NCBI RefSeq assembly: GCF_000379625.1
Contig: NZ_KB903229.1
Span: 352,247 to 416,246, forward strand
Length of the DNA: 64,000 bases
From: Actinomycetospora chiangmaiensis DSM 45062
GTDB lineage: Bacteria; Actinomycetota; Actinomycetes; Mycobacteriales; Pseudonocardiaceae
Direction of reading: 5' to 3'
This document shows, one piece after another, positions 1-64,000 of the stretch; the first letter of the stretch is position 1, and each line of letters opens with the position of its first letter. Below the pieces are notes generated by a model, which was given only the letters and a program-made list of their open reading frames with translations, was not told the DNA's origin and did not search any database. Both the position numbers and the translations under genes were made by a program.

Positions 1-185
1 TGCGTGACCGCCAGCTGCGCATGAACCTCGGCTCCCTGCTCGGTCACGGACCCGCCCGCGCCGAGCAGATCCTCGGCCAGCACGAGGCGATCCTGGCGGC
101 GCTGGGCCCCGACCGGACCGTCGAGGCCCACGGTCGGCTCTCCGAGCACCTCGAGGCCACCCGCACCGCCGTGCTGGGACGGTAG
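1..185 (+). CDS. GntR-family transcriptional regulator, C-terminal FCD domain (partial)
   Basis: The reading frame is open from the window edge (codons at 3, 6, 9 and so on) to a TAG at 183-185, giving about 60 residues. These contain HEAILAAL, then a spaced D, then LSEHLEAT. That is the usual last two helices of the FCD ligand-binding domain of FadR-subfamily GntR repressors, where the first His is commonly a metal ligand. The N-terminal winged helix lies outside the window, so the ligand and target cannot be deduced. The patatin gene that follows is convergent, with only 7 bases between the stops. The family call rests on a short C-terminal motif only. Confidence 0.6.
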   Translation, partial: RDRQLRMNLGSLLGHGPARAEQILGQHEAILAALGPDRTVEAHGRLSEHLEATRTAVLGR

Positions 186-192
186 CGGGCCG

Positions 193-1182
193 CTAGGACA
201 CCCTCTGCTCGTCCGGCGGCGCCACGCCCTCGAGCGCCGGCTCGATCATCGCCCGCAGCGCGTCGCACCCGGTCTCCACGCCGCGGCGCAGCCGGTCCGG
301 GTCGGTCTCCAGCGGGTTGATCGTGTCCGCGCCCTCGGGCGGGCGGACCTCGAGCAGGTGCGGGGGCTCGTCACCCTCGTCGAGGCTGGCCGCCGCGAGC
401 CGCTCGTCGTCGGCGCGACGGGTCTCGAGGCGGTTGCCCAGCACGTGCACCAGGCCCGGCACCCTGGTCTGGCCCAGCCGGGTGACCAGCGCCTTCTCCA
501 GCCGCGTCGCGTCGATCGCCTCCTGGTCGGCCCGGCGGGTGCGCAGCATGAGCACGTGCGTCGCGCCCTGGTCGAGGGCGGTGTGGAAGGGGAGCGGCTC
601 CGCGACCGCCGCGTCCACGAGACGGCGCCCGTGGATCTCGATGGGCAGCCCGGCGAGTAGCGGCACGTTCGCCGAGGCACGCAGCGCGAGCTTGAGCGAG
701 GCCGCGTCCGTGATCGTGCCGTGCAGGTCGAGCGCCTCACCGGTGTCGACGTCGGTGGCCACGGGGTGCAGCGGGACCTCGGCGTCGACGATGGCCTGCC
801 AGTCGACCGGGACGATCTCCTCGCCGACGGTCTCGACGAGGTACTCCACGTCGACCACCGGCCGTCCGCGCAGCCCGCGGAAGGGCCGGGTGACCCGCTC
901 CATCAGGCCGGGCTCCCACCACCCGGCGCAGCACTTCTCGGTCTGCCCGCCGACGAGCCAGCTGCCGGCCAGCGCGCCCGCGGAGGCGCCGTACACCGCG
1001 TCGAAGCAGCGGGTGAGCCCCAGGCGTTCGAGGCCGAGCACCATGCCCGAGGAGTAGGTCGCGCGGGAGCCGCCGCCCTCGATGGCGAGGGCGACGCGGT
1101 GGCCGTCGGTCCGGTCCCCCGGACCCGACCCCTCGGCGAGGCGGGCGGCGAGGACCTCGAGAACGCGATGGCGCCGGGACAC
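193..1182 (-). CDS. Patatin-like phospholipase family protein
   Basis: The 329-residue protein has the patatin fold signatures. The oxyanion-hole loop EGGGSR lies near the N-terminus, the nucleophile elbow GASAG follows about 35 residues later, and an LVDAA (D-A/G) motif supplies the catalytic Asp of the Ser-Asp dyad. Patatins are lipid acyl hydrolases. This one has no signal peptide or clear membrane segment and is probably cytoplasmic, resembling bacterial YjjU-like patatins. I chose the GTG at 1182 because an AAGGA ribosome site sits 7 bases upstream. The frame stays open to 1302, but that extension is arginine-rich and has no ribosome site. The substrate is unknown. Confidence 0.85.
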   Translation of the reverse strand: MSRRHRVLEVLAARLAEGSGPGDRTDGHRVALAIEGGGSRATYSSGMVLGLERLGLTRCFDAVYGASAGALAGSWLVGGQTEKCCAGWWEPGLMERVTRPFRGLRGRPVVDVEYLVETVGEEIVPVDWQAIVDAEVPLHPVATDVDTGEALDLHGTITDAASLKLALRASANVPLLAGLPIEIHGRRLVDAAVAEPLPFHTALDQGATHVLMLRTRRADQEAIDATRLEKALVTRLGQTRVPGLVHVLGNRLETRRADDERLAAASLDEGDEPPHLLEVRPPEGADTINPLETDPDRLRRGVETGCDALRAMIEPALEGVAPPDEQRVS

Positions 1183-1401
1183 CTCATCATCCTTCCGGGT
1201 GCACGGCCGTACGGCGAGACGGACGAGGGCGACTCGTCCGCGCGGCGCACGACGGAACGGCGTCACGACCGACGGGACGACGCGTCGCCCCGGAGTCCAC
1301 ACAGTACGGACGACGATTCCGGTGACGATGTCCGAGTTCCGTCACCGGGAGTTCCGCGGGGATGTGTCGGAGGATCCCCGCCGACGTCGTCGGTGGACGT
1401 C

Positions 1402-1433
1402 GAGAGGCCCGGGCCACGTGGCCCGGGCCTCTC
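1402..1433. terminator. 32-bp perfect palindrome, likely terminator of the phosphoesterase gene
   Basis: A GAGAGGCCCGGGCCAC arm is followed directly by its exact complement, giving a perfect 32-bp palindrome without a loop, about 50 bases past the phosphoesterase stop. It would form a very stable hairpin. There is no T-run, which is usual in high-GC actinobacteria. The remaining 1183-1481 spacer also holds a CCGGTGAC/GTCACCGG inverted repeat (1319-1326 and 1341-1348) that could be an operator for the patatin gene. Confidence 0.6.
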
Positions 1434-1481
1434 CGGCGGGTTCCGGCGGACTCCCGCGTGTTCCGGAGTGCGCCTTCGGGC

Positions 1482-3263
1482 TCAGCCCGCCCGGCGCTCC
1501 AGGACGACCCGGTCGACCTCCGCCCCGGTGTCGGTGATCGTGCGCATCGTCATGGTCGTCAGCTGGCCGGGCCCGGAGGGCGGGACCACGTCCACCGTCA
1601 CGTAGGCGTAGTCGAGGTAGCGCGCCTGCGACCAGTCGACGGTGTCGGGGATCTTGCCGGTCGCGCTCACCGCCTGGTAGCTCACGACGTTCACGTCGCC
1701 CTGCGGTGCCGGGTTGCCGCGGTAGCGGTCGACCTCGCCGGGCTGCCAGGCGTAGCGGGGGCGTCCGCCGGAGCCGACGCAGACGTAGGTCGTGCCGTCG
1801 GTCGCGGGCCGCGCCGTCCCGCCGTCGGGGACCTGCGTCGTCGAGCGTCCCCCGCGGATCGGGTTCGACCGCTCGTACTGGTGGTTGTGTCCCTGCAGCG
1901 CGAGGTCGACCGAGAACTCGTCGAACAGCGGCGCCACCGCCGCACGCACCCCGGCGTCGGAGGCGTGCGTCGAGGACGTGGCGTAGGCGCAGTGGTGGAA
2001 GAAGGCGACGACGAAGTCGACGCCCGAGCCGGCGGTGCGCCACTGGCCCAGCGTCTGGCGCAGCCAGGCGACCTGCGACCCTCCGGAGTAGCCCGCGTTG
2101 GTCGGGATCTCCATGGACAGGTCGTTGGCGTCGACGCTGATCACGCCGACGTTGCCGTAGCGCATGGAGTAGACGCTCGGGCAGGCGCTCGGGCCGGTCC
2201 GCGGCAGGTCCAGCCGGGCGGCGTGGCCGCCGTAGCCGTGCAGCGCACCGCGGGCCTGGTTGTCGTCGTAGAGGGCCTCCATGTCGTGGTTGCCGGTGGC
2301 GAACATCCACGGGGTGGTGGCGGCGGAGCGCTCGATGAGCCCGAAGTAGGTGGTCCACACCGTCGGGTCGAAGGAGTCGAACCCGGTCGGCGACTTCGAG
2401 GTGCCGGTGCTCTTCACCGGCTCGCCCATGCCGGACGGGTCGGCGTAGCAGATGTCGCCGGCGAGCAGGTGGAACGCGGGCCGGGTGCCGGCGATCCGGT
2501 CGACCATGGCGGTCGAGGGCGTCATCGTGCGCCGGGTGTCGTCGGGCTTGTAGTAGCCGTTGGTGAAGCCGGACAGCCCGCTCGACGGGACCATGTCGAC
2601 GCCCTGGTCGGCGAACGCGGTGAAGCTCCACGGCGACGTCGGCTGCCGCGGCGCGGTGTGGAAGGTGGCCGTCTCGGTGGTGGTGCCGTCGGCGAGCCGG
2701 AAGCGGTAGTCGTAGCTCGCACCGGGCTGCAGACCGTTGGCGAGCGCGTGGACGAAGTACTGGTCGCTGGCCCGGATCGAGCCGTCCGCCTGCGGCACCT
2801 GCGAGACCAGGTGGCGCACCTCGACCGGCAGCGTCGCCCCGAACGAGCCGTTCTGGCCGAGGTCGACCAGCACCGCGCCCTGCGGCGGCGCGGTCAGCTC
2901 GCCCGCCATCGCCATCGACCGCATCGGGTCGTCCCCGAACGCCAGGTGCCGGCCCACCACCGACACCGGCGCCTGCGCGGCGGACGCGCACGCGGCGAGC
3001 GTCCACGGCGCGGAGGCCAGTCCCATGGCGGCGACGACGCCGGAGCCGCGCTTGAGGGCGCTGCGGCGCGAGACCGGGTGGCGGCGCAGGAAGCCGGAGA
3101 TCCAGTCGTGCTGCTCGGCGACGGTCATGTGTTCGGCGAGGTGGGCCGGGACGCCGACGTCGGGGGCCTCGCCACGGGGGGTGCGCGTCACGACGGGCAG
3201 CGTCACCCGGAGGTGGATCGGGCGCACGGGAAGGTGGTTGAACACGACGTGAACACGTCTCAT
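1482..3263 (-). CDS. Tat-exported metallophosphoesterase (purple acid phosphatase-like)
   Basis: The 593-residue frame carries a twin-arginine motif (SRRSALKRG, near residue 66) followed by a hydrophobic stretch ending in AAC, so the enzyme is predicted to be exported folded. A fibronectin-like purple-acid-phosphatase N-domain follows. The metallophosphoesterase motifs then appear in order: GDICYAD, GNHDME, FFHHCAY and GHNHQYER, which supply the two-metal ligands. The likely role is extracytoplasmic phosphate-ester hydrolysis. The exact start is uncertain. The first ATG (3263) has no good ribosome site and gives a long n-region, and an in-frame ATG at 3128 is an alternative that still keeps the Tat signal. 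It is divergent from the CocE-like hydrolase; no Pho box was recognised. Confidence 0.85.
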   Translation of the reverse strand: MRRVHVVFNHLPVRPIHLRVTLPVVTRTPRGEAPDVGVPAHLAEHMTVAEQHDWISGFLRRHPVSRRSALKRGSGVVAAMGLASAPWTLAACASAAQAPVSVVGRHLAFGDDPMRSMAMAGELTAPPQGAVLVDLGQNGSFGATLPVEVRHLVSQVPQADGSIRASDQYFVHALANGLQPGASYDYRFRLADGTTTETATFHTAPRQPTSPWSFTAFADQGVDMVPSSGLSGFTNGYYKPDDTRRTMTPSTAMVDRIAGTRPAFHLLAGDICYADPSGMGEPVKSTGTSKSPTGFDSFDPTVWTTYFGLIERSAATTPWMFATGNHDMEALYDDNQARGALHGYGGHAARLDLPRTGPSACPSVYSMRYGNVGVISVDANDLSMEIPTNAGYSGGSQVAWLRQTLGQWRTAGSGVDFVVAFFHHCAYATSSTHASDAGVRAAVAPLFDEFSVDLALQGHNHQYERSNPIRGGRSTTQVPDGGTARPATDGTTYVCVGSGGRPRYAWQPGEVDRYRGNPAPQGDVNVVSYQAVSATGKIPDTVDWSQARYLDYAYVTVDVVPPSGPGQLTTMTMRTITDTGAEVDRVVLERRAG

Positions 3264-3328
3264 GGAACGGACGAAACGGTCAGCGACGACCTCCTGCCGG
3301 AGTGACGGCCGCTTGCCATGATGGGGCG

Positions 3329-4978
3329 ATGAGCCCCGTCACCCGACTGCTGCGCCGCGGGATCGGCCTGCCCGCCCCCCGCGCCCCGCGGGTCCGCGTC
3401 GTCCGGGACGTCGCGGTGCCGATGCCCGACGGGGTCGTCCTGCGCCACGACCACCACCGGCCGGCCGGGGTCGGGCGCGGACCGGTCGTGCTGGTGCGCA
3501 GCCCGTACGGGCGGGCGGGCTGGGTGGGGCTCGTGTTCGGCCGGCTCGTCGCCGAGCGCGGCTACCAGGTCGTGGTCCAGTCGGTGCGCGGCACGGCGGG
3601 CTCCGAGGGGGAGCTGTCCCCGTTCGACGAGGCCGACGACGGCGTGGCGACCGTCGACTGGCTCGTCGCCCAGCCCTTCTGCGACGGCCGCGTCGCCACC
3701 CTCGGGCCGAGCTACCTCGGCATCACGCAGTGGGCGCTGGCGCCCGAGGCCGGGGACGCGCTCGCCGCCATGGGCACGCTGGTCACCGCCTCGCAGTTCC
3801 GCGACCAGACCTACCCCGGCGGGGCGTTCTCCCTGGACAACGCCCTGTCCTGGGCCGCGATGATGCAGCACCCCGGGCTCGGCGGTCGCCTCGTCGAGGC
3901 GGTGCGCCACCGGGTGCAGGCGGGCTTCGGCACCGTGCCGCTCTCGCAGGCCGACCTGGTCGCCGCGGGCGTCCCGATCGACTTCTTCCAGGACTGGCTG
4001 CGCGAGGACGACCCGGACTCCGCCTACTGGGCCAAGCGGTCCTACGCGGGCGGTGTCCGCGAGGTCGGCCGCCGCGACGTCGCGATCAGCATGACCGGCG
4101 GGTGGCAGGACATCTTCCTGCCCTGGCAGCTCGCCGACCACGCCGCGCTGCGCGCCGCCGGCGCCCGCCCCCTGCTGCGCATCGGCCCGTGGGTGCACAC
4201 GAGCCGCGAGGGCATGGCGGCCGGACTCCGCGACGCGCTCCGGACCTTCGACGAGACCTTCGGGCACGCCGTTCCCGACGACGGGGACCCGGTGCACCTC
4301 GAGCTCTCCGGGGGCGGGGGCGCCCGCCGGCTCGCCGACTGGCCTCCGGAGCACACCCGCGAGCAGGCCTTCTACCTGCGCACCGACCACGGGCTCGGGA
4401 CGGAACCGCCGACGTTCCCGACGCGCGACGACGCCTACTGGGCGGGCACCCGCCTCGTGTACGACCCGAACGACCCCACCCCCGCCGTCGGGGGCCCGAT
4501 CCTCACGGGCGCCTCCGGGCCGCGGGACCAGACCGCGCTCGAGGCCCGCGACGACGTCGTCGTCTTCACCGGCCCCGTGCTCGACCGCGACCTCGTCGCC
4601 CTCGGTCCGGCCCGCGCCACGGTGCACGTCCGCGCCGAGGTCGAGCACCTCGACGTGTTCGTCCGGGTCTGCGACGTCGACCCCGCGGGCCGCTCGGTCA
4701 ACGTCACCGACGGGATCCGGCGGCTCCGGCCGGGCTCGCCCGCGCCCGCCGACGACGGGACGGTGCCGGTGGAGGTCGAGCTGTGGCCGGTGGGGCACCG
4801 CTTCGCGGCCGGCCACCGCGTCCGGGTGCAGGTCTCGGGCGGCGCGCACCCCCGGTTCGCGCGGCACCCCGGCACGGGCGCCCCGCTCGGCGACGGCCGG
4901 CTGCTCGTCGCCCGCGAACGCGAGGTGCTCCACGACGCCGCCCACCCCTCGCACGTGGTGCTCGCCGTCGAGCCGTGA
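3329..4978 (+). CDS. CocE/NonD family alpha/beta hydrolase
   Basis: The 549-residue protein matches the X-Pro dipeptidyl-peptidase/cocaine esterase family. An N-terminal alpha/beta hydrolase domain has VRSPYGR and the SVRGTAGSEG loop, and the nucleophile elbow GPSYLG lies near residue 130. A helical cap follows, then GGWQD and IGPWVH (catalytic Asp/His region). A C-terminal jelly-roll domain contains the usual RVQVSGG(A)HPRF motif. Members hydrolyse acyl or amide substrates, and the natural substrate here is not predictable. I chose the ATG at 3329 because it begins the conserved region; an upstream in-frame GTG at 3302 has no support. A strong hairpin at 5095-5128 terminates it. Confidence 0.88.
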   Translation: MSPVTRLLRRGIGLPAPRAPRVRVVRDVAVPMPDGVVLRHDHHRPAGVGRGPVVLVRSPYGRAGWVGLVFGRLVAERGYQVVVQSVRGTAGSEGELSPFDEADDGVATVDWLVAQPFCDGRVATLGPSYLGITQWALAPEAGDALAAMGTLVTASQFRDQTYPGGAFSLDNALSWAAMMQHPGLGGRLVEAVRHRVQAGFGTVPLSQADLVAAGVPIDFFQDWLREDDPDSAYWAKRSYAGGVREVGRRDVAISMTGGWQDIFLPWQLADHAALRAAGARPLLRIGPWVHTSREGMAAGLRDALRTFDETFGHAVPDDGDPVHLELSGGGGARRLADWPPEHTREQAFYLRTDHGLGTEPPTFPTRDDAYWAGTRLVYDPNDPTPAVGGPILTGASGPRDQTALEARDDVVVFTGPVLDRDLVALGPARATVHVRAEVEHLDVFVRVCDVDPAGRSVNVTDGIRRLRPGSPAPADDGTVPVEVELWPVGHRFAAGHRVRVQVSGGAHPRFARHPGTGAPLGDGRLLVAREREVLHDAAHPSHVVLAVEP

Positions 4979-5318
4979 CGCGCCGACGCCGTCGGGTGGT
5001 CAGTCCAGTCAACAGGTGCGTTTACACTGCGCGGGCCGCCGGGTCGCACCGGCGGGGCACGGTGGCGGCCCTCCCCCCGGGTGGCCACGGTGTCGAGCGG
5101 ACCGGCCGTCCCCCCGGCCGGTCCGCTCCCGTTCCCCCGAACGGCGGTGTCGGGGGGCGGCGCGCGTGATCGGGTCCTTGCGTTGCGTGGTGCGCGGCTG
5201 AAACGCTGGCCCGGCTCGAAGTCCTCCGGTTCAGACCGCAGCCGCGATGACGAGGCTCGGACTCCCGCGCCGGAGCGCGGCGTGCCCGTGCATCCGACGC
5301 GATGGCGGGGGCACGGAC
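4979..5318. other. 340-bp intergenic region before the sigma factor gene
   Basis: No convincing reading frame is present. The first part holds the terminator hairpin described separately. The rest is the presumed promoter region of the sigma factor. I could not place a convincing housekeeping or SigB-type promoter downstream of the hairpin. A GTTTAC-N15-GGGTCG sequence at 5020-5046 lies upstream of the terminator and is unlikely to serve the sigma gene. Confidence 0.5.
5095..5128 (+). terminator. Intrinsic-type hairpin after the CocE-like hydrolase
   Basis: GAGCGGACCGGCC (5095-5107) and its exact complement (5116-5128) flank an 8-base C-rich loop. It lies about 120 bases past the hydrolase stop and ahead of the sigma gene. 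There is no U-tract. Confidence 0.6.
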
Positions 5319-6146
5319 ATGGCGTCGACGACGACCGGACACCACGGCAAGCAGGAGCAGGACTACCGGGAGCTCGCGCCGTTGCTGGCCGAACACGCCG
5401 GGTACGCCGCGGACGACCCGCGACGGGCCGACCTGCGCAGCCGGCTGGTGGTGGCCTACCTGCCCGTGGCCCACAACATCGCACGGCGCTTCGCACGCCG
5501 CGGTGAGCCGACCGAGGATCTCGAGCAGGTCGCCACGGTCGGGCTGATGCACGCGGTCGACCGGTTCGACCCCGGCCGCGAGCGGGACTTCCTGTCCTAC
5601 GCGGTCCCGACGATCATGGGCGAGGTCCGCCGCTACTTCCGCGACTCGGCGTGGTCGGTCCGCACCCCGCGCAGCGTCAAGGACCGCTACCTCGCCGTCG
5701 GCGGCGCGACCGCCGCGCTCTCGCAGCGGCTCGGCCGGGCCCCGACGGTCGCGGAGATCGCCGAGCACCTCGGGATCTCCCGCGACGAGGTCAGCGAGGC
5801 CGTCTCGGCCCACGGCTCCTACCACCCGGCGTCGCTCGACGAGACCCTCGGCGAGGGCGACGACTCCTCGCTGGTGAACGTCCTCGGCACCGTCGACCCG
5901 GAGTTCGACCGCGTCGAGGTGCGGTCGCTGGTCCACGGTCTCGTGGCCTCGCTGCCCCGCCGCGAGCGCACGATGCTCGCGCTGCGCTTCGTCCACGAGC
6001 AGACGCAGGCCGAGATCGCCGCGGTGCTCTGCATCTCCCAGATGCACGTCTCCCGGCTGCTCGCGCGCACGCTTGCCCAGCTGCGGGCGCAGGTGGAGGC
6101 GCAGCTCCTCGCCGACGACGACGCCGGGCCCCCGCTCGCGAGCTGA
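5319..6146 (+). CDS. RNA polymerase sigma factor, SigB/SigF/SigG (group 3) type
   Basis: The 275-residue protein shows region 2 (YLPVAHNIARRFARRGEPTEDLEQVATVGL..., DRFDP and the SYAVPTIMGEVRRYFRD segment), region 3 (RAPTVAEIAEHLGIS) and region 4 (LPRRERTMLALRFVHEQTQAEIA, then MHVSRLLAR as the -35 recognition helix). The SYAVPTIMGE signature is typical of stress and sporulation-type SigB/SigF factors of Gram-positive bacteria. It should redirect RNA polymerase to GTTT/GGGTA-type promoters. No anti-sigma or anti-anti-sigma gene is next to it, which is common for the several SigF paralogues of actinomycetes. I chose the ATG at 5319; the frame is open to 5247 but that extension is not family-like. 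Confidence 0.92.
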   Translation: MASTTTGHHGKQEQDYRELAPLLAEHAGYAADDPRRADLRSRLVVAYLPVAHNIARRFARRGEPTEDLEQVATVGLMHAVDRFDPGRERDFLSYAVPTIMGEVRRYFRDSAWSVRTPRSVKDRYLAVGGATAALSQRLGRAPTVAEIAEHLGISRDEVSEAVSAHGSYHPASLDETLGEGDDSSLVNVLGTVDPEFDRVEVRSLVHGLVASLPRRERTMLALRFVHEQTQAEIAAVLCISQMHVSRLLARTLAQLRAQVEAQLLADDDAGPPLAS

Positions 6147-6163
6147 GGCGCTCCGCCGTCCCC

Positions 6164-6220
6164 GTGACAGGGACGCGTCGTTGCTGCCACCCGACGGCAG
6201 CAACGACGCATTCCTGTCAC
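6164..6220. repeat. Palindromic interspersed repeat, copy R1
   Basis: Two 25-base arms (6164-6188 and 6196-6220) match at 23 of 25 positions around a 7-base loop. The core GCGTCGTTGCTG and outer GTGACAGG are shared with copies at 9191-9243, 16689-16741 and 33102-33156. It begins 18 bases past the sigma factor stop, so it may also end transcription. Confidence 0.85.
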
Positions 6221-6416
6221 CGGCGGGCTCGCCCGACCGGGTGGCCACGGGACTTTCCGTGACGTTCTGGTGACGAGCTGTCCGATTGTTCCTTCGTTGT
6301 TCACTCGACGGTCCGGTTACACCCGATTAAGCCCCTAACGTCCGGGTCGCGCGGACGACGGCGGGTGAGCACGATCCCGTGCGCCCGACCACCTGCGTGA
6401 GATCCCGGGGAGTCCC

Positions 6417-8060
6417 ATGTCCACCACCGCCGACGCGCCTGTATCCAGCGGGCCCGGCCTTCGCCGCACCGTCGGGTTCAGCGCCCTGATGTTCATCTCG
6501 CTCGGCTCGATCATCGGGTCGGGCTGGCTCCTCGGCGCCCTGACGGCAGCCAAGTCGGCGGGCGGCGCGTCCATCCTGTCCTGGGTGCTCGCGGGCGTGA
6601 TCGTCGTGCTGCTGGCGCTGGTGCACGCCGAGCTCGGCTCCACCTACCCGGTCGCCGGCGGCACCGCCCGCTACCCGCGGCTGGCGTTCGGCGCGGTCGC
6701 CGGCTTCACCGCCGGCTGGGTCGGCTGGCTCCAGGCCGTCGCGATCGCCCCGATCGAGGTCGAGGCGGCGCTGTCCTACCTCGACCACCTCGTCCACGGG
6801 TTCGTCGACGACAACGGCAACCTGACCGGCCTCGGCCTGCTGGTCGCCGCGGCCCTCATGGTCGTGTTCACCCTGATCAACCTGGCCGGGGTGGCGCTGC
6901 TCGCCGAGACCAACCGGATCACGGTGCTGTGGAAGATCGCGATCCCGGTGCTCACCGTGATCGTCCTGATCGCGGTCGCCTTCCACGGCAGCAACTTCGT
7001 CGCCGGTGGCGGCTTCGCCCCGTACGGCGCGCACGGCGTGTTCGCCGCGCTGCCGCTCGGCGTGGTGTTCGCCCTGCAGGGGTTCGAGCAGGCGGCCCAG
7101 ATGGGCGGCGAGGCGAGCAACCCGCAGCGGGACCTGCCGCGCGCCCTCATCGGCGCGGTCGCGCTCGGGGTGGTCATCTACCTCGCCCTCGAGGTCGCCT
7201 TCGTCGGGGCGCTCGACCCCGCGGCGCTCGCGACGGGCTGGGAGAACCCGATCGGCAAGGGCGACTTCGGGCCGTACGTGACGATCGCCGGGGCCCTCGG
7301 CCTGACCTGGCTGTCGATCCTGCTCTACGTCGACGCGTTCATCTCGCCGGCCGGGACCGGCCTCGTCTACGTCGCCACCTCGGCGCGGCTGTCCTACGCG
7401 CTCGGGCAGACCGGGTTCGCCCCCAAGGGACTCGCGAAGATCTCCAAGCGCGGCATCCCGTGGGTCTCGACGGTCGTCGCGTTCGTCGTCGGGCTGATCG
7501 CCTTCGCACCGTTCCCCAGTTGGCAGTCCCTGGTCTCGATCGTGACGTCGGCGACCGTGATCATGTACGGCTTCGCCCCGCTGACCCTGGCGGCCCTGCG
7601 CAAGGTCGACCCCGACCGGCCGCGGCCCTACCGGATGCCCGCCGCGACCGTCATCGCCCCGCTCTCGTTCATCGCGGCCAACGAGATCATCTACTGGTCG
7701 GGCTGGACGACCGACTGGAAGCTCGGCGTCGCCATCGTCATCGGGTTCGCGCTCTTCGCGGCCTACCGGGCCTACCGGTCGTCCCGCGAGGGGCTCGCGT
7801 TCGCCGGGAAGGACCTCCAGCTGCGGTCGCTCGGCTGGATCCTCCCGTGGCTCGGCGGGATCCTCGTGATCTCCGCGCTCGGGCAGTACGACGGCGCGTC
7901 GATCATCCCGGAGTGGATCGACCTGGCCGCCGTGGCGGTGTGGTCGCTGGTGATCTTCTACCTCGCCGTCTCGATGGCGATGCCGGCCGACCAGGTGGCG
8001 CGCGAGGTCGAGGCCGAGGCGGCCGAGGCCGGCGCGGAGTCGGCCGAACTGCACGCGTAG
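6417..8060 (+). CDS. APC family amino acid permease
   Basis: The 547-residue polytopic membrane protein has about 12 hydrophobic segments. It opens with the APC superfamily TM1 glycine motif SLGSIIGSGWLLG, followed by a TM2 region ending in ELGSTYPVAGG and the conserved GFEQAAQMGGEASNPQRDLPRA loop. These belong to amino-acid/polyamine/organocation transporters, and the sequence resembles aspartate- or proton-coupled permeases. Substrate assignment is not possible. The ATG at 6417 has a GGGGAG ribosome site. Upstream, 6270-6350 is unusually A+T-rich for this genome and probably holds the promoter. A strong hairpin follows at 8127-8168. Confidence 0.9.
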   Translation: MSTTADAPVSSGPGLRRTVGFSALMFISLGSIIGSGWLLGALTAAKSAGGASILSWVLAGVIVVLLALVHAELGSTYPVAGGTARYPRLAFGAVAGFTAGWVGWLQAVAIAPIEVEAALSYLDHLVHGFVDDNGNLTGLGLLVAAALMVVFTLINLAGVALLAETNRITVLWKIAIPVLTVIVLIAVAFHGSNFVAGGGFAPYGAHGVFAALPLGVVFALQGFEQAAQMGGEASNPQRDLPRALIGAVALGVVIYLALEVAFVGALDPAALATGWENPIGKGDFGPYVTIAGALGLTWLSILLYVDAFISPAGTGLVYVATSARLSYALGQTGFAPKGLAKISKRGIPWVSTVVAFVVGLIAFAPFPSWQSLVSIVTSATVIMYGFAPLTLAALRKVDPDRPRPYRMPAATVIAPLSFIAANEIIYWSGWTTDWKLGVAIVIGFALFAAYRAYRSSREGLAFAGKDLQLRSLGWILPWLGGILVISALGQYDGASIIPEWIDLAAVAVWSLVIFYLAVSMAMPADQVAREVEAEAAEAGAESAELHA

Positions 8061-8126
8061 CACCGGGCCCGCCGGGTACGTCCGCTCGATGTCGACCGGA
8101 CTGCCCGGGACGGGCCCGGCAGGCGT

Positions 8127-8168
8127 GGGGGCGGATCGCCGTGGGCGGGGCCACGGCGATCCGCCCCC
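8127..8168 (+). terminator. Strong terminator hairpin after the APC permease
   Basis: An 18-bp perfect stem (8127-8144 with 8151-8168) encloses a 6-base loop and is followed by a pyrimidine-rich TTCCTGTTCTCC stretch. This is a good intrinsic terminator by actinobacterial standards. Confidence 0.8.
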
Positions 8169-8243
8169 TTCCTGTTCTCCCCGCCGCGGGCGCGGGTCGC
8201 CGCCTGAGCACGGAGCGGGGCGGACCGGGCAGGATGCCCTCCC

Positions 8244-9182
8244 GTGAGCGAGGAGGCGGAGGGTCCCGACGTCGAGGACGCGGCGGACGAGCTCTACGGG
8301 CTGCATCCCGACCGCTTCGTGCCCCGTCGCACCGAGCTGGTGAAGGCGGCCAGGGCGGTGAAGGACAAGGAGGCCGCGACCGCGATCGGTGCCCTGCGCA
8401 AGCCGTCGCTCGGGGCGTGGCTGGCCAACGTCCTGGCGCGGGAGTCGCCCGACGAGGTGGGCGCGCTCGAGGAGCTCGGCGGGCAGCTGCGCACGGCGCA
8501 GGAGACGTTGTCGGGCGACGCGCTGCGGACGTTGACCTCGCAGCGCCGCGAGCTCGTCGGCGCCCTCGTCGCGCGCGCCCGCAAGCTCGCGCGGGAGGAC
8601 GGGGAGAAGGTCGGCGACTCGGTCGCCCGTGACCTGGAGCAGACGATCGCCGCCGCGCTGGCCGACCCGGAGGCGGCCCGGGCCTTCGCGGCCGGTCGGC
8701 TGACGACCGCGCTCGAGCCGGGCGTCGGGTTCACCGGCGGCTCGACCGCCCGGGGCGCGGGCGGCACGACGCGCCGGCCCCCGCCACGCGGCTCGTCCGG
8801 CTCCTCGGCGGCGCGACCCGCGCCCCGTCGTCGGGACGGGCCCGAGCCCGACGACGGGCCGGACCCGGCCGAGGTCGAACGCGAGCGCGCGCGGGAGGCG
8901 GCGCAGCGGGCGGTTGAGCGCGCCCGCGAGGCGCGCGACGACACGGCCCGCGCGGCCGAATGGGCCCGGCACCGCGTCGAGCAGGCCGGGTCCGACCACG
9001 ACGAGGCGGCTGCCGCGGCACAGTCGTTGCGGGAGCGGCTGGCCCGCGCCGAGGCCGACGAGTCCGCCGCGCGCGAGGCGCTCGACGCCGCCCGGGAGGC
9101 CGCCGACGAGGCCGACACCGCCGCCGACGAGGCCCGCCGCGCCCTCGACCAGGCCGAGGCGGAGCGGGCCGACCTGGAGTAG
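8244..9182 (+). CDS. Conserved hypothetical protein with alanine/arginine-rich coiled coil
   Basis: The 312-residue, highly charged protein has two parts. Residues 1-150 have the pattern DELYGLHPDRF..RRTELVKAAR, then ALRKPSLGAWLANVLAR, which I recognise as a recurrent actinobacterial protein of unknown function. Residues 210-310 are a long Ala/Arg/Glu/Asp-rich coiled coil, separated from the first part by a proline-, serine- and arginine-rich linker. There is no signal peptide or membrane segment. The start is the GTG at 8244. It is convergent with the lipase gene, with repeat R2 between the two stops. Structural, nucleoid-associated or cytoskeletal roles would be guesses. Confidence 0.7.
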   Translation: MSEEAEGPDVEDAADELYGLHPDRFVPRRTELVKAARAVKDKEAATAIGALRKPSLGAWLANVLARESPDEVGALEELGGQLRTAQETLSGDALRTLTSQRRELVGALVARARKLAREDGEKVGDSVARDLEQTIAAALADPEAARAFAAGRLTTALEPGVGFTGGSTARGAGGTTRRPPPRGSSGSSAARPAPRRRDGPEPDDGPDPAEVERERAREAAQRAVERAREARDDTARAAEWARHRVEQAGSDHDEAAAAAQSLRERLARAEADESAAREALDAAREAADEADTAADEARRALDQAEAERADLE

Positions 9183-9190
9183 GCCCTCAC

Positions 9191-9243
9191 GACAGGAAAG
9201 CGTCGTTGCTGTCACTGGGTGACAGCAACGACGCTTCGCTGCC
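9191..9243. repeat. Palindromic interspersed repeat, copy R2
   Basis: The arms at 9191-9215 and 9219-9243 match at 22 of 25 positions around a 3-base loop. The core GCGTCGTTGCTGTCAC and its complement are the same as in R1 and R3. It lies exactly between the 3' ends of two convergent genes (stops at 9182 and 9259), so it could also act as a bidirectional terminator. Confidence 0.85.
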
Positions 9244-9258
9244 AGGAGGGGGAGGGCC

Positions 9259-10284
9259 TCAGCCCGCCGTCGCGTACGGCATCAGCGGCGGCTCGGCGGG
9301 CACGCGCGGGTAGGTGGCGACCTGGTACCCGGCGCCGGCCACGTAGGCGGCGAACCGGGCCGGACCGGTCACCGGGTCGACCCCGGGCTGGAACGGCTGC
9401 ACACACACGGTCTTCGGGACCCGCGCGGCCGAGGCGAGTCCGCCGTGGTCGAGCGCGTCGATCACGAGCCCGTAGGCGACGGGGTCGATCGAGCCCATCG
9501 ACAGGTGGTCGGCGACGTGGCCGGGGCAGACGTCGAAGGTCGAGATGTTCGCCCGGCCGCCCGCGCCGGTGTTCAGCCGCGAGCTCTCGGCGGGCGGGAG
9601 GTTGGGGAACACGACCTCGTCGGTGGGGGTCCACATCGAGGTGTAGTTGATGCCGGCGTAGGTCTCGACGCCGGCGTTGAGGGCGCCGAGGAAGTGGGAG
9701 AAGGACGCCTGCTGCCAGATCGACGGGGCGCAGCCCGTGGTGCAGGCCGGGTAGGAGTCCAGGGTGCCGTGGTTGGACGGGTCGATCGCGACGTACTGGC
9801 CGACCTTCGTGCGGGTGTCGGGCCAGTACTTCAGGGCCCAGCGGCCGATCATCCCGCCCTGGGAGAAGCCGACGAGGGCGACCTTCTGGCCGCTGTGCGC
9901 CTGCACCGAGCGGATCGCGTTCACCACGTACTCGGCCGAGACCTGGATGTCGCTCATCGCGTGGTTCGGCAGTTCCACCGAGCAGTACGGCCGCCCCGCG
10001 GCCCGGAACGCCCGGAAGTAGTTCCAGGAGAAGTTCTCGTCGGGGGTCAGCGTCGTCCCGGGGATGAACAGCGCGACCGGCCGGGAGGTGTTCGTCGTGC
10101 CGGGCCCGCAGGCGATCGCCGCGTCGAGCGTCCCCTGCGGCGTCGTGAACGCGGGGCCGGAGGTGGCGGTCGACCAGGTGGGGGCGGCGGCCGCAGGGGC
10201 GGCGAGGCCGGCCGCGAGGGCCAGCCCCACCACGCCGGCGCCGAGCGCCCTGACCCACGAACCCCTCGTCGGGAACGGCCGCAT
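9259..10284 (-). CDS. Secreted lipase (alpha/beta hydrolase)
   Basis: The 341-residue protein has a Sec signal peptide (charged MRPFPTRG, a hydrophobic core, then PAAAAP near residue 34). The mature part contains an oxyanion region FIPGTT, the lipase elbow GFSQGG, an IDPSNHGT loop, and DHLSMG with the probable catalytic His. Several cysteines fit an extracellular, disulfide-bonded enzyme. It resembles bacterial lipases of the Candida antarctica lipase B-like group. The predicted role is extracellular hydrolysis of acylglycerols or esters. It is transcribed away from the IclR gene, with a short spacer, and may be independent of the aromatic cluster. Confidence 0.85.
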   Translation of the reverse strand: MRPFPTRGSWVRALGAGVVGLALAAGLAAPAAAAPTWSTATSGPAFTTPQGTLDAAIACGPGTTNTSRPVALFIPGTTLTPDENFSWNYFRAFRAAGRPYCSVELPNHAMSDIQVSAEYVVNAIRSVQAHSGQKVALVGFSQGGMIGRWALKYWPDTRTKVGQYVAIDPSNHGTLDSYPACTTGCAPSIWQQASFSHFLGALNAGVETYAGINYTSMWTPTDEVVFPNLPPAESSRLNTGAGGRANISTFDVCPGHVADHLSMGSIDPVAYGLVIDALDHGGLASAARVPKTVCVQPFQPGVDPVTGPARFAAYVAGAGYQVATYPRVPAEPPLMPYATAG

Positions 10285-10335
10285 GTGTGTGTCTCCTCAC
10301 CCGCGCAGTTGCGGGAAGTAGACCTCACCCGGCGA

Positions 10336-11256
10336 TCACGACGACGGCCGGGGTACGTCCGTCCGGAGGGTGCGCGGCGTCCGACTGGGGGTCGGGGCGC
10401 CGATCGCGCGGGAGATGCCGCGGGCGGCCGCGCGTACCGCCGGCACCAGCGTCCGCGGCTCGATGCCCCCGGGGGTCGACGGCGAGGGGACGACCACCGA
10501 GATCGCGGCGACGACGGCGTCGCCCTCGCCGCGCACGGGGGCGGCGACCGAGAGCGAGGCGAGGTCGATCATCCCGTCGCACACCGCGACGCCGTCGCGA
10601 CGGATCCCGGCGAGCGTGCGGCGCAGGACGGCCGGGTCGGTGATGGTGCGGGCGGTGAAGGACGTGAGCGGCGCGGCGAGGACCGACTCCTGGACCACCG
10701 GCGGGGCGAAGGCCAGCAGCACCTGGCCGACCCCGGTGCCGTGCAGCGGCCACCGGCCGCCGACGCGGGAGAACAGCCGGACGGCGTCGGGGTGGGCGAG
10801 CCGCTCGACGTAGACGCCCTCGTGGCCGTCGCGCACCGCGAGCTGCACGTTCTGGCGGGTGGCCTCGTAGAGGTCCTCGAGGAACGGCATGGCGCGCTCG
10901 CGCAGCCCGACGCTGCGCGGGGCGAGTGAGCCGACCTCCCAGAGCCGCAGCCCGATCCGGTAGGCCCCGTCGGCGCCGCGCTCGAGCGCGCCCCAGGCCG
11001 CGAGCTCGCCGACCAGACGGTGAGCGGTGGACACCGGCAGGGCCGCCGCGCGGGCGATCTCGGTGAGGGTCAGGGCGGGGTGGTCGTGGTCGAACACCTC
11101 GAGGATCGAGAACACGCGACCGGTCACGGTCTCGCCGCCGGCCCGGCCGGTGCTGCGCGCGGCGGAGGAGGTCAGGCCGCTCCCGGAGGGCAGCCCGGGA
11201 CGGCGGGGGCGGCCGACGGGGCGGGCCGGGGCGGGCTTCGAGGCGTCCGAGGTCAC
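10336..11256 (-). CDS. IclR family transcriptional regulator (PcaR/PobR-like)
   Basis: The 306-residue protein has a disordered Pro/Arg-rich N-terminus and an IclR winged helix near residues 45-105 (ALTLTEIARAAALPVSTAHRLVGELAAWGALER). The IclR effector domain follows (GLRERAMPFLEDLYEATRQNVQLAVRDG, then GRWPLHGTGVGQVLLA). I chose the GTG at 11256 because AAAGGAG lies 7 bases upstream; the longer frame is not family-like. It is divergent from pcaHG-pobA, the typical place for a PcaU/PcaR/PobR-type regulator responding to protocatechuate, beta-ketoadipate or 4-hydroxybenzoate. A CTTCCG-N5-CGGAAG dyad lies between the two genes. Confidence 0.88.
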   Translation of the reverse strand: MTSDASKPAPARPVGRPRRPGLPSGSGLTSSAARSTGRAGGETVTGRVFSILEVFDHDHPALTLTEIARAAALPVSTAHRLVGELAAWGALERGADGAYRIGLRLWEVGSLAPRSVGLRERAMPFLEDLYEATRQNVQLAVRDGHEGVYVERLAHPDAVRLFSRVGGRWPLHGTGVGQVLLAFAPPVVQESVLAAPLTSFTARTITDPAVLRRTLAGIRRDGVAVCDGMIDLASLSVAAPVRGEGDAVVAAISVVVPSPSTPGGIEPRTLVPAVRAAARGISRAIGAPTPSRTPRTLRTDVPRPSS

Positions 11257-11269
11257 CGGTGGCTCCTTT

Positions 11270-11288
11270 GCTTCCGGTGGACGGAAGC
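11270..11288. promoter_or_regulatory. Candidate IclR operator between iclR-type gene and pcaH
   Basis: GCTTCCG (11270-11276) and CGGAAGC (11282-11288) form a perfect 7-bp inverted repeat with a 5-base spacer. It lies 14 bases upstream of the regulator start and about 40 bases upstream of pcaH. Position and symmetry fit a shared operator; direct binding is inferred. Confidence 0.5.
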
Positions 11289-11329
11289 CAGCCTCTCGCA
11301 GTGCGGGGATCCCCGCCACCCTGAGCGGC

Positions 11330-12097
11330 GTGAGCCCAGCAGCACCCGAGCGCCGACGCACGGAGCAGGACGAGGTCACGGACGCGATCCGCGAGGCCGC
11401 GACCGTCGCCCCGCAGCGCGGTGGACACCCCGATCGTGCGTACACGCCCTACCGCTCGACGAGCCTGCGGGCCCCGTCGCAGCCGCTCGTCGTCGCCCCC
11501 GCGAGCCTCCTCGAGCAGACGGCGCCGGTGTTCGGGGCGAAGGACGTCCGGCCGACCGACGCCGACCTGACCGTGCACTCGACCGGGGAGCCGCTCGGCG
11601 AGCGCATCGTGGTCACCGGTCGGGTGCTCGACCGCGACGGCCGGCCCGTGCGCCACCAGCTCGTGGAGATCTGGCAGGCCAACGCCTCCGGCCGCTACGC
11701 CCACGACGGCGACCGCCACCCGGCCCCGCTCGACCCGCACTTCACCGGCGGCGGCCGCTGCCTCACCGACGACGAGGGCCGCTACCGCTTCGTCACGATC
11801 AAGCCGGGCGCCTACCCGTGGCGCAACCACCACAACGCCTGGCGGCCGGCGCACATCCACTTCTCGCTGTTCGGCACGGCGTTCACGCAGCGCCTCGTCA
11901 CGCAGATGTACTTCCCCGGCGACCAGCTCTTCCACCTGGACCCGATCTTCTCCTCGGTCACCGACGAGAAGGCCCAGCAGCGACTGATCGCCACCTACGA
12001 CCACGACACGACCGTCGCCGAGTGGGCGCTGGGCTACCAGTGGGACATCGTCCTCGACGGTCCCGGCGCCACCCCGCCCGACCCGGACGAGGTGTGA
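11330..12097 (+). CDS. pcaH: Protocatechuate 3,4-dioxygenase, beta subunit
   Basis: The 255-residue protein is the iron-binding subunit that cleaves protocatechuate intradiol to 3-carboxy-cis,cis-muconate. All four Fe(III) ligands of the family are present with the family spacing: Tyr123 in GRYAH, Tyr162 in AYPWRN, and His175/His177 in RPAHIH. The N-terminal Pca-dioxygenase segment (YRSTSLRAPSQPLV) is also intact. I chose the GTG at 11330; a second possible start lies a few codons later. It is followed one base later by pcaG, then overlaps into pobA, so pcaH-pcaG-pobA form one operon divergent from the IclR regulator. Confidence 0.96.
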   Translation: MSPAAPERRRTEQDEVTDAIREAATVAPQRGGHPDRAYTPYRSTSLRAPSQPLVVAPASLLEQTAPVFGAKDVRPTDADLTVHSTGEPLGERIVVTGRVLDRDGRPVRHQLVEIWQANASGRYAHDGDRHPAPLDPHFTGGGRCLTDDEGRYRFVTIKPGAYPWRNHHNAWRPAHIHFSLFGTAFTQRLVTQMYFPGDQLFHLDPIFSSVTDEKAQQRLIATYDHDTTVAEWALGYQWDIVLDGPGATPPDPDEV

Positions 12098-12098
12098 G

Positions 12099-12674
12099 AT
12101 GACCCTGGACCCCTCCCCGTCCCAGACCGTCGGCCCGTTCTTCGCCTTCGGCCTCCCCTTCGAGGGCGGCGGCGACCTCGTCCCGCCCGGCACCGCCGGC
12201 GCGATCTCGCTGCACGGGACGGTGCGCGACGGCGCGGGTGCCCCGGTGCCGGACGCGCTGCTGGAGTTCTGGCAGGCCGGCCCCGACGGCCGCATCCCCG
12301 CCCGGGCCGGGTCGCTCGCCCGCGACGGACGGTCGTTCACCGGCTTCGCCCGCGTGCCCACCGACCGCAGCGGCGACTACGCCGTGCGCACGCTGCGGCC
12401 CGGGCCGATCGCGGGCTCCGCGGAGGCGCCGCACCTGGCGGTGACGGTGTTCGCCCGCGGGCTGCTGCACCACCTGTTCACGCGCGTCTACTTCCCGAAC
12501 CACCCCGAGGCCAACGCCGCGGACCCGCTGCTCGCGGCCCTGCCCGAGGAGCGGGCGGCCACGTTGATGGCCGTCCCCGACGGCTGGTTCGGCGGCCCGG
12601 GCTACCGGTTCGACGTCCGGATGCAGGGGCCGGGGGAGACCGTGTTCCTGGACCTCGTCGGGGGCTCGTCGTGA
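12099..12674 (+). CDS. pcaG: Protocatechuate 3,4-dioxygenase, alpha subunit
   Basis: The 191-residue protein starts with PSPSQTVGPFFAFGLP, the usual PcaG N-terminus that contributes to the beta subunit's active site. It contains the beta-sandwich core (LLEFWQAGPDGRIP, FTRVYFPNH) and GYRFDVRMQGPGETVFLD at the C-terminus. The iron ligands are absent, as expected for the alpha subunit. The ATG is one base after the pcaH stop and the 3' end overlaps pobA by four bases, so translation is probably coupled. It forms the (alpha-beta) protomer with PcaH. Confidence 0.95.
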   Translation: MTLDPSPSQTVGPFFAFGLPFEGGGDLVPPGTAGAISLHGTVRDGAGAPVPDALLEFWQAGPDGRIPARAGSLARDGRSFTGFARVPTDRSGDYAVRTLRPGPIAGSAEAPHLAVTVFARGLLHHLFTRVYFPNHPEANAADPLLAALPEERAATLMAVPDGWFGGPGYRFDVRMQGPGETVFLDLVGGSS

Positions 12675-13909
12675 GCGTGACCGTCCCCGACCGCACGACC
12701 GTCGCCGTCGTCGGCGGTGGGCCCGCCGGGCTGATGCTCGCCCACCTGCTGCGTGCGCGTGGGGTCGACTCGGTGGTGCTGGAGTCCCGGCCCCGCGAGC
12801 GGGTCGAGTCGCGCCAGCGCGCGGGCATCCTCGAGCACGGCACCGTCGACGCGCTGCGCGAGGTCGGGGCGGACGCGCGGATGGACGAGAAGGGCCTGCC
12901 CCACGACGGGTTCGCCTTCCACGTCCACGGCGAGCGCATCCACGTCGACATGCAGGCGCTGACCGGGCGCAACGTGATGATCTGGGCGCAGACCGAGGTC
13001 GTGAAGGACCTCATCGCCCTGCGCCTCGAGCAGGGCGAGCCGCTGCTGTTCGACGCCGAGGTCAGCGCGGTCGACAAGGTCGACGGGCCGATGTCGCGCG
13101 ACGGCGAGGCCCTCGTCCGCTACACCCACGAGGGCGTCGAGCACGAGTTGCGCGCCGACGTCGTCGTCGGGGTCGACGGCTTCCACGGGGTCGCCCGCCG
13201 CGCCATCCCGACGGAGGCCGTGCGCACCTACGAGCGCGTCTACCCCTTCTCGTGGCTCGGGATCCTGGCCGACGCCCCGCCGTCGTCGGACGAGCTGATC
13301 TACGCCCGTCACGTGCGCGGGTTCGCGCTGCTGTCGATGCGCTCGCCCATCGTCACGCGGGCCTACATCCAGGTGCCGAACGACACCGACCCGTCGTCGT
13401 GGTCGGACGAGGCGATCTGGGACGAGCTCGAGGCCCGGACGGGGCTCGCCGACGGTTCGTTCCGCCTGAACCGCGGGACGATCACCGACAAGAGCGTGAC
13501 CCCGATGCGCTCCTTCGTCGCCGAGCCGATGCGCCACGGCCGGCTCTTCCTCGCCGGCGACGCCGCGCACATCGTGCCGCCGACGGGGGCGAAGGGGCTC
13601 AACCTCGCCGTCGCCGACGTCCGGGTGCTCGCCGAGGCGATCGCCACGTGGGCCGCCGACGGGTCGGAGGAGCTGCTCGACGCCTACTCCGACACCGCGC
13701 TCGCGCGGGTGTGGCGGGGTGAGCACTTCAGCTGGACGATGACGACAATGCTGCACACGGTCCCCGACCAGGACCCGTTCGACGAGCAGCTCGCCCTCTC
13801 CCACCTGCGGCTGGTCGCCCAGTCGGAGTCCTACCGGACCACGATCGCCGAGAACTACCGCGGGGTGCCGCTGGCAGGTGAGCAGTCGGTGGGGCCACAG
13901 GCCCACTGA
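12671..13909 (+). CDS. pobA: 4-hydroxybenzoate 3-monooxygenase
   Basis: The 412-residue flavoprotein monooxygenase converts 4-hydroxybenzoate to protocatechuate, the substrate of the two upstream gene products. Visible motifs are the FAD dinucleotide fold VGGGPAGLMLAHLL, the PobA-typical RQRAGILEHGTVDALREVG segment, the DG motif DVVVGVDGFHGVAR, and the second FAD motif LFLAGDAAHIVPPTGAKGLNLA. It is slightly longer than the usual 390-394 residues because of a short C-terminal extension. The GTG start overlaps the pcaG stop (GTGA). Cofactor preference (NADPH or NADH) cannot be read safely. Confidence 0.95.
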   Translation: MSVTVPDRTTVAVVGGGPAGLMLAHLLRARGVDSVVLESRPRERVESRQRAGILEHGTVDALREVGADARMDEKGLPHDGFAFHVHGERIHVDMQALTGRNVMIWAQTEVVKDLIALRLEQGEPLLFDAEVSAVDKVDGPMSRDGEALVRYTHEGVEHELRADVVVGVDGFHGVARRAIPTEAVRTYERVYPFSWLGILADAPPSSDELIYARHVRGFALLSMRSPIVTRAYIQVPNDTDPSSWSDEAIWDELEARTGLADGSFRLNRGTITDKSVTPMRSFVAEPMRHGRLFLAGDAAHIVPPTGAKGLNLAVADVRVLAEAIATWAADGSEELLDAYSDTALARVWRGEHFSWTMTTMLHTVPDQDPFDEQLALSHLRLVAQSESYRTTIAENYRGVPLAGEQSVGPQAH

Positions 13910-13911
13910 GT

Positions 13912-13932
13912 GCTCACGTGAGCGGAGCTCAC
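13912..13932. terminator. Small nested palindromes at convergent pobA / Lrp ends
   Basis: GCTCACGTGAGC (13912-13923) is a perfect 12-bp palindrome. It overlaps GTGAGC-GGA-GCTCAC (13918-13932) at the end of two convergent genes. It is short for a terminator but correctly placed. Confidence 0.35.
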
Positions 13933-14411
13933 ATGGACGTGAACCGGTCCACCAGCCCCGACGTCGCGACCATCGTCGTGAAGCGCGCGACGCCGGGGAT
14001 CTGGGCGAGGGTCCGGCGCAGGAGCACGTCGAGGGCGTGCACGTCCGCCACGTCGATGCGCAGCAGGTAGTCGACGTCGCCGGTCACGTGGTGGCAGCTC
14101 ACGAGGCCGTCGAGGTCGACGATCCAGCGCTCGAAGCGGCCCACCGTGTCGGCGGTGTGGTCGACCAGCACCACCGACAGGTGCACCACCAGCGCGCGCC
14201 CGATCGCCTCCGGGTCGAGCACCGCGCGGTACCCGCGGATGACGCCGTCGGTCTCGAGCCGGCGCAGTCGTCGCTGGGCGGAGGACGCCGACACCTTCAC
14301 CGCCTCGGCCAGGTCGGCGAGGCTCGAGCGCCCGTGGTCGACGAGGTACGCCAGGATCAACCGGTCGACCCGGTCGAGCTGGGTGCTTCGTTCGCTGGGC
14401 GGCGTAGTCAT
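13929..14411 (-). CDS. Lrp/AsnC family transcriptional regulator
   Basis: The 160-residue protein has an N-terminal helix-turn-helix (LDRVDRLILAYLVDHGRSSLADLAEAVKVSASSAQRRLRRLETDGVIRGY) and a C-terminal RAM/AsnC ligand-binding domain (VHLSVVLVDHTADTVGRFERWI, then GDVDYLLRIDVADV). It is divergent from an EamA-type exporter with 72 bases between the starts. Lrp-type regulators next to exporters commonly control them in response to the exported amino acid. I saw no clear Lrp box in the spacer. Confidence 0.92.
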   Translation of the reverse strand: MTTPPSERSTQLDRVDRLILAYLVDHGRSSLADLAEAVKVSASSAQRRLRRLETDGVIRGYRAVLDPEAIGRALVVHLSVVLVDHTADTVGRFERWIVDLDGLVSCHHVTGDVDYLLRIDVADVHALDVLLRRTLAQIPGVARFTTMVATSGLVDRFTSM

Positions 14412-14483
14412 GACGGAATCATGCACCCTCCGGGTCTCCGGGTCGGGAAGTCGCCCGGCATCGCCCACCATGATCGCCGCACC

Positions 14484-15449
14484 ATGGATCTCATGACGAG
14501 GAACGTGGCCCTGCTGGCGATGGTGGTCGCCGGTGCGGCGTGGGGAGCGGTGTTCGTGGCGCCCGGGTTGGCGCCGCTCGCCCCGGCCCTGCTGCTGGCG
14601 ACCGGACGGTTCGTGGCGTTCGGGGCGGTCTCCCTGCCCCAGATCCGCCGGGTGCTGCACGCCGACGTGCCGTGGGGGCGCGTGATCGCCCACGCGTTGA
14701 CGGGCTCGGTGCTCTACTACGCCCTCGTCGCGGTGTCCGTGCGTCTCGCGGGCCCGACCGTGGCCGTCGCCACCATCGGCCTCGTCCCCGTCGTCATGGC
14801 CCTGGTGTCGGCGCGGGGCACGGGCCGTGTGGCCGGGCTCGTGCCCGCCCTGGTCCTCGTCGGGCTCGGGCAGGTGCTGCTGCACATCGGGCCGGGGCAG
14901 GACTGGTCGCTCGAGGCCCTCGTCGGCCTCGCCCTCGCCGTGCTCGCCCTGGTCTCGTGGTCCTGGTACGGGCTCGACTCCCACAAGCTCCTGCACGACC
15001 GTCCCGACATCGCGCCCGTCCTCGCCGCCGCCCAGGGGCTCGCCGCGGGTGCCCTCGCGCTGCCCGCCGCGATCGCCCTGCTCCTGATCGACGGCGCGCC
15101 CGCCCAGCCGCTGCGGGCCCTGGCCGTCGTGCTCTTCCTCGGGCTCGTGTCGTCCTGGCTCGCGGTCCGGCTCTGGCACGCCGCCGCCGGCCACCTGTCG
15201 CCGGTGCTGGTCAGCCAGCTCATGGCCTTGGAGACGGCGTGGGGCTTCGTGTTCGCCGCGATCGTCGAGGGCGGTGTCCCCGGCCCGCTCCGGCTCGCCG
15301 GTGAGCTCGCCCTGGTGGGCGGGGTCGTCCTCGCGGTGCTCGTCGACGCCCGGCGCTCCCGCCGGGCCGTTCCGGAGCCCGACGCCGGGTCGGTGCCGCT
15401 CGCCGAGGACGCGTCGGCACCGGAGTGCGTCGGGGCCGGACGCGCCTGA
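14484..15449 (+). CDS. EamA/DMT-superfamily transporter
   Basis: The 321-residue protein has about ten transmembrane helices in two EamA repeats, with a TM1 AGAAWGAVFVAPGLAPLAPALLLATGR motif and a second repeat around VLFLGLVSSWLAVRLWHAAAGHLSPVLVSQLMALETAWGFVF. This is the drug/metabolite transporter fold used for export of amino acids or metabolites. Two in-frame ATGs (14484 and 14493) are possible starts. The divergent Lrp gene is the likely regulator. The polar C-terminal tail (about 35 residues) is probably disordered. Confidence 0.88.
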   Translation: MDLMTRNVALLAMVVAGAAWGAVFVAPGLAPLAPALLLATGRFVAFGAVSLPQIRRVLHADVPWGRVIAHALTGSVLYYALVAVSVRLAGPTVAVATIGLVPVVMALVSARGTGRVAGLVPALVLVGLGQVLLHIGPGQDWSLEALVGLALAVLALVSWSWYGLDSHKLLHDRPDIAPVLAAAQGLAAGALALPAAIALLLIDGAPAQPLRALAVVLFLGLVSSWLAVRLWHAAAGHLSPVLVSQLMALETAWGFVFAAIVEGGVPGPLRLAGELALVGGVVLAVLVDARRSRRAVPEPDAGSVPLAEDASAPECVGAGRA

Positions 15450-15480
15450 CGCGGCGCACCCGCCGTCGGGAAGACCCCTC

Positions 15481-15507
15481 CCTGATCATCAGGTTTCCTG
15501 TTAATCT
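15481..15507 (+). promoter_or_regulatory. MarR-type operator and -10 element of the ech-fcs operon
   Basis: CCTGATCATCAGG (15481-15493) is a perfect 6-1-6 dyad. A TAATCT -10 hexamer lies at 15502-15507, six bases before the ech ATG, so the transcript is probably leaderless. The dyad covers the -35/spacer region, where a MarR repressor would block polymerase. The cognate MarR gene lies at the end of the operon. Confidence 0.6.
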
Positions 15508-15513
15508 CAGCCC

Positions 15514-16359
15514 ATGAGCACGCCACCGTCGTTCGAGACCGTCGCGATCGAGGTCGGGGAGGGACCGGAGGAGGCCGGCATCGGCTGGCTGTTCTTCGAC
15601 CGGCCCGACAAGCGCAACGCGATGAACCCGACGCTCAACCGCGAGATGATCGAGGCTCTCGACTGGCTGGAGGGGGCCGAGGACGTCCGGGTCGTCGTGC
15701 TCACCGGGCGCGGCGACGCGTGGTCGGCGGGCATGGACCTGCAGGAGTACTTCCGCGAGGTCGACGCCGCGCCCCCGCACGTGGAGATCCGGGCCCGCCG
15801 CGACTCCGCGGAGTGGCAGTGGCGCCGCCTGATCCACTTCGCGAAGCCGACGATCGCGATGGTCAACGGCTGGTGCTTCGGCGGTGCGTTCACCCCGCTC
15901 GTGTGCTGCGACCTGGCCATCGCCGCCGAGGACGCGTCGTTCGGGCTCTCCGAGGTCAACTGGGGCATCCCGCCGGGCGGCCTGGTGTCCCGCGCGCTGG
16001 CCGAGACGATCCCTGCGCGGGACGCGCAGTGGTACGTCATGACCGGCGAGCGCTTCGACGGCCGGCAGGCGTCGGCGATGCGGCTGGTCAACGAGGCCGT
16101 GCCGGGCGAGACGCTGCGCGCGCGGACCGTCGAGGTGGCGGGGAAGCTGGCGGGCATGAACACCCACGTGCTGCGGGCGGCGAAGGTCGGGGTGAAGAAG
16201 GTGCGGCAGATGTCGTGGGACGTCGCCGAGGACTACCTCTACGCCAAGCTCGACGCCGCGACGGGCCACGACCCCGAGCAGGGCAAGCAGCAGGGCCTCA
16301 CCCAGTTCCTCGACGCCAAGACCTACCGGCCCGGTCTGGGATCCTACGAGCGGTCATGA
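15514..16359 (+). CDS. ech: p-Hydroxycinnamoyl-CoA hydratase/lyase (feruloyl-CoA hydratase/lyase)
   Basis: The 281-residue crotonase-fold enzyme hydrates feruloyl-, caffeoyl- or coumaroyl-CoA and cleaves the product to vanillin or a hydroxybenzaldehyde plus acetyl-CoA. It matches the HCHL subgroup rather than ordinary enoyl-CoA hydratases: GDAWSAGMDLQEYF (oxyanion loop with Met74 and Tyr79), VNGWCFGGAFTPLVCCDLAIA, and FGLSEVNWGIPPGG with the catalytic Glu147. By alignment from memory, the Ser123 position of the Pseudomonas enzyme is Thr127 here. It overlaps fcs by four bases (ATGA). Its promoter region carries a MarR-type dyad. Confidence 0.9.
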   Translation: MSTPPSFETVAIEVGEGPEEAGIGWLFFDRPDKRNAMNPTLNREMIEALDWLEGAEDVRVVVLTGRGDAWSAGMDLQEYFREVDAAPPHVEIRARRDSAEWQWRRLIHFAKPTIAMVNGWCFGGAFTPLVCCDLAIAAEDASFGLSEVNWGIPPGGLVSRALAETIPARDAQWYVMTGERFDGRQASAMRLVNEAVPGETLRARTVEVAGKLAGMNTHVLRAAKVGVKKVRQMSWDVAEDYLYAKLDAATGHDPEQGKQQGLTQFLDAKTYRPGLGSYERS

Positions 16360-17834
16360 CGCCGCCGCCCGGCCTCGGGACCTGGACCGCCCGCCGCGCC
16401 CGCAACTCCCCGGAGCGCGTGGCGCTGGTCGCCGGCCCGACCCGCGTCACCTACGCCGAGCTCGACGACCGCGTCCGCCGGCTCGCCGCCGGGCTGCGCG
16501 GCCTCGGGGTCGGCCCGGGCGACCGCGTCGCCCACCTCGGGCCCAACCACCCGGCCTTCGTCGAGACCCTCTTCGCGACGACGGGTCTGGGCGCGGTCTT
16601 CGTCCCGCTCAACACCCGGCTCGCCCCGGCCGAGATCGCGTTCGCGCTCGGGGACACGTCGCCGCGGGTGGTGGTCGCCCATCCCGGTGGCAGCGGAGCG
16701 TCGTCGCTGCCACTGGACGACAGCAACGACGCCCCGCTGTCGCTGGAGGTGGGGGGCTCCTACGACACCCTCATCGACGGCAGCGACCGCGCCGACCTCG
16801 TCGACTCCGACCCCGACGCCCTCGCCGTCCTGATGTTCACCTCCGGCACCACGGGCCGGCCGAAGGCGGCGTGCCTGACCCACGCGAACCTGACGTGGAA
16901 CGCGCTCAACGTGGTCGTCGACATCGACCTGCGCTCCGACGAGGTGTGCCTGCTCTCGGCCCCGCTCTTCCACGCCGCGGCCCTGGGGATGACCTGCCTG
17001 CCGGTGCTGCTCAAGGGCGGCACCCTCGTCCTGGAGCCCGCCTTCGACGTCGACCGCACGCTCGACCTCGTCGAGTCCGAACGCGTGACGATCATGTTCG
17101 GCGTCCCGACCATGTTCGCGACGATCGCCCGCTCGCCCCGCTTCGCCGACGCCGACCTCTCGAGCGTCCGCTACCTCCTGTGCGGCGGCGCCCCGGTGCC
17201 CCCGGCGCTGCTCGACGTCTATGCGGCACGCGGCCCCGCCTTCCTCCAGGGCTACGGCATGACCGAGGCGGCGCCCGGCGTCCTGCTGCTCGACCCGGCG
17301 CACGCGCGCTCGAAGGTCGGGACGGCGGGCCGCCCGCACTTCTTCAGCGACGTCGCGCTCTCGGAGGTGGGCGAGATCCTCGTCCGCGGCCCGCACGTCG
17401 TGCCGGGGTACTGGCAGCGCCCCGAGGAGAGCGCCGCCGCGTTCGACGACGGGTGGTTCCGTTCCGGTGACGTCGCGACCGTCGACGACGACGGCTTCCA
17501 CCGCATCGTCGACCGCGTCAAGGACCTCTACATCTCCGGCGGGGAGAACGTCTCGCCCGCCGAGGTCGAGGGGGTGCTCACCGGCCATCCCGAGGTCGTC
17601 GACGCCGCCGTCGTCGGGGTCCCCGACGACCGGTGGGGCGAGGTCGGGCACGCGTGGGTCGTCCTGGCGGCCGGCTCGACGACGACGCCCGCGGACCTGC
17701 TCGCGTGGCTCGACGGCCGGCTCGCGCGGTTCAAGACCCCGCGGACCGTCGAGGTCGTCGACGCGCTGCCCCGCAACCCCACGGGCAAGCTCGACAAGCC
17801 GGCGCTCCGTCGGTCGCTGTCACCGGGCCAGTGA
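16356..17834 (+). CDS. fcs: Feruloyl-CoA synthetase-like acyl-CoA ligase
   Basis: The 492-residue member of the AMP-forming ligase superfamily has the P-loop MFTSGTTGRPKAA (about residues 157-170), YGMTEAAPG, the hinge region DRVKDLYISGGENVSPAEVE, and the C-terminal catalytic Lys in PRNPTGKLDK. Translational overlap with the hydroxycinnamoyl-CoA hydratase/lyase gene assigns it to activation of ferulate/coumarate to the CoA thioester. Residues about 112-129 are encoded by an in-frame copy of the interspersed palindromic repeat (R3). This is an insertion in the N-terminal domain that does not break the frame. The 3' end overlaps the convergent MarR gene by 15 bases. Confidence 0.88.
   Translation: MTPPPGLGTWTARRARNSPERVALVAGPTRVTYAELDDRVRRLAAGLRGLGVGPGDRVAHLGPNHPAFVETLFATTGLGAVFVPLNTRLAPAEIAFALGDTSPRVVVAHPGGSGASSLPLDDSNDAPLSLEVGGSYDTLIDGSDRADLVDSDPDALAVLMFTSGTTGRPKAACLTHANLTWNALNVVVDIDLRSDEVCLLSAPLFHAAALGMTCLPVLLKGGTLVLEPAFDVDRTLDLVESERVTIMFGVPTMFATIARSPRFADADLSSVRYLLCGGAPVPPALLDVYAARGPAFLQGYGMTEAAPGVLLLDPAHARSKVGTAGRPHFFSDVALSEVGEILVRGPHVVPGYWQRPEESAAAFDDGWFRSGDVATVDDDGFHRIVDRVKDLYISGGENVSPAEVEGVLTGHPEVVDAAVVGVPDDRWGEVGHAWVVLAAGSTTTPADLLAWLDGRLARFKTPRTVEVVDALPRNPTGKLDKPALRRSLSPGQ
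16689..16741. repeat. Palindromic interspersed repeat, copy R3, inside fcs
   Basis: Arms at 16689-16713 and 16717-16741 share the GCGTCGT(T/C)GCTG core with R1, R2 and R4 and match each other at 19 of 25 positions. It is read in frame within fcs, adding a Ser/Asp/Leu-rich stretch between VVVAHPG and the next helix. The weaker self-complementarity suggests drift under coding constraint. Confidence 0.75.
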
Positions 17835-18269
17835 GGCCCGGGCGGCGTTGAGGTAGGCGCGGAACCGTTCGCGGTCCTCGGCGTCGAGCCCGTGCACCAT
17901 CCGTTCCTCGATGGCCGCCACCGGGGCCGCGTAGCGCTCGAGGAGGGCGTGGCCCGCGGGGGTCAGCGAGATGAGCAGCTGGCGGCGGTTGTGCGGGTTG
18001 CGGTGGCGCACGATGAGCTCGGAGCGCTCGAGCGCCGTCACGAGATCGGCCATCGCCTGCGGCGTGACGAAGGAGTTGCGGGCGAGCTCGGCCGAGGTCA
18101 GCCCGTCGCGCGCGACGAGGACGGTCAGCGCCGTGTACTGCAGCGCCGTCACGCCGGACTCGCGCAGCAGCTCGTCGAGCCGGGCACGGACGATGAGCTC
18201 GACCTGCTTGACCGCGTAGAGCAGTGACGGCCGCTTGGGTGCGGCGGGCGTCGGGGTCACCCGGCGCAT
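17820..18269 (-). CDS. MarR family transcriptional regulator (hydroxycinnamate operon)
   Basis: The 149-residue winged-helix protein has the MarR order of a dimerisation helix, a helix-turn-helix (LTSAELARNSFVTPQAMADLVTALERSELI) and the wing RHRNPHNRRQLLISLTPAGHALL. It is convergent with fcs and overlaps its end. CouR/FerC/FerR-type MarR repressors of ferulate and coumarate genes are induced by hydroxycinnamoyl-CoA, and this gene fits that role; the assignment is from context. A perfect dyad at the ech promoter is the likely target. The ATG at 18269 follows a GGAGG at 11 bases, a little far but the best start. Confidence 0.88.
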   Translation of the reverse strand: MRRVTPTPAAPKRPSLLYAVKQVELIVRARLDELLRESGVTALQYTALTVLVARDGLTSAELARNSFVTPQAMADLVTALERSELIVRHRNPHNRRQLLISLTPAGHALLERYAAPVAAIEERMVHGLDAEDRERFRAYLNAARASLAR

Positions 18270-18369
18270 GATGGCACGTTCCTCCCAGCGGGAGGTTCCG
18301 CGCGCGCCGGACCCCGGACGGGTGAGAATGTGCGGCACTCCCCGATGACGGTGATCCGGAGGTACGACG

Positions 18370-19824
18370 GTGCCCCTGCTGCGCGCGCTGCTCGACGGCG
18401 GGCTCGACGATCCCGATGCGGTCCGCATCGGCGACACCGCGTTCTCCGGGCCCGAACTGCTCGGCGCGGCCGCGGTCGTCGCCGACGAGATCGCCGGTCG
18501 GACCGCCCCGTCCTCCCCGGTCGCGGTCGGTGCGACGCCGAGCGCGGAGACCGTCGTCGCGATCGTCGGCTGTCTGCTCGCGGGGGCCCCGGTGGTCCCG
18601 GTCCCGCCGGACTCCGGCCCGGCCGAGCGCGCACACGTCCTCACCGACTCCGGCGCGACGACGTGGTTCGGCGAGCGGCCCCGGGACGTGCGCCTGCCCG
18701 CGCGTCGGGTCGATCTCTCGCGGCGGGCGGGGCACGCCGTCACCGAGGCGTCCGGCGACGGGCCGGCGCTCATCCTCTACACGTCCGGGACCACGGGGTC
18801 GCCGAAGGGCGTGCTGCTCTCCGCCCACGCGATGGCGACCGGCCTCGACGGGCTCGCCGACGCGTGGGCGTGGACCGACGCCGACACCCTCGCCCACGGC
18901 CTGCCGCTGTTCCACGTGCACGGGCTCGTGCTCGGCGTGTTCGGCGCGCTGCGCACCGGCTCCCGGCTGGTCCACACCGGTCGTCCGACGCCGGAGAACT
19001 ACGCCGCGGCCGTCGCCCGGCACGGCGGGTCGCTGCTGTTCGGGGTGCCCACCGTCTGGTCGCGCATCGGGAACGACCCGACGTCAGCTGCCGCGCTGGC
19101 CGACGCCCGGCTGCTCGTCAGCGGGTCGGCGCCGCTGCCCGTGCCGGTCTTCGAGCGCATCCGGGAGCTGACCGGGCAGGCACCCCTGGAGCGCTACGGC
19201 ATGAGCGAGACCATGATCACCCTCGCGGTCCGCGCCGACGGCGAGCGCCGCGCGGGGTGGGTCGGCGTGCCCGTCGAGGGCGTGGAGGCGCGGCTGCGGG
19301 CGGTCACCGAGGACGAGTCCGGGGAACCGGTCACCACCGACGAGGACGTCCCGGCCGACGGCGAGTCGATCGGCGAGCTGCAGGTCCGCGGCGCGTGCCT
19401 GTTCGACGGCTACCTCAACCGCCCGGAGGCGACCGCCGAGACCTGGACCGACGACGGCTGGTTCCGCACCGGCGACGCGGCCGTCGTCGACGCCGGCGGC
19501 TATCACCGCATCGTCGGGCGCCGGTCGGTCGACCTCATCAAGTCCGGCGGCTACCGCGTCGGCGCGGGCGAGGTGGAGACGGCGTTGCTGGCCTACGAGG
19601 GCATCAGCGAGGCGGCCGTCGTCGGGGAGCCGGACTCCGACCTCGGCCAGCGCATCGTCGCCCACGTCGTCTGCCCCGACGGCGCCGTCGACGCCCAGGC
19701 CGTCATGGACTTCGTCGGTGAACGGCTCTCCAAGCACAAGCGGCCCCGCGAGGTCGTCGTGGTGGACGAGCTGCCGCGCAACGCGATGGGCAAGGTGCAG
19801 AAGGCGCGGTTGCGACGGGCGTGA
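18370..19824 (+). CDS. AMP-dependent acyl-CoA synthetase, malonyl-CoA synthetase (MatB)-like
   Basis: The 484-residue ligase contains LILYTSGTTGSPKGVLLS (P-loop), the MatB-typical PLFHVHGLVLGVFGAL segment, RYGMSETMITL, FRTGDAAVVDAGGYHRIVGRRSVDLIKSGGYRVGAGEVE, and PRNAMGKVQK with the catalytic Lys. The FHVHGL motif points to the malonate/methylmalonate-CoA ligase group. No malonate decarboxylase or transporter gene is nearby to support that substrate. The GTG at 18370 has GGAGG 8 bases upstream. It is divergent from the MarR gene, so it might also be under that regulator and act on an aromatic acid. Confidence 0.8.
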   Translation: MPLLRALLDGGLDDPDAVRIGDTAFSGPELLGAAAVVADEIAGRTAPSSPVAVGATPSAETVVAIVGCLLAGAPVVPVPPDSGPAERAHVLTDSGATTWFGERPRDVRLPARRVDLSRRAGHAVTEASGDGPALILYTSGTTGSPKGVLLSAHAMATGLDGLADAWAWTDADTLAHGLPLFHVHGLVLGVFGALRTGSRLVHTGRPTPENYAAAVARHGGSLLFGVPTVWSRIGNDPTSAAALADARLLVSGSAPLPVPVFERIRELTGQAPLERYGMSETMITLAVRADGERRAGWVGVPVEGVEARLRAVTEDESGEPVTTDEDVPADGESIGELQVRGACLFDGYLNRPEATAETWTDDGWFRTGDAAVVDAGGYHRIVGRRSVDLIKSGGYRVGAGEVETALLAYEGISEAAVVGEPDSDLGQRIVAHVVCPDGAVDAQAVMDFVGERLSKHKRPREVVVVDELPRNAMGKVQKARLRRA

Positions 19825-19867
19825 GGTGCGCCCCGCCGACTACGCTGGGGAGCGAAGGGGATGGCCC

Positions 19868-20098
19868 GTGTCGGACGAGGAACTGATCGTCGCGTTCGCG
19901 CTCACGCGGCTGGACCACCCCGATCTCGAGCTCGAGGAGATCGCGGCGCTGCTGGTGCGGCGGCTCGGCCCGGAGCGCACGCTCGACATGGCCCAGCAGA
20001 ACCTCGCCGACCGCGGCGAACTGCGCGGCTCGCTGTTCGCCGCCGCCGTCGAGCGCGTGATGCGCGTCGTCCTGACGTTGCGGGACGCGGCGCCCTAG
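19868..20098 (+). CDS. Small hypothetical protein (76 aa)
   Basis: The short acidic, helical protein (SDEELIVAFALTRLDHPDLELEEIAALLVRRLG...) has no signal peptide, cysteines or recognisable domain. The GTG at 19868 has AAGGGG 8 bases upstream. A TACGCT hexamer lies at 19841-19846 and could be its own -10. It is convergent with the desaturase gene. I do not recognise the family. Coding is supported by amphipathic helix periodicity and the ribosome site. Confidence 0.6.
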   Translation: MSDEELIVAFALTRLDHPDLELEEIAALLVRRLGPERTLDMAQQNLADRGELRGSLFAAAVERVMRVVLTLRDAAP

Positions 20099-20113
20099 CC
20101 GTCCGCCGACGCG

Positions 20114-21019
20114 TCAGCCCGTCGCCTTGAGCTTCTCCAGCCGCTCCGGCCGTGGCCACCGGACGTTCCACGCCCAACCGAGCTTCTCGAAGAGCGCGAT
20201 CGTCTCCGCCGACAGGTCGACCTCGAACCGGCCGACGCCGTGGCGCGCCGACGTCGGGTCGGCGTGGTGGAGGTTGTGCCAGGACTCGCCCATCGACAGC
20301 ACCGCCAGCGGCCACACGTTGGTCGAGCGGTCCCGCGCCTTCCACGGCCGCTCGCCGACCATGTGGCAGATCGAGTTCGTCGACCACGCGACATGGTGCG
20401 ACAGGCACACCCGCACCAGGCCGGCCCAGAAGAACGCGGTGAATGCGCCCCAGATCGACCAGGTGGCGAGCCCACCGATCAGGGCGGGGACGATGAACGT
20501 CGCCGCGGTGATCCACCCGAACGCCCGGCTGACCCGCACCACGTCGGGATCGGCGAGCAGGTCCGGGCAGTAGCGCTGCTGGTCGGTCAGCGAGCGTTCG
20601 AGGATCCAGCCCATGTGGGCGTGCCAGAAGCCCTTGGCCAGTGCGGCGGGGGAGGTGCCGTAGCGCCAGGGGGAGTGCGGGTCCCCCTCCTTGTCGGCGA
20701 AGGCGTGGTGGCGGCGGTGGTCGGCCACCCAGTGCAGTACCGGGCCCTGCACCGCGAGCGAGCCGGCGACGGCCAACGCGATGCGCAGCGCCCTCCCGCA
20801 GCGGAACGCGCCGTGGGTGAAGTACCGGTGGAACCCGACGGTGATGCCGAGCATCGAGACCACGTAGAGCCCGACGGCGAGGCCGACGTCGAGCCAGGAG
20901 AGCCCCCAGCCCCAGGCCAGCGGCACGGCTGCGAGCAGGGCGAGGAAGGGCACGGTGACGACGAGGTAGGTCATCACGTGCGGGGCGAGCGGGCGTCGAT
21001 GGACATGCGTCGTCGTCAT
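20114..21019 (-). CDS. Acyl-CoA (delta-9-type) fatty acid desaturase
   Basis: The 301-residue integral membrane di-iron desaturase has the three histidine boxes in order: HRYFTH (64-69), HRRHH (101-105) and HNLHH (near 250). They are spaced by paired hydrophobic segments as in the stearoyl-CoA desaturase family. It introduces a double bond into membrane acyl chains using O2 and an electron donor. No fused cytochrome b5 or ferredoxin domain is present, so a separate partner is needed. It is divergent from the secreted RNase gene. A CTTCCC-N4-GGGAAG dyad lies 80-95 bases upstream. Confidence 0.9.
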   Translation of the reverse strand: MTTTHVHRRPLAPHVMTYLVVTVPFLALLAAVPLAWGWGLSWLDVGLAVGLYVVSMLGITVGFHRYFTHGAFRCGRALRIALAVAGSLAVQGPVLHWVADHRRHHAFADKEGDPHSPWRYGTSPAALAKGFWHAHMGWILERSLTDQQRYCPDLLADPDVVRVSRAFGWITAATFIVPALIGGLATWSIWGAFTAFFWAGLVRVCLSHHVAWSTNSICHMVGERPWKARDRSTNVWPLAVLSMGESWHNLHHADPTSARHGVGRFEVDLSAETIALFEKLGWAWNVRWPRPERLEKLKATG

Positions 21020-21098
21020 CGGTTCCTCACGCTACGGGCGGGAGATGGCCGTCGCGGGACGCAAGCGGAGCAACCCGACGACCGGAAGGTGTCCCCCG

Positions 21099-21114
21099 CT
21101 TCCCGGTCGGGAAG
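21099..21114. promoter_or_regulatory. Inverted repeat upstream of the desaturase gene
   Basis: CTTCCC-GGTC-GGGAAG is a perfect 6-4-6 dyad in the 177-bp divergent spacer between desaturase and RNase. It could be an operator for a lipid-responsive repressor. No regulator gene adjoins it. Confidence 0.35.
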
Positions 21115-21196
21115 GGCGGCAAACGCGATGTGATCGCGCGGCGACGATCCGCCGGGATGCTGGATCTCCGACGTCCTACCTGGTCACGATCCGCGG

Positions 21197-21622
21197 GTGA
21201 TCACTCGTGCGCTGGTCGCCGCCTCGTTCCTCGCTGCTCTGATCGGCCTGCTCCCCACGGCCGCTTGCGCGGGGCCGGGCGCACCCGCCGCCGGGACCGT
21301 GACGTCCGTCGCAACGGCCGTGCCCGGGTCGCAGTCCGGGCTCCCGGTGCGGGCGCTGTCGGCCCTGCCGTCGCAGGTGACCGACACCGTGCGACTCGTC
21401 CGGCGCGGCGGCCCGTACCCGTCCGGTCGCGACGGGATCGTCTTCGGCAACCGCGAGCGCCTCCTCCCGGCGCAGCCGAGCGGCTACTACCACGAGTACA
21501 CCGTCCCGACGCCGGGCTCGTCGGACCGCGGCGCCCGGCGGATCGTCACGGGCTCGCGGGGCGAGTACTACTACTCGGGTGATCACTACGGGAGTTTCGT
21601 CGTCGTGGACGTGAGCCGATGA
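21197..21622 (+). CDS. Secreted guanyl-specific ribonuclease (RNase Sa/barnase-like)
   Basis: The 141-residue protein has a signal peptide (ITRALVAASFLAALIGLLPTA, possible cleavage after ACA). The mature domain carries the microbial N1/T1/barnase fold signatures. The catalytic triad maps to Glu100 in YHEYTVPTPG, Arg115 in RGARRIV and His130 in GDHYGSF. The Glu-to-Arg spacing of 15 residues equals that of RNase Sa. It should cleave single-stranded RNA 3' to guanosine outside the cell. The start is the GTG at 21197. The stop overlaps the start of a barstar gene, so toxin and inhibitor are translationally coupled. Confidence 0.92.
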   Translation: MITRALVAASFLAALIGLLPTAACAGPGAPAAGTVTSVATAVPGSQSGLPVRALSALPSQVTDTVRLVRRGGPYPSGRDGIVFGNRERLLPAQPSGYYHEYTVPTPGSSDRGARRIVTGSRGEYYYSGDHYGSFVVVDVSR

Positions 21623-21945
21623 CCGACCTGCACGCGGCCACCACCCGTGCCCGGGACCGGGCGCGCACGGTCGGGGTGGTCGCCGAGGCCGCCGACAAGC
21701 AGTCCACGCTCGCCGCGATCGGGCGGGCGCTGCACTTCCCGGACTACGTCGCCGCGAACCTCGACGCCCTCGAGGAGAGCGTCCGCGACCTCTCCTGGCT
21801 GCCGGTGGGGCCGGTGGAGCTCGTCTGGGCCGACGGTCTCCTGCGCGCCGCCGACCCGCCGACCCACCGCGTGATCGGCGAGATCCTCGACGGGGCGAGC
21901 CGCAGCGAGGGCGAGCGTCCGTTCCGCGTGACCCGTGTAGGGTGA
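21619..21945 (+). CDS. Barstar family RNase inhibitor
   Basis: The 108-residue cytoplasmic protein has the barstar pattern: a helix with KQSTLAAIGRALHFPDYVAANLDALEESVRDLSWL, then a beta strand VELVWADG and a C-terminal helix. Its ATG overlaps the RNase stop (ATGA), so inhibitor synthesis is tied to the enzyme and protects the producer cell. The last codons of this gene also contain the presumed -10 element (TAGGGT) of the downstream DAHP-synthase leader. Confidence 0.9.
   Translation: MTDLHAATTRARDRARTVGVVAEAADKQSTLAAIGRALHFPDYVAANLDALEESVRDLSWLPVGPVELVWADGLLRAADPPTHRVIGEILDGASRSEGERPFRVTRVG
21939..21944 (+). promoter_or_regulatory. -10 element of the aroF leader transcript
   Basis: TAGGGT lies six bases before the GTG of the leader peptide, the spacing seen for leaderless mRNAs in actinobacteria. 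It is embedded in the last codons of the barstar gene. No convincing -35 hexamer was found. Confidence 0.5.
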
Positions 21946-21950
21946 TCGCC

Positions 21951-22016
21951 GTGCAGCGCTGGTACCGGTTTACGTGCTCGGCCCGGGAGGGGTCGGCGGG
22001 TAGACCGCTGCGCTAG
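21951..22016 (+). CDS. Aromatic amino acid leader peptide of the DAHP synthase gene
   Basis: This 21-codon frame (GTG start, TAG stop) sits between barstar and the DAHP synthase. It begins VQRWYRFTC, so Trp, Tyr and Phe codons occur at positions 4, 5 and 7. The Phe codon is TTT, which is rare in this genome, where TTC dominates. Such clustering is the hallmark of a ribosome-stalling leader sensing aromatic amino acids. It is probably translated leaderless from the TAGGGT promoter. Hairpins between its stop and the aroF start complete an attenuator. A comparable short leader (aroR) is known before aroF in Corynebacterium. Function is inferred from composition and position. Confidence 0.7.
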   Translation: MQRWYRFTCSAREGSAGRPLR

Positions 22017-22098
22017 ACCCCCGTCCGCGAGCCGATCCCGGCTCGCGTGTCACGACGGCGGGTCGGGCCCGGCTCCTCCTCGTCCCGGAGAGCCCGCC
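22017..22098 (+). promoter_or_regulatory. Attenuator hairpins before aroF
   Basis: A perfect 9-bp stem (22026-22034 with 22039-22047, 4-base loop) starts ten bases after the leader stop. A second structure pairs GGCGGG (22057-22062) with CCCGCC (22093-22098), directly before the aroF ATG. In its loop, CTCC (22073-22076) can pair with the GGAG ribosome site (22087-22090). The layout fits transcription or translation attenuation governed by ribosome position on the leader. Confidence 0.5.
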
Positions 22099-23160
22099 AT
22101 GACCACCCTGGTCGATCACCGACCGCTCGACGGCGCCCGTACGGCCGCCGTCACCCCGCTGCCCTCGCCGGCGCTGCTGCGCCACGAGCTCCCCGCGTCC
22201 GACCGCGTCGCCGCTTCCGTGCACCGCGGCCGCGCCGGCGCCGAGGCGATCCTGCGCGGCGAGGACGACCGGCTGCTCGTCGTCGTCGGCCCGTGCTCGA
22301 TCCACGACGTCGACGCCGCCCGGGAGTACGGCGCGCGCCTGGCCGCCGAGGCGGAGCGGCACGCCGACCGGCTCCACGTCGTCATGCGGACCTACTTCGA
22401 GAAGCCGCGGTCGACGGTCGGGTGGAAGGGTCTGATCAACGACCCGGGTCTCGACGGGTCCTTCGACGTCGCGCGGGGCCTGCGTACGGCCCGGTCGTTG
22501 ATGCTCGACCTGGCGGCGGCGGGCCTGCCGCTGGGCTGCGAGTTCCTCGACCCGATCACCCCGCAGTACCTCGCCGACCTCGTCTCCTGGGGCTCGATCG
22601 GGGCCCGGACGGCGGCGAGCCAGGTGCACCGCCAGCTCGCGAGCGGCCTGTCGATGCCGATCGGGATCAAGAACGGGACCGACGGCGACGTCGGCGTGGC
22701 GATCGATGCGGTCGGCGCGGCCGGGGCGCCGCACGCGTTCATGGGCGTCACACCCGAGGGGCTGGCCGGCCTGATCACCACCACCGGCAACCCCGACGCC
22801 CACCTCATCCTGCGGGGCGGCTCGGCCGGGACCAACTACGACGAGGCGTCCGTCGCGGCCGCCTGCACCGCGCTGGGGGCGAAGGGCCACGCCGGGCGGG
22901 TCGTGGTCGACGCGAGCCACGGCAACTCCGGCAAGGACCACCGGCGCCAGCCCGCCGTCGTCGCCGACCTCGCCCGGCAGCGCGCCGCGGGACGCTCGGT
23001 GGTCGGGGTGATGATCGAGAGCTTCCTCGCCGAGGGTCGCCAGGAGATCGGTCCCGACATGGTGCGCGGCCGCAGCGTCACCGACGGCTGCGTCGGCTGG
23101 GACACGACGGTGGAGCTGTTGGAGACGCTGGCGTCGGCGTCAGCGGTGGTCCCCCGGTGA
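22099..23160 (+). CDS. aroF: 3-deoxy-7-phosphoheptulonate (DAHP) synthase, class I
   Basis: The 353-residue enzyme catalyses condensation of phosphoenolpyruvate and erythrose 4-phosphate, the first step of the shikimate pathway. Family signatures are VVVGPCSIHDVDAAREY, MRTYFEKPRSTVGWKGLINDP, IGIKNGTDGD, HLILRGG and VVDASHGNSGKDH. These are class I (AroFGH type), not the class II plant-type enzyme common in actinobacteria. The GGAG ribosome site lies 8 bases upstream and may be masked by a hairpin. A preceding W-Y-R-F leader peptide implies control by aromatic amino acid supply. No other aromatic biosynthesis genes are adjacent. Confidence 0.95.
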   Translation: MTTLVDHRPLDGARTAAVTPLPSPALLRHELPASDRVAASVHRGRAGAEAILRGEDDRLLVVVGPCSIHDVDAAREYGARLAAEAERHADRLHVVMRTYFEKPRSTVGWKGLINDPGLDGSFDVARGLRTARSLMLDLAAAGLPLGCEFLDPITPQYLADLVSWGSIGARTAASQVHRQLASGLSMPIGIKNGTDGDVGVAIDAVGAAGAPHAFMGVTPEGLAGLITTTGNPDAHLILRGGSAGTNYDEASVAAACTALGAKGHAGRVVVDASHGNSGKDHRRQPAVVADLARQRAAGRSVVGVMIESFLAEGRQEIGPDMVRGRSVTDGCVGWDTTVELLETLASASAVVPR

Positions 23161-23191
23161 CCTCCGGTGGCAGCCGTGTGCCACCGCTGAC
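23139..23191 (+). terminator. Alternative hairpins at the end of aroF
   Basis: GTCAGCGGTGG (23139-23149) is exactly complementary to 23181-23191. The latter overlaps a tighter 8-bp hairpin, 23165-23172 with 23179-23186. The two pairings exclude each other. The outer arm overlaps the last aroF codons. It probably terminates aroF ahead of mutA. Confidence 0.45.
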
Positions 23192-23277
23192 ATCGCGGTG
23201 TGGGTCTGCACCGATTCCGTGACGTAGGCCCGGGTGGGAAGCGCCATCGTCGGGAAACCGGACCGCGCTGACCGCTC

Positions 23278-23283
23278 TACGAT
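23278..23283 (+). promoter_or_regulatory. -10 element of mutA (leaderless)
   Basis: TACGAT is followed by seven bases and the mutA ATG. This is the canonical spacing of a leaderless actinobacterial promoter, and no ribosome site precedes the ATG. Confidence 0.5.
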
Positions 23284-23290
23284 CCCGGCC

Positions 23291-25201
23291 ATGACAGCAC
23301 CGGAGGCGCCCGAGGAGCTCGTGCTCGCCGGCGAGTTCCCGACGCCGACGCGCGACGCGTGGCGGGACCTCGTCGCGGGCGTGCTCGCGAAGTCCGGGCG
23401 GGAGGTCGACCCGGCCGACGCCGAGGCGGCGCTGCGCACCCCCACCGACGACGGGTTCGGGATCGCCGCGCTCTACACCGCCGACGACGCCCCCGGCGTG
23501 CCGACCGGGTCGCCGGGACTCCCGCCCTTCACGCGGGCGTCCCGGCCGGAGGGCCACGTCGCCGACGGCTGGTACCGGCGCCAGCGCCACGCGCTGACCG
23601 ACCTCGAGGGCGCCCACGACGTCGTCATGGCCGAGCTGGAGAACGGTGTCTCCTCGCTCTGGCTGGTGCTCGGCGAGGCGGGCGGCCCCGCCGTCGACGC
23701 GCTGCCGCGGCTCCTCGAGGGCGTGTACCTCGACCTCGCGCCGATCGCGCTGGAGGCCGGCCGGGACACCCCCGAGGCCGCCGACGCGCTGCTGGCGCTC
23801 GCGGCCGACCAGGGGGTGACCGGCGACCTCGGTGGCTCGCTCGGGTACGACCCGCTGCTCGCGCGCACCCGCGGTGGCGCGGCGCTGACCGACGCGTACC
23901 GCTCGTCCCTCGTCGAGCACGCCCGGGCGGCCGCCGAGAAGCACCCGCACCTGGCGACCGTCGTGGCCGACGGTCTGCCGTACCACGAGGCGGGCGGCTC
24001 GGACGGCCAGGAGCTCGGGGCCGCGCTGGCCGCCGGTCTCCACGCCGTCCGACTCCTGAACGACGCCGGGCTGTCGGTGGACGACGCCTTCGCCCGCGTC
24101 GAGTTCCGGTTCGCGGCGACCGCCGACCAGTTCGCCACGCTGGCGAAGCTGCGGGCCGCGCGCCGGTGCTGGGACCGGATCGGCTCGGTCGCCGGTGCTT
24201 CGGACACGCAGCGCGGCGGAGCTGGACCATCGGGTGCGGCGGCCCGCGCGATGCGCACCCACGCGGTGACCTCGCCGGCGATGCTGACCGGCCGCGACCC
24301 CTGGGTGAACATCCTGCGCACCACGGTCGCCGCCGTCGGGGCCGGGCTCGGCGGGGCGGACGCCGTCACCGTGCTGCCGTTCGACTCCGTCCTCGGCCTG
24401 CCCGACGACTTCTCCCGCCGCGTCGCCCGCAACACCCAGGCGCTGCTGCTCGAGGAGTCCCACCTCGCACACGTCATCGACCCGGCGGGCGGCTCCTGGT
24501 ACGTCGAGTCGCTGACCGACGCGCTCGCCCACGCCGCGTGGGACGTCTTCACCGGCATCGAGCGCGACGGGGGCATCGAGGCCGTTCTCGACGACGGGTC
24601 GCTCGCAGCGGCCCTCGAGGAGACGTGGACCGCGCGCGCCGACCGGATCGCGCACCGGAAGGACCCGATCACCGGCGTCAGCGAGTTCCCGAACCTGCAC
24701 GAGACCCTCCCGACCCGCACCGCCCCGCCGTCGGGAACGGGCGATGCCGAGGGCGGGCTGCCGCGGCGCCGCTACGCGCAGGTCTTCGAGGACCTGCGCG
24801 ACCGGGCCGACGCCGCCGCTGCGTCCGGGTCCCGTCCCACCGCGTTCCTCGCGACCCTCGGAGCGCTCGCGCAGTACACCGCGCGGGTGTCCTTCGCGAC
24901 GAACCTGCTCCACGCCGGCGGCATCGACGTCACCGCGGGCCCGGGCGGCACCGACGTCGACGCGATCGTCGCCGCGTTCCGGTCGGCCGGGACGTCCGTC
25001 GCCGTGATCGCGTCCTCGGACAAGGTCTACGCCGAGCACGCGGTACCGCTCGCGCAGGCGCTGGCCGCGGCCGGGGCGACCCGGATCGTGCTGGCGGGAT
25101 CGCCGAAGGCGCTGGACGATGACGCCCTGACCGGGCATCTGTACACCGGGTGCGACGCCGCGGCGCTGCTCACCGACCTGCTCGACGAGCTGGGGGCCTG
25201 A
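23291..25201 (+). CDS. mutA: Methylmalonyl-CoA mutase, small (beta) subunit
   Basis: The 636-residue protein has the MutA architecture: an N-terminal segment (LAGEFPTPTRDAWRDLV), the TIM-barrel region including RTPTDDGFGIAALYTADDAPG, FRATADQFA-like and NTQALLLEESHLAHVIDPAGGSWYVE motifs, and a degenerate C-terminal cobalamin-like domain that lacks DxHxxG. It is the non-catalytic partner that stabilises MutB. The ATG at 23291 fits the leaderless -10; an upstream GTG at 23234 is not needed. It is followed three bases after its stop by mutB, so the two are co-transcribed. The heterodimer interconverts (R)-methylmalonyl-CoA and succinyl-CoA. Confidence 0.95.
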   Translation: MTAPEAPEELVLAGEFPTPTRDAWRDLVAGVLAKSGREVDPADAEAALRTPTDDGFGIAALYTADDAPGVPTGSPGLPPFTRASRPEGHVADGWYRRQRHALTDLEGAHDVVMAELENGVSSLWLVLGEAGGPAVDALPRLLEGVYLDLAPIALEAGRDTPEAADALLALAADQGVTGDLGGSLGYDPLLARTRGGAALTDAYRSSLVEHARAAAEKHPHLATVVADGLPYHEAGGSDGQELGAALAAGLHAVRLLNDAGLSVDDAFARVEFRFAATADQFATLAKLRAARRCWDRIGSVAGASDTQRGGAGPSGAAARAMRTHAVTSPAMLTGRDPWVNILRTTVAAVGAGLGGADAVTVLPFDSVLGLPDDFSRRVARNTQALLLEESHLAHVIDPAGGSWYVESLTDALAHAAWDVFTGIERDGGIEAVLDDGSLAAALEETWTARADRIAHRKDPITGVSEFPNLHETLPTRTAPPSGTGDAEGGLPRRRYAQVFEDLRDRADAAAASGSRPTAFLATLGALAQYTARVSFATNLLHAGGIDVTAGPGGTDVDAIVAAFRSAGTSVAVIASSDKVYAEHAVPLAQALAAAGATRIVLAGSPKALDDDALTGHLYTGCDAAALLTDLLDELGA

Positions 25202-25204
25202 ACC

Positions 25205-27409
25205 ATGAGCATCGGATCGTTCGCCGACGTCGAGCTCGGCACGCCGTCCGGGGACGGCGACTGGACCGCCGCGCTGCACGAGGCGACCGGGAAGGACGCC
25301 GACGACCTGCTCTGGGAGACCCCCGAGGGCATCGGCGTCAAGCCGCTCTACACAGCCGCCGACACCGAGGGCCTCGACTTCCTGGCGACCCTGCCCGGGC
25401 TGCCGCCGTTCCTGCGCGGGCCCTACCCGACGATGTACCGGACCCAGCCGTGGACGGTGCGCCAGTACGCCGGGTTCTCCACCGCCAAGGAGTCGAACGC
25501 CTTCTACCGGCGCAACCTCGCCGCCGGGCAGAAGGGCCTGTCGGTCGCATTCGACCTGCCGACCCACCGGGGCTACGACTCGGACAACCCCCGCGTGTCC
25601 GGCGACGTCGGCATGGCCGGTGTGTCGATCGACTCGATCCTCGACATGCGGCAGCTCTTCGACGGCATCCCGCTGGACCGGATGTCGGTGTCGATGACCA
25701 TGAACGGGGCCGTGCTCCCCGTGATGGCGCTCTACGTGGCCGCGGCCGAGGAGCAGGGCGTCGCGCCCGAGCAGCTCGCCGGGACCATCCAGAACGACAT
25801 CCTCAAGGAGTTCATGGTCCGCAACACCTACATCTACCCGCCCAAGCCCTCGATGCAGATCATCTCGGACATCTTCGCGTTCACCTCGCAGAAGATGCCG
25901 AAGTTCAACTCGATCTCCATCTCCGGCTACCACATCCAGGAGGCCGGGGCCTCGGCCGACCTGGAGCTCGCGTACACCCTCGCCGACGGCGTGGAGTACC
26001 TGCGGGCCGGGCGGGACGCGGGCCTCGACGTCGACAGGTTCGCGCCGCGGCTGTCGTTCTTCTGGGGCATCGGCATGAACTACTTCATGGAGATCGCCAA
26101 GATGCGGGCCGCGCGCCTGCTCTGGGCGAAGCTCGTGAAGGGCTTCGGCGCGAAGAACGACAAGTCGCTCTCGCTGCGCACCCACTCGCAGACCTCCGGC
26201 TGGTCGCTGACCGCACAGGACGTCTACAACAACGTCGTCCGCACCTGCATCGAGGCGATGGCCGCGACCCAGGGGCACACCCAGTCGCTGCACACCAACG
26301 CCCTCGACGAGGCGCTCGCGCTGCCCACCGACTTCTCCGCCCGTATCGCGCGCAACACCCAGCTCCTGCTGCAGCAGGAGTCGGGGACCACCCGGACCGT
26401 GGACCCGTGGGGTGGCTCGGCGTACGTCGAGCGCCTGACCCGGGAGCTCGCGGGCCGGGCGTGGGCGCACATCGAGGAGGTCGAGAACACCGGCGGCATG
26501 GCCAGGGCCATCGACGAGGGCCTGCCGAAGATGCGCATCGAGGAGGCCGCGGCCCGCACCCAGGCGCGGATCGACTCCGGACGTCAGGCGCTGATCGGGG
26601 TCAACAAGTACCCGCTGCTCGGCGGCGAGGACGTCGAGGTCCTCAAGGTCGACAACGCCGACGTGCTCCGTCAGCAGGTCGCGCGCCTCGCTGACCTGCG
26701 GGACGGCCGCGACGCCCCAGCGGTGGAGTCGGCGCTGACCGCGCTGACGAATGCGGCACAGTCGGCGCAGGACGGTTCGCGCGGTTCCGAGCTCGACGGC
26801 AACCTGCTCAAGCTCGCGATCGACGCCGCCCGGGTGCACGCCTCGGTCGGCGAGATCTCCGACGCGTTGGAGAAGGTCTACGGCCGTCACCGCTCGGACG
26901 TCCGGACGATCTCCGGGGTCTACCGTGACGAGGTGGGCGAGTCGGCGGGGGTTGATGCAGCACGGTCGGCGGCCGCGGCGTTCGAGGAGGCCGAGGGTCG
27001 GCGTCCCCGCATCCTCGTCGCGAAGATGGGCCAGGACGGCCACGACCGCGGCCAGAAGGTCATCGCGACCGCCTTCGCCGACCTCGGTTTCGACGTCGAC
27101 GTGGGCCCGCTGTTCCAGACCCCCGAGGAGGTCGCACGCCAGGCCGTCGAGGCCGACGTGCACGTCGTCGGGGTGTCGTCGCTGGCCGCCGGGCACCTCA
27201 CGCTCGTCCCGGCGCTGCGCGACGCGCTGGCCGAGCTGGGCGCCTCCGAGATCCTCATCGTCGCCGGCGGCGTCATCCCGCCGGGCGACTACGAGGAGCT
27301 CTACGCCGGCGGTGCCGCGGCGATCTTCGGGCCGGGCACCGTGATCGCGGACGCGGCGCAGGAACTGCTGGGTCAGCTGTCGCAGAAGCTGGGCCACGCG
27401 ACGTCCTGA
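25205..27409 (+). CDS. mutB: Methylmalonyl-CoA mutase, large (alpha) catalytic subunit
   Basis: The 734-residue catalytic subunit has the full set of mutase motifs: [43 protein letters not shown], the barrel with [29 protein letters not shown], and a C-terminal B12-binding domain [16 protein letters not shown]. The DxHxxG histidine near residue 613 becomes the lower cobalt ligand. Adenosylcobalamin-dependent rearrangement of methylmalonyl-CoA links odd-chain, branched-chain and propionyl-CoA metabolism to succinyl-CoA. It follows mutA directly. The chaperone gene meaB lies 3.5 kb downstream, beyond a convergent helicase gene. Confidence 0.97.
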
Positions 27410-27504
27410 CCGGGTCCCGAACTTGCACGCCCTCGCGGAACGGGGGCGCGGATCGGCGGACCCGGCCGGGAGCCGCGCGACGACGGCGACGTCCGACGAG
27501 CGCC

Positions 27505-30500
27505 TCACGAGATCAGCGCTCGGATGTCGTCGGCGTCGAGTGTCGCGGCGAACGCGGCGCCGTCGTCGATCACCCCGGCCGTGAGCTCGGCCTTGCGCTG
27601 CGCGAGGGCCCGGACCTTCTCCTCGACCGTGTCCTGGGAGATCAGCAGGTAGACCATCACCGTGCGGTCCTGCCCGATCCGGTGCGTCCGGTCGACGGCC
27701 TGGGCCTCGGTGGCGGGGTTCCACCACGGGTCGAGCAGGAAGCAGTAGTCGGCCTCGGTGAGGTTCAGCCCGAACCCGCCGGCCTTGAGGCTGATGAGGA
27801 AGACCGGGGCGTCGCCGTCCTTGAACTCCGCGATCGCCGCCGCCCGGTCGCGGGTCGAGCCGTCGAGGTAGGCGTAGGTGATCCCGGCCGCGTCGAGGGC
27901 CTCCCGCACGTGCGCGAGGAAGCCGGTGAACTGGCTGAAGACCAGGGCCCGGTGACCGCTGCCGACGACGTCGCCGAGCTGCTCGACGAGCAGGTCGATC
28001 TTGGCCGAGCCACCACCGCCGTCCTCCCCGATCAGGGCCGGGTGCAGGCTCAGTTGCCGCAGCTTCGTGATCGAGGCGAGGATGGCGATCCGGTTGTCGT
28101 CGACGTCGTCGAGCAGCTGCAGGACGCGCGCCCGCTCGCGCTGCAGGACCCGCTGGTAGAGCCGTCGGTGGGCCGGGGCGAGCTCGACGGGCAGTACCTG
28201 TTCCTGCTTGGGCGGCAGGTCGGGGGCGACCTGCTCCTTGGTGCGGCGCAGCATCACCGGCCGGATACGTCGGCGTAGCCGGGCGAGCAGCTCGGCGTCG
28301 CCCTTCTCGATCGGGCGCGCGTAGCCCTCGCGGAACTGCTCGGAGTTCGGGAACAGGCCGGGCGCGGTGATCGAGAGCAGCGACCACAGCTCCATGAGGT
28401 CGTTCTCCATGGGCGTCCCGGTGATCGCGAGCTTCGTCGGTGCGGCGACCCGTCGGGCACACAGGTAGACCTTCGACCGGCGGTTCTTGAGGAACTGCGC
28501 CTCGTCGAACAGCACCATCGACCAGCCGACGCGCTCGTGGGCCTCCACGTCGAGCCGGAAGAGCGTGTAGGAGGTGACGACGACGTCGGCGCCCGCCACG
28601 ACCGCCTGCAGGTCCTGGCCCCGCCGCCGCAGGGTGTCGGTCAGCGCCACCACCCGCAGCGCCGGCGTGAACCGGGCGGCCTCGGCGGTCCAGTTCGGCA
28701 CCACGCTCGTCGGCGCGACGATGAGTACCGGACCCGCGTCGGGCTCGGCCTCGCGGGCGTGGGCGATTAGGGCCAGCGCCTGCACGGTCTTGCCGAGGCC
28801 CATGTCGTCGGCGAGTACACCGCCGAGGCGGTGCCGCGCCAGGAAGGCCAGCCACTCGAACCCGGCGCGCTGGTAGGGCCGCAGCTCGGCGCGCAGCGTC
28901 GCCGGCACCGGTGCCGGGTCGAGGGATCCGGCGGCGAGCAGGCCGCCCACCTGCTCGCGCCACGCGTCGGCCTCCCGCGCGACGACCCCGAGCGCGGCCA
29001 GTTCCTCCCACCAACCCGCCTGGTAGCGGCTGAGCCGGATCGGGCCGCCGGGCCGTTCCTGCATCGCCCGCGCCTCCTCGATGAGGCGGCGCAGGGCGAC
29101 CAGCTCGGGCTTCTCCAGCGAGAAGTACGCGCCGTCGGGCAGGAGGAGGTGGGTGCGGCCCTTCGCGAGGGCCGAGAACACGTCGCTGAAGGGGACCTCC
29201 CTACCCTCGGCGGAGATGGTCACACCGAGGTCGAACCAGTCGTTCCCGGCCTCCTCCGACGCGGTGGTCGACACGTCGATCGAGAGTTCGTCGCCGACCT
29301 CGCGGTAGCGCGCCGGCTCCCCGGTCCGCTCGACCCGCAGCCCCGGCGTGTCCTCGAGGACCGGCAGCACCTCGGTGACGAAGGCGGCCGTCAGGAGCTT
29401 GATGAGGCGGTGCGGCCCGGGCCCGTCGATGGGGCGGACCCGGAACCGGCGCCAGTCGACCGGGAGGTCGGCCAGGCGGTCCAGCGTCGCCCGCTCGGCC
29501 GGGACGTCGCGGAAGTCCTCGTCGGGGGCGGGCCGGTCGATCGCGGCGCGGACGTCCGACCCGCCGACGTCGTACGACCACTCCCAGGCCAGGGTCAGCG
29601 CGTGCTCGGCGGCGAACGCGGCCCGGAGCACCAGCACCGGCGGACCGATCCGCGGCGGGGCGAACGCCCCGTCCGACGACGTCACGCCCCGCACCTCCGC
29701 GAGGCGGGACGCGAAGCGGGACCGGAACCGGTCCACCGCGTCGGCCGGGACCGCGATGTCGGTCCCGTCGAGCGCGGCCTGCCAGACGGCCCGGCCCACG
29801 GGCGGCTCGAGGCGGGCCAGGCTCAGCCGGCAGGAGACGGGCGCCAGGTTCTCCGCCGCCGAGACGGTGACCACGCCGTGCGCGAGGTCGCCGCCGAGGA
29901 AGGCGACGGGCCGCGCGTCGGGGTCGGGCTCCCCGTCGACCCGCAGCACGGGGCGGATGACGAGCGCCCCGTCGTCGGGGCGGGCCGTGACGTCGAGCTG
30001 CAGCGCCGCAACCCCGCGGCGTGTGACCGGGCCCAGCTTGTGTCGGGACGGCAGGATCGCGAGATCGGCCTCCGCCGCCGCGTCGAGCAGGGGCCACAGG
30101 CGCGGGCTGGCGATCTCCGCGAGGTCGATGACCTTCTCGTCCGCCCCGTAGCCGTAGTAGCGGTACGGCGAGAACCCGGAGCCGGCCTGCGCCGCGTGGT
30201 GGAGGAGGTAGAGCTCGCGGACGACCGCGAGCTGCTCCGGCCGGTGCTCCACCTCGGCCGCACCCTGCAGCATCCGGTTCCACTGCAGCCCGCCGTGGAC
30301 CCAGCCCCGCGCGCCGGGGCGCATCAGCCGCGCCATGAGCCCGCCGGCACCGTCCGGCGTCACCTCGATCGCGAGCGTGCCCGTGGCCGTGCGCGTCGCC
30401 GGCGCGGGCCCGAGCAGGGCGTCGAGTGCCCGCTCCCAGTCGGGCGGGCTCGGCGCGGCCGGCTCCGGCACCGCGCCGAACGCCATCGCGGCGACGTGCT

Positions 30501-30768
30501 TGCACATCGATCCGACCGGGCACGAGCACTCGCCGTCGACGAGCTGCAGGCCGCCGTGGCCGTCGCCGTCGAAGCGGACGATCGTCGAGTAGACCTGCCC
30601 CTCGCCGCCCCGCACCACGCCGCGCAGCTGCAGCGTGCCCCGATGCCACTCCGCGTACAGGACCGCACCGTCCCGCGCGTACCGGCGCCCCCGCTCCGAC
30701 ACCACCGGGCCGAGCACCTCGGCCAGCTCCCCGGCGTCGAGCCCCTCGACCGTCACACGTTCCACCAT
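27505..30768 (-). CDS. SWIM zinc-finger SNF2-family DEAD/DEAH helicase
   Basis: The 1087-residue protein starts with a SWIM zinc finger (Cys81, Cys83, Cys89, His91 in CSCPVGSMCKH). A long middle region resembling the SNF2_assoc/DUF3670 type precedes the two-lobed SNF2 ATPase. Its motifs are ADDMGLGKTVQAL (Walker A, near 650), LFDEAQFLKN (motif II, DEAQ), GTPMENDLMELWSLL, ALVFSQFTGF, and QAVDRTHRIGQDRTVMVYLL (motif VI). It is probably a DNA translocase in repair or chromatin remodelling; the bacterial role of this subgroup is unclear. The ATG at 30768 begins at the conserved N-terminus. It lies convergent to mutB and divergent from meaB, splitting a usually compact mutAB-meaB cluster. Confidence 0.9.
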   Translation of the reverse strand: MVERVTVEGLDAGELAEVLGPVVSERGRRYARDGAVLYAEWHRGTLQLRGVVRGGEGQVYSTIVRFDGDGHGGLQLVDGECSCPVGSMCKHVAAMAFGAVPEPAAPSPPDWERALDALLGPAPATRTATGTLAIEVTPDGAGGLMARLMRPGARGWVHGGLQWNRMLQGAAEVEHRPEQLAVVRELYLLHHAAQAGSGFSPYRYYGYGADEKVIDLAEIASPRLWPLLDAAAEADLAILPSRHKLGPVTRRGVAALQLDVTARPDDGALVIRPVLRVDGEPDPDARPVAFLGGDLAHGVVTVSAAENLAPVSCRLSLARLEPPVGRAVWQAALDGTDIAVPADAVDRFRSRFASRLAEVRGVTSSDGAFAPPRIGPPVLVLRAAFAAEHALTLAWEWSYDVGGSDVRAAIDRPAPDEDFRDVPAERATLDRLADLPVDWRRFRVRPIDGPGPHRLIKLLTAAFVTEVLPVLEDTPGLRVERTGEPARYREVGDELSIDVSTTASEEAGNDWFDLGVTISAEGREVPFSDVFSALAKGRTHLLLPDGAYFSLEKPELVALRRLIEEARAMQERPGGPIRLSRYQAGWWEELAALGVVAREADAWREQVGGLLAAGSLDPAPVPATLRAELRPYQRAGFEWLAFLARHRLGGVLADDMGLGKTVQALALIAHAREAEPDAGPVLIVAPTSVVPNWTAEAARFTPALRVVALTDTLRRRGQDLQAVVAGADVVVTSYTLFRLDVEAHERVGWSMVLFDEAQFLKNRRSKVYLCARRVAAPTKLAITGTPMENDLMELWSLLSITAPGLFPNSEQFREGYARPIEKGDAELLARLRRRIRPVMLRRTKEQVAPDLPPKQEQVLPVELAPAHRRLYQRVLQRERARVLQLLDDVDDNRIAILASITKLRQLSLHPALIGEDGGGGSAKIDLLVEQLGDVVGSGHRALVFSQFTGFLAHVREALDAAGITYAYLDGSTRDRAAAIAEFKDGDAPVFLISLKAGGFGLNLTEADYCFLLDPWWNPATEAQAVDRTHRIGQDRTVMVYLLISQDTVEEKVRALAQRKAELTAGVIDDGAAFAATLDADDIRALIS

Positions 30769-30870
30769 GTGAGGCCCCCTCTCGATCTCTGGGGCCCGAC
30801 GGTAGAGCGGGGGTCCGACAGTCTCGCGGGAGCGGCCGACCGGCGTCGCCCGACGGTCCCCGCCCGTAGG

Positions 30871-31890
30871 ATGACCGACCATGTCGACAACGGACCCCGG
30901 GCCGGCGACGTGACCGACATCGATCTCGAGAAGTACGTCGAGGGCGTCCGGTCGGGCTCCCGGCTGTGGATCGGGCGGGCGATCACGCTCGTCGAGTCCA
31001 CGCGCGCGGACCACCGCGACGCCGCGCAGGAACTGCTGGTCGAGCTCCTGCCGCAGGCGGGAGGGGCGAGGCGGATCGGCATCTCGGGCGTACCCGGCGT
31101 CGGGAAGTCGACGTTCATCGGGGCGCTCGGGTCGCAGCTGACCGCGGCCGGCAGCAAGGTCGCCGTCCTCGCGGTCGACCCCAGCTCGACCCGCTCGGGT
31201 GGCTCGATCCTCGGCGACAAGACGCGCATGGACGCCCTCGCCACCGACGACCGGGCCTTCATCCGGCCGTCCCCGACGGCGGGCACGCTCGGGGGCGTCG
31301 CGAAGGCCACCCGCGAGACGATGGTGGTGATGGAGGCGGCGGGCTACGACGTCGTCATCGTCGAGACCGTCGGCGTCGGGCAGTCCGAGACCGCGGTCGC
31401 CGAGATGGTCGACTCGTTCCTCTTCCTCACCCTCGCCCGCACCGGGGACTCCCTGCAGGGCATCAAGCGCGGCATCCTCGAGATCGCCGACGTGATCGCC
31501 GTCAACAAGGCCGACGGCCCGCACGCCCGCGACGCGAGGCGCGCCGCGCGGGAGCTGGAGTCGGCGCTGAAGATGCTGCGCGGCGAGCGCGATCCGTGGA
31601 CCGTCCCCGTCCTCACCTGCAGCGCGCAGGAGCGGACGGGTCTCGACGACGTCTGGTCGGCGCTGGTCGGGCACCAGGAGTTCCTCGACGAGCGCGGGGA
31701 GTTCGACGCCAAGCGCGCCCGCCAGCAGGTCGACTGGACCTGGCAGATGGTCCGCGAGCGTCTGCTCGCCCGGCTCAAGGACCACCCGCAGGTCAAGGAG
31801 ATGCGCTCCGAGCTCGAGCGGGAGGTCCTCGACGGCGAGCTCACCCCGGCCCTCGCGGCCGACCGGATCCTGGAGGCGTTCGGCTCCTGA
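30871..31890 (+). CDS. meaB: Methylmalonyl-CoA mutase-associated GTPase MeaB
   Basis: The 339-residue G3E/SIMIBI-class GTPase has Walker A GVPGVGKST, VLAVDPSSTRSGGSILGDKTRM (switch region), VIVETVGVGQSE (Walker B/switch), and NKADG for guanine recognition. The C-terminal dimerisation arm is also present. MeaB gates adenosylcobalamin loading and protects MutAB from inactivation. The start is uncertain. ATG 30871 overlaps a TAGGAT hexamer (30867-30872) that looks like a -10. In that case the real start could be the GTG at 30910, which overlaps the stop of a ten-codon frame starting at ATG 30881. The GTG start gives 326 residues and fits MeaB lengths slightly better. Confidence 0.93.
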   Translation: MTDHVDNGPRAGDVTDIDLEKYVEGVRSGSRLWIGRAITLVESTRADHRDAAQELLVELLPQAGGARRIGISGVPGVGKSTFIGALGSQLTAAGSKVAVLAVDPSSTRSGGSILGDKTRMDALATDDRAFIRPSPTAGTLGGVAKATRETMVVMEAAGYDVVIVETVGVGQSETAVAEMVDSFLFLTLARTGDSLQGIKRGILEIADVIAVNKADGPHARDARRAARELESALKMLRGERDPWTVPVLTCSAQERTGLDDVWSALVGHQEFLDERGEFDAKRARQQVDWTWQMVRERLLARLKDHPQVKEMRSELEREVLDGELTPALAADRILEAFGS

Positions 31891-31897
31891 GCCGTCG

Positions 31898-32800
31898 TCA
31901 GGCTGCCCGGCGCGACCGGAGCACGTCGAGCATGGCGGCGGTGGCCGGCGCCGGGTTCGGCAGCGTCAGCGCCTCGATCCGTCGCACCACCCGCGGCCGC
32001 AGGCGACGCAGCACGACCCGGCGCCCCATCTGGTGCACGGCGAGGTCCGGCACCAGCGCCACCCCCACGCCCGACTCGATGAGCCCGCTGACCATGGGGA
32101 AGTCGTCGGAGTCGAACGCGATGTTCGGCGTGTAGCCCGCGGTCGCGCACATGTCGACGAGCTGCTCCCGGCACAGGCTGCCCGCGTCCCGGATCCACGC
32201 GGCGTCGCGCAGCGTGGACACGTCGAGCTCGTCGGTGGCGGTGAGGGTGTCGCCGAGGGCGGGGTGGCCGGCCGGGAGGGCGACGTTGACGGCGTCGTCG
32301 AACAGGAAGGTCGCCGTGAGCCCGTCGGTGTCCGGCGCCGGTCCGGGCACGTAGCCGAAGGTGATGGCGAGGTCGAGATCGCCGTCGCGCAACCGGTCCG
32401 GGCACTCGTCGGGTTCGGCCAGCTCGAGCGAGAGCCGCACCGCCGGATGGCGGCGCCGGAACTCCCCGATGGCGCCCGGCAGCAGCCGTGCGCCGGCACT
32501 CGCGAACGACGCCAGACGCAGCCGGCCGGACCGCAGCGCGGTGAGGTCGCCCACCTCCTCCGCGGCCCGGGCGAGGCGGCCGGCGACGACCTCGGCGTGC
32601 TCCACCAGCAACGCGCCCGCCTCCGTGGGGACGACGCCCCGGGCGTGGCGGACCAGCAGGGGCGTCCCGGTCTCCCGTTCGAGCGCGCCGACCTGCTGCG
32701 AGACGGCCGAGGGCGTGTAGCCGAGATCGGCGGCCGCGGCGGTCATCGAGCCGGCCCGCACCACCGCCCGCAGTGTCAGCAGCCGCCGAGGGTCGAGCAT
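31898..32800 (-). CDS. LysR family transcriptional regulator
   Basis: The 300-residue protein has the N-terminal LysR winged helix (LLTLRAVVRAGSMTAAAADLGYTPSAVSQQVGALERETGTPLLVRHARGVVPTEAG). A periplasmic-binding-protein-like effector domain follows (LRLASFASAGARLLPGAIGEFRRRHPAVRL). It is convergent with meaB, with 7 bases between the stops, and divergent from a conserved small protein gene. A GAAG-N6-CTTC element (32826-32839) lies in the 63-bp divergent spacer. LysR proteins often control the divergent gene, here of unknown function. Confidence 0.92.
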   Translation of the reverse strand: MLDPRRLLTLRAVVRAGSMTAAAADLGYTPSAVSQQVGALERETGTPLLVRHARGVVPTEAGALLVEHAEVVAGRLARAAEEVGDLTALRSGRLRLASFASAGARLLPGAIGEFRRRHPAVRLSLELAEPDECPDRLRDGDLDLAITFGYVPGPAPDTDGLTATFLFDDAVNVALPAGHPALGDTLTATDELDVSTLRDAAWIRDAGSLCREQLVDMCATAGYTPNIAFDSDDFPMVSGLIESGVGVALVPDLAVHQMGRRVVLRRLRPRVVRRIEALTLPNPAPATAAMLDVLRSRRAA

Positions 32801-32863
32801 GAAGGACAGCTTAAGCCCCGGCGCGGAAGTAATCGCTTCTCAGAACGACGACGGGCTCGGAGC

Positions 32864-33106
32864 ATGGACGGTGTGAAGCGGTGGAGCGCCCTCGCCCGGT
32901 TCTGGGCGGAGCAGAAGGAGATGTCCGAGCGGCTGAGCCTGCTGGAGCGCCCGTGGGAGGAGCGGTACCTCCACTGGGCCTACGAGGACGGCGAGATCGT
33001 CCTGCACGGCGAGCTCATGCCGTCGACGACGCGACGGATGTCGACCACGCGCGGCGGGTGGTGCCGACGGGCGGCGGGCCGGCCGCTGCCGCGACCGCAC
33101 CGCTGA
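32864..33106 (+). CDS. Small conserved hypothetical protein (80 aa)
   Basis: The short tryptophan-rich protein contains KRWSALARFWAEQKEMSERLSLLERPWEE, a YLHWAYEDGEIVLHGEL hairpin and an STTRGGWC motif. I believe it belongs to a recurrent actinobacterial family of unknown function. ATG 32864 or GTG 32873 could start it. It has no signal peptide. The single Cys in GGWC and many aromatic residues suggest a compact domain. It is divergent from the LysR gene and its stop overlaps the beginning of repeat R4. Confidence 0.65.
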   Translation: MDGVKRWSALARFWAEQKEMSERLSLLERPWEERYLHWAYEDGEIVLHGELMPSTTRRMSTTRGGWCRRAAGRPLPRPHR

Positions 33107-33156
33107 CGGCGAGGCATTCCTGCCACTGGGTGACAGCGACGACGCTCTCCTGTCAC
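33102..33156. repeat. Palindromic interspersed repeat, copy R4 (degenerate left arm)
   Basis: The right arm (33130-33156) has GTGACAGCGACGACGC and CCTGTCAC, matching R1-R3, while the left arm is eroded. It lies between convergent 3' ends (33106 and 33177), like R2. Confidence 0.7.
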
Positions 33157-33176
33157 GAGGCGGAGAGCGCGGCCGC

Positions 33177-33788
33177 TCAGGCCGTGGTGCTGCTCAGTCC
33201 GGCCAGCAGCGCCACGAACGGCAGCCGGCACTCGGCGCGGACGCGCTCCCGGTCCTGCGGCGGCGTCCGGATGAGGAGCTGGCCGGCCGCGCCGAGCATG
33301 CCGAAGGCGATGCTCGGTAGCGCCTCCCCGGCGTGCCGGGGGATCCGGCCGGCGTCGGCCAGGGCGACGAGCATGTCGGTGAGCAGCGCGTAGGAGTACT
33401 TCTCCTCGCAGCGCCGCCAGGCGTCCCAGCCCAGGGCCAGCGGTGCCTCGCGGAAGACGAGCGCGCCGTACTCCGGCTCCGAGCAGGCGAGCAGGAACTG
33501 GTCGAGCGCGGCGAGGACCCCGAGCGCCGGGTCGGACGCCGCGGCGAACGCGGCCCGCGCGCGGTCGTTCTCCTGCTCCTCGACCTCGTCGAAGAGCACC
33601 TCGAACAGCCCCGTCTTGCTCGAGAAGTGGTGGTAGATCGCACCCTTGGTCACCCGGGCGTCGGCCGCGACGTCGTCGAGCGAGGTCCGCGCGAACCCGC
33701 GCTCGGTGAACAGGCGGGCCGCCGCGTCGAGCAGGGCACGCCGCGTCGCCTCGGTGTACTCGCCGCGACGACTCTTGACCTCGGCCAC
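33177..33788 (-). CDS. TetR family transcriptional regulator
   Basis: The 203-residue protein has an N-terminal TetR helix-turn-helix (RRALLDAAARLFTERGFARTSLDDVAADARVTKGAIYHHFSSKTGLFEVLFDEVEEQ) and a C-terminal helical ligand domain (VFREAPLALGWDAWRR). This arrangement resembles TetR_C_33/AcrR-like members. It is divergent from a cytochrome P450 gene with a perfect ACATAC-N5-GTATGT dyad in the spacer. It therefore probably represses itself and the P450 and is released by a P450 substrate or product. Confidence 0.93.
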   Translation of the reverse strand: MAEVKSRRGEYTEATRRALLDAAARLFTERGFARTSLDDVAADARVTKGAIYHHFSSKTGLFEVLFDEVEEQENDRARAAFAAASDPALGVLAALDQFLLACSEPEYGALVFREAPLALGWDAWRRCEEKYSYALLTDMLVALADAGRIPRHAGEALPSIAFGMLGAAGQLLIRTPPQDRERVRAECRLPFVALLAGLSSTTA

Positions 33789-33815
33789 GACGCCGGAGCA
33801 TAGTCCCGGTCAGTC

Positions 33816-33832
33816 ACATACCCCGAGTATGT
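33816..33832. promoter_or_regulatory. Candidate TetR operator between tetR and P450 genes
   Basis: ACATAC (33816-33821) and GTATGT (33827-33832) are perfect arms around CCCGA. It is one of the few A+T-rich spots in the 76-bp divergent spacer and is positioned to cover both promoters. Confidence 0.6.
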
Positions 33833-33864
33833 TCCCGACGACGGGTCGGTGAGAGGTGGTCGGT

Positions 33865-35205
33865 ATGGTCGCGTTCCTGGTCGACGGTGCCCGCTCCGGG
33901 GTGCCGTCCACACCGGCACTGGCGGTGCGGTGGGGTCTCACCCACGGGCTGCTGCGGCGCGCGCTCGCCGCGCGGGAGCGGTCGGGCAACCGCGACGCGC
34001 GGCTGCTCCGCGATCCCGCGCTGCAGGCCGAGCCGTGGGAGCACTACCGCGAGCTGCGCCGCCACCGGCCGTTCGCGCAGGGGCCGATGGGGCGCCTGAC
34101 CGCGCACCACGACATCACCACGCGGATCCTGCGCAGCGACGACTTCGGGGTCGCCGACCGCGACCAGGTCTTCCCCGCCCCGGTGCGCCTCGGGATGCGG
34201 CTCATCGGTCCGCGCCGCTACGCGAGCATCGACGACGCCCCCTCGATGCTCGCCGTCGACCCGCCCGACCACGCCCGCTACCGGCGACTGGTCACCCGCG
34301 CCTTCACCGCGAAGGCCGTCGCCGCCCTGCGCACACGCACGGAGGAGATCACCGCGGAGCTGCTCGACGGGCTGGAGCCCGACCTGCGCCGCGGCCCGGT
34401 CGACCTCGTCGAGCGCTTCGCCGCGCAGGTGCCGCTGACCGTCATCGCCGAGATGCTCGGCGTGCCGCCGGAGCGGCGGGAGGACCTGCTCGCCTGGGGC
34501 GACGGCGGCGCCGCGACGCTCGACCTCGGGCTGCCGTGGTCGCGGTACGCGACCGCGGAGCGTTCGCTCGCGGCCTTCGACGGGTGGTTGCGCGAGCACC
34601 TCCGCACGCTGCGCTCGCACCCGGGCGAGGATCTGCTCTCCCGGCTCGTGCAGGTGGCCGACGACGACGGCTCCGGTCTGTCCGAGCAGGAGCTGGTGGC
34701 CACCTCGATGCTCATCCTCGCCGCCGGTTTCGAGACGACGGTCAACCTGATCGGCAACGGCACGCAGCGGCTCTTCGAACACCCGGACCAGCGGGCGCTG
34801 CTCGCCGAGCAGCCCGACCTCTGGTCGAACGCCGTGGACGAGGTCCTGCGCCACGACTCGCCGGTGCAGCGCACGGCCCGGTTGGCCCGGCGGGACACCG
34901 AGGTCGAGGGCGTCGCGATCCGGCAGGGCGAGATCGTGGTGACGGTGCTCGGCGCGGCGAACCGGGACCCGGCGGTGTTCACCGACCCGGAGCGCTTCGA
35001 CGTGACCCGCTCCAACGCCCGCGACCACGTCGCGTTCTCCAGCGGCATCCACTACTGCCTCGGCGCCGCGCTCGCGCGGATGGAGGGCGAGGTGGCGCTG
35101 CGGGGCCTCTTCAGCCGGTTCCCGGACCTGGCGCCGGCGGGGACACCCGTCCGTCGGCCGACGATCATCCTGCGTGGCTGGACGAGCCTCCCCGTCCACA
35201 GCTGA
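33865..35205 (+). CDS. Cytochrome P450
   Basis: The 446-residue soluble P450 shows the I-helix oxygen-activation motif AAGFETTVNLIGNG, the K-helix ExxR (EVLRHDSPVQRTAR) and the heme-binding loop FSSGIHYCLGAALARMEGEVAL with the Cys thiolate ligand. The size and motifs fit bacterial class I CYPs that rely on ferredoxin and ferredoxin reductase, but neither partner is encoded nearby. The ATG at 33865 has GAGAGG 8 bases upstream. The substrate is unknown. The divergent TetR gene suggests inducible oxidation of a small hydrophobic compound. Confidence 0.94.
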   Translation: MVAFLVDGARSGVPSTPALAVRWGLTHGLLRRALAARERSGNRDARLLRDPALQAEPWEHYRELRRHRPFAQGPMGRLTAHHDITTRILRSDDFGVADRDQVFPAPVRLGMRLIGPRRYASIDDAPSMLAVDPPDHARYRRLVTRAFTAKAVAALRTRTEEITAELLDGLEPDLRRGPVDLVERFAAQVPLTVIAEMLGVPPERREDLLAWGDGGAATLDLGLPWSRYATAERSLAAFDGWLREHLRTLRSHPGEDLLSRLVQVADDDGSGLSEQELVATSMLILAAGFETTVNLIGNGTQRLFEHPDQRALLAEQPDLWSNAVDEVLRHDSPVQRTARLARRDTEVEGVAIRQGEIVVTVLGAANRDPAVFTDPERFDVTRSNARDHVAFSSGIHYCLGAALARMEGEVALRGLFSRFPDLAPAGTPVRRPTIILRGWTSLPVHS

Positions 35206-35257
35206 CGCACAGGATTCGCCCAGCGGGGCCGGAGCGCCCGGTGCCACAGTGAGCACC

Positions 35258-35989
35258 ATGAACGCAGCAGTGCGCGCCGAGCTCCGGCGGCCGGATGGCA
35301 CCCCGGTCCGTGCCCTCGTCGTCGACGACGAGCCCACGCTCGCCGACCTGCTCTCGATGGCGCTGCGCTACGAGGGCTGGGAGGTCCGCAGCGCGGGCGA
35401 CGGCCTCGCGGCGGTGACGTCGGGCCGGGAGTTCCGCCCCGACGTCGTCGTCCTCGACGTCATGCTGCCCGACATCGACGGCTTCGAGGTGCTGCGCCGG
35501 CTGCGCGCCGACAACCCCGACGTGCCGGTCCTGTTCCTCACCGCGCGCGACGCGGTCGAGGACCGGGTCGCGGGCATCACGGCCGGCGGGGACGACTACG
35601 TGACCAAGCCGTTCAGCCTCGAGGAGGTCGTCGCGCGCCTGCGGGGGCTCCTGCGCCGCGCCGCCGTGGCGACCGCGGTCCGGGGCGACGCGGGCCTCGT
35701 CGTCGGGGACCTGACCCTCGACGAGGACTCGCACGAGGTGTTCCGGGGCGGCGACCAGATCGACCTCACCGCCACCGAGTTCGAGCTGCTGCGCTTCCTC
35801 ATGCGCAACCCGCGGCGCGTGCTGTCGAAGGCCCAGATCCTCGACCGGGTGTGGAACTACGACTTCGGCGGCCAGTCGAACATCGTGGAGCTCTACATCT
35901 CCTACCTGCGCAAGAAGATCGACGCCGGCCGCACGCCGATGATCCACACGGTGCGCGGCGCCGGGTACGTCCTCAAGCCCGCCGGGTGA
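35258..35989 (+). CDS. OmpR-family two-component response regulator
   Basis: The 243-residue protein has a receiver domain (VVDDE acidic pocket, phosphoacceptor Asp67 in VVVLDVMLPD, LTARD Thr and TKPFS Lys). An OmpR/PhoB winged helix follows (LTATEFELLRFLMRNPRRVLSKAQILDRVWNYDFGGQSNIVELYISYLRKKID). The FGGQSNIVE signature resembles the actinobacterial MprA/TrcR group. ATG 35258 is chosen; a GTG three codons upstream is also possible. The stop overlaps the sensor kinase start (GTGA), so they form an operon and cognate pair. Confidence 0.94.
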   Translation: MNAAVRAELRRPDGTPVRALVVDDEPTLADLLSMALRYEGWEVRSAGDGLAAVTSGREFRPDVVVLDVMLPDIDGFEVLRRLRADNPDVPVLFLTARDAVEDRVAGITAGGDDYVTKPFSLEEVVARLRGLLRRAAVATAVRGDAGLVVGDLTLDEDSHEVFRGGDQIDLTATEFELLRFLMRNPRRVLSKAQILDRVWNYDFGGQSNIVELYISYLRKKIDAGRTPMIHTVRGAGYVLKPAG

Positions 35990-37509
35990 CGGCGGTGCGC
36001 TTCCTGCGGTCCCTCCAGGCACGGATCGTCCTGACGACGATGGTGCTGCTCCTCGTGGTGTGCGCCGTCGTCGGTGTCGGCGCCGCGCTGTCGCTGCGGC
36101 ACTACCTGACCCAACAGCTCGACCAGGAGGTCACCCGCACACTCGGCTTCCTCGCGAATCCGCCCGAGAACTCCGACGGCCGTCGCCCGCCGCCCCCGGA
36201 CGCCGGCGGCGGCTTCGGCGGGGGCGACTCGGCCACGAGCCGCATCGAGGTCCGCAGCGTGGACGGCCGGGTCGTCTCGGGCATCGCGCTCGGCGGCTTC
36301 CGGTCCTCCGACCAGCCGATCGCGCTGGCGGACGTCGCGCCGGTCCTCGCGGTGACGCCCACCGGCGACGACCCGGAGGATCCCTCCGACCACGGGCGGG
36401 TGGAGACGATCGACCTGCCCGGCCTCGCCTCGTCGTACCGGCTGTCGGCCCGCGAGGCCGCCGACGGTTCGGTGGTCTACTTCGGCATCTCCACGGGCCG
36501 GATGGACGCCACCGTGGGCAGCCTCGCGGTGTACGAGACGATCATCTTCGGGGGCGGCGTGCTCGTCGCCGGCGTGATCGCCGCCTTCGCCACGCGCGCC
36601 ACCCTGCGCCCCCTGCACCGGGTCTCGGCCACGGCCCGCCGTGTCTCCGAGCTGCCGCTGGGACGCGGTGAGGTGGAGCTCGACGACCGCGTCCCCGAGG
36701 CCGACGCCGACCCCCGCACCGAGGTGGGGCAGGTCGGCGCGGCCTTCAACCGGATGCTCGACCACGTCGCCCGCTCGCTCGCGGTCCGACAGGAGTCCGA
36801 GACCCGGGTGCGGCGCTTCGTCGCCGACGCGTCGCACGAGCTGCGCACCCCGCTCGCCGCCATCCGCGGCTACTCCGAGCTCGCCCGCCGCCGGACCCAC
36901 GAACTGCCCGACGAGGTCGGCGCGATGCTGGAGCGCGTCGGGTCGCAGACCGAGCGCATGACACTGCTCGTCGAGGACCTGCTGCTGCTCGCACGGCTCG
37001 ACGCCGGACGCCCGCTCGCGCGGGAACCGGTCGACCTCGCCCGCGTCGTCCTCGACGCCGTCAGCGACGCCCACGCCGCCGCCCCCGAGCACCTCTGGGC
37101 GCTGGAGCTCCCCGACGACGAGGGTGCGGACGACGTCATGGTCATCGGGGACCCCGAGCGGCTGCACCAGGTGGTGGCGAACCTCCTCGCGAACGCCCGC
37201 ACGCACACCCCGGCGGGCACGAACGTCGTCGTCGAACTCGGTCGCACCGGCGCCGAGGTCCGGCTCGTGGTGCGCGACGACGGGCCCGGGATCGCGCCCG
37301 ACCTGCTGCCGCGCGTCCTCGAGCGGTTCGCGCGCGGCGATGCCGGCCGGGCCCGGACGACCGGCTCCACCGGGCTCGGGCTCTCCATCGTGTCGGCGGT
37401 GGTCACCGAGCACGGCGGCACGGTGGAGGTGACCAGCGTGCCGGGGGACACCCGCACGACGGTCGTCCTCCCGGCCGCCCCGGTCCGCGCCGAACTGGCG
37501 TTGCGTTAG
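35986..37509 (+). CDS. Sensor histidine kinase
   Basis: The 507-residue membrane kinase has TM1 at about 10-35 and an extracytoplasmic sensor region of about 150 residues containing a proline/glycine-rich stretch. TM2 (ETIIFGGGVLVAGVIAAFATRATLRPL) and a HAMP linker follow. The DHp domain has phosphoacceptor His284 in ASHELRTPLAAIRGYSEL, and the ATPase domain has LLANARTHTP (N box), DDGPGIAPDLL (G1) and STGLGLSIV (G2). It overlaps the response regulator gene. The signal is unknown. A strong hairpin (37544-37596) separates it from the convergent DUF1918 gene. Confidence 0.94.
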   Translation: MTAVRFLRSLQARIVLTTMVLLLVVCAVVGVGAALSLRHYLTQQLDQEVTRTLGFLANPPENSDGRRPPPPDAGGGFGGGDSATSRIEVRSVDGRVVSGIALGGFRSSDQPIALADVAPVLAVTPTGDDPEDPSDHGRVETIDLPGLASSYRLSAREAADGSVVYFGISTGRMDATVGSLAVYETIIFGGGVLVAGVIAAFATRATLRPLHRVSATARRVSELPLGRGEVELDDRVPEADADPRTEVGQVGAAFNRMLDHVARSLAVRQESETRVRRFVADASHELRTPLAAIRGYSELARRRTHELPDEVGAMLERVGSQTERMTLLVEDLLLLARLDAGRPLAREPVDLARVVLDAVSDAHAAAPEHLWALELPDDEGADDVMVIGDPERLHQVVANLLANARTHTPAGTNVVVELGRTGAEVRLVVRDDGPGIAPDLLPRVLERFARGDAGRARTTGSTGLGLSIVSAVVTEHGGTVEVTSVPGDTRTTVVLPAAPVRAELALR

Positions 37510-37543
37510 TCGCGCCGGCAGCGGGTCGCCTCGTCGTCGGGAA

Positions 37544-37596
37544 CGAGCGAAGGGCCCCTCCGGTCGATCTACCCGACCGGAGGGGCCGTTCGCTCG
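37544..37596. terminator. Bidirectional terminator hairpin
   Basis: A 23-bp stem (37544-37566 with 37574-37596, one mismatch) with a 7-base loop lies between the convergent sensor kinase and DUF1918 genes. Confidence 0.8.
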
Positions 37597-37609
37597 AAGC
37601 GGAGATCGG

Positions 37610-37945
37610 TCAGCGCTGGAAGCGCTCCGCGATCTTCGACGCCGCGTCGGCGACCGTGCGGGCTGCGCGCCCGGTGACGTCCTCGGCGGTCGCCCGGGCC
37701 TCGCCGGCGATCTCGGTCGCCTTCTCCGAGGCCTTGTCGGCCGCCTGGTCCAGACGCTCGCGGACCGACGGCGGCTCGATGGTCGCGTCGGCACCCGGCG
37801 TCAGGATGGTCTCGTCGCCGTTGTCGTAGCGCACGCGGTAGGGCGGGCCGTCGGTCCCGAGCACGCCGACGATCGTGCCGGTGCGGTCGGGAGCGTCGAC
37901 CGAGTTCGCGTGCAGGGTGATGCGGTCACCGACGTTCGCGCTCAT
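37610..37945 (-). CDS. DUF1918 domain protein with C-terminal amphipathic helix
   Basis: The 111-residue protein has residues 1-60 matching DUF1918 (SANVGDRITLHANSV, then TGTIVGVLGTDGPPYRVRYDNGDETILTPGADATI), a small SH3-like beta fold. A lysine/alanine/glutamate-rich helix of about 50 residues (ADKASEKATEIAGEARATAEDV) follows that resembles stress/LEA-like helices. GGAAGGAC lies upstream of ATG 37945. It is downstream of the ClpB-like gene but separated by a hairpin. The function is unknown, and the neighbours suggest a stress-related role. Confidence 0.75.
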   Translation of the reverse strand: MSANVGDRITLHANSVDAPDRTGTIVGVLGTDGPPYRVRYDNGDETILTPGADATIEPPSVRERLDQAADKASEKATEIAGEARATAEDVTGRAARTVADAASKIAERFQR

Positions 37946-38011
37946 GACGAGTCCTTCCCCGAAGTGGTTCGCCCCACGGATACCCGGTGTGCCCCGGAAG
38001 ATCACGGAACG

Positions 38012-38047
38012 CACGAAGGGGCCCTCCGGACGGAGGGCCCCTTCGTG
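38012..38047 (-). terminator. Terminator hairpin of the ClpB-like gene
   Basis: CACGAAGGGGCCCTCCG (38012-38028) and its exact complement (38031-38047) form a perfect 17-bp stem with a 2-base loop, 14 bases after the stop codon. Confidence 0.8.
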
Positions 38048-38060
38048 GGTCGTGGATCGA

Positions 38061-40592
38061 TCAGCTCGCGAGCGACGACTGGTCGACCGTGAAGGTCAAC
38101 GCGTCGTCGACCACGTCGACGCGCACCCGGTCACCCGCCGAGAGCTCGTCCCCGAGCAGCATCGACGACAGCCGGTTGCCGACCTCGCGCTGGATCGTGC
38201 GCCGCAGCGGCCGGGCCCCGAACTCGGGCTGGTACCCGTGGTCGGAGAGCCAGTCGACGGCCGCGGTGGAGAACTCGACGGCGATGTCGAGCGCCTCCAG
38301 CCGCTCCCGCGTCTCGGTGAGCAGCAGGTCGGTGATGGTCCGCAGCTGGGCGGCGTCGAGCCGCTTGAAGACGATCACCTCGTCGATCCGGTTGAGGAAC
38401 TCCGGCCGGAACGACTCCCGCAGCCGCGGCATGAGCCGCTCCTGCAGGGACTGGTCCGGGTTCACGCCCGTGGGCGCGAAGCCGAGGGCCTGCGTGTTGG
38501 TGGTGATGAGTTCCGAGCCCACGTTGCTGGTCATGATCAGCACCGTGTTGCGGAAGTCGACCGTCCGGCCCTGCGAGTCGGTCAGCCGCCCGTCGTCGAG
38601 CACCTGGAGCAGCGTGTTGAAGACGTCGGGGTGGGCCTTCTCCATCTCGTCGAGCAGGACCACCGAGTACGGGCGACGACGGATCTCCTCCGTCAGTTGC
38701 CCGGCCTCGCCGTAGCCGACGTACCCGGGGGGCGAACCCACCAGGCGCGACACGGTGTGCCGCTCGGAGAACTCGCTCATGTCGACGCGGACCATCCGGT
38801 CCTCGTCGCCGAACATGGCCGCCGCCAGGGTCTTGGCCAGCTCGGTCTTGCCGACGCCGGTGGGGCCGAGGAACAGGAAGCTGCCGATCGGCCGGTCGGG
38901 GTCGCCCAGGCCGGCGCGCGAGCGGCGGACCGCCTCGGCGACGGCGCGCACGGCGTCGTCCTGGCCGACGACCCGCTCGTGGAGCTGGGCCTCCAGCCCG
39001 AGCAGCCGCGACCGCTCGGTCTCGGTCAGCTGCGCGACCGGGATGCCGGTCGAGCGGGAGACCACCTCGGCGATGTCGTCGACGTCGACGGTGAGCACAC
39101 CGTCCCGGCCGGACGTCCGCTCCTGACGGGCCTCCTCGAGGGCCTGCGCGGCCCGGGCGACCTCGTCGCGCAGGGCGCCCGCCCGCTCGTAATCCTCGTC
39201 GGCGACGGCCTGGTCCTTGTCGCGCTGCAGCGACTCGAGCCGCCGCTCCAGCTCGCGGGTGTCGGTGTGCGGGCCCTTGGACCGCAGCCGCTTCCGCGCG
39301 CCGGCCTGGTCGACGAGGTCGATCGCCTTGTCGGGCAGGAACCGGTCGGTGACGTAGCGCTCGGACAGCTCGGCGGCCGCCGTCAGCGCCTCGTCGGTGA
39401 AGCGGACCTGGTGGTGCGCCTCGTAACGGTCCCGCAGCCCGTGCAGGATCGCGACGGTGTCCGCGACGCTGGGCTCGGGGACCATCACCGGCTGGAACCG
39501 GCGCTCGAGCGCGGCGTCCTTCTCGATGGACTGCCGGTACTCGTCGAGCGTCGTGGCACCGACGATGTGGAGCTCGCCGCGGGCCAGGGCCGGCTTGAGG
39601 ATGTTGCCGGCGTCCATGCCGCCACCCTCGCCGGAGCCGCCGGCCCCGACCATGGTGTGGAGTTCGTCGATGAAGACGATCAACGTCTCGGAGTGCTCGC
39701 GGATCTCGGCGACGAGCTTCGTCATCCGCTCCTCGAAGTCACCGCGGTAGCGGGTGCCCGCCACCATGCCGGTGAGGTCGAGCTGGACGATCCGCTTGCC
39801 CTCGAGCTGCTCGGGGACGTCGCCCGCGACGATGCGCTGGGCGATCCCCTCGACGACGGCGGTCTTGCCGACGCCGGCCTCGCCGATCAGCACGGGGTTG
39901 TTCTTGGTGCGCCGGGAGAGGACCTCGAGGGTCTGGTCGACCTCGTCCTCGCGGCCGATGACCGGGTCCAGCTCGCCCGCCCGCGCCTTCGCGGTCAGGT
40001 CGACGCCGAACTGGTCGATGGTGGGGGTGTCGGAGTCACCCTGCCCGCCGCCACCCTGGGCGGCCGGACGGCCACCGGTGGACGCGCTGCGCTGCAGCGA
40101 CTGCGGGTCGACGCCGCGGGACTGCAGCGCCTTGCCGGTCGGCGAGTCGGGGTTCGCGGCGAGCGCGAGCACGATGTGCTCCGGCCCGATGTAGCTGGCG
40201 CCGAGCGCCCGCGAGATCTGGTGGGCGTCGAGCAGCGTGCGCTTCGCCGTCGGGGTGAGGGCCGGCGGCTGGCCGGTGGCCTCGCCGCGCGGGAGCTGGC
40301 CGTCGGCGAACCGGGCGAGCTCCTCGGTGTCGACCCCGGTCCCGGCGATCAGGGCGCGCAACGGCGCGACCTGGAGCCCGGCCAGCAGGAGGTGCCACGC
40401 GTCGAGGTCGGTGTTGCCACGCTCGGCGGCCTGGGCCGCCGCGGTGCCGACGAGGCCGCGGGCCTGCTCGGTCATGAGGGCCGTGATGTCGATGCGCTGG
40501 GCGCCCCGCGGCGAGTTGCCGCCGAGGAAGCGCGCCAGGAAGTCGTCGAACTGGCCGGACCCGGGGCCGCCGGGACCGAATGCGCTGGTCAT
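38061..40592 (-). CDS. clpB: ClpB/ClpC-like AAA+ chaperone (HspR-controlled type)
   Basis: The 843-residue Hsp100 protein has a short Gly/Phe-rich leader ([23 protein letters not shown]) and two Clp-N repeats (about 35-165). D1 has GEAGVGKT (near 237) and the Walker B region FIDELHT. A short middle region carries a UVR-like [17 protein letters not shown], and D2 has GPTGVGKT (near 570) and [14 protein letters not shown]. The short middle domain is ClpC-like, but the leader and length match the Streptomyces gene called clpB in the HspR regulon. No obvious ClpP-docking tripeptide was identified. The ATG at 40592 has GGAAAGG 6 bases upstream. A HAIR-type box 90-110 bases upstream implies heat-shock control. 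Confidence 0.9.
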
Positions 40593-40681
40593 GCGTACCT
40601 TTCCTGGAGGGTCCTGCCGCCTGTGACCGGTGGTCTGCGGCGGCTGTCGTTCCCGTCAGCAACGCGGGGGACCGTTTCATT

Positions 40682-40702
40682 CCTGAGTCGATGCGACTCA
40701 GG
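40682..40702 (-). promoter_or_regulatory. HAIR-type (HspR) operator upstream of the ClpB-like gene
   Basis: CCTGAGTCG-ATG-CGACTCAGG is a perfect 9-bp dyad. It reads as CCTGAGT-N7-ACTCAGG, matching the HspR-associated inverted repeat CTTGAGT-N7-ACTCAAG at 6 of 7 positions in each half. It lies 90-110 bases upstream of the start. Confidence 0.75.
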
Positions 40703-40820
40703 TCTCGGTCCGTTCCCGACGACGGGTTGAGCGGCTCCGGATCAACCTCTCGCGTGCGATGAGGTGTTCCCGATCGCGGGCGCATGACACACGGCCGTCA
40801 TGGGGGGTAACCGTCGAGGC

Positions 40821-41840
40821 ATGACGACCGCACACGAGGTCCACCTGGCCCGCCGACCCCACGGCTTCCCCTCGCCCGACGACTTCGCGCTGGTCGAGCG
40901 CGAGCTGCCCGCGCCCGGCGCCGGCGAGGTCGAGATCGCCAACCGGTACTTCTCGGTCGACCCCTATATGCGGGGCCGGATGAACGACGTGCCCTCGTAC
41001 GTGCCCCCGTTCCGGCTGAACCAGCCGATGGACGGCCGCTCGGTCGGCGAGGTGACGGCCGTGGGTGACGACGTCACCGACGTCGCCGTCGGGGACCTGG
41101 TCCTCGGCAACCTCGCCTGGCGCGACCGCGGGATCGCCAAGGCGCGGCACCTGCAGCAGGTCCCGGACGTCGACGGGGTCGACGCCAAGGCCTACCTCGG
41201 CGTCCTGGGCGCGCCCGGCCTCACCGCGTGGGTCGGCCTGCTCGACCACGCCGCGTTCCGGGCCGGCGACGCCGTCTTCGTCTCCGGCGCGGCCGGGGCC
41301 GTCGGCAGCCTCGTCGGGCAGATCGCGAAGCAGAAGGGCGCGTCGCGGGTGATCGGCAGCGCCGGCTCGGCCGCGAAGGTGTCGTGGCTGACCGACGAGC
41401 TGGGCTTCGACGCCGCGTTCAACTACAAGGACGCCCCCGTGCGCGAGCAGCTCGGGAAGGCCGCGCCCGAGGGCATCGACGTCTACTTCGACAACGTGGG
41501 CGCCGACCACCTCGAGGCGGCGATCGCCGTGGCCAACGACTACGCGCGCATCGCGGCGTGCGGCGCCATCGCGCACTACAACGACACCGACGGCGACGCG
41601 ACGCCCGGGCCGGACAACCTCTTCCAGATCGTCAAGAAGCGGCTGTCGATCCAGGGCTTCATCGTGTCGGACTCCCTCGACCGCTTCCCGGCGTTCCTCG
41701 AGGAGGTCACGCCGTGGGTGGCCGACGGACGCGTGCGGTTCGCCGAGAGCGTCACCGAGGGGATCGACCACGCGGTCGACGCGTTCCTCGGCCTCCTGCG
41801 CGGCGAGAACACGGGTAAGGCGCTGGTCAAGGTCAGCTGA
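40821..41840 (+). CDS. NADP-dependent oxidoreductase, MDR family (leukotriene B4 dehydrogenase/CurA-like)
   Basis: The 339-residue zinc-free medium-chain reductase matches the prostaglandin reductase/CurA group: SVDPYMRGRMND near the N-terminus, LGVLGAPGLTAWVGL, the nucleotide-binding SGAAGAVGSLVGQIAKQKG, DVYFDNVGADHLEAAI and CGAIAHYN. Members reduce the C=C bond of enones and enals using NADPH, usually for detoxification. The ATG at 40821 is chosen over an upstream ATG at 40800. It is divergent from the ClpB-like gene, sharing the region that contains the HAIR dyad, so it could be co-regulated. Confidence 0.92.
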   Translation: MTTAHEVHLARRPHGFPSPDDFALVERELPAPGAGEVEIANRYFSVDPYMRGRMNDVPSYVPPFRLNQPMDGRSVGEVTAVGDDVTDVAVGDLVLGNLAWRDRGIAKARHLQQVPDVDGVDAKAYLGVLGAPGLTAWVGLLDHAAFRAGDAVFVSGAAGAVGSLVGQIAKQKGASRVIGSAGSAAKVSWLTDELGFDAAFNYKDAPVREQLGKAAPEGIDVYFDNVGADHLEAAIAVANDYARIAACGAIAHYNDTDGDATPGPDNLFQIVKKRLSIQGFIVSDSLDRFPAFLEEVTPWVADGRVRFAESVTEGIDHAVDAFLGLLRGENTGKALVKVS

Positions 41841-41936
41841 TCGGTTCGTCCACCGGCAGCGGTGCGTTCACCGGAGATCGATGCGCATCGCCGACGGTGG
41901 GAGGTGCCGCCGCCCGGACGGGGCACCGACTCGTGC

Positions 41937-43160
41937 TCACCCGGCGTGAGCCACCTGCTCCGCGGCCGCCACGCCCACGTGGCGGTCACGGGCGGCGCCC
42001 GCCCCGGCGATCGCGAGCGGGACCAGCAGCACGAGCAGGGTGATCACCGGCCAGGTCCAGCCGCCGGTCGCGTCCCGGATCGCGCCGAGCACGAACGGAC
42101 CGGCGGCCGCGACCACGTAGCCGACGCCCTGCGCCATCCCCGACAGCTCCGAGGTGTGCGCGGCGTCGGGGGAGCGCAGGGTGATCAGCGTCAGTCCGAG
42201 GGAGATGCCGACACCCTGGCCGAGTCCGATGATCACCATCCACAGCGGCGCCGAGCCGTCGGGAGCGAGCAGCAGGCCGAGGTAGCCGACCACCCACAGC
42301 CCGACCAGCGCCGCGACGAGATGGAACTGGGTCGGGCGGCGGGTGGCGAACACCGGGGTGAACGCCGACGTCACCAGCGAGGCCAGACCGGTGAGCGACA
42401 GCAGCAGTCCCGCCTCGGCCGGGGTGCGTCCCCGCTCGACGAACAGTGTCGGGGCCCAGGCGGTGAACGAGTAGAACTGCAGGGACTGCAGCCCCATCAG
42501 CAACGTCACCTGCCAGGCCAGCGCTGAGTTCCACAGCCCCCGCACGGGGGCGGCGGGTGCGGTGGGCGGCGCCGCGGCGGCCTCCCGTCGGGCGCGCAGC
42601 ACCCACGGCGACCACAGCAGGAGAGCGAGCCCGGCCCCGGTCGCCCACAGTGCGAGGGCCGGGCGCCAGCCGAGCCCGGTCGCCTGCTCGATCGGGACCA
42701 TGACGGCGGCCGAGAGCGCGCCACCCGCGGAGATCATCGTCGAGTAGGCACCGGTCATCGCGCCGGTGCGGTGGGGGAAGTCCCGCTTCACCACGACCGG
42801 CATCAGCGTGTTGCCGATCGCGATCGCGACCCCGGCGAGCAGGCTCCCCGCCAGCAGCGCCCCGAGCGAGGGGGCGAGCCGGACGAGGATGCCCGCCGTC
42901 AGGACGACCAGCGCCGCGAGCAGCGTGGTCTCCAGCCCGATCCGCCGGGCGAGCCGCCCCGCCACCGGCGCGAGGAGGCCGAAGCAGAGCACCGGCAGCG
43001 TCGTGACGAGCCCGGCGACGGCGCTGGAGATGCCGAGGTCGGTGCGGATCTGCGCGACCAGGGGCGACACCGCCACCACTGCCGGGCGCAGGTTCAGCGC
43101 GATGAGCAGCACGGCGACGACGAGCAGGGCGGTCCGGAGTCGGGACGTCGGCGTCGACAC
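41937..43160 (-). CDS. MFS transporter, CynX/NimT family
   Basis: The 407-residue protein has 12 hydrophobic segments and the CynX/NimT N-terminal signature LIALNLRPAVVAVSPLVAQIRTDLG. The PVAGRLARRIGLE loop and MGLQSLQFYSFTAWAPTLF at the start of the second half also fit. The family includes cyanate and 2-nitroimidazole transporters, but the substrate cannot be assigned. The start is the GTG at 43160. The gene lies 23 bases downstream of the phosphodiester-glycosidase-like gene on the same strand, so the two may be co-transcribed. Confidence 0.88.
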   Translation of the reverse strand: MSTPTSRLRTALLVVAVLLIALNLRPAVVAVSPLVAQIRTDLGISSAVAGLVTTLPVLCFGLLAPVAGRLARRIGLETTLLAALVVLTAGILVRLAPSLGALLAGSLLAGVAIAIGNTLMPVVVKRDFPHRTGAMTGAYSTMISAGGALSAAVMVPIEQATGLGWRPALALWATGAGLALLLWSPWVLRARREAAAAPPTAPAAPVRGLWNSALAWQVTLLMGLQSLQFYSFTAWAPTLFVERGRTPAEAGLLLSLTGLASLVTSAFTPVFATRRPTQFHLVAALVGLWVVGYLGLLLAPDGSAPLWMVIIGLGQGVGISLGLTLITLRSPDAAHTSELSGMAQGVGYVVAAAGPFVLGAIRDATGGWTWPVITLLVLLVPLAIAGAGAARDRHVGVAAAEQVAHAG

Positions 43161-43183
43161 CCCGACATCCTTCCATCAGGCAA

Positions 43184-44587
43184 CTACCTGTGCTGGCGCT
43201 TCCCCGTGCCGGTGCCCGTGTGCTTCGTCCCCGTGTGCTGGGTCGAGGGCGGGGCGCCGACGGTGTCGGCGACCGCGCGCAGGTCGAACGACAGGAAGTC
43301 GCGGCTCGAGGTCTGCAGGTAGTGCTGGGCGCCGACCTGCTCGCCGGGGAAGAGCTGGAACGCGTCGGGCTGCGGGTTGCCGGTCGGGTGGAAGTAGGCG
43401 CCCGAGACCCACGCCGGGTTGATGTCCAGCTCCATCCCGCGCACCGCGCCCGCGCTGCGCAGGATCTCGCCAAGCGTGCACACCGACAGCGCCGGGCCGC
43501 CGACGTAGACCTCCGCGCCCGTCGCCGTGACCCCGAACGCGGACCGGTTGATGTAGGCGGCCTGGCCGACGGTCGAGCCCCATTCTGCGGTCCCGCCCGT
43601 GGCGCAGGTCGGGTTCACGACGCCGTGGTCGACGAGCGGCACGAGGTTCTGGCGGACCGCCATGACGTCCGGCGACATCGACACCTCGCTGCCCCAGGCC
43701 CCGACGTCGGTGGTGCCGTTCCGGTGGACGACGAGGCTTGCCGCGCCCGGCACGAGCGGGCGGGCCTCCTTGCCGTCGAGGTACCAGCCGCCGTGGCTGT
43801 CGCCCTGCAGCCGGAAACCGGCCGAGAACGCGGCGACCACGGTGCGCTGCTCGTTCGCGTCGATCGAGGACGGGACGGACCAGGTGCCGCCCGGGTCCTC
43901 GGAACCGGGGTGCAGCACCCCGCGGACCAGCGTCGGGTCCATCCACAGCACGCCGACGGTGAAAGACGTGTGCTGCGCGTCGGGCCGCACCGACGCGACC
44001 CGCACCGCGTCGCCGTGGGGGGTGGACACCACCGTCTGCCACTGCCCCTCCCCGGGCAGCGGGGGGAGTCCGGCCGGGGCGGGCAGCGCGGGCGGGGCCG
44101 GGCTGCCGCCGGGGCGGTCGGCGACCACCCCGTTCGCGTGCGGGATGCCCCCGGCCGGCATGCCGCCGGTCGGCGGCTGGTCGAGCTGGTACTGCGCCGA
44201 CTCCAGCCACGTCACGACCGGCCCGAGCCCGTGGTCGCGGCCCCACTCGGCGAGCCGGGCCGCGACGGTGTCCGAGCCCGGCCGGGTGAGCGCGTGCACG
44301 AGCGACGGTGCCGCGATCGCGGCGAGGAGCACGAGCACCACGACGATCGCCGCCAGTGTCCGCCGCAGCCACCGGCGCCTCGGCAGCAACCGGAACCGCC
44401 GCTTCCCGACGGCGGGTGCGGTCGACTCGGGCGACTCCGTCCCGGTGCCGTCGTGCTCGTCGCCCTCGGCGGGGCGGCCGGTCTCGACGGTCGCGTCGTC
44501 GGCGGGCGGCCCGTCGTCGGGACGCTCGAACCGATCGGTGGGTCCGGTCCCGGCGGGGTCGAGAGCGGACGGGGAGTGCGGGGCCAC
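43184..44587 (-). CDS. Membrane-anchored phosphodiester glycosidase (NAGPA-like) family protein
   Basis: The 467-residue protein has a disordered acidic N-terminus and one membrane anchor (LAAIVVVLVLLAAIAAPSLVHAL, near residue 90). A proline-rich linker leads into an extracytoplasmic domain of the NAGPA/phosphodiester-glycosidase type (VVAAFSAGFRLQGDSHGGWYLDG, then GMELDINPAWVSGAYF). The C-terminus is His/Thr/Lys-rich. The family removes GlcNAc or other groups from phosphodiesters; cell-envelope glycan processing is a reasonable guess. The start is the GTG at 44587. A second, shorter member of this superfamily lies at 52186-53406. Confidence 0.78.
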   Translation of the reverse strand: MAPHSPSALDPAGTGPTDRFERPDDGPPADDATVETGRPAEGDEHDGTGTESPESTAPAVGKRRFRLLPRRRWLRRTLAAIVVVLVLLAAIAAPSLVHALTRPGSDTVAARLAEWGRDHGLGPVVTWLESAQYQLDQPPTGGMPAGGIPHANGVVADRPGGSPAPPALPAPAGLPPLPGEGQWQTVVSTPHGDAVRVASVRPDAQHTSFTVGVLWMDPTLVRGVLHPGSEDPGGTWSVPSSIDANEQRTVVAAFSAGFRLQGDSHGGWYLDGKEARPLVPGAASLVVHRNGTTDVGAWGSEVSMSPDVMAVRQNLVPLVDHGVVNPTCATGGTAEWGSTVGQAAYINRSAFGVTATGAEVYVGGPALSVCTLGEILRSAGAVRGMELDINPAWVSGAYFHPTGNPQPDAFQLFPGEQVGAQHYLQTSSRDFLSFDLRAVADTVGAPPSTQHTGTKHTGTGTGKRQHR

Positions 44588-44781
44588 GACCCGACATCGT
44601 GCTCGGGCGCTGCGGCGTCACCGTGAAGCAGGGTGGCCTGGGTGACACGTGTCGCGCACAACACGATGGTGATGTCCCGGCTCGTGCCCTTACGTCCTGT
44701 TCTGACGCGCGATCGGTCGGGAGACGCGACGTGACGGATGCCTGGTGTGAATCTCGCGAACGGCTGACGGCATCCCGACAT

Positions 44782-44832
44782 GCGTGAGGGGAACCCTCGA
44801 GCCGATAGAGCGCTCGAGGGTTCCCCTCACGC
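44782..44832 (-). terminator. Perfect 21-bp hairpin after the fatty-acid operon
   Basis: The arms 44782-44802 and 44812-44832 are exactly complementary over 21 bases with a 9-base loop, 15 bases past the MaoC gene stop. The rest of the 44588-44846 spacer is the upstream region of the NAGPA-like gene; I see no other gene there. Confidence 0.85.
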
Positions 44833-44846
44833 GGGACGGAGCCGAC

Positions 44847-45701
44847 CTACGCCGGGCGCACCGTCAGGAGCAGGTGGTCCTTGCCCTTCGACGAGCGCAG
44901 GGCGGCGTCCCAGCCGTCCTGGGTGGCGGCCGTGTAGAGGAACGCCTTCGACGGGATGCGCAGCGGCGACCGGAAGACCGCGTCGACCGTGACGGCCTCG
45001 TCCGTGCGACCGGCGAGCGCCGCGAGCACGCGGGCCTTGGACCACATGCCGTGCGCGATGGTGCCCGGCATGCCGAACGCCTTCGCGGCGAGCCCGTTGA
45101 CGTGGATCGGGTTCACGTCGCCGGACACCGCGGCGTAGCGACGGCCGATGTCGCCCGGCACCGTCCACACCGCGTGCGGCCGGTCCCCGACGCGCGGGTC
45201 GGGCTCCGGCGGGGCGGCCTCCGAGGCATCCTCCGCGGTCGCGCCGCGCACGAAGTAGGTCGAGCGCGAGTGCCAGACGGCGTCCTCGTCGGGCAGGCCC
45301 ACGGTCGAGACCAGGTCGACCTGCGCGCCCTTCGGGTGCGCGACGAGCCGCTCGGCGTGCACCCGCACCACCAGGGGCTCGCCGACGGTCAGCGGCCGGT
45401 GCTGGGTGATGACGTTGCGCAGGTGCACCATGCCCGGGGCGGGCAACGGGAACTCGCGGTCGGTCATCAGCCGCATCTGCAGCGGGAACGCCAGCATGTG
45501 CGGGTAGGTGATCGGCAGCTCGCCGCCCACCCGGAACCCGCAGACGTGCGCGTAGTTCGCCACGGCCTCGGCGTCGATCGCGACGTTGACCAGCTCCAGC
45601 GTCCGGTCGGGCAGGGTGTCCCCGCCCGACCGCGCCGTCAGCAGCGCCCGGCCGTACAGCGCACCGAGGGCGGGCGCGCTGTCGAGGGTCTCGGTGGGCA
45701 T
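44847..45701 (-). CDS. MaoC-like (R)-specific enoyl-CoA hydratase (HtdX-type)
   Basis: The 284-residue double hot-dog protein has a degenerate N-terminal repeat (LPITYPHMLAFPLQMRLM). The C-terminal repeat carries the hydratase-2 motif GDVNPIHVNGLAAKAFGMPGTIAHGM with catalytic Asp and His. It hydrates trans-2-enoyl-CoA to (R)-3-hydroxyacyl-CoA or the reverse. It is next to a FabG4-type reductase and a FadA2-type thiolase as in the mycobacterial Rv0241c-Rv0242c-Rv0243 group, where the hydratase is HtdX. The gene starts 2 bases after the fabG4-like stop, so it is the last gene of a three-gene operon. Confidence 0.9.
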   Translation of the reverse strand: MPTETLDSAPALGALYGRALLTARSGGDTLPDRTLELVNVAIDAEAVANYAHVCGFRVGGELPITYPHMLAFPLQMRLMTDREFPLPAPGMVHLRNVITQHRPLTVGEPLVVRVHAERLVAHPKGAQVDLVSTVGLPDEDAVWHSRSTYFVRGATAEDASEAAPPEPDPRVGDRPHAVWTVPGDIGRRYAAVSGDVNPIHVNGLAAKAFGMPGTIAHGMWSKARVLAALAGRTDEAVTVDAVFRSPLRIPSKAFLYTAATQDGWDAALRSSKGKDHLLLTVRPA

Positions 45702-45703
45702 GC

Positions 45704-47086
45704 TCAGGCCCCCAGGTAGTTCTGGCCGTCGACGCGCAGCACCTGGCCGTTGATCGCGTACGAGGCGCCCTGGGCGAACCAGGCGATCGTCTCGGCGACG
45801 TCGACCGGGAGCCCGCCCTGGGTGAGCGAGGAGAGCCGGCGGCCGGCCTCGCGGGTCCCGACGGGCATCGCCGCGGTCATGGCGGTCTCGATGAACCCGG
45901 GCGCGACGGCGTTGATGGTCGCGTCCTTGTCCGCGAGCAGCGGGGCCGTGGCCTCGACCAGACCGATGACGCCGGCCTTCGACGCGCCGTACGACGTCTG
46001 GCCGCGGTTGCCCGCGATGCCGGCCATCGACGACACCGTGACGATGCGCCCGCCGCGGTGGAAGCCGTCGTCGTCGCCCGAGGCGAGCAGCACGTCGTTG
46101 ATCGCGAGCTGCGCGTTCAGGTTCACGTCGATGACCGAGTTCCAGCGGTCGGTGTCCTGGTTCGCGAGCAGCTTGTCGCGGGTGATGCCCGCGTTGTGCA
46201 CGACGATGTCGACCCCGCCGTGACGGCGGCAGTGCTCCAGGATGGCCTCGCCCGCGCCGGCACCGGTGATGTCGAGCTGCAGCGCCGTGCCGCCGACGTC
46301 GTTCGCGGTGTGCGCGAGGGCGTCGCCCGCGGCCGGGATGTCGACGGCCACCACGGTGGCGCCGTCGCGGGCCAGGGTCTGCGCCACCGTGCGGCCGATA
46401 CCGCGCGCCGCGCCGGTGACGACGGCGACCTTGCCGGTGATCGGGTGGTCCCAGTCCGTGCCGGCCGACGAGCCGGCGTAGCCGGGCACCGTGCCGACGT
46501 CGAGGCGCTGACCGTCGACGAACGCCGAGCGGGAGGAGAGGAAGAAGCGCAGCGTCGACTCGATGTCGTTCTCCGCGCCGTCGGCGACGTGCACCAGGTT
46601 CACGGTCGCGCCGTAGCGCGCCTCCTTGGCCGCCGAGCGGACCAGGCCCTCGAGCGAGCGGCGGGCGGCGCGGACGGCGGGCCGCTCGGCCTGGGCCGGG
46701 ACGTCGCCGATGACGAGGATGCGCCCCGACGGGCCCACCCGGCGCATCACCGGGGTGAGGAACTGCTGGATCGCCGCGAGGTCGCGCGGGCTCGACAGCC
46801 CGGTCGCGTCGACGATCGCCGCGGCGACCTTCGAGCTCGACGAGCCGCCGCCGATCGGGGCGGCCGGGTCCTCGTGGACCTCGACGCCCGCGTCGGCCAG
46901 CACGGCCCGGACGATCTTGGCGACGCGCCCGTCGGCGGTCGCGGTGCCCAGGAGCGCGGCGCCGGAGAGCAGCGGCTGGCCGGGCTCCCAGCGACGCAGC
47001 TTCGGCACCGGGGGCAGGCCGACGTTGCCGGCGACGGCCCGGCCGAAGCCCGAGTTGACGAAGTCGGAGTACCAGTCGTGCGACAT
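45704..47086 (-). CDS. fabG4: High-molecular-weight 3-oxoacyl-(ACP/CoA) reductase, FabG4-type
   Basis: The 460-residue protein has a FabG4-specific N-terminal domain (residues 1-210, flavodoxin-like, beginning DWYSDFVNSGFGRAVAGNVGLP) followed by a classical SDR. The SDR has TGAARGIG (224-231), NAG near 298, catalytic Ser352/353, Tyr366 and Lys370 (TSYGASK), and PGFIETAMT. The mycobacterial orthologue is an NADH-dependent 3-ketoacyl-CoA reductase, specific for the 3R configuration. Placement between thiolase and R-hydratase genes fits (R)-3-hydroxyacyl-CoA oxidation or 3-ketoacyl reduction. It lies 15 bases from the thiolase gene stop. Confidence 0.93.
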   Translation of the reverse strand: MSHDWYSDFVNSGFGRAVAGNVGLPPVPKLRRWEPGQPLLSGAALLGTATADGRVAKIVRAVLADAGVEVHEDPAAPIGGGSSSSKVAAAIVDATGLSSPRDLAAIQQFLTPVMRRVGPSGRILVIGDVPAQAERPAVRAARRSLEGLVRSAAKEARYGATVNLVHVADGAENDIESTLRFFLSSRSAFVDGQRLDVGTVPGYAGSSAGTDWDHPITGKVAVVTGAARGIGRTVAQTLARDGATVVAVDIPAAGDALAHTANDVGGTALQLDITGAGAGEAILEHCRRHGGVDIVVHNAGITRDKLLANQDTDRWNSVIDVNLNAQLAINDVLLASGDDDGFHRGGRIVTVSSMAGIAGNRGQTSYGASKAGVIGLVEATAPLLADKDATINAVAPGFIETAMTAAMPVGTREAGRRLSSLTQGGLPVDVAETIAWFAQGASYAINGQVLRVDGQNYLGA

Positions 47087-47101
47087 GTCCGTATCCCTTT
47101 C

Positions 47102-48391
47102 TCAGGCCTCGAGGATGGCGACGACGCCCTGGCCACCGGCGGCGCAGATGGAGATGAGCCCGCGGCCCCCGCCGTTCTCGTGGAGGATCTTGGCGAGCGT
47201 CGGCACGATGCGGGCGCCGGTCGCGGCGAACGGGTGCCCCGCGGCCAGCGACGAGCCGTGGACGTTGAGCTTCTCGCGGTCGATCGAGCCGAGCGGCGCG
47301 TCGAGGCCCAGGCGCTCCTTGCAGAACTGCGGGCTCTCCCAGGCGGCGAGCGTGGCGAGCACGGTGGAGGCGAACGCCTCGTGGATCTCGTAGAAGTCGA
47401 AGTCCTGCAGCGTGAGCCCGTTGCGCTCGAGCATCCGGGGGACGGCGTAGGCGGGCGCCATGAGCAGGCCCTCGTCGCCGTGCACGTAGTCCACGGCGGC
47501 GGTCTCGGCGTCGACGATGTGCGCGAGGACGGGCAGGCCGCGCTCGGCGGCCCACTCGTCGGAGGCGAGTAGCACGGTGGCGGCGCCGTCGGTCAGCGGC
47601 GTCGAGTTGCCCGCCGTCATCGTCGCCTCGGTCTTGTCGCCGCCGGCCGGGAAGAACACCGGCTTGAGCTTGCCGAGCTTCTCCGCGGTGGAGTCGGCGC
47701 GGAGGTTGTTGTCCTTCGTGAGGCCGAGGAACGGCGTCATGAGGTCGTCGAAGAACCCGGCGTCGTAGGCCTTGGCGAGGTTCTGGTGCGACCGGGCGGT
47801 GAGCTCGTCCTGTGCGGTGCGCTCGATGCCCCAGTGGGCGGCGGTGATGGCGGCGTGCTCGCCCATCGCCATGCCGGTCCGCGGCTCGCGGTTGGCCGGG
47901 ATCTCGGGGACGAGCTGGCCCGGGCGCAACCCGGCGAGGGCCTTGACGATGCCGGCCGTCGACTTCGCGCGGTTGGCCTCGAGGAGGACCTCGCGCAGAT
48001 CGTCGTTCACCGCGATCGGGGCGTCGGAGGTGGTGTCGACACCGCCGGCGATGCCGACCTCGAGCTGTCCGAGGGCGATCTTGTTGGCGATGAGGATCGC
48101 GGCCTCGAGGCCGGTGCCGCACGCCTGCTGCACGTCGTAGGTCGGCGTGGCGGCGGACAGGCGGGAGCCGAGGACGGCCTCGCGGGTGAGGTTGAAGTCG
48201 CGGCTGTGCTTCAGCACCGCCCCGGCGACGACCTCGCCCATCCGCTCCTCGGTCAGCCCGAAGCGGGCGACGAGACCGTCGAGCGCCGCGGTGAGCATGT
48301 CCTGGTTGGAGGCGCGGGCGTAGGCGCCGTTCGAGCGGGCGAACGGGATGCGGTTGGCGCCGACGACCGCCGCGCGACGGGGGCTGGCCAT
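47102..48391 (-). CDS. fadA2: Acetyl-CoA C-acyltransferase (thiolase), FadA2/FadI-type
   Basis: The 429-residue thiolase has the nucleophile Cys region VQQACGTGLEAAILIANKIALG, NSTPLTDGAATVLLASDEWA, EIHEAFASTVLA, the NVHGSSLAAGHPFAATGARI loop with catalytic His, and the C-terminal second active-site Cys in ISICAAGGQGVV. This fits the longer FadA2/FadI (trifunctional beta-subunit-like) group. It cleaves 3-ketoacyl-CoA with CoA. ATG 48391 has GGAGG 5 bases upstream. It is the first gene of the minus-strand operon, and its promoter region contains a GTTAC-N6-GTAGC dyad shared with the divergent TetR gene. Confidence 0.94.
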   Translation of the reverse strand: MASPRRAAVVGANRIPFARSNGAYARASNQDMLTAALDGLVARFGLTEERMGEVVAGAVLKHSRDFNLTREAVLGSRLSAATPTYDVQQACGTGLEAAILIANKIALGQLEVGIAGGVDTTSDAPIAVNDDLREVLLEANRAKSTAGIVKALAGLRPGQLVPEIPANREPRTGMAMGEHAAITAAHWGIERTAQDELTARSHQNLAKAYDAGFFDDLMTPFLGLTKDNNLRADSTAEKLGKLKPVFFPAGGDKTEATMTAGNSTPLTDGAATVLLASDEWAAERGLPVLAHIVDAETAAVDYVHGDEGLLMAPAYAVPRMLERNGLTLQDFDFYEIHEAFASTVLATLAAWESPQFCKERLGLDAPLGSIDREKLNVHGSSLAAGHPFAATGARIVPTLAKILHENGGGRGLISICAAGGQGVVAILEA

Positions 48392-48418
48392 GGGTTCCTC
48401 CAGGGAGGTCTGGTCTTG

Positions 48419-48434
48419 GTTACTCAAAAGTAGC
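48419..48434. promoter_or_regulatory. Candidate TetR operator O1 between fadA2 and tetR
   Basis: GTTAC-TCAAAA-GTAGC, a 5-6-5 dyad with one mismatch, lies just upstream of a TACCGT -10 (48438-48443) for the TetR gene. It overlaps a TACTTT -10-like hexamer on the other strand for fadA2. It matches the site at 49272-49287. Confidence 0.6.
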
Positions 48435-48450
48435 AGGTACCGTGGGTGCC

Positions 48451-49215
48451 GTGAGTCGTCGTTCGCATCGTCATGAGGACGAGGGGTCGGGCCGTTCGGG
48501 ACGGTCCCGGCGCAGCCCCTCGCCGGAAGGCGCTGTGACCGACGGCGCATCGGAGCAGGACACTGCCCCGCCGCCCCGTCGGGACAAACGTTCCAGCCGG
48601 TGGGACGAGCACCGACGCGCCCGGCGGCAGGAACTCACGCTCGCGACGATCGTCGCGATCCGGCAGTTCGGGCCCGACGTCGGGATGAGCCAGGTCGCGG
48701 CGCAGGCACGGACCTCGAAGACGGTGGTCTACCGCCACTTCGCCGACAAGTTCGACCTGTACCAGGCCGTGTGCGAGCGGGTCGGTGCCGTGATCGTGGC
48801 GCAGGTCGCCGAGGCGATGCGCACCGCCGGTCCGCCCCAGCACATCCTGCGGCAGGGGATCGACGCCTACTTCGCGCTGATCGAGGGCGACCCCGACATC
48901 TACCGCTACGTGATGCGCCCGCCGGGGTCCGACCGCACCGCCACGGCGGCCGAGGGTGACTTCGTGGGCGACCTGACGTCGTTCATCGGCGACCACGTCG
49001 GCGAGATCATCACCACCGAACTGCACCGCCAGGGTCGGGACCCGGCGCCCGCGGCCACGTGGGGCCACGCCGTCGTCGGGATGGCCCGCTCGGTGGGCGA
49101 CCACTGGCTCACGTCCCGTCCGGAGGTCCCACGCGAGGTCATCACCGACGAGGTCGCCGACCTCGCGTGGGGCGGCCTGGCCCACACGGTGAACTCCTCG
49201 GCCGCGTCCGCCTGA
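48451..49215 (+). CDS. TetR family regulator of the fatty-acid block
   Basis: The 254-residue protein has an unusually long, polar, Arg/Ser-rich N-terminal tail (about 60 residues). The TetR helix-turn-helix follows (ELTLATIVAIRQFGPDVGMSQVAAQARTSKTVVYRHFADKFDLYQAVCERVG), then a helical ligand domain with IDAYFALIEGDPDIYRYVMRPP. The GTG at 48451 sits seven bases after a TACCGT -10, suggesting a leaderless mRNA; GTG 48442 would overlap that hexamer. It lies between the thiolase operon and the acyl-CoA oxidase-type gene. Matching dyads in both promoters make it the likely common regulator, perhaps sensing acyl-CoA. Confidence 0.9.
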   Translation: MSRRSHRHEDEGSGRSGRSRRSPSPEGAVTDGASEQDTAPPPRRDKRSSRWDEHRRARRQELTLATIVAIRQFGPDVGMSQVAAQARTSKTVVYRHFADKFDLYQAVCERVGAVIVAQVAEAMRTAGPPQHILRQGIDAYFALIEGDPDIYRYVMRPPGSDRTATAAEGDFVGDLTSFIGDHVGEIITTELHRQGRDPAPAATWGHAVVGMARSVGDHWLTSRPEVPREVITDEVADLAWGGLAHTVNSSAASA

Positions 49216-49271
49216 CGAGTGACGCAGGCCACACCAGGAAGCGGGTACTCCCGGTACGCGGTACAACCGTG

Positions 49272-49287
49272 GTTACCGACCAGTAAC
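49272..49287. promoter_or_regulatory. Candidate TetR operator O2 upstream of the acyl-CoA oxidase-type gene
   Basis: GTTAC-CGACCA-GTAAC is a perfect 5-6-5 dyad 23 bases before the start. It is the same arrangement as O1. Three GGTAC words lie just upstream (49243, 49252 and 49260). Confidence 0.6.
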
Positions 49288-49309
49288 AAGCTCTGAGGAG
49301 GCCTTCCCG

Positions 49310-51343
49310 ATGGCCGCTCCGCTCTCCGTCCCCCCGTCGACGTCCGACGTGTCGCCCGCCGTGGTCGACGCCGTGCGGCACTCGCTCGACGGTCGCTGGG
49401 CCTGGCTGCGCGACGAGATCCGCGGCCGTGAGGACTTCGCCGACCTGCACGTCGAACCCGGGACCGACGCCGAGACCCACCGGCAGCGCGTCTGGGAGAT
49501 GCTCGGGCAGCTCGCCGCCGACGGCCACGCCGTGCACGGGTTCCCCACCGCGGTGGGTGGCCGCGGCGACATCGGCGGCTCGGTCGTGTCCTTCGAGATG
49601 CTCGCGTTCGCGGACCTGTCGCTGCAGGTCAAGAGCGGCGTGCAGTGGGGTCTGTTCGGCGGTGCCATCCAGGCCCTCGGCAGCCCCGAGCAGCAGGCGC
49701 GCTACCTGCCGTCGGTGATGGACCTGTCGCTGCCCGGCTGCTTCGGGATGACCGAGACCGGCCACGGGTCCGACGTGCAGTCGGTGCACACCACCGCCAC
49801 GTACGACCCGGCCACCGAGGAGTTCGTGGTCGACACGCCGACCGAGTCGGCGAAGAAGGACTACATCGGCAACGCCGCGCGCGACGGCCGCATGGCGGCG
49901 GTGTTCGTCCAGCTCTGGTCCGCCCCCACCGGCGAGGCCCCGGTACGGCACGGCGTGCACGCCGTCCTCGTCCCGCTGCGCGACGAGGAGGGCAACGTCC
50001 TGCCCGGCGTCGAGATCACCGACGACGGCCACAAGGAGGGCCTCAACGGCGTGGACAACGGGCGCCTGGCCTTCCACGGCGTCCGGGTGCCCCGCGAGAA
50101 CCTCCTCGACCGCTACGGCTCCGTCAACGCCGACGGCACCTACTCGAGCTCGATCGAGAGCGAGAACCGCCGCTTCTTCACGATGCTCGGCGCGCTGGTC
50201 CGCGGCCGCATCAGCGTCTCCGGCTCGGCCGTCGGCGCCGCGCAGCTCGCCCTGACCATCGCGATCCGCTACGCCGAGGCCCGCCGGCAGTTCGCGGCCC
50301 CGGGCGGCGACGGCGAGATCGTGATCCTCGACTACCTCGCCCACCAGCGGAAGCTGTTCCCGCTGCTGGCCCGCACCTACGCCCTGCGGTTCGCCCAGAA
50401 CGAGCTCGTCGAGATGCTCCACGACATCCAGACCGAGCGGGAAGCCGGCGGCTCGGTCGACGAGAACCGTCAGCGCGAGCTCGAGTCGCGGGCCGCGGGC
50501 ATCAAGGCGCTGTCCACCTGGAACGCCACCGAGGTCATCCAGGTCTGCCGCGAGGCGTGCGGGGGGCAGGGTTACCTCTCGGAGAACCGGCTCGGCACGC
50601 TGCGCGCGGACACCGACGTGTTCACCACGTTCGAGGGCGACAACACGGTCCTGCTGCAGCTCGTCGCCAAGGGCCTGATCTCGGGCTACGCCGACGACTT
50701 CGGCAACCTCGACACCCTCGGCACCATCCGCTTCGTCGCCGACCAGGTGCTCGACACCGTCGCCGAGCGCACCTCGCTGCACCAGCTCGCCGAGCGGCTG
50801 CGCGGCGCGGCGACCGGCGGGGACGACGAGGAGCTCCTCGACTCGTCGTGGCAGATCAAGCTGCTCGACGACCGCGAGCAGCACACCCTCGACGGGCTGG
50901 TCCGCCGGCTGCGGCCGGCGCGCGGCAAGGGCGTCACGCCGGACAAGGCGTTCGCCATCTTTAACCGCGCCCAGGACCACCTGCTGCACTCCGCCCGGTC
51001 GCACCTCGACGGGCTCGTCCTCGACGCGTTCAACCGGGCGTGCGAGGCCCAGACCGACCCGACGGCCCGGCAGCTGATGCGGTCGGTGTGCGACCTCTAC
51101 GCGCTGAGCGTCGTCGAGCAGGACAAGGGCTGGTTCCTCGAGCACGGCCGGATCTCCGCCGGGCGGTCCAAGGCCGTGACCTCCGAGATCAACAAGCTGT
51201 GCCACACCCTGCGGCCCCACGCGCGGGCGCTCGTCGACGGGTTCGGCATCCCGGAGAGCTGGATCGACGCGCCCATCGCGACCGGCGCGGAGAACCGTCG
51301 GCAGGACGAGGCCATCGCGCACACGGCGTCGCTCGGGGCGTGA
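49310..51343 (+). CDS. Acyl-CoA dehydrogenase of the acyl-CoA oxidase (ACOX) type
   Basis: The 677-residue flavoenzyme is longer than normal acyl-CoA dehydrogenases and matches the oxidase layout. The FAD-binding motif GCFGMTETGHGSDVQSVHTTATYDPATEEFVVDTP precedes the IGNAARDGRMAAVFVQL strand. The catalytic segment is CREACGGQGYLSENRLGTLRADTDVFTTFEGDNTVLLQLVAKGL, and a C-terminal ACOX-like helical domain is present. Plant and peroxisomal acyl-CoA oxidases share the TTFEGDN motif. It desaturates acyl-CoA to trans-2-enoyl-CoA, with O2 or an electron-transfer protein as acceptor. GGAGG precedes ATG 49310. It faces the thiolase operon across the TetR gene and shares its operator sequence. Confidence 0.9.
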   Translation: MAAPLSVPPSTSDVSPAVVDAVRHSLDGRWAWLRDEIRGREDFADLHVEPGTDAETHRQRVWEMLGQLAADGHAVHGFPTAVGGRGDIGGSVVSFEMLAFADLSLQVKSGVQWGLFGGAIQALGSPEQQARYLPSVMDLSLPGCFGMTETGHGSDVQSVHTTATYDPATEEFVVDTPTESAKKDYIGNAARDGRMAAVFVQLWSAPTGEAPVRHGVHAVLVPLRDEEGNVLPGVEITDDGHKEGLNGVDNGRLAFHGVRVPRENLLDRYGSVNADGTYSSSIESENRRFFTMLGALVRGRISVSGSAVGAAQLALTIAIRYAEARRQFAAPGGDGEIVILDYLAHQRKLFPLLARTYALRFAQNELVEMLHDIQTEREAGGSVDENRQRELESRAAGIKALSTWNATEVIQVCREACGGQGYLSENRLGTLRADTDVFTTFEGDNTVLLQLVAKGLISGYADDFGNLDTLGTIRFVADQVLDTVAERTSLHQLAERLRGAATGGDDEELLDSSWQIKLLDDREQHTLDGLVRRLRPARGKGVTPDKAFAIFNRAQDHLLHSARSHLDGLVLDAFNRACEAQTDPTARQLMRSVCDLYALSVVEQDKGWFLEHGRISAGRSKAVTSEINKLCHTLRPHARALVDGFGIPESWIDAPIATGAENRRQDEAIAHTASLGA

Positions 51344-51483
51344 GCCCGCGGGGAGTCGCCGCACCACCCCGGACGATCCGGACCGGTGGGTGGTGGCTCC
51401 CTCGACGGCGCGGATGGCGGTGTGAATCCGGACGCGGCGGGTAGAAGGTGGGCAACCGGCTCCGACCCGAGAGGACACCCGAC

Positions 51484-51951
51484 GTGACCGAGCCCTACCC
51501 GCAACAGGGCCAGTGGGACACCGGCACCGCCACCCCGCCGCCGAAGCCGCGCAACGGCATGGGCGCGGCAGCGCTGGTGTTCGGCATCCTGGGCCTGCTG
51601 ACCTGCTGGTGGCTGCCGGTCATCGGCTTCCTGTTCGGGCTGCTCGCCGTCATCTTCGGCGTCATCGGCCGCGGGCGGGTCCGCAAGCAGCAGGCGACCA
51701 ACGGCGGCGTCGCGCTCACCGGCCTGCTGCTCGGCCTCCTGTCCGTGATCGTCAACATCATCCTGATGGTCGTCGTCGGTGTCGGGCTCTTCGCCTTCTT
51801 CCAGTCGGGCGGCGGCAACACGCTCGGGCAGTTCCAGCAGTGCATCTCCCAGGCGCAGTCCCAGCCGAACCCGGCGGCGGTCCAGCAGGCCGCCCAGCAG
51901 TGCGCCGACCAGTTCAACCAGCAGCTGCCGAACCTCGGCGGCGGGCAGTAA
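51484..51951 (+). CDS. Small membrane protein, DUF4190-like
   Basis: The 155-residue protein has a Pro/Gln-rich cytoplasmic N-terminus and two long hydrophobic segments (GAAALVFGILGLLTCWWLPVIGFLFGLLAVIFGVIG and GLLLGLLSVIVNIILMVVVGVGLFAFF). A Gln/Asn-rich extracytoplasmic tail with two cysteines ends the protein. The glycine pattern between helices (GRGRVRKQQATNGGVALTGLLLG) is that of DUF4190-type proteins of unknown function. The GTG at 51484 has GAGAGGA upstream. It is followed by a terminator hairpin. Confidence 0.75.
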   Translation: MTEPYPQQGQWDTGTATPPPKPRNGMGAAALVFGILGLLTCWWLPVIGFLFGLLAVIFGVIGRGRVRKQQATNGGVALTGLLLGLLSVIVNIILMVVVGVGLFAFFQSGGGNTLGQFQQCISQAQSQPNPAAVQQAAQQCADQFNQQLPNLGGGQ

Positions 51952-51967
51952 TCCCGGTTCACGACGA

Positions 51968-51999
51968 CGGGCCCCGGCACCTGATGGTGCCGGGGCCCG
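51968..51999 (+). terminator. Terminator hairpin after the small membrane protein
   Basis: CGGGCCCCGGCACC and its exact complement form a perfect 14-bp stem with a TGAT loop, 17 bases after the stop. The following 52000-52185 stretch contains no gene that I can support. Confidence 0.8.
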
Positions 52000-52185
52000 C
52001 TGCGTCCGTGGGGTGTCCGAGCCGGGCGATGAGCCGCCTCGCGGCGCGTGGCACACCAGGGCTTCAGCCGAACGATCGTCCCTGGCGGCTCTTATTATTG
52101 AGACCCGGGGGCACATGGCGCCCGGCCCGGACACCCGATCCAACCACGCCCCGCGGCCCGATGTTCCCGCCCCGGACGGATAATC

Positions 52186-53406
52186 TCAGCCGGCGGGGAC
52201 CACCGCGAGACCGTCGGCCACCGCCCGCAGCGGCTTCGCGGACGGGACGTTCACGACGGCGAGCGGTCCCCCGACCGGGCGACGGACCATCTGCGTCGAC
52301 CCGCCGCCGTCGAGCGCGACGGCCTGCGGGATGCCGAGGTCGGTGACCAGCCGCCCGAGCTCGGCGAGCGTGGCGCCCACGCTGGCCTCCTGGCGGCCGT
52401 CCACGGCGATCAGCCACAACGTGCGGCCGTCGCCGGAGAGGCCGACCGCCGTGCGCGGCGCCCGCTCGGTGGTCTGCAGTCCCGGCCAGGGCGCGCCGTC
52501 GCGGACGAGGGCGAGCGCCCCCAGTGCGGTGCGCAGCGGCGGGGTGTCGGGTGCGACGGCGGTCCAGCGGCTGTCGACCGGGTCGCCGGGACGCAGGGCC
52601 CGCAGCGACGCCGCGGCCGCGTCCCGGGCGACCAGGGCGACCTCGTCGGCGGGCACCGCGGTGGTGCCGACCGCGCCGACGGCCACCGCCTTCCCCGCCC
52701 GGACCCGCACCTCGACCGCCTCCCCGGCGCAGGGTGCCTTCACGTCGGTGTCCGAGCCGCAGACGGTGCGCGCGCGGGTCGTGCCGCCCCAGGCCGGGGT
52801 GAAGGCCGCGATCCCGCCGACCGGGACGGCGTAGAGGTTGAGGCCGGCCAGGGGGAGTTCCCGGCCGCCGAACCGCACCGAGCCGGAGAACAGCACGCGC
52901 CCAATCCGCCCGACCCCCTGGGTGTCGATACCGATCACCGTGTCGGGGCTGGACCCCGGCGGGCCCGGCGGGGCCGGGCGTCGTCCGAGGGGCACCGCGG
53001 ACTTGACCAGGGCCTCGTTCTCGTACTCGACCCCCACCGACGCCCCCGTGCCGCCCTCGTCGAAGAAGTTCCCGTTGACGCCGCCGATGGCGCCGGCCCG
53101 CGCCGCGAGGTCCGGCACCGTGCCGACCGCGCTCACGACGGCGGGTCGCAGCAGCCGCATCGCGACGCGTCGGTTCGCGAGGTCGACCCGGATCAGGTGG
53201 CCGCGCACGCGGCCCGCGGCGGCCGTCGTCGTGAACTCGCGGTACTCGGTGCCGACGACGTCGCCGCCGCGCGGGGCGAGGAGCGCGTCGAGGATCCGGC
53301 CGGGCGGGGGAGGGGCGGGCGACGGCGGGGGTGGGGCGGCGAGCGCGGCCGGCGCGAGCACGACCCCTGCCGCCAGTACCGCCAGACCGACCCGACCAGC
53401 CGTCAT
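52186..53406 (-). CDS. Secreted phosphodiester glycosidase (NAGPA-like) domain protein
   Basis: The 406-residue protein has a signal peptide (TAGRVGLAVLAAGVVLAPAALAAP) and a proline-rich linker. It then shows the phosphodiester-glycosidase domain with its conserved motifs AIGGVNGNFFDEGG, RTAVGLSGDGRTLWLIAVDGRQ and AVALDGGGSTQMV. The last is the usual metal/substrate loop near the end of the fold. It has no membrane anchor, unlike the 43184-44587 protein. Predicted work on extracellular or envelope phosphodiester glycans is inferred from the family. It is divergent from the TerC gene. Confidence 0.85.
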   Translation of the reverse strand: MTAGRVGLAVLAAGVVLAPAALAAPPPPSPAPPPPGRILDALLAPRGGDVVGTEYREFTTTAAAGRVRGHLIRVDLANRRVAMRLLRPAVVSAVGTVPDLAARAGAIGGVNGNFFDEGGTGASVGVEYENEALVKSAVPLGRRPAPPGPPGSSPDTVIGIDTQGVGRIGRVLFSGSVRFGGRELPLAGLNLYAVPVGGIAAFTPAWGGTTRARTVCGSDTDVKAPCAGEAVEVRVRAGKAVAVGAVGTTAVPADEVALVARDAAAASLRALRPGDPVDSRWTAVAPDTPPLRTALGALALVRDGAPWPGLQTTERAPRTAVGLSGDGRTLWLIAVDGRQEASVGATLAELGRLVTDLGIPQAVALDGGGSTQMVRRPVGGPLAVVNVPSAKPLRAVADGLAVVPAG

Positions 53407-53590
53407 GACCCTCCCACCACCGTTCCGGAGCGGCAGCGTCGCCCGTGTGGGTCTGACGGAGGTGCGACGACGCGTGCGGGCCGGGAGAGTTCGCCGGGAC
53501 GGGTGGCGTGGGCGGGCTCACCGGGTAAAGGGAACTCAAAGACTTCCCCTGGCGTTGGACGGGGAGTTCATCAGCTGGAGGAGGCTGGAC

Positions 53591-54670
53591 GTGACCGTCC
53601 CGTTCTGGGTCTGGGCCGCGACGATCGGCGGCATCGTCGTCCTCGTGGGCGTCGACATCTGGCACGCGCGGTCGCCGCACGAGGTCGGCTTCCGCGAGGC
53701 CACCCTGTGGTCGGTCATCTACATCGCGGTGGCCCTCGCGTTCGGCGCCGGCCTCTGGGTCGTCATGGGCGCCCAGTCGGGCGTCGAGTACCTGTCCGGC
53801 TGGCTGGTCGAGAAGAGCCTGTCGGTCGACAACCTGTTCATCTTCGCGGTGATCCTCGCGCAGTTCGCGGTGCCGAAGCGCCACCAGCAGAAGGTGCTCC
53901 TCTGGGGCGTCGTCGGCGCGCTCGTGATGCGCGCGATCTTCATCCTCATCGGCGCCGCGGTGATCAACGCGGTCAGCTTCGCGTTCGTCGTCTTCGGGGC
54001 GTTCCTGCTCTACACCGCCTACGGCCTCGTCCGCTCGCACGGCGACGAGCCGAAGGACATGAGCGACAACGTCGCCGTGCGCCTGACCCGCAGGCTCGTG
54101 ACCGTCCACGAGGAGGACACGAAGCCGGGCGACGAGCACGACGGCCGGCTCTGGCGCACGGTCGGCGGGCGGCTCGGGGTCACCCCGCTGTTCATCACCG
54201 TCGCGGTGATCCTCTCGGTGGATCTGGTCTTCGCGCTCGACTCGATCCCCGCGATCTTCGGCATCACCCAGAACGCGTACATCGTGTTCACGGCCAACGC
54301 GTTCGCGCTGCTCGGCCTGCGCGCCCTGTACTTCCTGCTGGTGGGGCTGCTCGAGCGCCTGGTGCACCTCTCGTACGGCCTGGCGTTCATCCTCGCCTTC
54401 ATCGGCGTGAAGCTGGTCCTGCACTGGCTGCACGTCGACGTCGACGCGGCCATCCCGGAGGTGCCGACCTGGCTGTCTCTGACGGTGATCCTGGTGACCC
54501 TGACGGTCGTGACCATCACCAGCCTCCACGCGACGCGCGGGCTGCCGCCGAAGGCCGACGTCGACGCCACGTCGGCCGGCCCGGACGGCTCGACGGCCGC
54601 CACGAACGGGACCGATACGCACCACGACGCGACGACGGAGGAGCCGACCGACACCTCGCAGCGTCGCTGA
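53591..54670 (+). CDS. TerC family integral membrane protein (metal ion transporter/Alx-like)
   Basis: The 359-residue protein has about nine transmembrane helices and the TerC signatures EKSLSVDNLFIFAVILAQF and VDLVFALDSIPAIFGITQNAYIVFTANAFALLGLRALYFLL, with intramembrane Asp residues likely to bind Mn2+ or other cations. TerC/Alx proteins export manganese and help metallate exoenzymes. A hydrophilic His/Asp/Thr-rich tail of about 40 residues follows the last helix. GGAGGAGG precedes the GTG at 53591. I looked for a yybP-ykoY manganese riboswitch in the 184-bp spacer and saw none. Confidence 0.9.
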   Translation: MTVPFWVWAATIGGIVVLVGVDIWHARSPHEVGFREATLWSVIYIAVALAFGAGLWVVMGAQSGVEYLSGWLVEKSLSVDNLFIFAVILAQFAVPKRHQQKVLLWGVVGALVMRAIFILIGAAVINAVSFAFVVFGAFLLYTAYGLVRSHGDEPKDMSDNVAVRLTRRLVTVHEEDTKPGDEHDGRLWRTVGGRLGVTPLFITVAVILSVDLVFALDSIPAIFGITQNAYIVFTANAFALLGLRALYFLLVGLLERLVHLSYGLAFILAFIGVKLVLHWLHVDVDAAIPEVPTWLSLTVILVTLTVVTITSLHATRGLPPKADVDATSAGPDGSTAATNGTDTHHDATTEEPTDTSQRR

Positions 54671-54687
54671 CCACTCGCCGGCACCCC

Positions 54688-54735
54688 ACGAACGGGCCGT
54701 CCGTCACGATCGACCGTGACGGGCGGCCCGTTCGT
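54688..54735 (+). terminator. Terminator hairpin after TerC
   Basis: A 21-bp stem (54688-54708 with 54715-54735, one mismatch) encloses a 6-base loop, 18 bases after the terC stop. Confidence 0.8.
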
Positions 54736-54780
54736 CCGTCCGCCACCTCCCGGCAGCGCCGTCCGTGTCACCGTGGTCGG

Positions 54781-55263
54781 GTGACCCCACGTGCCGGACG
54801 AGACCGTGACGAGGCGGGACGAGCGCGCAACGCCCGCCCCCGCGACGCCGCCGGCCGGCCGCTCCCGCCGGGTGCGCCGGGCGTCGAGCGGGTGGACGAG
54901 GACGTCGTGCTGCCGCCCGACGAGGCGTTGCGCGAGGCCCAGCGCCTGCTCGACGGCGGGTTCCCCTTCCACGCCCACGAGGTGCTGGAGGGGGCGTGGA
55001 AGTCCGGGGCCGACGACGAGCGCGCGTTCTGGCAGGGCCTGGCCCAGCTCGCGGTGGGTCTCACGCACGCCCAGCGCGGCAACCGGCGGGGTGCGGTGTC
55101 GCTGCTGCGCCGCGGCGCGGAGAACCTCGGCGCCGGGGCGTCGGTGGCGGGCCGCCACAGTGTGGACGCCGAGGGCGTCGTCGCGTGGGCGCAGACCCGC
55201 GCGGACGCCGTCGAGGCGGGCGGGGAGCTCGCGACGGGGAGCCCGCCGCGCCTGGTGCGGTGA
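54781..55263 (+). CDS. DUF309 domain-containing protein
   Basis: The 160-residue protein begins with a basic segment (GRARNARPRDAAGRPLPPGAPGV). It then shows the DUF309 helical core: ALREAQRLLDGGFPFHAHEVLEGAWKSG, ERAFWQGLAQLAVGLTHAQRGNRRGAVSLLRRGAENL. The FHAHEVLE/W and GLAQLAVG motifs are invariant in this family of unknown function. The start is the GTG at 54781, directly before the conserved region. It is 70 bases upstream of the DJ-1/PfpI gene on the same strand. Confidence 0.85.
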   Translation: MTPRAGRDRDEAGRARNARPRDAAGRPLPPGAPGVERVDEDVVLPPDEALREAQRLLDGGFPFHAHEVLEGAWKSGADDERAFWQGLAQLAVGLTHAQRGNRRGAVSLLRRGAENLGAGASVAGRHSVDAEGVVAWAQTRADAVEAGGELATGSPPRLVR

Positions 55264-55333
55264 CCCGTTTCGCGCGCGGTCGGTCGTGGGCAACCCGTCG
55301 TCGGGAAAGACGATCTTCGATGGAGGAGCCCGA

Positions 55334-55873
55334 ATGGCGAACGAACTCTCCGGCAAGCGCGTCGCGATCCTCGCGGCGAGCGGCGTCGAGCAGGTCGAAC
55401 TGGAGCAGCCCCGCAAGGCCGCCGACGACGCGGGCGCGACGACCACCCTGATCTCGGTCGACACCGGTGAGATCCAGGCCATGAACGGCGACATCAACCC
55501 CGCCGACACCTTCGCGGTCGACGCGGCCATCGCCGACGTGTCGGCCGACGACTTCGACGCGCTGATCCTGCCGGGCGGCACGTGCAACCCGGACACGCTG
55601 CGCCAGAACGCCGACGTCATTGCCTTCGTGCAGGCCTTCGCGGGCGCGGGCAAGCCGATCGCCGCGATCTGCCACGCGCCGTGGACCCTCGTGGAGGCCG
55701 ACCTCGTGCGCGGCAAGCGCCTCACCTCGTTCCCGAGCGTGCGCACGGACATCCGCAACGCCGGCGGCACCGTCGTCGACGAGCAGGTCGTGGTGGACCA
55801 GGGCCTGATCACCAGCCGCAACCCCGACGACCTCGACGCGTTCTGCGCGACGCTGGTCAAGGAATTCGCCTGA
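55334..55873 (+). CDS. DJ-1/PfpI family protein (type 1 glutamine amidotransferase-like)
   Basis: The 179-residue protein of the PfpI/YhbO/HchA-like group has RVAILAASGVEQVELEQPRKAADDAG at the N-terminus, LILPGG with the cis-proline turn, and the nucleophile elbow AICHAPWTLVEADLVRG with catalytic Cys and adjacent His. Family members act as deglycases or glyoxalases, or in stress protection. GGAGGAG precedes ATG 55334. No partner gene indicates the substrate. Confidence 0.92.
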   Translation: MANELSGKRVAILAASGVEQVELEQPRKAADDAGATTTLISVDTGEIQAMNGDINPADTFAVDAAIADVSADDFDALILPGGTCNPDTLRQNADVIAFVQAFAGAGKPIAAICHAPWTLVEADLVRGKRLTSFPSVRTDIRNAGGTVVDEQVVVDQGLITSRNPDDLDAFCATLVKEFA

Positions 55874-55922
55874 GCGGACGTGGGGTCGCGGGCCGGGGCG
55901 CCACGCGCGGCATGATGCCCGC

Positions 55923-57260
55923 GTGACCGCTCCGGGCCTGTTCGACGAGATCCTCGCGCGGGGGGCCGTCCGCGCCGCGGTCGCCGACGACGCTTGGCTC
56001 GCCGCGCTGCTGGAGACGGAGGCCGCGCTCGCGGCCGCGTCCGCCGACGCCGGGCTGATCGATCCCCCGGTCGCCGAGACCGTCGGTCGCGCGTGCCGGC
56101 CGGGACGGGTGGACGCCGCGGCGGTCGCGACCCAGGCGGCGGCGTCCGGGAACCCGGTGGTCCCGCTGGTGGCCGCCCTGCGCGCGGCACTGCGGGCCGA
56201 CGGCGAGGACGAGGCGGCGGCCGCGGTGCACCGCGGGGCCACGAGCCAGGACGTCATGGACACGGCCTCGATGCTGGTCGCCGCGCGGGCGGTCGCGGTC
56301 GTGACAGCGGACCTCACCGCGGCGGCCGACGCCGCGGCGGCGCTCGCCGAGCGGCACCGCGACACCCCGGCCGCCGGCCGGACCCTCCTGCAGCAGGCCG
56401 CGCCGGTCACCGTCGGTCTCCGGGCCGCGGGGTGGGCCGCCGGTCTCGACGGCGCGGTCGCCGCGCTCCGCACGTGGCGCCCCGCGGTGCAGCTCGGCGG
56501 GGCGGTCGGGACGCTCGCGGCGTTCGCCGGCGACGGGCGGGCGGTGCGGGCGGCGTTCGCCCGCCGCCTCGGGCTCGACGAGCCGGTGCTCGCGTGGCAC
56601 ACCGAACGCGGGCGGGTCGCCGAGCTCGCCGGTGTCCTGGGTCGGGCGGGCGCGGCGGTCGGGTCGGTGGCGACCGACCTCGTCCTGCTGGCCCAGACCG
56701 AGGTCGCCGAGGTCCGCGAGGACGTGCCGGGCCGCGGCGGCTCCTCGACGCTGCCGCACAAGCGCAACCCGGTGGGCGCGGTGTCCGCCCGGGCGGCCGC
56801 CGTGGGGGTGCCGGGGCTGGTGGCCGCGGTGCTCACGGCCGCGTCGGGACACGAGTACGAGCGCGCCGCCGGGCCCTGGCACGCGGAGTGGGCGCCGCTG
56901 CGCGAGCTGCTCCGGACGGCCGGGTCCGGCTCGGCCTGGCTCGCCGACGCCCTGACCCACCTCGTGGTGGACCCGGCCGCGGTCCGCGCCTCGCTCGACA
57001 CCACCGGCGGACTCCTGCTCGCCGAGAACGTCACGACGGTGCTGCGGGGCCGGGTCGCGGACCCGAAGACGCTGGTCACGGATGCGGCCTCGACCTCCCT
57101 CGACACCGGCCGCCCCTTCGCCGAGGTGCTCGCCGAGGCCCTGGACGGCAGCGACGTCACCCCGGCGGAGATCGACGCCGCCCTCGACCCGGCGGCCCAC
57201 GTGGGCGAGTCGACGGCCCTCGTCGACGCCTTCCTCGCGTCACGGACGGAGTACCGATGA
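55923..57260 (+). CDS. pcaB: 3-carboxy-cis,cis-muconate cycloisomerase
   Basis: The 445-residue fumarase/aspartase-superfamily protein has RGATSQDVMDTA (conserved region 2) and the signature GRGGSSTLPHKRNPVGA with the catalytic loop. It also has TASGHEYERAAGPWHAEW, typical of PcaB rather than adenylosuccinate lyase. It lactonises the PcaGH product to 4-carboxymuconolactone. The frame overlaps pcaC by four bases, and pcaBC stand alone here, about 43 kb from pcaHG-pobA. The start is the GTG at 55923. It is alanine-rich at the N-terminus but otherwise full length. Confidence 0.94.
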   Translation: MTAPGLFDEILARGAVRAAVADDAWLAALLETEAALAAASADAGLIDPPVAETVGRACRPGRVDAAAVATQAAASGNPVVPLVAALRAALRADGEDEAAAAVHRGATSQDVMDTASMLVAARAVAVVTADLTAAADAAAALAERHRDTPAAGRTLLQQAAPVTVGLRAAGWAAGLDGAVAALRTWRPAVQLGGAVGTLAAFAGDGRAVRAAFARRLGLDEPVLAWHTERGRVAELAGVLGRAGAAVGSVATDLVLLAQTEVAEVREDVPGRGGSSTLPHKRNPVGAVSARAAAVGVPGLVAAVLTAASGHEYERAAGPWHAEWAPLRELLRTAGSGSAWLADALTHLVVDPAAVRASLDTTGGLLLAENVTTVLRGRVADPKTLVTDAASTSLDTGRPFAEVLAEALDGSDVTPAEIDAALDPAAHVGESTALVDAFLASRTEYR

Positions 57261-57637
57261 GCAGTGACCTCGATCCCGCCGGCCTCGCCACCCGCCGTGA
57301 GGTGCTCGGCGACGAGCACGTCGACCGGGCCATCGCGAACACCGACGAGACCACGGCGGAGTTCCAGGCGTTCATCACCCGGTACGCCTGGGACGGCATC
57401 TGGAACCGGCCCGGCCTGGACCGGCGGCAGCGCAGCATCGTCACGCTCTCGGTCCTGGCCGCCCTCCACCACGACGGCGAGCTCGGGATGCACGTGCGCG
57501 CGGCCCTGCGCAACGGGCTGACGCGGGAGGAGATCCGCGAGGTGCTGCTGCAGGTCGGGGTCTACGCGGGCGTCCCCGCGGCCAACCGGGCGTTCGGGGT
57601 GGCCCAGAAGGTGCTGGCGGAGATCCCGGAGGACTGA
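57257..57637 (+). CDS. pcaC: 4-carboxymuconolactone decarboxylase
   Basis: The 126-residue member of the CMD/AhpD fold has the PcaC-type sequence RREVLGDEHVDRAIANTDETTAEFQAFITRYAWDGIWNRPGLDRRQRSIVTLSVLAALHHDGELGMHVRAALRNGLTREEI, here without the redox CxxC of AhpD. It decarboxylates the PcaB product to beta-ketoadipate enol-lactone. ATGA overlap with pcaB shows translational coupling. PcaD and the later CoA-transferase and thiolase steps are not in this window, and no PcaL (PcaD-PcaC fusion) is seen. Confidence 0.94.
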   Translation: MSSDLDPAGLATRREVLGDEHVDRAIANTDETTAEFQAFITRYAWDGIWNRPGLDRRQRSIVTLSVLAALHHDGELGMHVRAALRNGLTREEIREVLLQVGVYAGVPAANRAFGVAQKVLAEIPED

Positions 57638-57727
57638 CCGGCGTCCGCGGGTGGTGCTCCCGGCGCGGGACCCCGGGGGTGCCCGATACCGTGGGCGCCT
57701 GGCGGTGGTGCGGTCGAGGGGACGAGG

Positions 57728-58369
57728 GTGCGGGGACGATGCGGTCGGGCGGCGGCAGCCGTCGCCCTGGTGGTGCTCGCGGCGGCCTGTTCCTCGGCGC
57801 CGCAACTCGCGACGCCGCCCATCCCCACCTTCCCCGGTCCCGGTGCCGCCGCGCCCACCAGCGCGCCGCCGTCGCGCTCGACGCTCGTGCCCACCGACTG
57901 CAACCAGATCCTGTCCAAGGACCAGTTGCCGAACCTGCTCGGTCTCCCGTTGGGCACCGTCGACGTCCGGGCGCTGCGCGACGTCCCCGCCCCCTCGGTG
58001 GGCCGCCTCGAGCGCGTCACCTGCACCTACACCTCCACCGGCGGGCCCGGGGCCGCGCCGCAGGGGTCGCAGGTCCTCAAGCTGCTCACCAGCGGCTACA
58101 ACTCGCCCGAGGCGGCGCTGGCGCAGGTCGAGGTGAACAACCAGGTGCTGCAGAGCCAGGGCGTCACCGGGGTGGACACCCCCATCGGTGCGGCCCGCGG
58201 CACGTTCTTCTCCGACCCCGACGGCCCGATCCTCGTCGTCGCCTACCGGCAGGTGACGGTGAGCCTCACGCTCACCCGCGGCGGCAGCCTGTCCGCCGAC
58301 CAGCAGCGGTCGCTGCTCGCCGACCTCGCGCAGCGGGTTCTCCCCGTCCTGGTCCCCGCCGGCTCCTGA
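57728..58369 (+). CDS. Hypothetical lipoprotein
   Basis: The 213-residue protein has a type II signal peptide (RGRCGRAAAAVALVVLAAAC, lipobox LAAAC with the lipidated Cys at about 21) and a Pro/Thr-rich linker. A compact domain of about 150 residues contains two more cysteines (TDCNQIL and VTCTYTS) that could form a disulfide. The arrangement is reminiscent of DUF3558-type actinobacterial lipoproteins, but I cannot assign it firmly. GAGGGG precedes the GTG at 57728. Confidence 0.75.
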   Translation: MRGRCGRAAAAVALVVLAAACSSAPQLATPPIPTFPGPGAAAPTSAPPSRSTLVPTDCNQILSKDQLPNLLGLPLGTVDVRALRDVPAPSVGRLERVTCTYTSTGGPGAAPQGSQVLKLLTSGYNSPEAALAQVEVNNQVLQSQGVTGVDTPIGAARGTFFSDPDGPILVVAYRQVTVSLTLTRGGSLSADQQRSLLADLAQRVLPVLVPAGS

Positions 58370-58416
58370 CCGCACCCCGACGAGGCGTCGTCCCGGCCGC
58401 ACGCGGGTACAGTCTG

Positions 58417-58435
58417 TTTGCATAGGCTAACGACA
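58417..58435 (+). promoter_or_regulatory. Promoter region of the MFS gene with a partial iron-box-like match
   Basis: TAGGCT (58423-58428) is a plausible -10, placed 19 bases before the GTG. The surrounding 19 bases match the DtxR/IdeR consensus at about 13 of 19 positions, all strong in the TAGGCTAAC half. The left half is poor, so this is only a candidate. Confidence 0.25.
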
Positions 58436-58447
58436 GGGGGTTGCGGC

Positions 58448-60466
58448 GTGTCGACCGATCGCTACAAGTGGGTGGCGCTGTCCAACACCACCCTCGGCGT
58501 GCTGATCGTGACGATCAACATGTCGATCCTGCTCATCGCGCTGCCCGACATCTTCCGCGGCATCGACATCGACCCGCTGGCGCCCGCGAACATCAGCTAC
58601 CTGCTGTGGCTGATCATGGGCTACCTCGTGGTGACCGCGGTCCTCGTCGTCAGCTTCGGGCGCATCGGCGACATGTACGGCCGCGCCCGGATGTACAACC
58701 TCGGCTTCGCGGTCTTCACGGTCTTCTCGATCCTGCTCGCCGTCACCTGGATGACCGGCGACGCCGGGGCCCTCTGGCTGATCGTGATGCGGGTGCTGCA
58801 GGGCATCGGCGGGGCGCTGCTGCTGGCCAACTCCACGGCGATCCTCACCGACGCCTTCCCCACCCACCAGCGCGGGCTCGCGCTCGGCATCAACTCGATC
58901 GCCGCCATCGCCGGCTCCTTCATGGGCCTGATCATCGGCGGTGTCCTCGCGCCGCTGTCCTGGCACCTCGTCTTCGTGGTCAGCGTCCCGATCGGCGTGG
59001 TCGGCACCGTCTGGGCCTACCTCAAGCTGCGCGACGTCGGGGAGCGGCACGCGGCGAAGATCGACTGGTGGGGCAACGTCACCTTCGCGGTCGGCCTCGT
59101 CGCGGTGCTGATGGGCATCACGTACGGCATCCAGCCCTACGGCGGGCACGTCATGGGCTGGACCTCCCCGACGGTGCTGACCTGCCTGATCGGCGGCGTG
59201 ATCGTCCTCGCGGTCTTCGCGGTCATCGAGACCCGGGTCGCCGAGCCGATGTTCCACCTGTCGCTCTTCCGCATCCGGGCGTTCACCGCCGGGAACATCG
59301 CGAGCCTGCTCGCCGCCCTCGGCCGCGGCGGTCTGCAGTTCATCCTCATCATCTGGCTGCAGGGCATCTGGCTGCCCCAGCACGGCTACGACTACGAGTC
59401 GACCCCGCTCTGGGCCGGCATCTACATGGTCCCGCTGACCATCGGGTTCCTCGTCGCCGGACCGGTCTCGGGCATCCTGTCCGACCGCCACGGCGCCCGC
59501 GCCTACGCCACCGTCGGCATGCTGGGCGCGGCCCTGAGCTTCCTGCTGCTCAAGTTCCTGCCGGTCGACTTCTCCTACGTCGACTTCGCGATCATCCTCG
59601 CGGTGAACGGGCTGTCGATGGGCCTGTTCTCGTCGCCGAACCGGGCGGCGATCATGAACAGCGTCCCGCCCCGGCAGCGCGGCGCGGCCGCCGGCATGAC
59701 CTCGACGTTCCAGAACGGCGCGACCGTGCTCTCCATCGGGATCTTCTTCTCGATGCTGATCCTCGGGCTCTCGAGGACGCTGCCGAGCGCCCTGCGCGAC
59801 GGGCTCCTCGCGCACGGCGTGCCCGCCGACGCCGCCCAGCGGATCTCGGAGCTCCCACCGGTCTCCACGCTGTTCGCCGCGCTGCTCGGCTACAACCCGA
59901 TGCAGACGCTGCTCGGCCCGCAGGTCCTCGCCCAGGTCGGCCCGCAGCAGGCCGGGTTCCTCACCGGGCGCTCGTTCTTCCCGCAGCTCATCTCGGGCCC
60001 GTTCGCCGACGGCCTGACCTTCGCCCTCGTCTTCGCCGCCCTGTGCTGCGTCGTCGCCGCCCTGGCCTCCTTGCTGCGCGGCGGGAAGTACGCCTACGTC
60101 GAGCCGGAGGAGCGCGCCGCGGACGGCGCCGACGAGCTCGACGGCGCCGCCGTCACCGAGAGCGTCCCCGTTCCCGACGACCGGTCGGTGCCGGTGAGCC
60201 CCGGGCGGGTGCTCCGGGGTCGGGTGACGGGCCCGGACGCCGCCCCGGCACCCGCCGTCGTGACCCTCGTCGACCACTCCGGGCGGCAGGCCGGCCGGGC
60301 CGTCGCGGACGGCCAGGGACGGTTCCGGATCGAGCCGCCGGCCTCGGGCGACTTCCTAGTGATCGCCACCCCGCAGGACGCGGCCCACCTCGCGGCCCCG
60401 CGGGCGACGCAGATCTCGGTGAACGGCGGTCCGGTGGACGTGGACCTGGTGCTCGACCGGCGCTGA
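58448..60466 (+). CDS. DHA2-type MFS transporter with C-terminal carboxypeptidase-regulatory-like domain
   Basis: The 672-residue protein has 14 predicted transmembrane helices in the EmrB/QacA layout: LIVTINMSILLIALPDIFRG for TM1, GRIGDMYGRARMYNLG for motif A, and RVLQGIGGALLLANSTAIL for TM4/motif C. After the last helix and a short acidic linker comes a domain of about 85 residues (VLRGRVTGPDAAPAPAVVTLVD..GRFRIEPPASGDFLVIATP). This is a transthyretin-like CarboxypepD_reg beta-sandwich, predicted on the cytoplasmic side. The adjacent DUF1275 protein ends in the same kind of domain. AGGGGG precedes the GTG at 58448. The transported compound is unknown. Confidence 0.88.
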   Translation: MSTDRYKWVALSNTTLGVLIVTINMSILLIALPDIFRGIDIDPLAPANISYLLWLIMGYLVVTAVLVVSFGRIGDMYGRARMYNLGFAVFTVFSILLAVTWMTGDAGALWLIVMRVLQGIGGALLLANSTAILTDAFPTHQRGLALGINSIAAIAGSFMGLIIGGVLAPLSWHLVFVVSVPIGVVGTVWAYLKLRDVGERHAAKIDWWGNVTFAVGLVAVLMGITYGIQPYGGHVMGWTSPTVLTCLIGGVIVLAVFAVIETRVAEPMFHLSLFRIRAFTAGNIASLLAALGRGGLQFILIIWLQGIWLPQHGYDYESTPLWAGIYMVPLTIGFLVAGPVSGILSDRHGARAYATVGMLGAALSFLLLKFLPVDFSYVDFAIILAVNGLSMGLFSSPNRAAIMNSVPPRQRGAAAGMTSTFQNGATVLSIGIFFSMLILGLSRTLPSALRDGLLAHGVPADAAQRISELPPVSTLFAALLGYNPMQTLLGPQVLAQVGPQQAGFLTGRSFFPQLISGPFADGLTFALVFAALCCVVAALASLLRGGKYAYVEPEERAADGADELDGAAVTESVPVPDDRSVPVSPGRVLRGRVTGPDAAPAPAVVTLVDHSGRQAGRAVADGQGRFRIEPPASGDFLVIATPQDAAHLAAPRATQISVNGGPVDVDLVLDRR

Positions 60467-60606
60467 GCGGCACGCCCACGGCGCTCCTCGGGGCCGTGGA
60501 CGACCGCTCGGGATCGAGCGCCATCGCTTCGGTCGTGCACAACGCGATGACGCTCGTCACGGCGTGCCGCGCCCTAGAAGCGGCCCGTCCGGGGCATTGA
60601 GTCGGT

Positions 60607-61713
60607 ATGACCGGTTTCGACCATCCGGAGCGACGGCCTGGGCTGCTCAGCGCGGTCACGATCGTGCTCACGGCCGCCGCGGGCGCGATCGACGTCGTCA
60701 CGTTCTTCGCCTTCAACGAGGTCTTCGCCTCGACGATGACCGGCAACCTGGTCCTGCTGGGGCTCGGGGTCGGGCAGGGGGACTGGTACCAGGCCCTCGA
60801 CAACGTCGTGGCGATCACGGGGTACTGCAGCGGCCTCGTCGTCGGGACCCTCGTGTGCGGGGTGGCGATGCGCCGACTGCCCTGGCGCAACGCCGTCGGG
60901 GTGGCGCTGACGGTGGAGTTCGCGCTGCTCGTCGCCGTCGGGGTGTTCTTCTACGCCGTCGACGACGAGGCGCTGGCCCAGCCCCGCGTCGTCGTCCTGG
61001 TCCTCGGGGCCGGCCTGGCGATGGGCATCCAGGCCGCGGCCATGCGCTACGTCGGCCCGGCCGGCACCCCGACCAGTTTCCTGTCGGGCACCGTCACGAA
61101 CTGGGTGTCGAGCCTCGTCGAGCTCCACAGGCCGTTCCGCTGGAACTGGAACTCGCCGCTGCGCATTACGGTCATCGTGGTCGCGGCGGGCGGGAACGCC
61201 GTGGTCGCCCGGGAGATGCCGGACTTCGCGTTCGTCGTCCCCGTCGTGCTCGTGGCGGTGGCCATCGTGCTGATGGCGCTGGTGACCCGGGCCAACCACG
61301 GCGGGCTGGTCGCCGGCGAGCCGGAGTTCGCCCCCGACGCGCGGACCGAGGTGCCGGACGCGGCCGCCACCACGGAGGAGTGCCAGGACGCGGCCGCCAC
61401 CATGGAGGAGCACCACGTGGTCGACAGGACGACCGCGGACGGCATCGGGCGGCTCACGGGCCGCGTCGTCGACGGGACGGGCGGGCCGAGCCCTGCCGCC
61501 GTCACCCTCGTCGACATGGCGGGCCAGCAGGTCGCCCGCGTGCACACCGAGCCCGACGGGACCTTCGACCTCCGCCCGCCCGAGGTGGGCGACTTCGTGC
61601 TGATCTGCACGCCCCACCGCACGGGCGGGGACACCGACCGACCCCGGGTCGTCGTCGTGACGGTGGCCGGTGAGTCGGTCGAGCACGACGTGGTGCTGGG
61701 CGCCCCGGCGTAG
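60607..61713 (+). CDS. DUF1275 (YoaK) membrane protein with C-terminal carboxypeptidase-regulatory-like domain
   Basis: The 368-residue protein has about six transmembrane helices and the DUF1275 signature GAIDVVTFFAFNEVFASTMTGNLVLLGLG, followed by MGIQAAAMRYVGPAGTPTSFLSGTVTNW. After a linker containing a short repeated segment (DAAATTEECQ and DAAATMEEH) comes a C-terminal beta-sandwich (GRLTGRVVDGTGGPSPAAVTLVDMAGQQVARVHTEPDGTFDLRPPEVGDFVLICTP). It closely parallels the tail of the upstream MFS transporter. The function of DUF1275 is unknown; transporter-like roles are suspected. It lies 140 bases after the MFS gene on the same strand. Confidence 0.85.
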   Translation: MTGFDHPERRPGLLSAVTIVLTAAAGAIDVVTFFAFNEVFASTMTGNLVLLGLGVGQGDWYQALDNVVAITGYCSGLVVGTLVCGVAMRRLPWRNAVGVALTVEFALLVAVGVFFYAVDDEALAQPRVVVLVLGAGLAMGIQAAAMRYVGPAGTPTSFLSGTVTNWVSSLVELHRPFRWNWNSPLRITVIVVAAGGNAVVAREMPDFAFVVPVVLVAVAIVLMALVTRANHGGLVAGEPEFAPDARTEVPDAAATTEECQDAAATMEEHHVVDRTTADGIGRLTGRVVDGTGGPSPAAVTLVDMAGQQVARVHTEPDGTFDLRPPEVGDFVLICTPHRTGGDTDRPRVVVVTVAGESVEHDVVLGAPA

Positions 61714-61759
61714 GGGGCTGCTCGCGCCTTGTCGCGGTCGGCCGCCGGGTTCTCCTGGA

Positions 61760-61786
61760 CTTGTCGCAGTGACTCACAACGATAAG
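61760..61786. repeat. Short palindromic repeat, copy S1
   Basis: CTTGTCGCA and AACGATAAG flank a GTGACTCAC loop. This is the diverged copy of a family with the layout TTGTCGTT-GTGAxTCAx-AACGACAA (S2 and S3 below). It lies 47 bases after the DUF1275 stop and 43 before the convergent DUF559 gene end. Confidence 0.6.
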
Positions 61787-61828
61787 GCCGGCCGGGTCGG
61801 ACGCGGGCCGCGACAGGAGGGCGTGGGC

Positions 61829-62710
61829 TCACGCCCCGATCGCGCCGCGGACGGTGCGGAGGTACTGCGCGCGCCGTCGGAAGACGTCGAACCAGGAGAA
61901 CCGGTAGATCGTGAGGTCGCGCAGGACGATCTGGTTCTCACGGTCGCGGTCCTCGAACACGGCCATCTCCATCCCGTGCTCCGAACGGCCGTCGAACTCG
62001 AAGCCCTTGCGCAGGCGGCGATAGGCGAGGTCGACGTAGGCGTTCCTGCCGTCGGCGCGGGTGATCGGCATCTGCACCTCCGGCTCCTCCAGTCCGTCCT
62101 CGACGAGGGCGAGCCGTCCGGCGGTCTCGAGCGGCGAGCCGGACAGCGGTCGGGCCGCCGCGACCAGACGGCGGGCCCGCAGGACACCCGGCGTCCCACG
62201 ACACCGCCGGATCGCGTCGTCCAACTCCTCCCGCGTGACGCGGGTGCGCAGGAGGGCGCGTTCCACCGCCCACACGGCCCGGTACTCCTCCTCCGTCCGG
62301 GCGAGGTCGACGAGCGTGCGGGCCACGGTCGTGACCCGGAGACCGTCCAGGTCGAGGACGTCCTCCGGGGCGACGACGGAGGTGTGGAACCGCAGGTCGG
62401 TGCGATGCGGGCGGCGCTCGCAGCGCGGGATCGTGACCTCGTCCGGCCCGCCCGCGGGTACCTCGAGGCCGAGGACGCGCGCTGCCGTCCGGTGGCTCGC
62501 GACGGCCGCGCAGCCGCCGACCGTCGCGCACGCGGCCCAGGCGCGTTCGCGGTCGTCGGGTGGTTCGCCCTCCTTGTAGATCCCGCGGTGCACGCGGACG
62601 ACCTGCTTCTGGCGCAGGGCCTTGTCGACGAGGGTGGGGTCCTCGAGGCGGATCAACGCGCTGCGACGCAGGAGGCCGCCGTCGCCGGGCTGGGGTTCGA
62701 ACCAGGACAT
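61829..62710 (-). CDS. DUF559 domain protein with AbiEi-like N-terminal region
   Basis: The 293-residue protein has an N-terminal part resembling the AbiEi antitoxin_4/type IV TA regulator (GLLRRSALIRLEDPTLVDKALRQKQVVRVHRGIYKEG, then ASHRTAARVLGLEVP and RRPHRTDLRFHTS). The C-terminal half has the DUF559/Vsr-like PD-(D/E)XK nuclease appearance (DLAYRRLRKGFEFDGRSEHG, then RDRENQIVLRDLTIYRFSWFDVF). No AbiEii nucleotidyltransferase gene is adjacent, so it is solitary. I chose the ATG at 62710, where the conserved domain starts. The frame runs on through the repeat region to 63097, but that extension is low-complexity. It lies between copies of a short repeat family. Confidence 0.75.
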   Translation of the reverse strand: MSWFEPQPGDGGLLRRSALIRLEDPTLVDKALRQKQVVRVHRGIYKEGEPPDDRERAWAACATVGGCAAVASHRTAARVLGLEVPAGGPDEVTIPRCERRPHRTDLRFHTSVVAPEDVLDLDGLRVTTVARTLVDLARTEEEYRAVWAVERALLRTRVTREELDDAIRRCRGTPGVLRARRLVAAARPLSGSPLETAGRLALVEDGLEEPEVQMPITRADGRNAYVDLAYRRLRKGFEFDGRSEHGMEMAVFEDRDRENQIVLRDLTIYRFSWFDVFRRRAQYLRTVRGAIGA

Positions 62711-62869
62711 GGCGCCGAGAATGGCCGCGAGCTCCGTCGTTCGGCCATGTTCCGGCGTCACGCTGTGGACAACCAGCTGACTCTCGGATGGTTGTGGACA
62801 GCCGGCCGTCCGAACGGCGCAGTGGGAGTCGAACGACCCTGTCGGGAGAAATCGGCCCGGGCGACTCGG

Positions 62870-62897
62870 CCTGTCGTTGTGAATCAGAACGACAAGG
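62870..62897. repeat. Short palindromic repeat, copy S2
   Basis: CCTGTCGTT and AACGACAAGG flank GTGAATCAG. The 17 bases TCGTTGTGAATCAGAAC are identical in S3. It is directly followed by the tandem array. Confidence 0.8.
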
Positions 62898-62910
62898 CGG
62901 TGACGGCCGG

Positions 62911-63081
62911 GTGGGAGGCCGCGACAAGCTGCACGGGCGGGTGGGAGGCCGCGACAAGCTGCACGGACGAGTGGGGCGTGACGCGGTGCGCGGGGCGTGA
63001 CGCGGGGGAGGCCGCGACAAGCTGCACGGGCGACGCGGGGCGCTCGGCGTGACGTGGGGGAGACCGCGACACGCAGCGCGG
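62911..63081. repeat. Imperfect tandem repeats (four copies, about 26 bp)
   Basis: GTGGGAGGCCGCGACAAGCT plus GCACGG occurs at 62911-62936 and 62941-62966. It recurs almost exactly at 63004-63029 and diverged at 63054-63081. The first two copies have a 30-bp period, and the later ones are spaced by related GCGTGACGCGG words. A CCGCGACA word also follows S1 and S3. Confidence 0.85.
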
Positions 63082-63210
63082 GGCGCGGCGAGGACACGGA
63101 ACGGTCGGGGACTTCGGGTGAGCGGAGCCCGGACGGTTCGGCACGACGTCGGCGCGCGGCCCGGCGGCCCTCACGTCACCGTGTCGCGGCCGATTCGCCC
63201 AGGCGCCCCG

Positions 63211-63239
63211 CCCTGTCGTTGTGAATCAGAACGACAGGG
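63211..63239. repeat. Short palindromic repeat, copy S3
   Basis: CCCTGTCGTT (63211-63220) and AACGACAGGG (63230-63239) form a perfect 10-bp stem with the loop GTGAATCAG, identical to the loop of S2. Confidence 0.85.
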
Positions 63240-63340
63240 TGGGGCGCGATGTCCAGGAGCCCGCGACAAGGAACAGGGAGCCCACGGGCCAGCCGCACCC
63301 GGACCTGCGCGGTGTCACCCCCGCGGGGACGGTGCCGGAC

Positions 63341-63967
63341 CTACCCGGTGACCCGGACCGCCTCGATGTCGATCTCGATCCGGAGCGTGCGGCCGATCGC
63401 GAAGATGCCGGCGATGACCGACTGGTTCCACGAGATGTCGAAGTCGTCGCGGGAGAGCTGGGTGGTCGCGGAGAACCCGGCGCGCTCGCCGCCCCAGAGG
63501 TCGGGGCCGGCACCGTGGTAGATCACGTCCATCGCGACGCGGCTCTTGACGCCCTTGAGCTCCAGGTCGCCGAGCATCGTCCAGTGGTCGGCCGTGTGCT
63601 TCACGATCTGCGTCGAGGCGAAGCGGATCTCGCCGAAGCGCAGCACGTCGAGGAAGTCGGGCGCGCGCAGGTGCTCGTCGCGCCGCTCGTCGTCGGTGTC
63701 GACGCTGCCCGACTCGATCGCCGCGGTGACCTGCGTGCTCTCGAGGGTCGGCCCCATGTCGATCGCGCCGGTGAAGCGGCGGAGCCGACCGTGGACCTTC
63801 GTGATGCCGAGGTGGAACGCCGAGGCCGCGATCCGGGAGTGCACGGGGTCGATCTCCCAGCGCCCGGGGGCGGGGAGCTCCAGGGCGCCGGTGCGGGTGA
63901 GCACCACGCGGCCGAGGTCGCCCGACGCCGGGCCGGCCACGGGTCGGGCCGACGGCGTGTGGCCCAC
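63341..63967 (-). CDS. YceI family protein
   Basis: The 208-residue lipocalin-like protein of the YceI family contains GRWEIDPVHSRIAASAFHLGITKVHGRLRRFTGAIDMG, ESGSVDTDDERRDEHLRAPDFLDVLRFGEIRFAST, LGDLELKGVKSRV and DDFDISWNQSVIAGIFAIGRTLRIEIDIEAV. These are the standard YceI strands for binding isoprenoid-type ligands. It has no signal peptide from the GTG at 63967. The frame remains open to the window edge, so the true start could lie outside. No ribosome site precedes this GTG. Confidence 0.9.
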   Translation of the reverse strand: MGHTPSARPVAGPASGDLGRVVLTRTGALELPAPGRWEIDPVHSRIAASAFHLGITKVHGRLRRFTGAIDMGPTLESTQVTAAIESGSVDTDDERRDEHLRAPDFLDVLRFGEIRFASTQIVKHTADHWTMLGDLELKGVKSRVAMDVIYHGAGPDLWGGERAGFSATTQLSRDDFDISWNQSVIAGIFAIGRTLRIEIDIEAVRVTG

Positions 63968-64000
63968 GGCGGAGGTGATGACGGTGCACGGCCCGGCGGG

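Follow-up and report, generated by a model that had tools for sequence, protein, structure and literature searches.

A putative leaderless attenuator with aromatic codons and coevolving hairpins upstream of class I DAHP synthase genes in Actinomycetospora and related Actinobacteria

The aroF locus and its leader region

We analyzed the region upstream of the aroF gene in a window (the whole stretch of 64,000 nucleotides studied here) from Actinomycetospora chiangmaiensis DSM 45062, whose genome comprises 5.86 Mb. The following features were recognized, in the order of their positions:

21197-21945, + strand: barnase/barstar-like gene pair, an RNase-like gene followed by a barstar-like inhibitor gene (Pfam Ribonuclease and Barstar)
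21938-21943, + strand: TAGGGT, -10-like box, ending 7 bases 5' of the GTG
21951-22016, + strand: putative leader peptide gene, VQRWYRFTCSAREGSAGRPLR, 21 codons, GTG start, TAG stop at 22014-22016 (sequence, ORF list, homologues)
21951-21957, + strand: 5' arm of helix P1, GTGCAGC, pairing with 22007-22013 (90% of cells paired)
21960-21971, + strand: candidate regulatory codons TGG TAC CGG TTT (W-Y-R-F); W, Y and F are start-proximal in 74 of 76 leaders, the W and F numbers being partly forced by the parsing and search patterns
21967-21973, + strand: 5' arm of helix P2, GGTTTAC, including the Phe codon, pairing with 22000-22006 (80% of cells paired)
21978-21984, + strand: segment A, TCGGCCC, pairing with segment B (helix P3) or with segment C
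21985-21996, + strand: P3 loop GGGAG and segment B GGGTCGG, 5' side of an antiterminator-like helix, coevolving with the bases past the stop
22000-22006, + strand: 3' arm of P2, GTAGACC (window fold, 28-leader alignment)
22007-22013, + strand: 3' arm of P1, GCTGCGC (window fold, 28-leader alignment)
22017-22028, + strand: segment N past the stop, 3' side of the antiterminator-like helix (coevolution, folding model)
22026-22047, + strand: hairpin C:D, CGCGAGCCG-ATCC-CGGCTCGCG, with no T-run after it (fold, sequence)
22037-22045, + strand: segment D, CCCGGCTCG, pairing with C or with 22059-22067 (coevolution)
22057-22067, + strand: segment S5', GGCGGGTCGGG, 5' arm of the Shine-Dalgarno hairpin or partner of D
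22087-22098, + strand: Shine-Dalgarno GGAG (22087-22090) and S3' arm CCCGCC (22093-22098) (coevolution of hairpin S)
22099-23160, + strand: aroF, class I DAHP synthase, the proposed regulated gene (PF00793, 279 bits; TIGR00034, 459 bits)

A preliminary description of this DNA had placed a short leader frame and hairpins before a class I DAHP synthase gene, and both profile matches agreed with this identity of the downstream gene. The 21-codon GTG frame with early aromatic codons was found as described there (W, Y and F are codons 4, 5 and 7, with R as codon 6); the distance between TAGGGT and the GTG, previously given as six bases, is in fact seven. The Phe codon had rightly been called rare: it is TTT, and TTC accounts for all 69 Phe codons of seven other frames in the window. 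In the homologous leaders described below, the last Phe codon, which belongs to helix P2, was TTT in 87 of 90.

A TANNNT box ended 6, 7 or 8 bases 5' of the start in all 76 parsed leaders (17, 55 and 4 leaders, respectively), compared with 6 further TANNNT boxes elsewhere in the 40 upstream bases of all these leaders together. The covariance model used for part of the search (R1, see below) includes the columns of the box, and the leaders found by it lean towards having one; those found via DNA similarity or via aroF have no such lean. A box-to-start spacing of this size is expected when transcription begins at the start codon, and the position of the box suggests a leaderless transcript whose 5' end lies at or beside the GTG. 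In the window, the box sits inside the final codons of the barstar-like gene, and a further in-frame GTG at 21942 overlaps the stop of that gene. Coupling of the leader to the barstar stop via this GTG was considered and rejected, since relatives keep the start at 21951 despite differing upstream sequence; conservation thus points to 21951 as the leader start.

The region 21936-22110 folded better than 199 of 200 shuffled sequences (z = -3.48). From 5' to 3', its elements are P1, P2, P3 (formed by A and B), the stop, N, C, a loop, D and finally hairpin S before aroF. The perfect 9-bp hairpin noted previously past the stop was recovered (22026-22034 with 22039-22047, loop ATCC). Segment A was CCGGCCC in 69 and TCGGCCC in 3 of the 76 leaders, segment B was GGGTCGG or GGGCCGG in 46, and segment C began with GAGCCGG in 70 (GAGCCGA in the window); D has the general form CCGGCTC and P2 that of GGTTT with RACC, and the loop between C and D varied from 2 to 52 bases. 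The P3 loop and B are complementary to N, and A is complementary to C, which together gives one long helix that excludes both P1-P3 and C:D. A structure masking the GGAG had also been proposed, and this was borne out in part: GGCGGG (22057-22062) can pair with CCCGCC (22093-22098) next to the ATG and thereby enclose the GGAG; the exact form of hairpin S in the window is uncertain because the minimum-energy fold pairs most of GGCGGG with 22016-22025 instead.

Two further observations concern the surroundings. On the 3' side of aroF, two adjacent genes with methylmalonyl-CoA mutase domains are present (23234-27409, + strand), and a B12-binding domain match occurs only in the second. Besides, stretches of 23-68 bases resembling parts of 22033-22099 were found at four other places in the genome.

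Conservation within the genus

In seven congeners, 63-66 of the 66 leader bases and 21-22 of the 22 third codon positions agreed with the window, compared with 69-78% identity at the third positions of conserved residues in aroF; the bases directly 3' of the leader stop vary. Of the 18 genomes of the genus (G000-G017, the window's own included), 8 had class I aroF, and all eight of these also contained the leader. In the other 10 genomes, a DNA search with the leader returned either nothing or short matches of 19-29 bases. Class II DAHP synthase, in turn, was detected in 17 of the 18 genomes, the exception being a genome with 59% completeness. No clustered aromatic leader was observed in the 450 bases upstream of the class II gene of the window's genome, where a small scan gave three frames of 25-40 codons, none with an aromatic cluster.

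On these sequence comparisons, which set a near-invariant leader against diverging third positions of aroF, and on the surveys described below, the leader is not a chance frame. It could still be a conserved stretch that plays no regulatory part, with the aroF promoter lying downstream of it. A consensus sigma-70 scan found no promoter in 21850-22150, so none is proven upstream of the leader either. However, such a stretch would have to be conserved far above the third positions of aroF, and the coevolving helices presented below span both the leader and the aroF start. We consider this explanation highly unlikely.

Distribution of the leader across the order

A search with R1, a covariance model built from 28 leaders, matched 55 of 397 genomes of the order, with one match each, in two families; the window's genome likewise gave one match. 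When 296 genomes of the class were searched, all five matches fell inside the order. Parsing of the collected loci yielded 76 distinct homologous leaders, 75 of which were followed by the DAHP synthase motif GPCS. Ten loci were dropped at parsing (L063, L084, L098, L102 and L110-L115); on re-inspection, a leader was recognized in L063, L084 and L102. The remaining seven had none; L110-L115 are weak DNA matches and L098 is an R1 match. A plain DNA search (109 of 297 family genomes at E up to 0.01) was rejected as a leader count, many of its matches being short.

A DNA pattern scan of named genomes gave at least 119 stretches. Among the matches listed, a leader-length frame followed by the DAHP synthase motif was observed in 107 of 119. 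Six others lay at the end of a stretch, five of them with a recognizable leader and one (L150) chance-like, and the remaining six were also chance-like, making seven chance-like matches in total. Tyr was present in 105 of the 107 leaders among the matches listed, and this residue was not forced by the patterns. Genus names, available for 80 of the 119 matches listed, included Actinomycetospora, Nocardia, Rhodococcus, Amycolatopsis, Saccharomonospora, Pseudonocardia, Prauserella, Haloechinothrix, Antrihabitans, Asanoa and Actinoalloteichus, together with a metagenome-assembled genome (MAG) labelled Streptosporangiales; the latter (L137) is a named match that lies, by label, outside the order. 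The same pattern was also present in Actinomycetospora sp. TBRC 11914 (NZ_JABBND010000001.1), and class I aroF genes with a homologous leader in front of them occur in Pseudonocardia, Amycolatopsis, Saccharomonospora, Nocardia and Rhodococcus.

Loci chosen solely by their aroF protein, in which the counts of W, Y and F are not forced by search patterns, gave a similar picture. The leader was found in 12 of 15 such loci of relatives (none in L018-L020) and, in the second family, in 29 of 30 loci among the matches listed (170 of 201 genomes match; one leader, that of L259, was recognized by eye). The locus without a leader (L258) carries one of two aroF copies in its genome. In a further set picked to span 16 genera of the second family, all 20 loci possessed the leader. 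In these two second-family sets, W, Y and F occurred together in 48 of 49 leaders, the exception being L265 with FYF. Thus, the expectation that aromatic codons and stems would be kept in relatives held both within the genus (8 of 8) and in many other genera. The frame was open in all lengths seen (19-24 codons between genera), and the aromatic residues and their spacing differed (WYRF, QYWF, YFWF, FYFWF, SFWF). Elements that recurred between genera were an initial QR, PA and an R towards the end.

Could the RNA itself be the sensor, as a riboswitch or a protein-binding RNA, with no role for the frame? The strong structure (z = -3.48) leaves an aptamer possible, as does the result of the Rfam 15 search, which gave no match in the window at 21600-22400 (E up to 1) or in five loci (E up to 0.1). 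In contrast, the frame, start, stop, aromatic codons and start-proximal box are all conserved, and the frame is kept open across its different lengths, which makes such an RNA very improbable as the explanation.

Some sequences near these genes deserve mention on their own. The leader-less class I aroF genes of L018 and L019 have GGTTAGGCTTACCT / TTAGGTTAGCCTTACCT sequences upstream, which we take to resemble iron-regulator boxes; judging from this resemblance, these aroF copies may serve siderophore synthesis. A sequence presumably similar to part of an iron-regulator box, GTTAGCCT, also lies directly 5' of the -10-like box in L049, L053 and L055, three of the six parsed leaders of their genus.

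Coevolution of alternative helices

The pairing energy between the two partners of the same leader was compared with that obtained with partners from other sequences (5000 permutations). First, the P3 loop and B paired better with their own N (mean -12.95 versus -11.44 kcal/mol; z = -7.1; 0 of 5000 permutations; 62 distinct pairs, L016 left out; control z = 0.7). Second, the C-D loop plus D, which is complementary to the 5' arm of S, paired better with the 24 bases before its own Shine-Dalgarno (-17.38 versus -15.52 kcal/mol; z = -6.9; 0 of 5000). D alone gave z = -5.8 with the bases before the Shine-Dalgarno, and no clear coevolution was detected when the C-D loop without D was paired with these bases (z = -1.6; 282 of 5000 permutations). 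Finally, hairpin S itself showed the strongest signal (-14.86 versus -11.72 kcal/mol; z = -10.1; 0 of 5000). The tests of D and S used 75 rows, with a control z of 1.1. Exchanged partners could also be seen directly, such as CAAGCCG with CGGCUUG, GACCGG with CCGGUC, CCCAGCCG with CGGCUGGG, and GCAGGCCG with CGGUCUGC.

Because the rows are related, the analysis was repeated on 200 random draws that each kept a single row for each of the 24 genera (90 rows in total). The median z was -4.18 for the P3 loop with N, -4.03 for the loop plus D with S5' and -4.42 for S, with p < 0.05 in 200 of 200 draws for each of these pairings. Three control pairings (the 10 bases after B with N, the loop plus D with the Shine-Dalgarno-to-start stretch, and the P3 loop with the Shine-Dalgarno-to-start stretch) had median z values of 0.53, 0.10 and 0.61, with p < 0.05 in 0, 1 and 0 of 200 draws, respectively. 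Three pairings therefore coevolve between 24 genera: the antiterminator-like helix, the Shine-Dalgarno hairpin and the pairing that joins both. The Shine-Dalgarno is thus enclosed in a hairpin having an alternative upstream partner (the loop plus D, or D alone), and the covarying structure that had been anticipated upstream of class I aroF in relatives is present. On the other hand, pair counting in the 28-sequence alignment revealed no pair changed on both sides in P1, P2, P3 or C:D, because their coding arms hardly vary.

These data also bear on the possibility of an arrest peptide, in which the nascent chain senses free tryptophan or another ligand. TnaC is an arrest peptide of this kind. 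The near-invariance in the genus of the entire peptide, beyond W, Y and F, and the recurrence of QR, PA and the late R between genera would fit this explanation. However, the invariance extends to the third codon positions, which fits an RNA constraint, the aromatic residues and their spacing vary between genera, and the variable P3-loop codon changes together with the post-stop bases. An arrest peptide appears improbable.

Dependence of the fold on ribosome position

We next consider the upstream switch in a sequential folding model, in which the bases under the ribosome were kept unpaired, with a footprint reaching 15 bases past the first base of its P site, and the transcript ended at C (90 leaders). 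The A:C helix formed in 89 of 90 leaders when the ribosome was stalled on the first of the aromatic codons and in all 90 when it was on the second, compared with 7 of 90 at the stop, 49 of 90 with no ribosome, and none at the last Phe codon, where the ribosome covers A. In the window's own leader, A:C formed with a value of 0.78 at Trp and 0.93 at Tyr, compared with 0.16 at Phe and 0.00 at the stop. Within this model, it is well supported that the choice of helix in the upstream switch depends on ribosome position. The view that one leader senses Trp, Tyr and Phe together is suggested by the codon content and weakened for Phe, since the last Phe codon, the sole one in the window's leader, lies too far 3' to free the full helix.

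The downstream part of the switch was less clear. Once D was transcribed, A:C at equilibrium stayed in 26 of 90 leaders and C:D had a mean of 0.59, so that the relay would need kinetic trapping. With the transcript extended up to the Shine-Dalgarno, D:S5' was 0.37 in the stalled state versus 0.26 with the ribosome at the stop. Equilibrium folding of the full leader left the Shine-Dalgarno with a mean unpaired value of 0.42 at the stop versus 0.45 when stalled at the first aromatic codon; the opening rose by more than 0.1 in 13 of 75 leaders and fell in 3, and in the stalled state C:D was still 0.61 and D:S5' only 0.17. Equilibrium folding was therefore discarded as a proof of the whole relay, as it does not carry the switch to the Shine-Dalgarno. 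The relay from the switch to the Shine-Dalgarno is suggested by covariation, and for it to operate the early helix would have to last.

Proposed mechanism

Our reading is that the region attenuates aroF through ribosome stalling on a leaderless transcript, responding to a lack of aromatic amino acids and acting mainly at the level of translation (probability roughly 0.55). That a ribosome-stalling attenuator of some kind is present, with either output, appears very probable. When aromatic charged tRNAs are plentiful, the ribosome would reach the leader stop, A:B, C:D and the Shine-Dalgarno hairpin would form, and aroF would be poorly expressed. When the ribosome stalls at the W, Y or F codons, P1 and P2 would be covered, and the A-loop-B stretch would pair with the post-stop bases and then with C; with C captured, D would be free to pair with S5' of the Shine-Dalgarno hairpin, and the aroF start would open. 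This may be written as a relay of six segments, in which 1:2, 3:4 and 5:6 alternate with 2:3 and 4:5. Beyond what was observed directly (conservation, the position of the -10-like box, the coevolution of three helices and, in the model, the ribosome-position dependence of the upstream switch), we infer that the leader is translated, that the ribosome stalls, that control runs in this direction and that the output lies mainly in translation, not in termination. Confidence in the full relay is lower because the loop alone reached only z = -1.6 and A:C formed in 49 of 90 leaders with no ribosome. The idea of an attenuator for aromatic shortage, already put forward in the preliminary description, agrees with the conservation, the coevolving helices and the ribosome-position-dependent folding; that description is supported, and it lacked the antiterminator-like helix, its link to the ribosome-binding-site hairpin and the breadth of the leader's distribution.

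Relationship to known leaders

The original description of AroR, the leader before aroF in Corynebacterium glutamicum, is reportedly that of Neshat et al. 2014. In the parts of the literature available, we found no description of the leader outside Corynebacterium, and Neshat et al. 2014 may already mention a wider conservation. According to the available parts of later papers, AroR contains Phe-Tyr-Phe (PMC11802643; PMC4046766), aroF transcription in C. glutamicum rises under Phe limitation whereas Tyr is without effect (PMC11802643), and AroR has been called a translational regulatory leader with control by Phe and Tyr (PMC7356990). Like AroR, the window's leader is short, has aromatic codons and lies directly upstream of a class I DAHP synthase gene. 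The leader of L265 (probably Corynebacterium, its genus being inferred), MSVQRFYFGGAPVGA..., shares the QR-aromatic start and the gene context and has a TANNNT box 7 bases before its ATG, as recognized by eye; the C. glutamicum leader itself is known here by description. Unlike in AroR, W, Y and F occur together in the window's class, a U-tailed terminator is generally absent, and the hairpin around the Shine-Dalgarno coevolves with the hairpin upstream of it. The sensor principle and the gene are the same as for AroR, and the differences lie in the presence of all three aromatic codons and in a probable translational relay.

The region also resembles the trpL-type attenuators of Streptomyces and Corynebacterium, which are described as having a leader peptide with regulatory codons and alternative hairpins, the trpL-type leader of S. 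lividans being transcribed leaderless (PMC1262725, PMC8079986). The window likewise has a short frame in which codons are clustered for the very amino acids that the controlled pathway makes. In contrast to the window, which has no U-run terminator, trpL-type leaders are described with Trp regulatory codons and poly-U terminators (PMC1262725). In the available part of a 2005 survey of Actinobacteria, a trp element is listed and no other aromatic-pathway element, and the survey states that beyond Trp, Cys, Leu/Ilv and ileS T-boxes the amino acid pathways yielded no conserved structures (PMC1262725). The accessible text on eight S. lividans leaders names none for DAHP synthase (PMC8079986), and aroF is not among the Mycobacterium abscessus uORFs named in the part available (nirA, leuA and ilvB; PMC4974804). 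The ilvB-II motif of Corynebacterium is similar in that a conserved uORF lies in the structured leader of an amino acid gene, and differs in having, as far as its available description goes, branched-chain codons and an intrinsic terminator (PMC10272879).

As to the proposed output, the region resembles translational attenuators. In erm translational attenuators, a drug-stalled ribosome flips a chain of hairpins and frees the Shine-Dalgarno. The scheme proposed here has the same course, from a stalled ribosome over a hairpin chain to a free Shine-Dalgarno. However, the erm signal is a drug, whereas the codon content of the window's leader points to a shortage of aminoacyl-tRNA, and the proposed chain is longer.

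Output of the switch and a second class of leaders

The main competitor of a translational output is classical transcription attenuation, in which C:D would act as a terminator without a U-run or lie in a Rho-dependent region, the antiterminator-like helix would prevent termination, and the Shine-Dalgarno hairpin would be secondary. The logic of segments A, B, C and D is that of a four-segment attenuator, and AroR control of C. glutamicum aroF has been described as transcriptional in the available text (PMC11802643). However, the window region yielded no U-tailed terminator-like site, and C:D is not followed by a T-run. Of 75 leaders of the window's class, 9 contained a hairpin with at least four T among the next eight bases. 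Termination would also leave unexplained both the coevolution of the loop plus D with S5' and the coevolving Shine-Dalgarno hairpin. We regard transcription attenuation as a possible but less probable output than masking of the ribosome-binding site.

Related loci also speak for termination. A second class of leaders (13 loci between L265 and L280, without L268, L270 and L274) has YWRF, YWHF or FYF, an A-loop-B stretch of the form GGCTCCGGGTGGAGCC and often a complementary CACCCGGAGCC past the stop. U-tailed hairpins were present in 10 of these 13 loci, as in L277, where AGGCAGTGACC-ACCA-GGTCGCTGCC is followed by TTTCGTC. We take the two classes to have the same sensor and different outputs, namely transcription termination in the second class and, most likely, masking of the ribosome-binding site in the window's class. 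A broader statement, that an aromatic-sensing leaderless leader has been kept across the order while its output was exchanged between a U-tailed terminator and the six-segment relay, with the TTT codon kept as both sensor and stem, seems to us evenly balanced between true and false.

If the translational attenuator proposed here is real, a control element known from one industrial species would extend to many soil and antibiotic-producing Actinobacteria, including Amycolatopsis, Saccharomonospora, Nocardia and Rhodococcus, and would show how a single leader reads three amino acids. Relatives with the same sensor and different outputs would then form a natural pair for testing how transcriptional and translational attenuation evolve into each other, and the leader would be a practical target for raising the supply of aromatic precursors in antibiotic producers.

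Individual loci showed additional hairpins between C and D. In L016, the C-D loop itself contains a U-tailed terminator-like hairpin (GGGCAGGA...TCCTGCCCTTCTGTTT), so that this locus looks as though it had the two outputs at once, and other hairpins occur inside the C-D loop of L043, L103 and L104.
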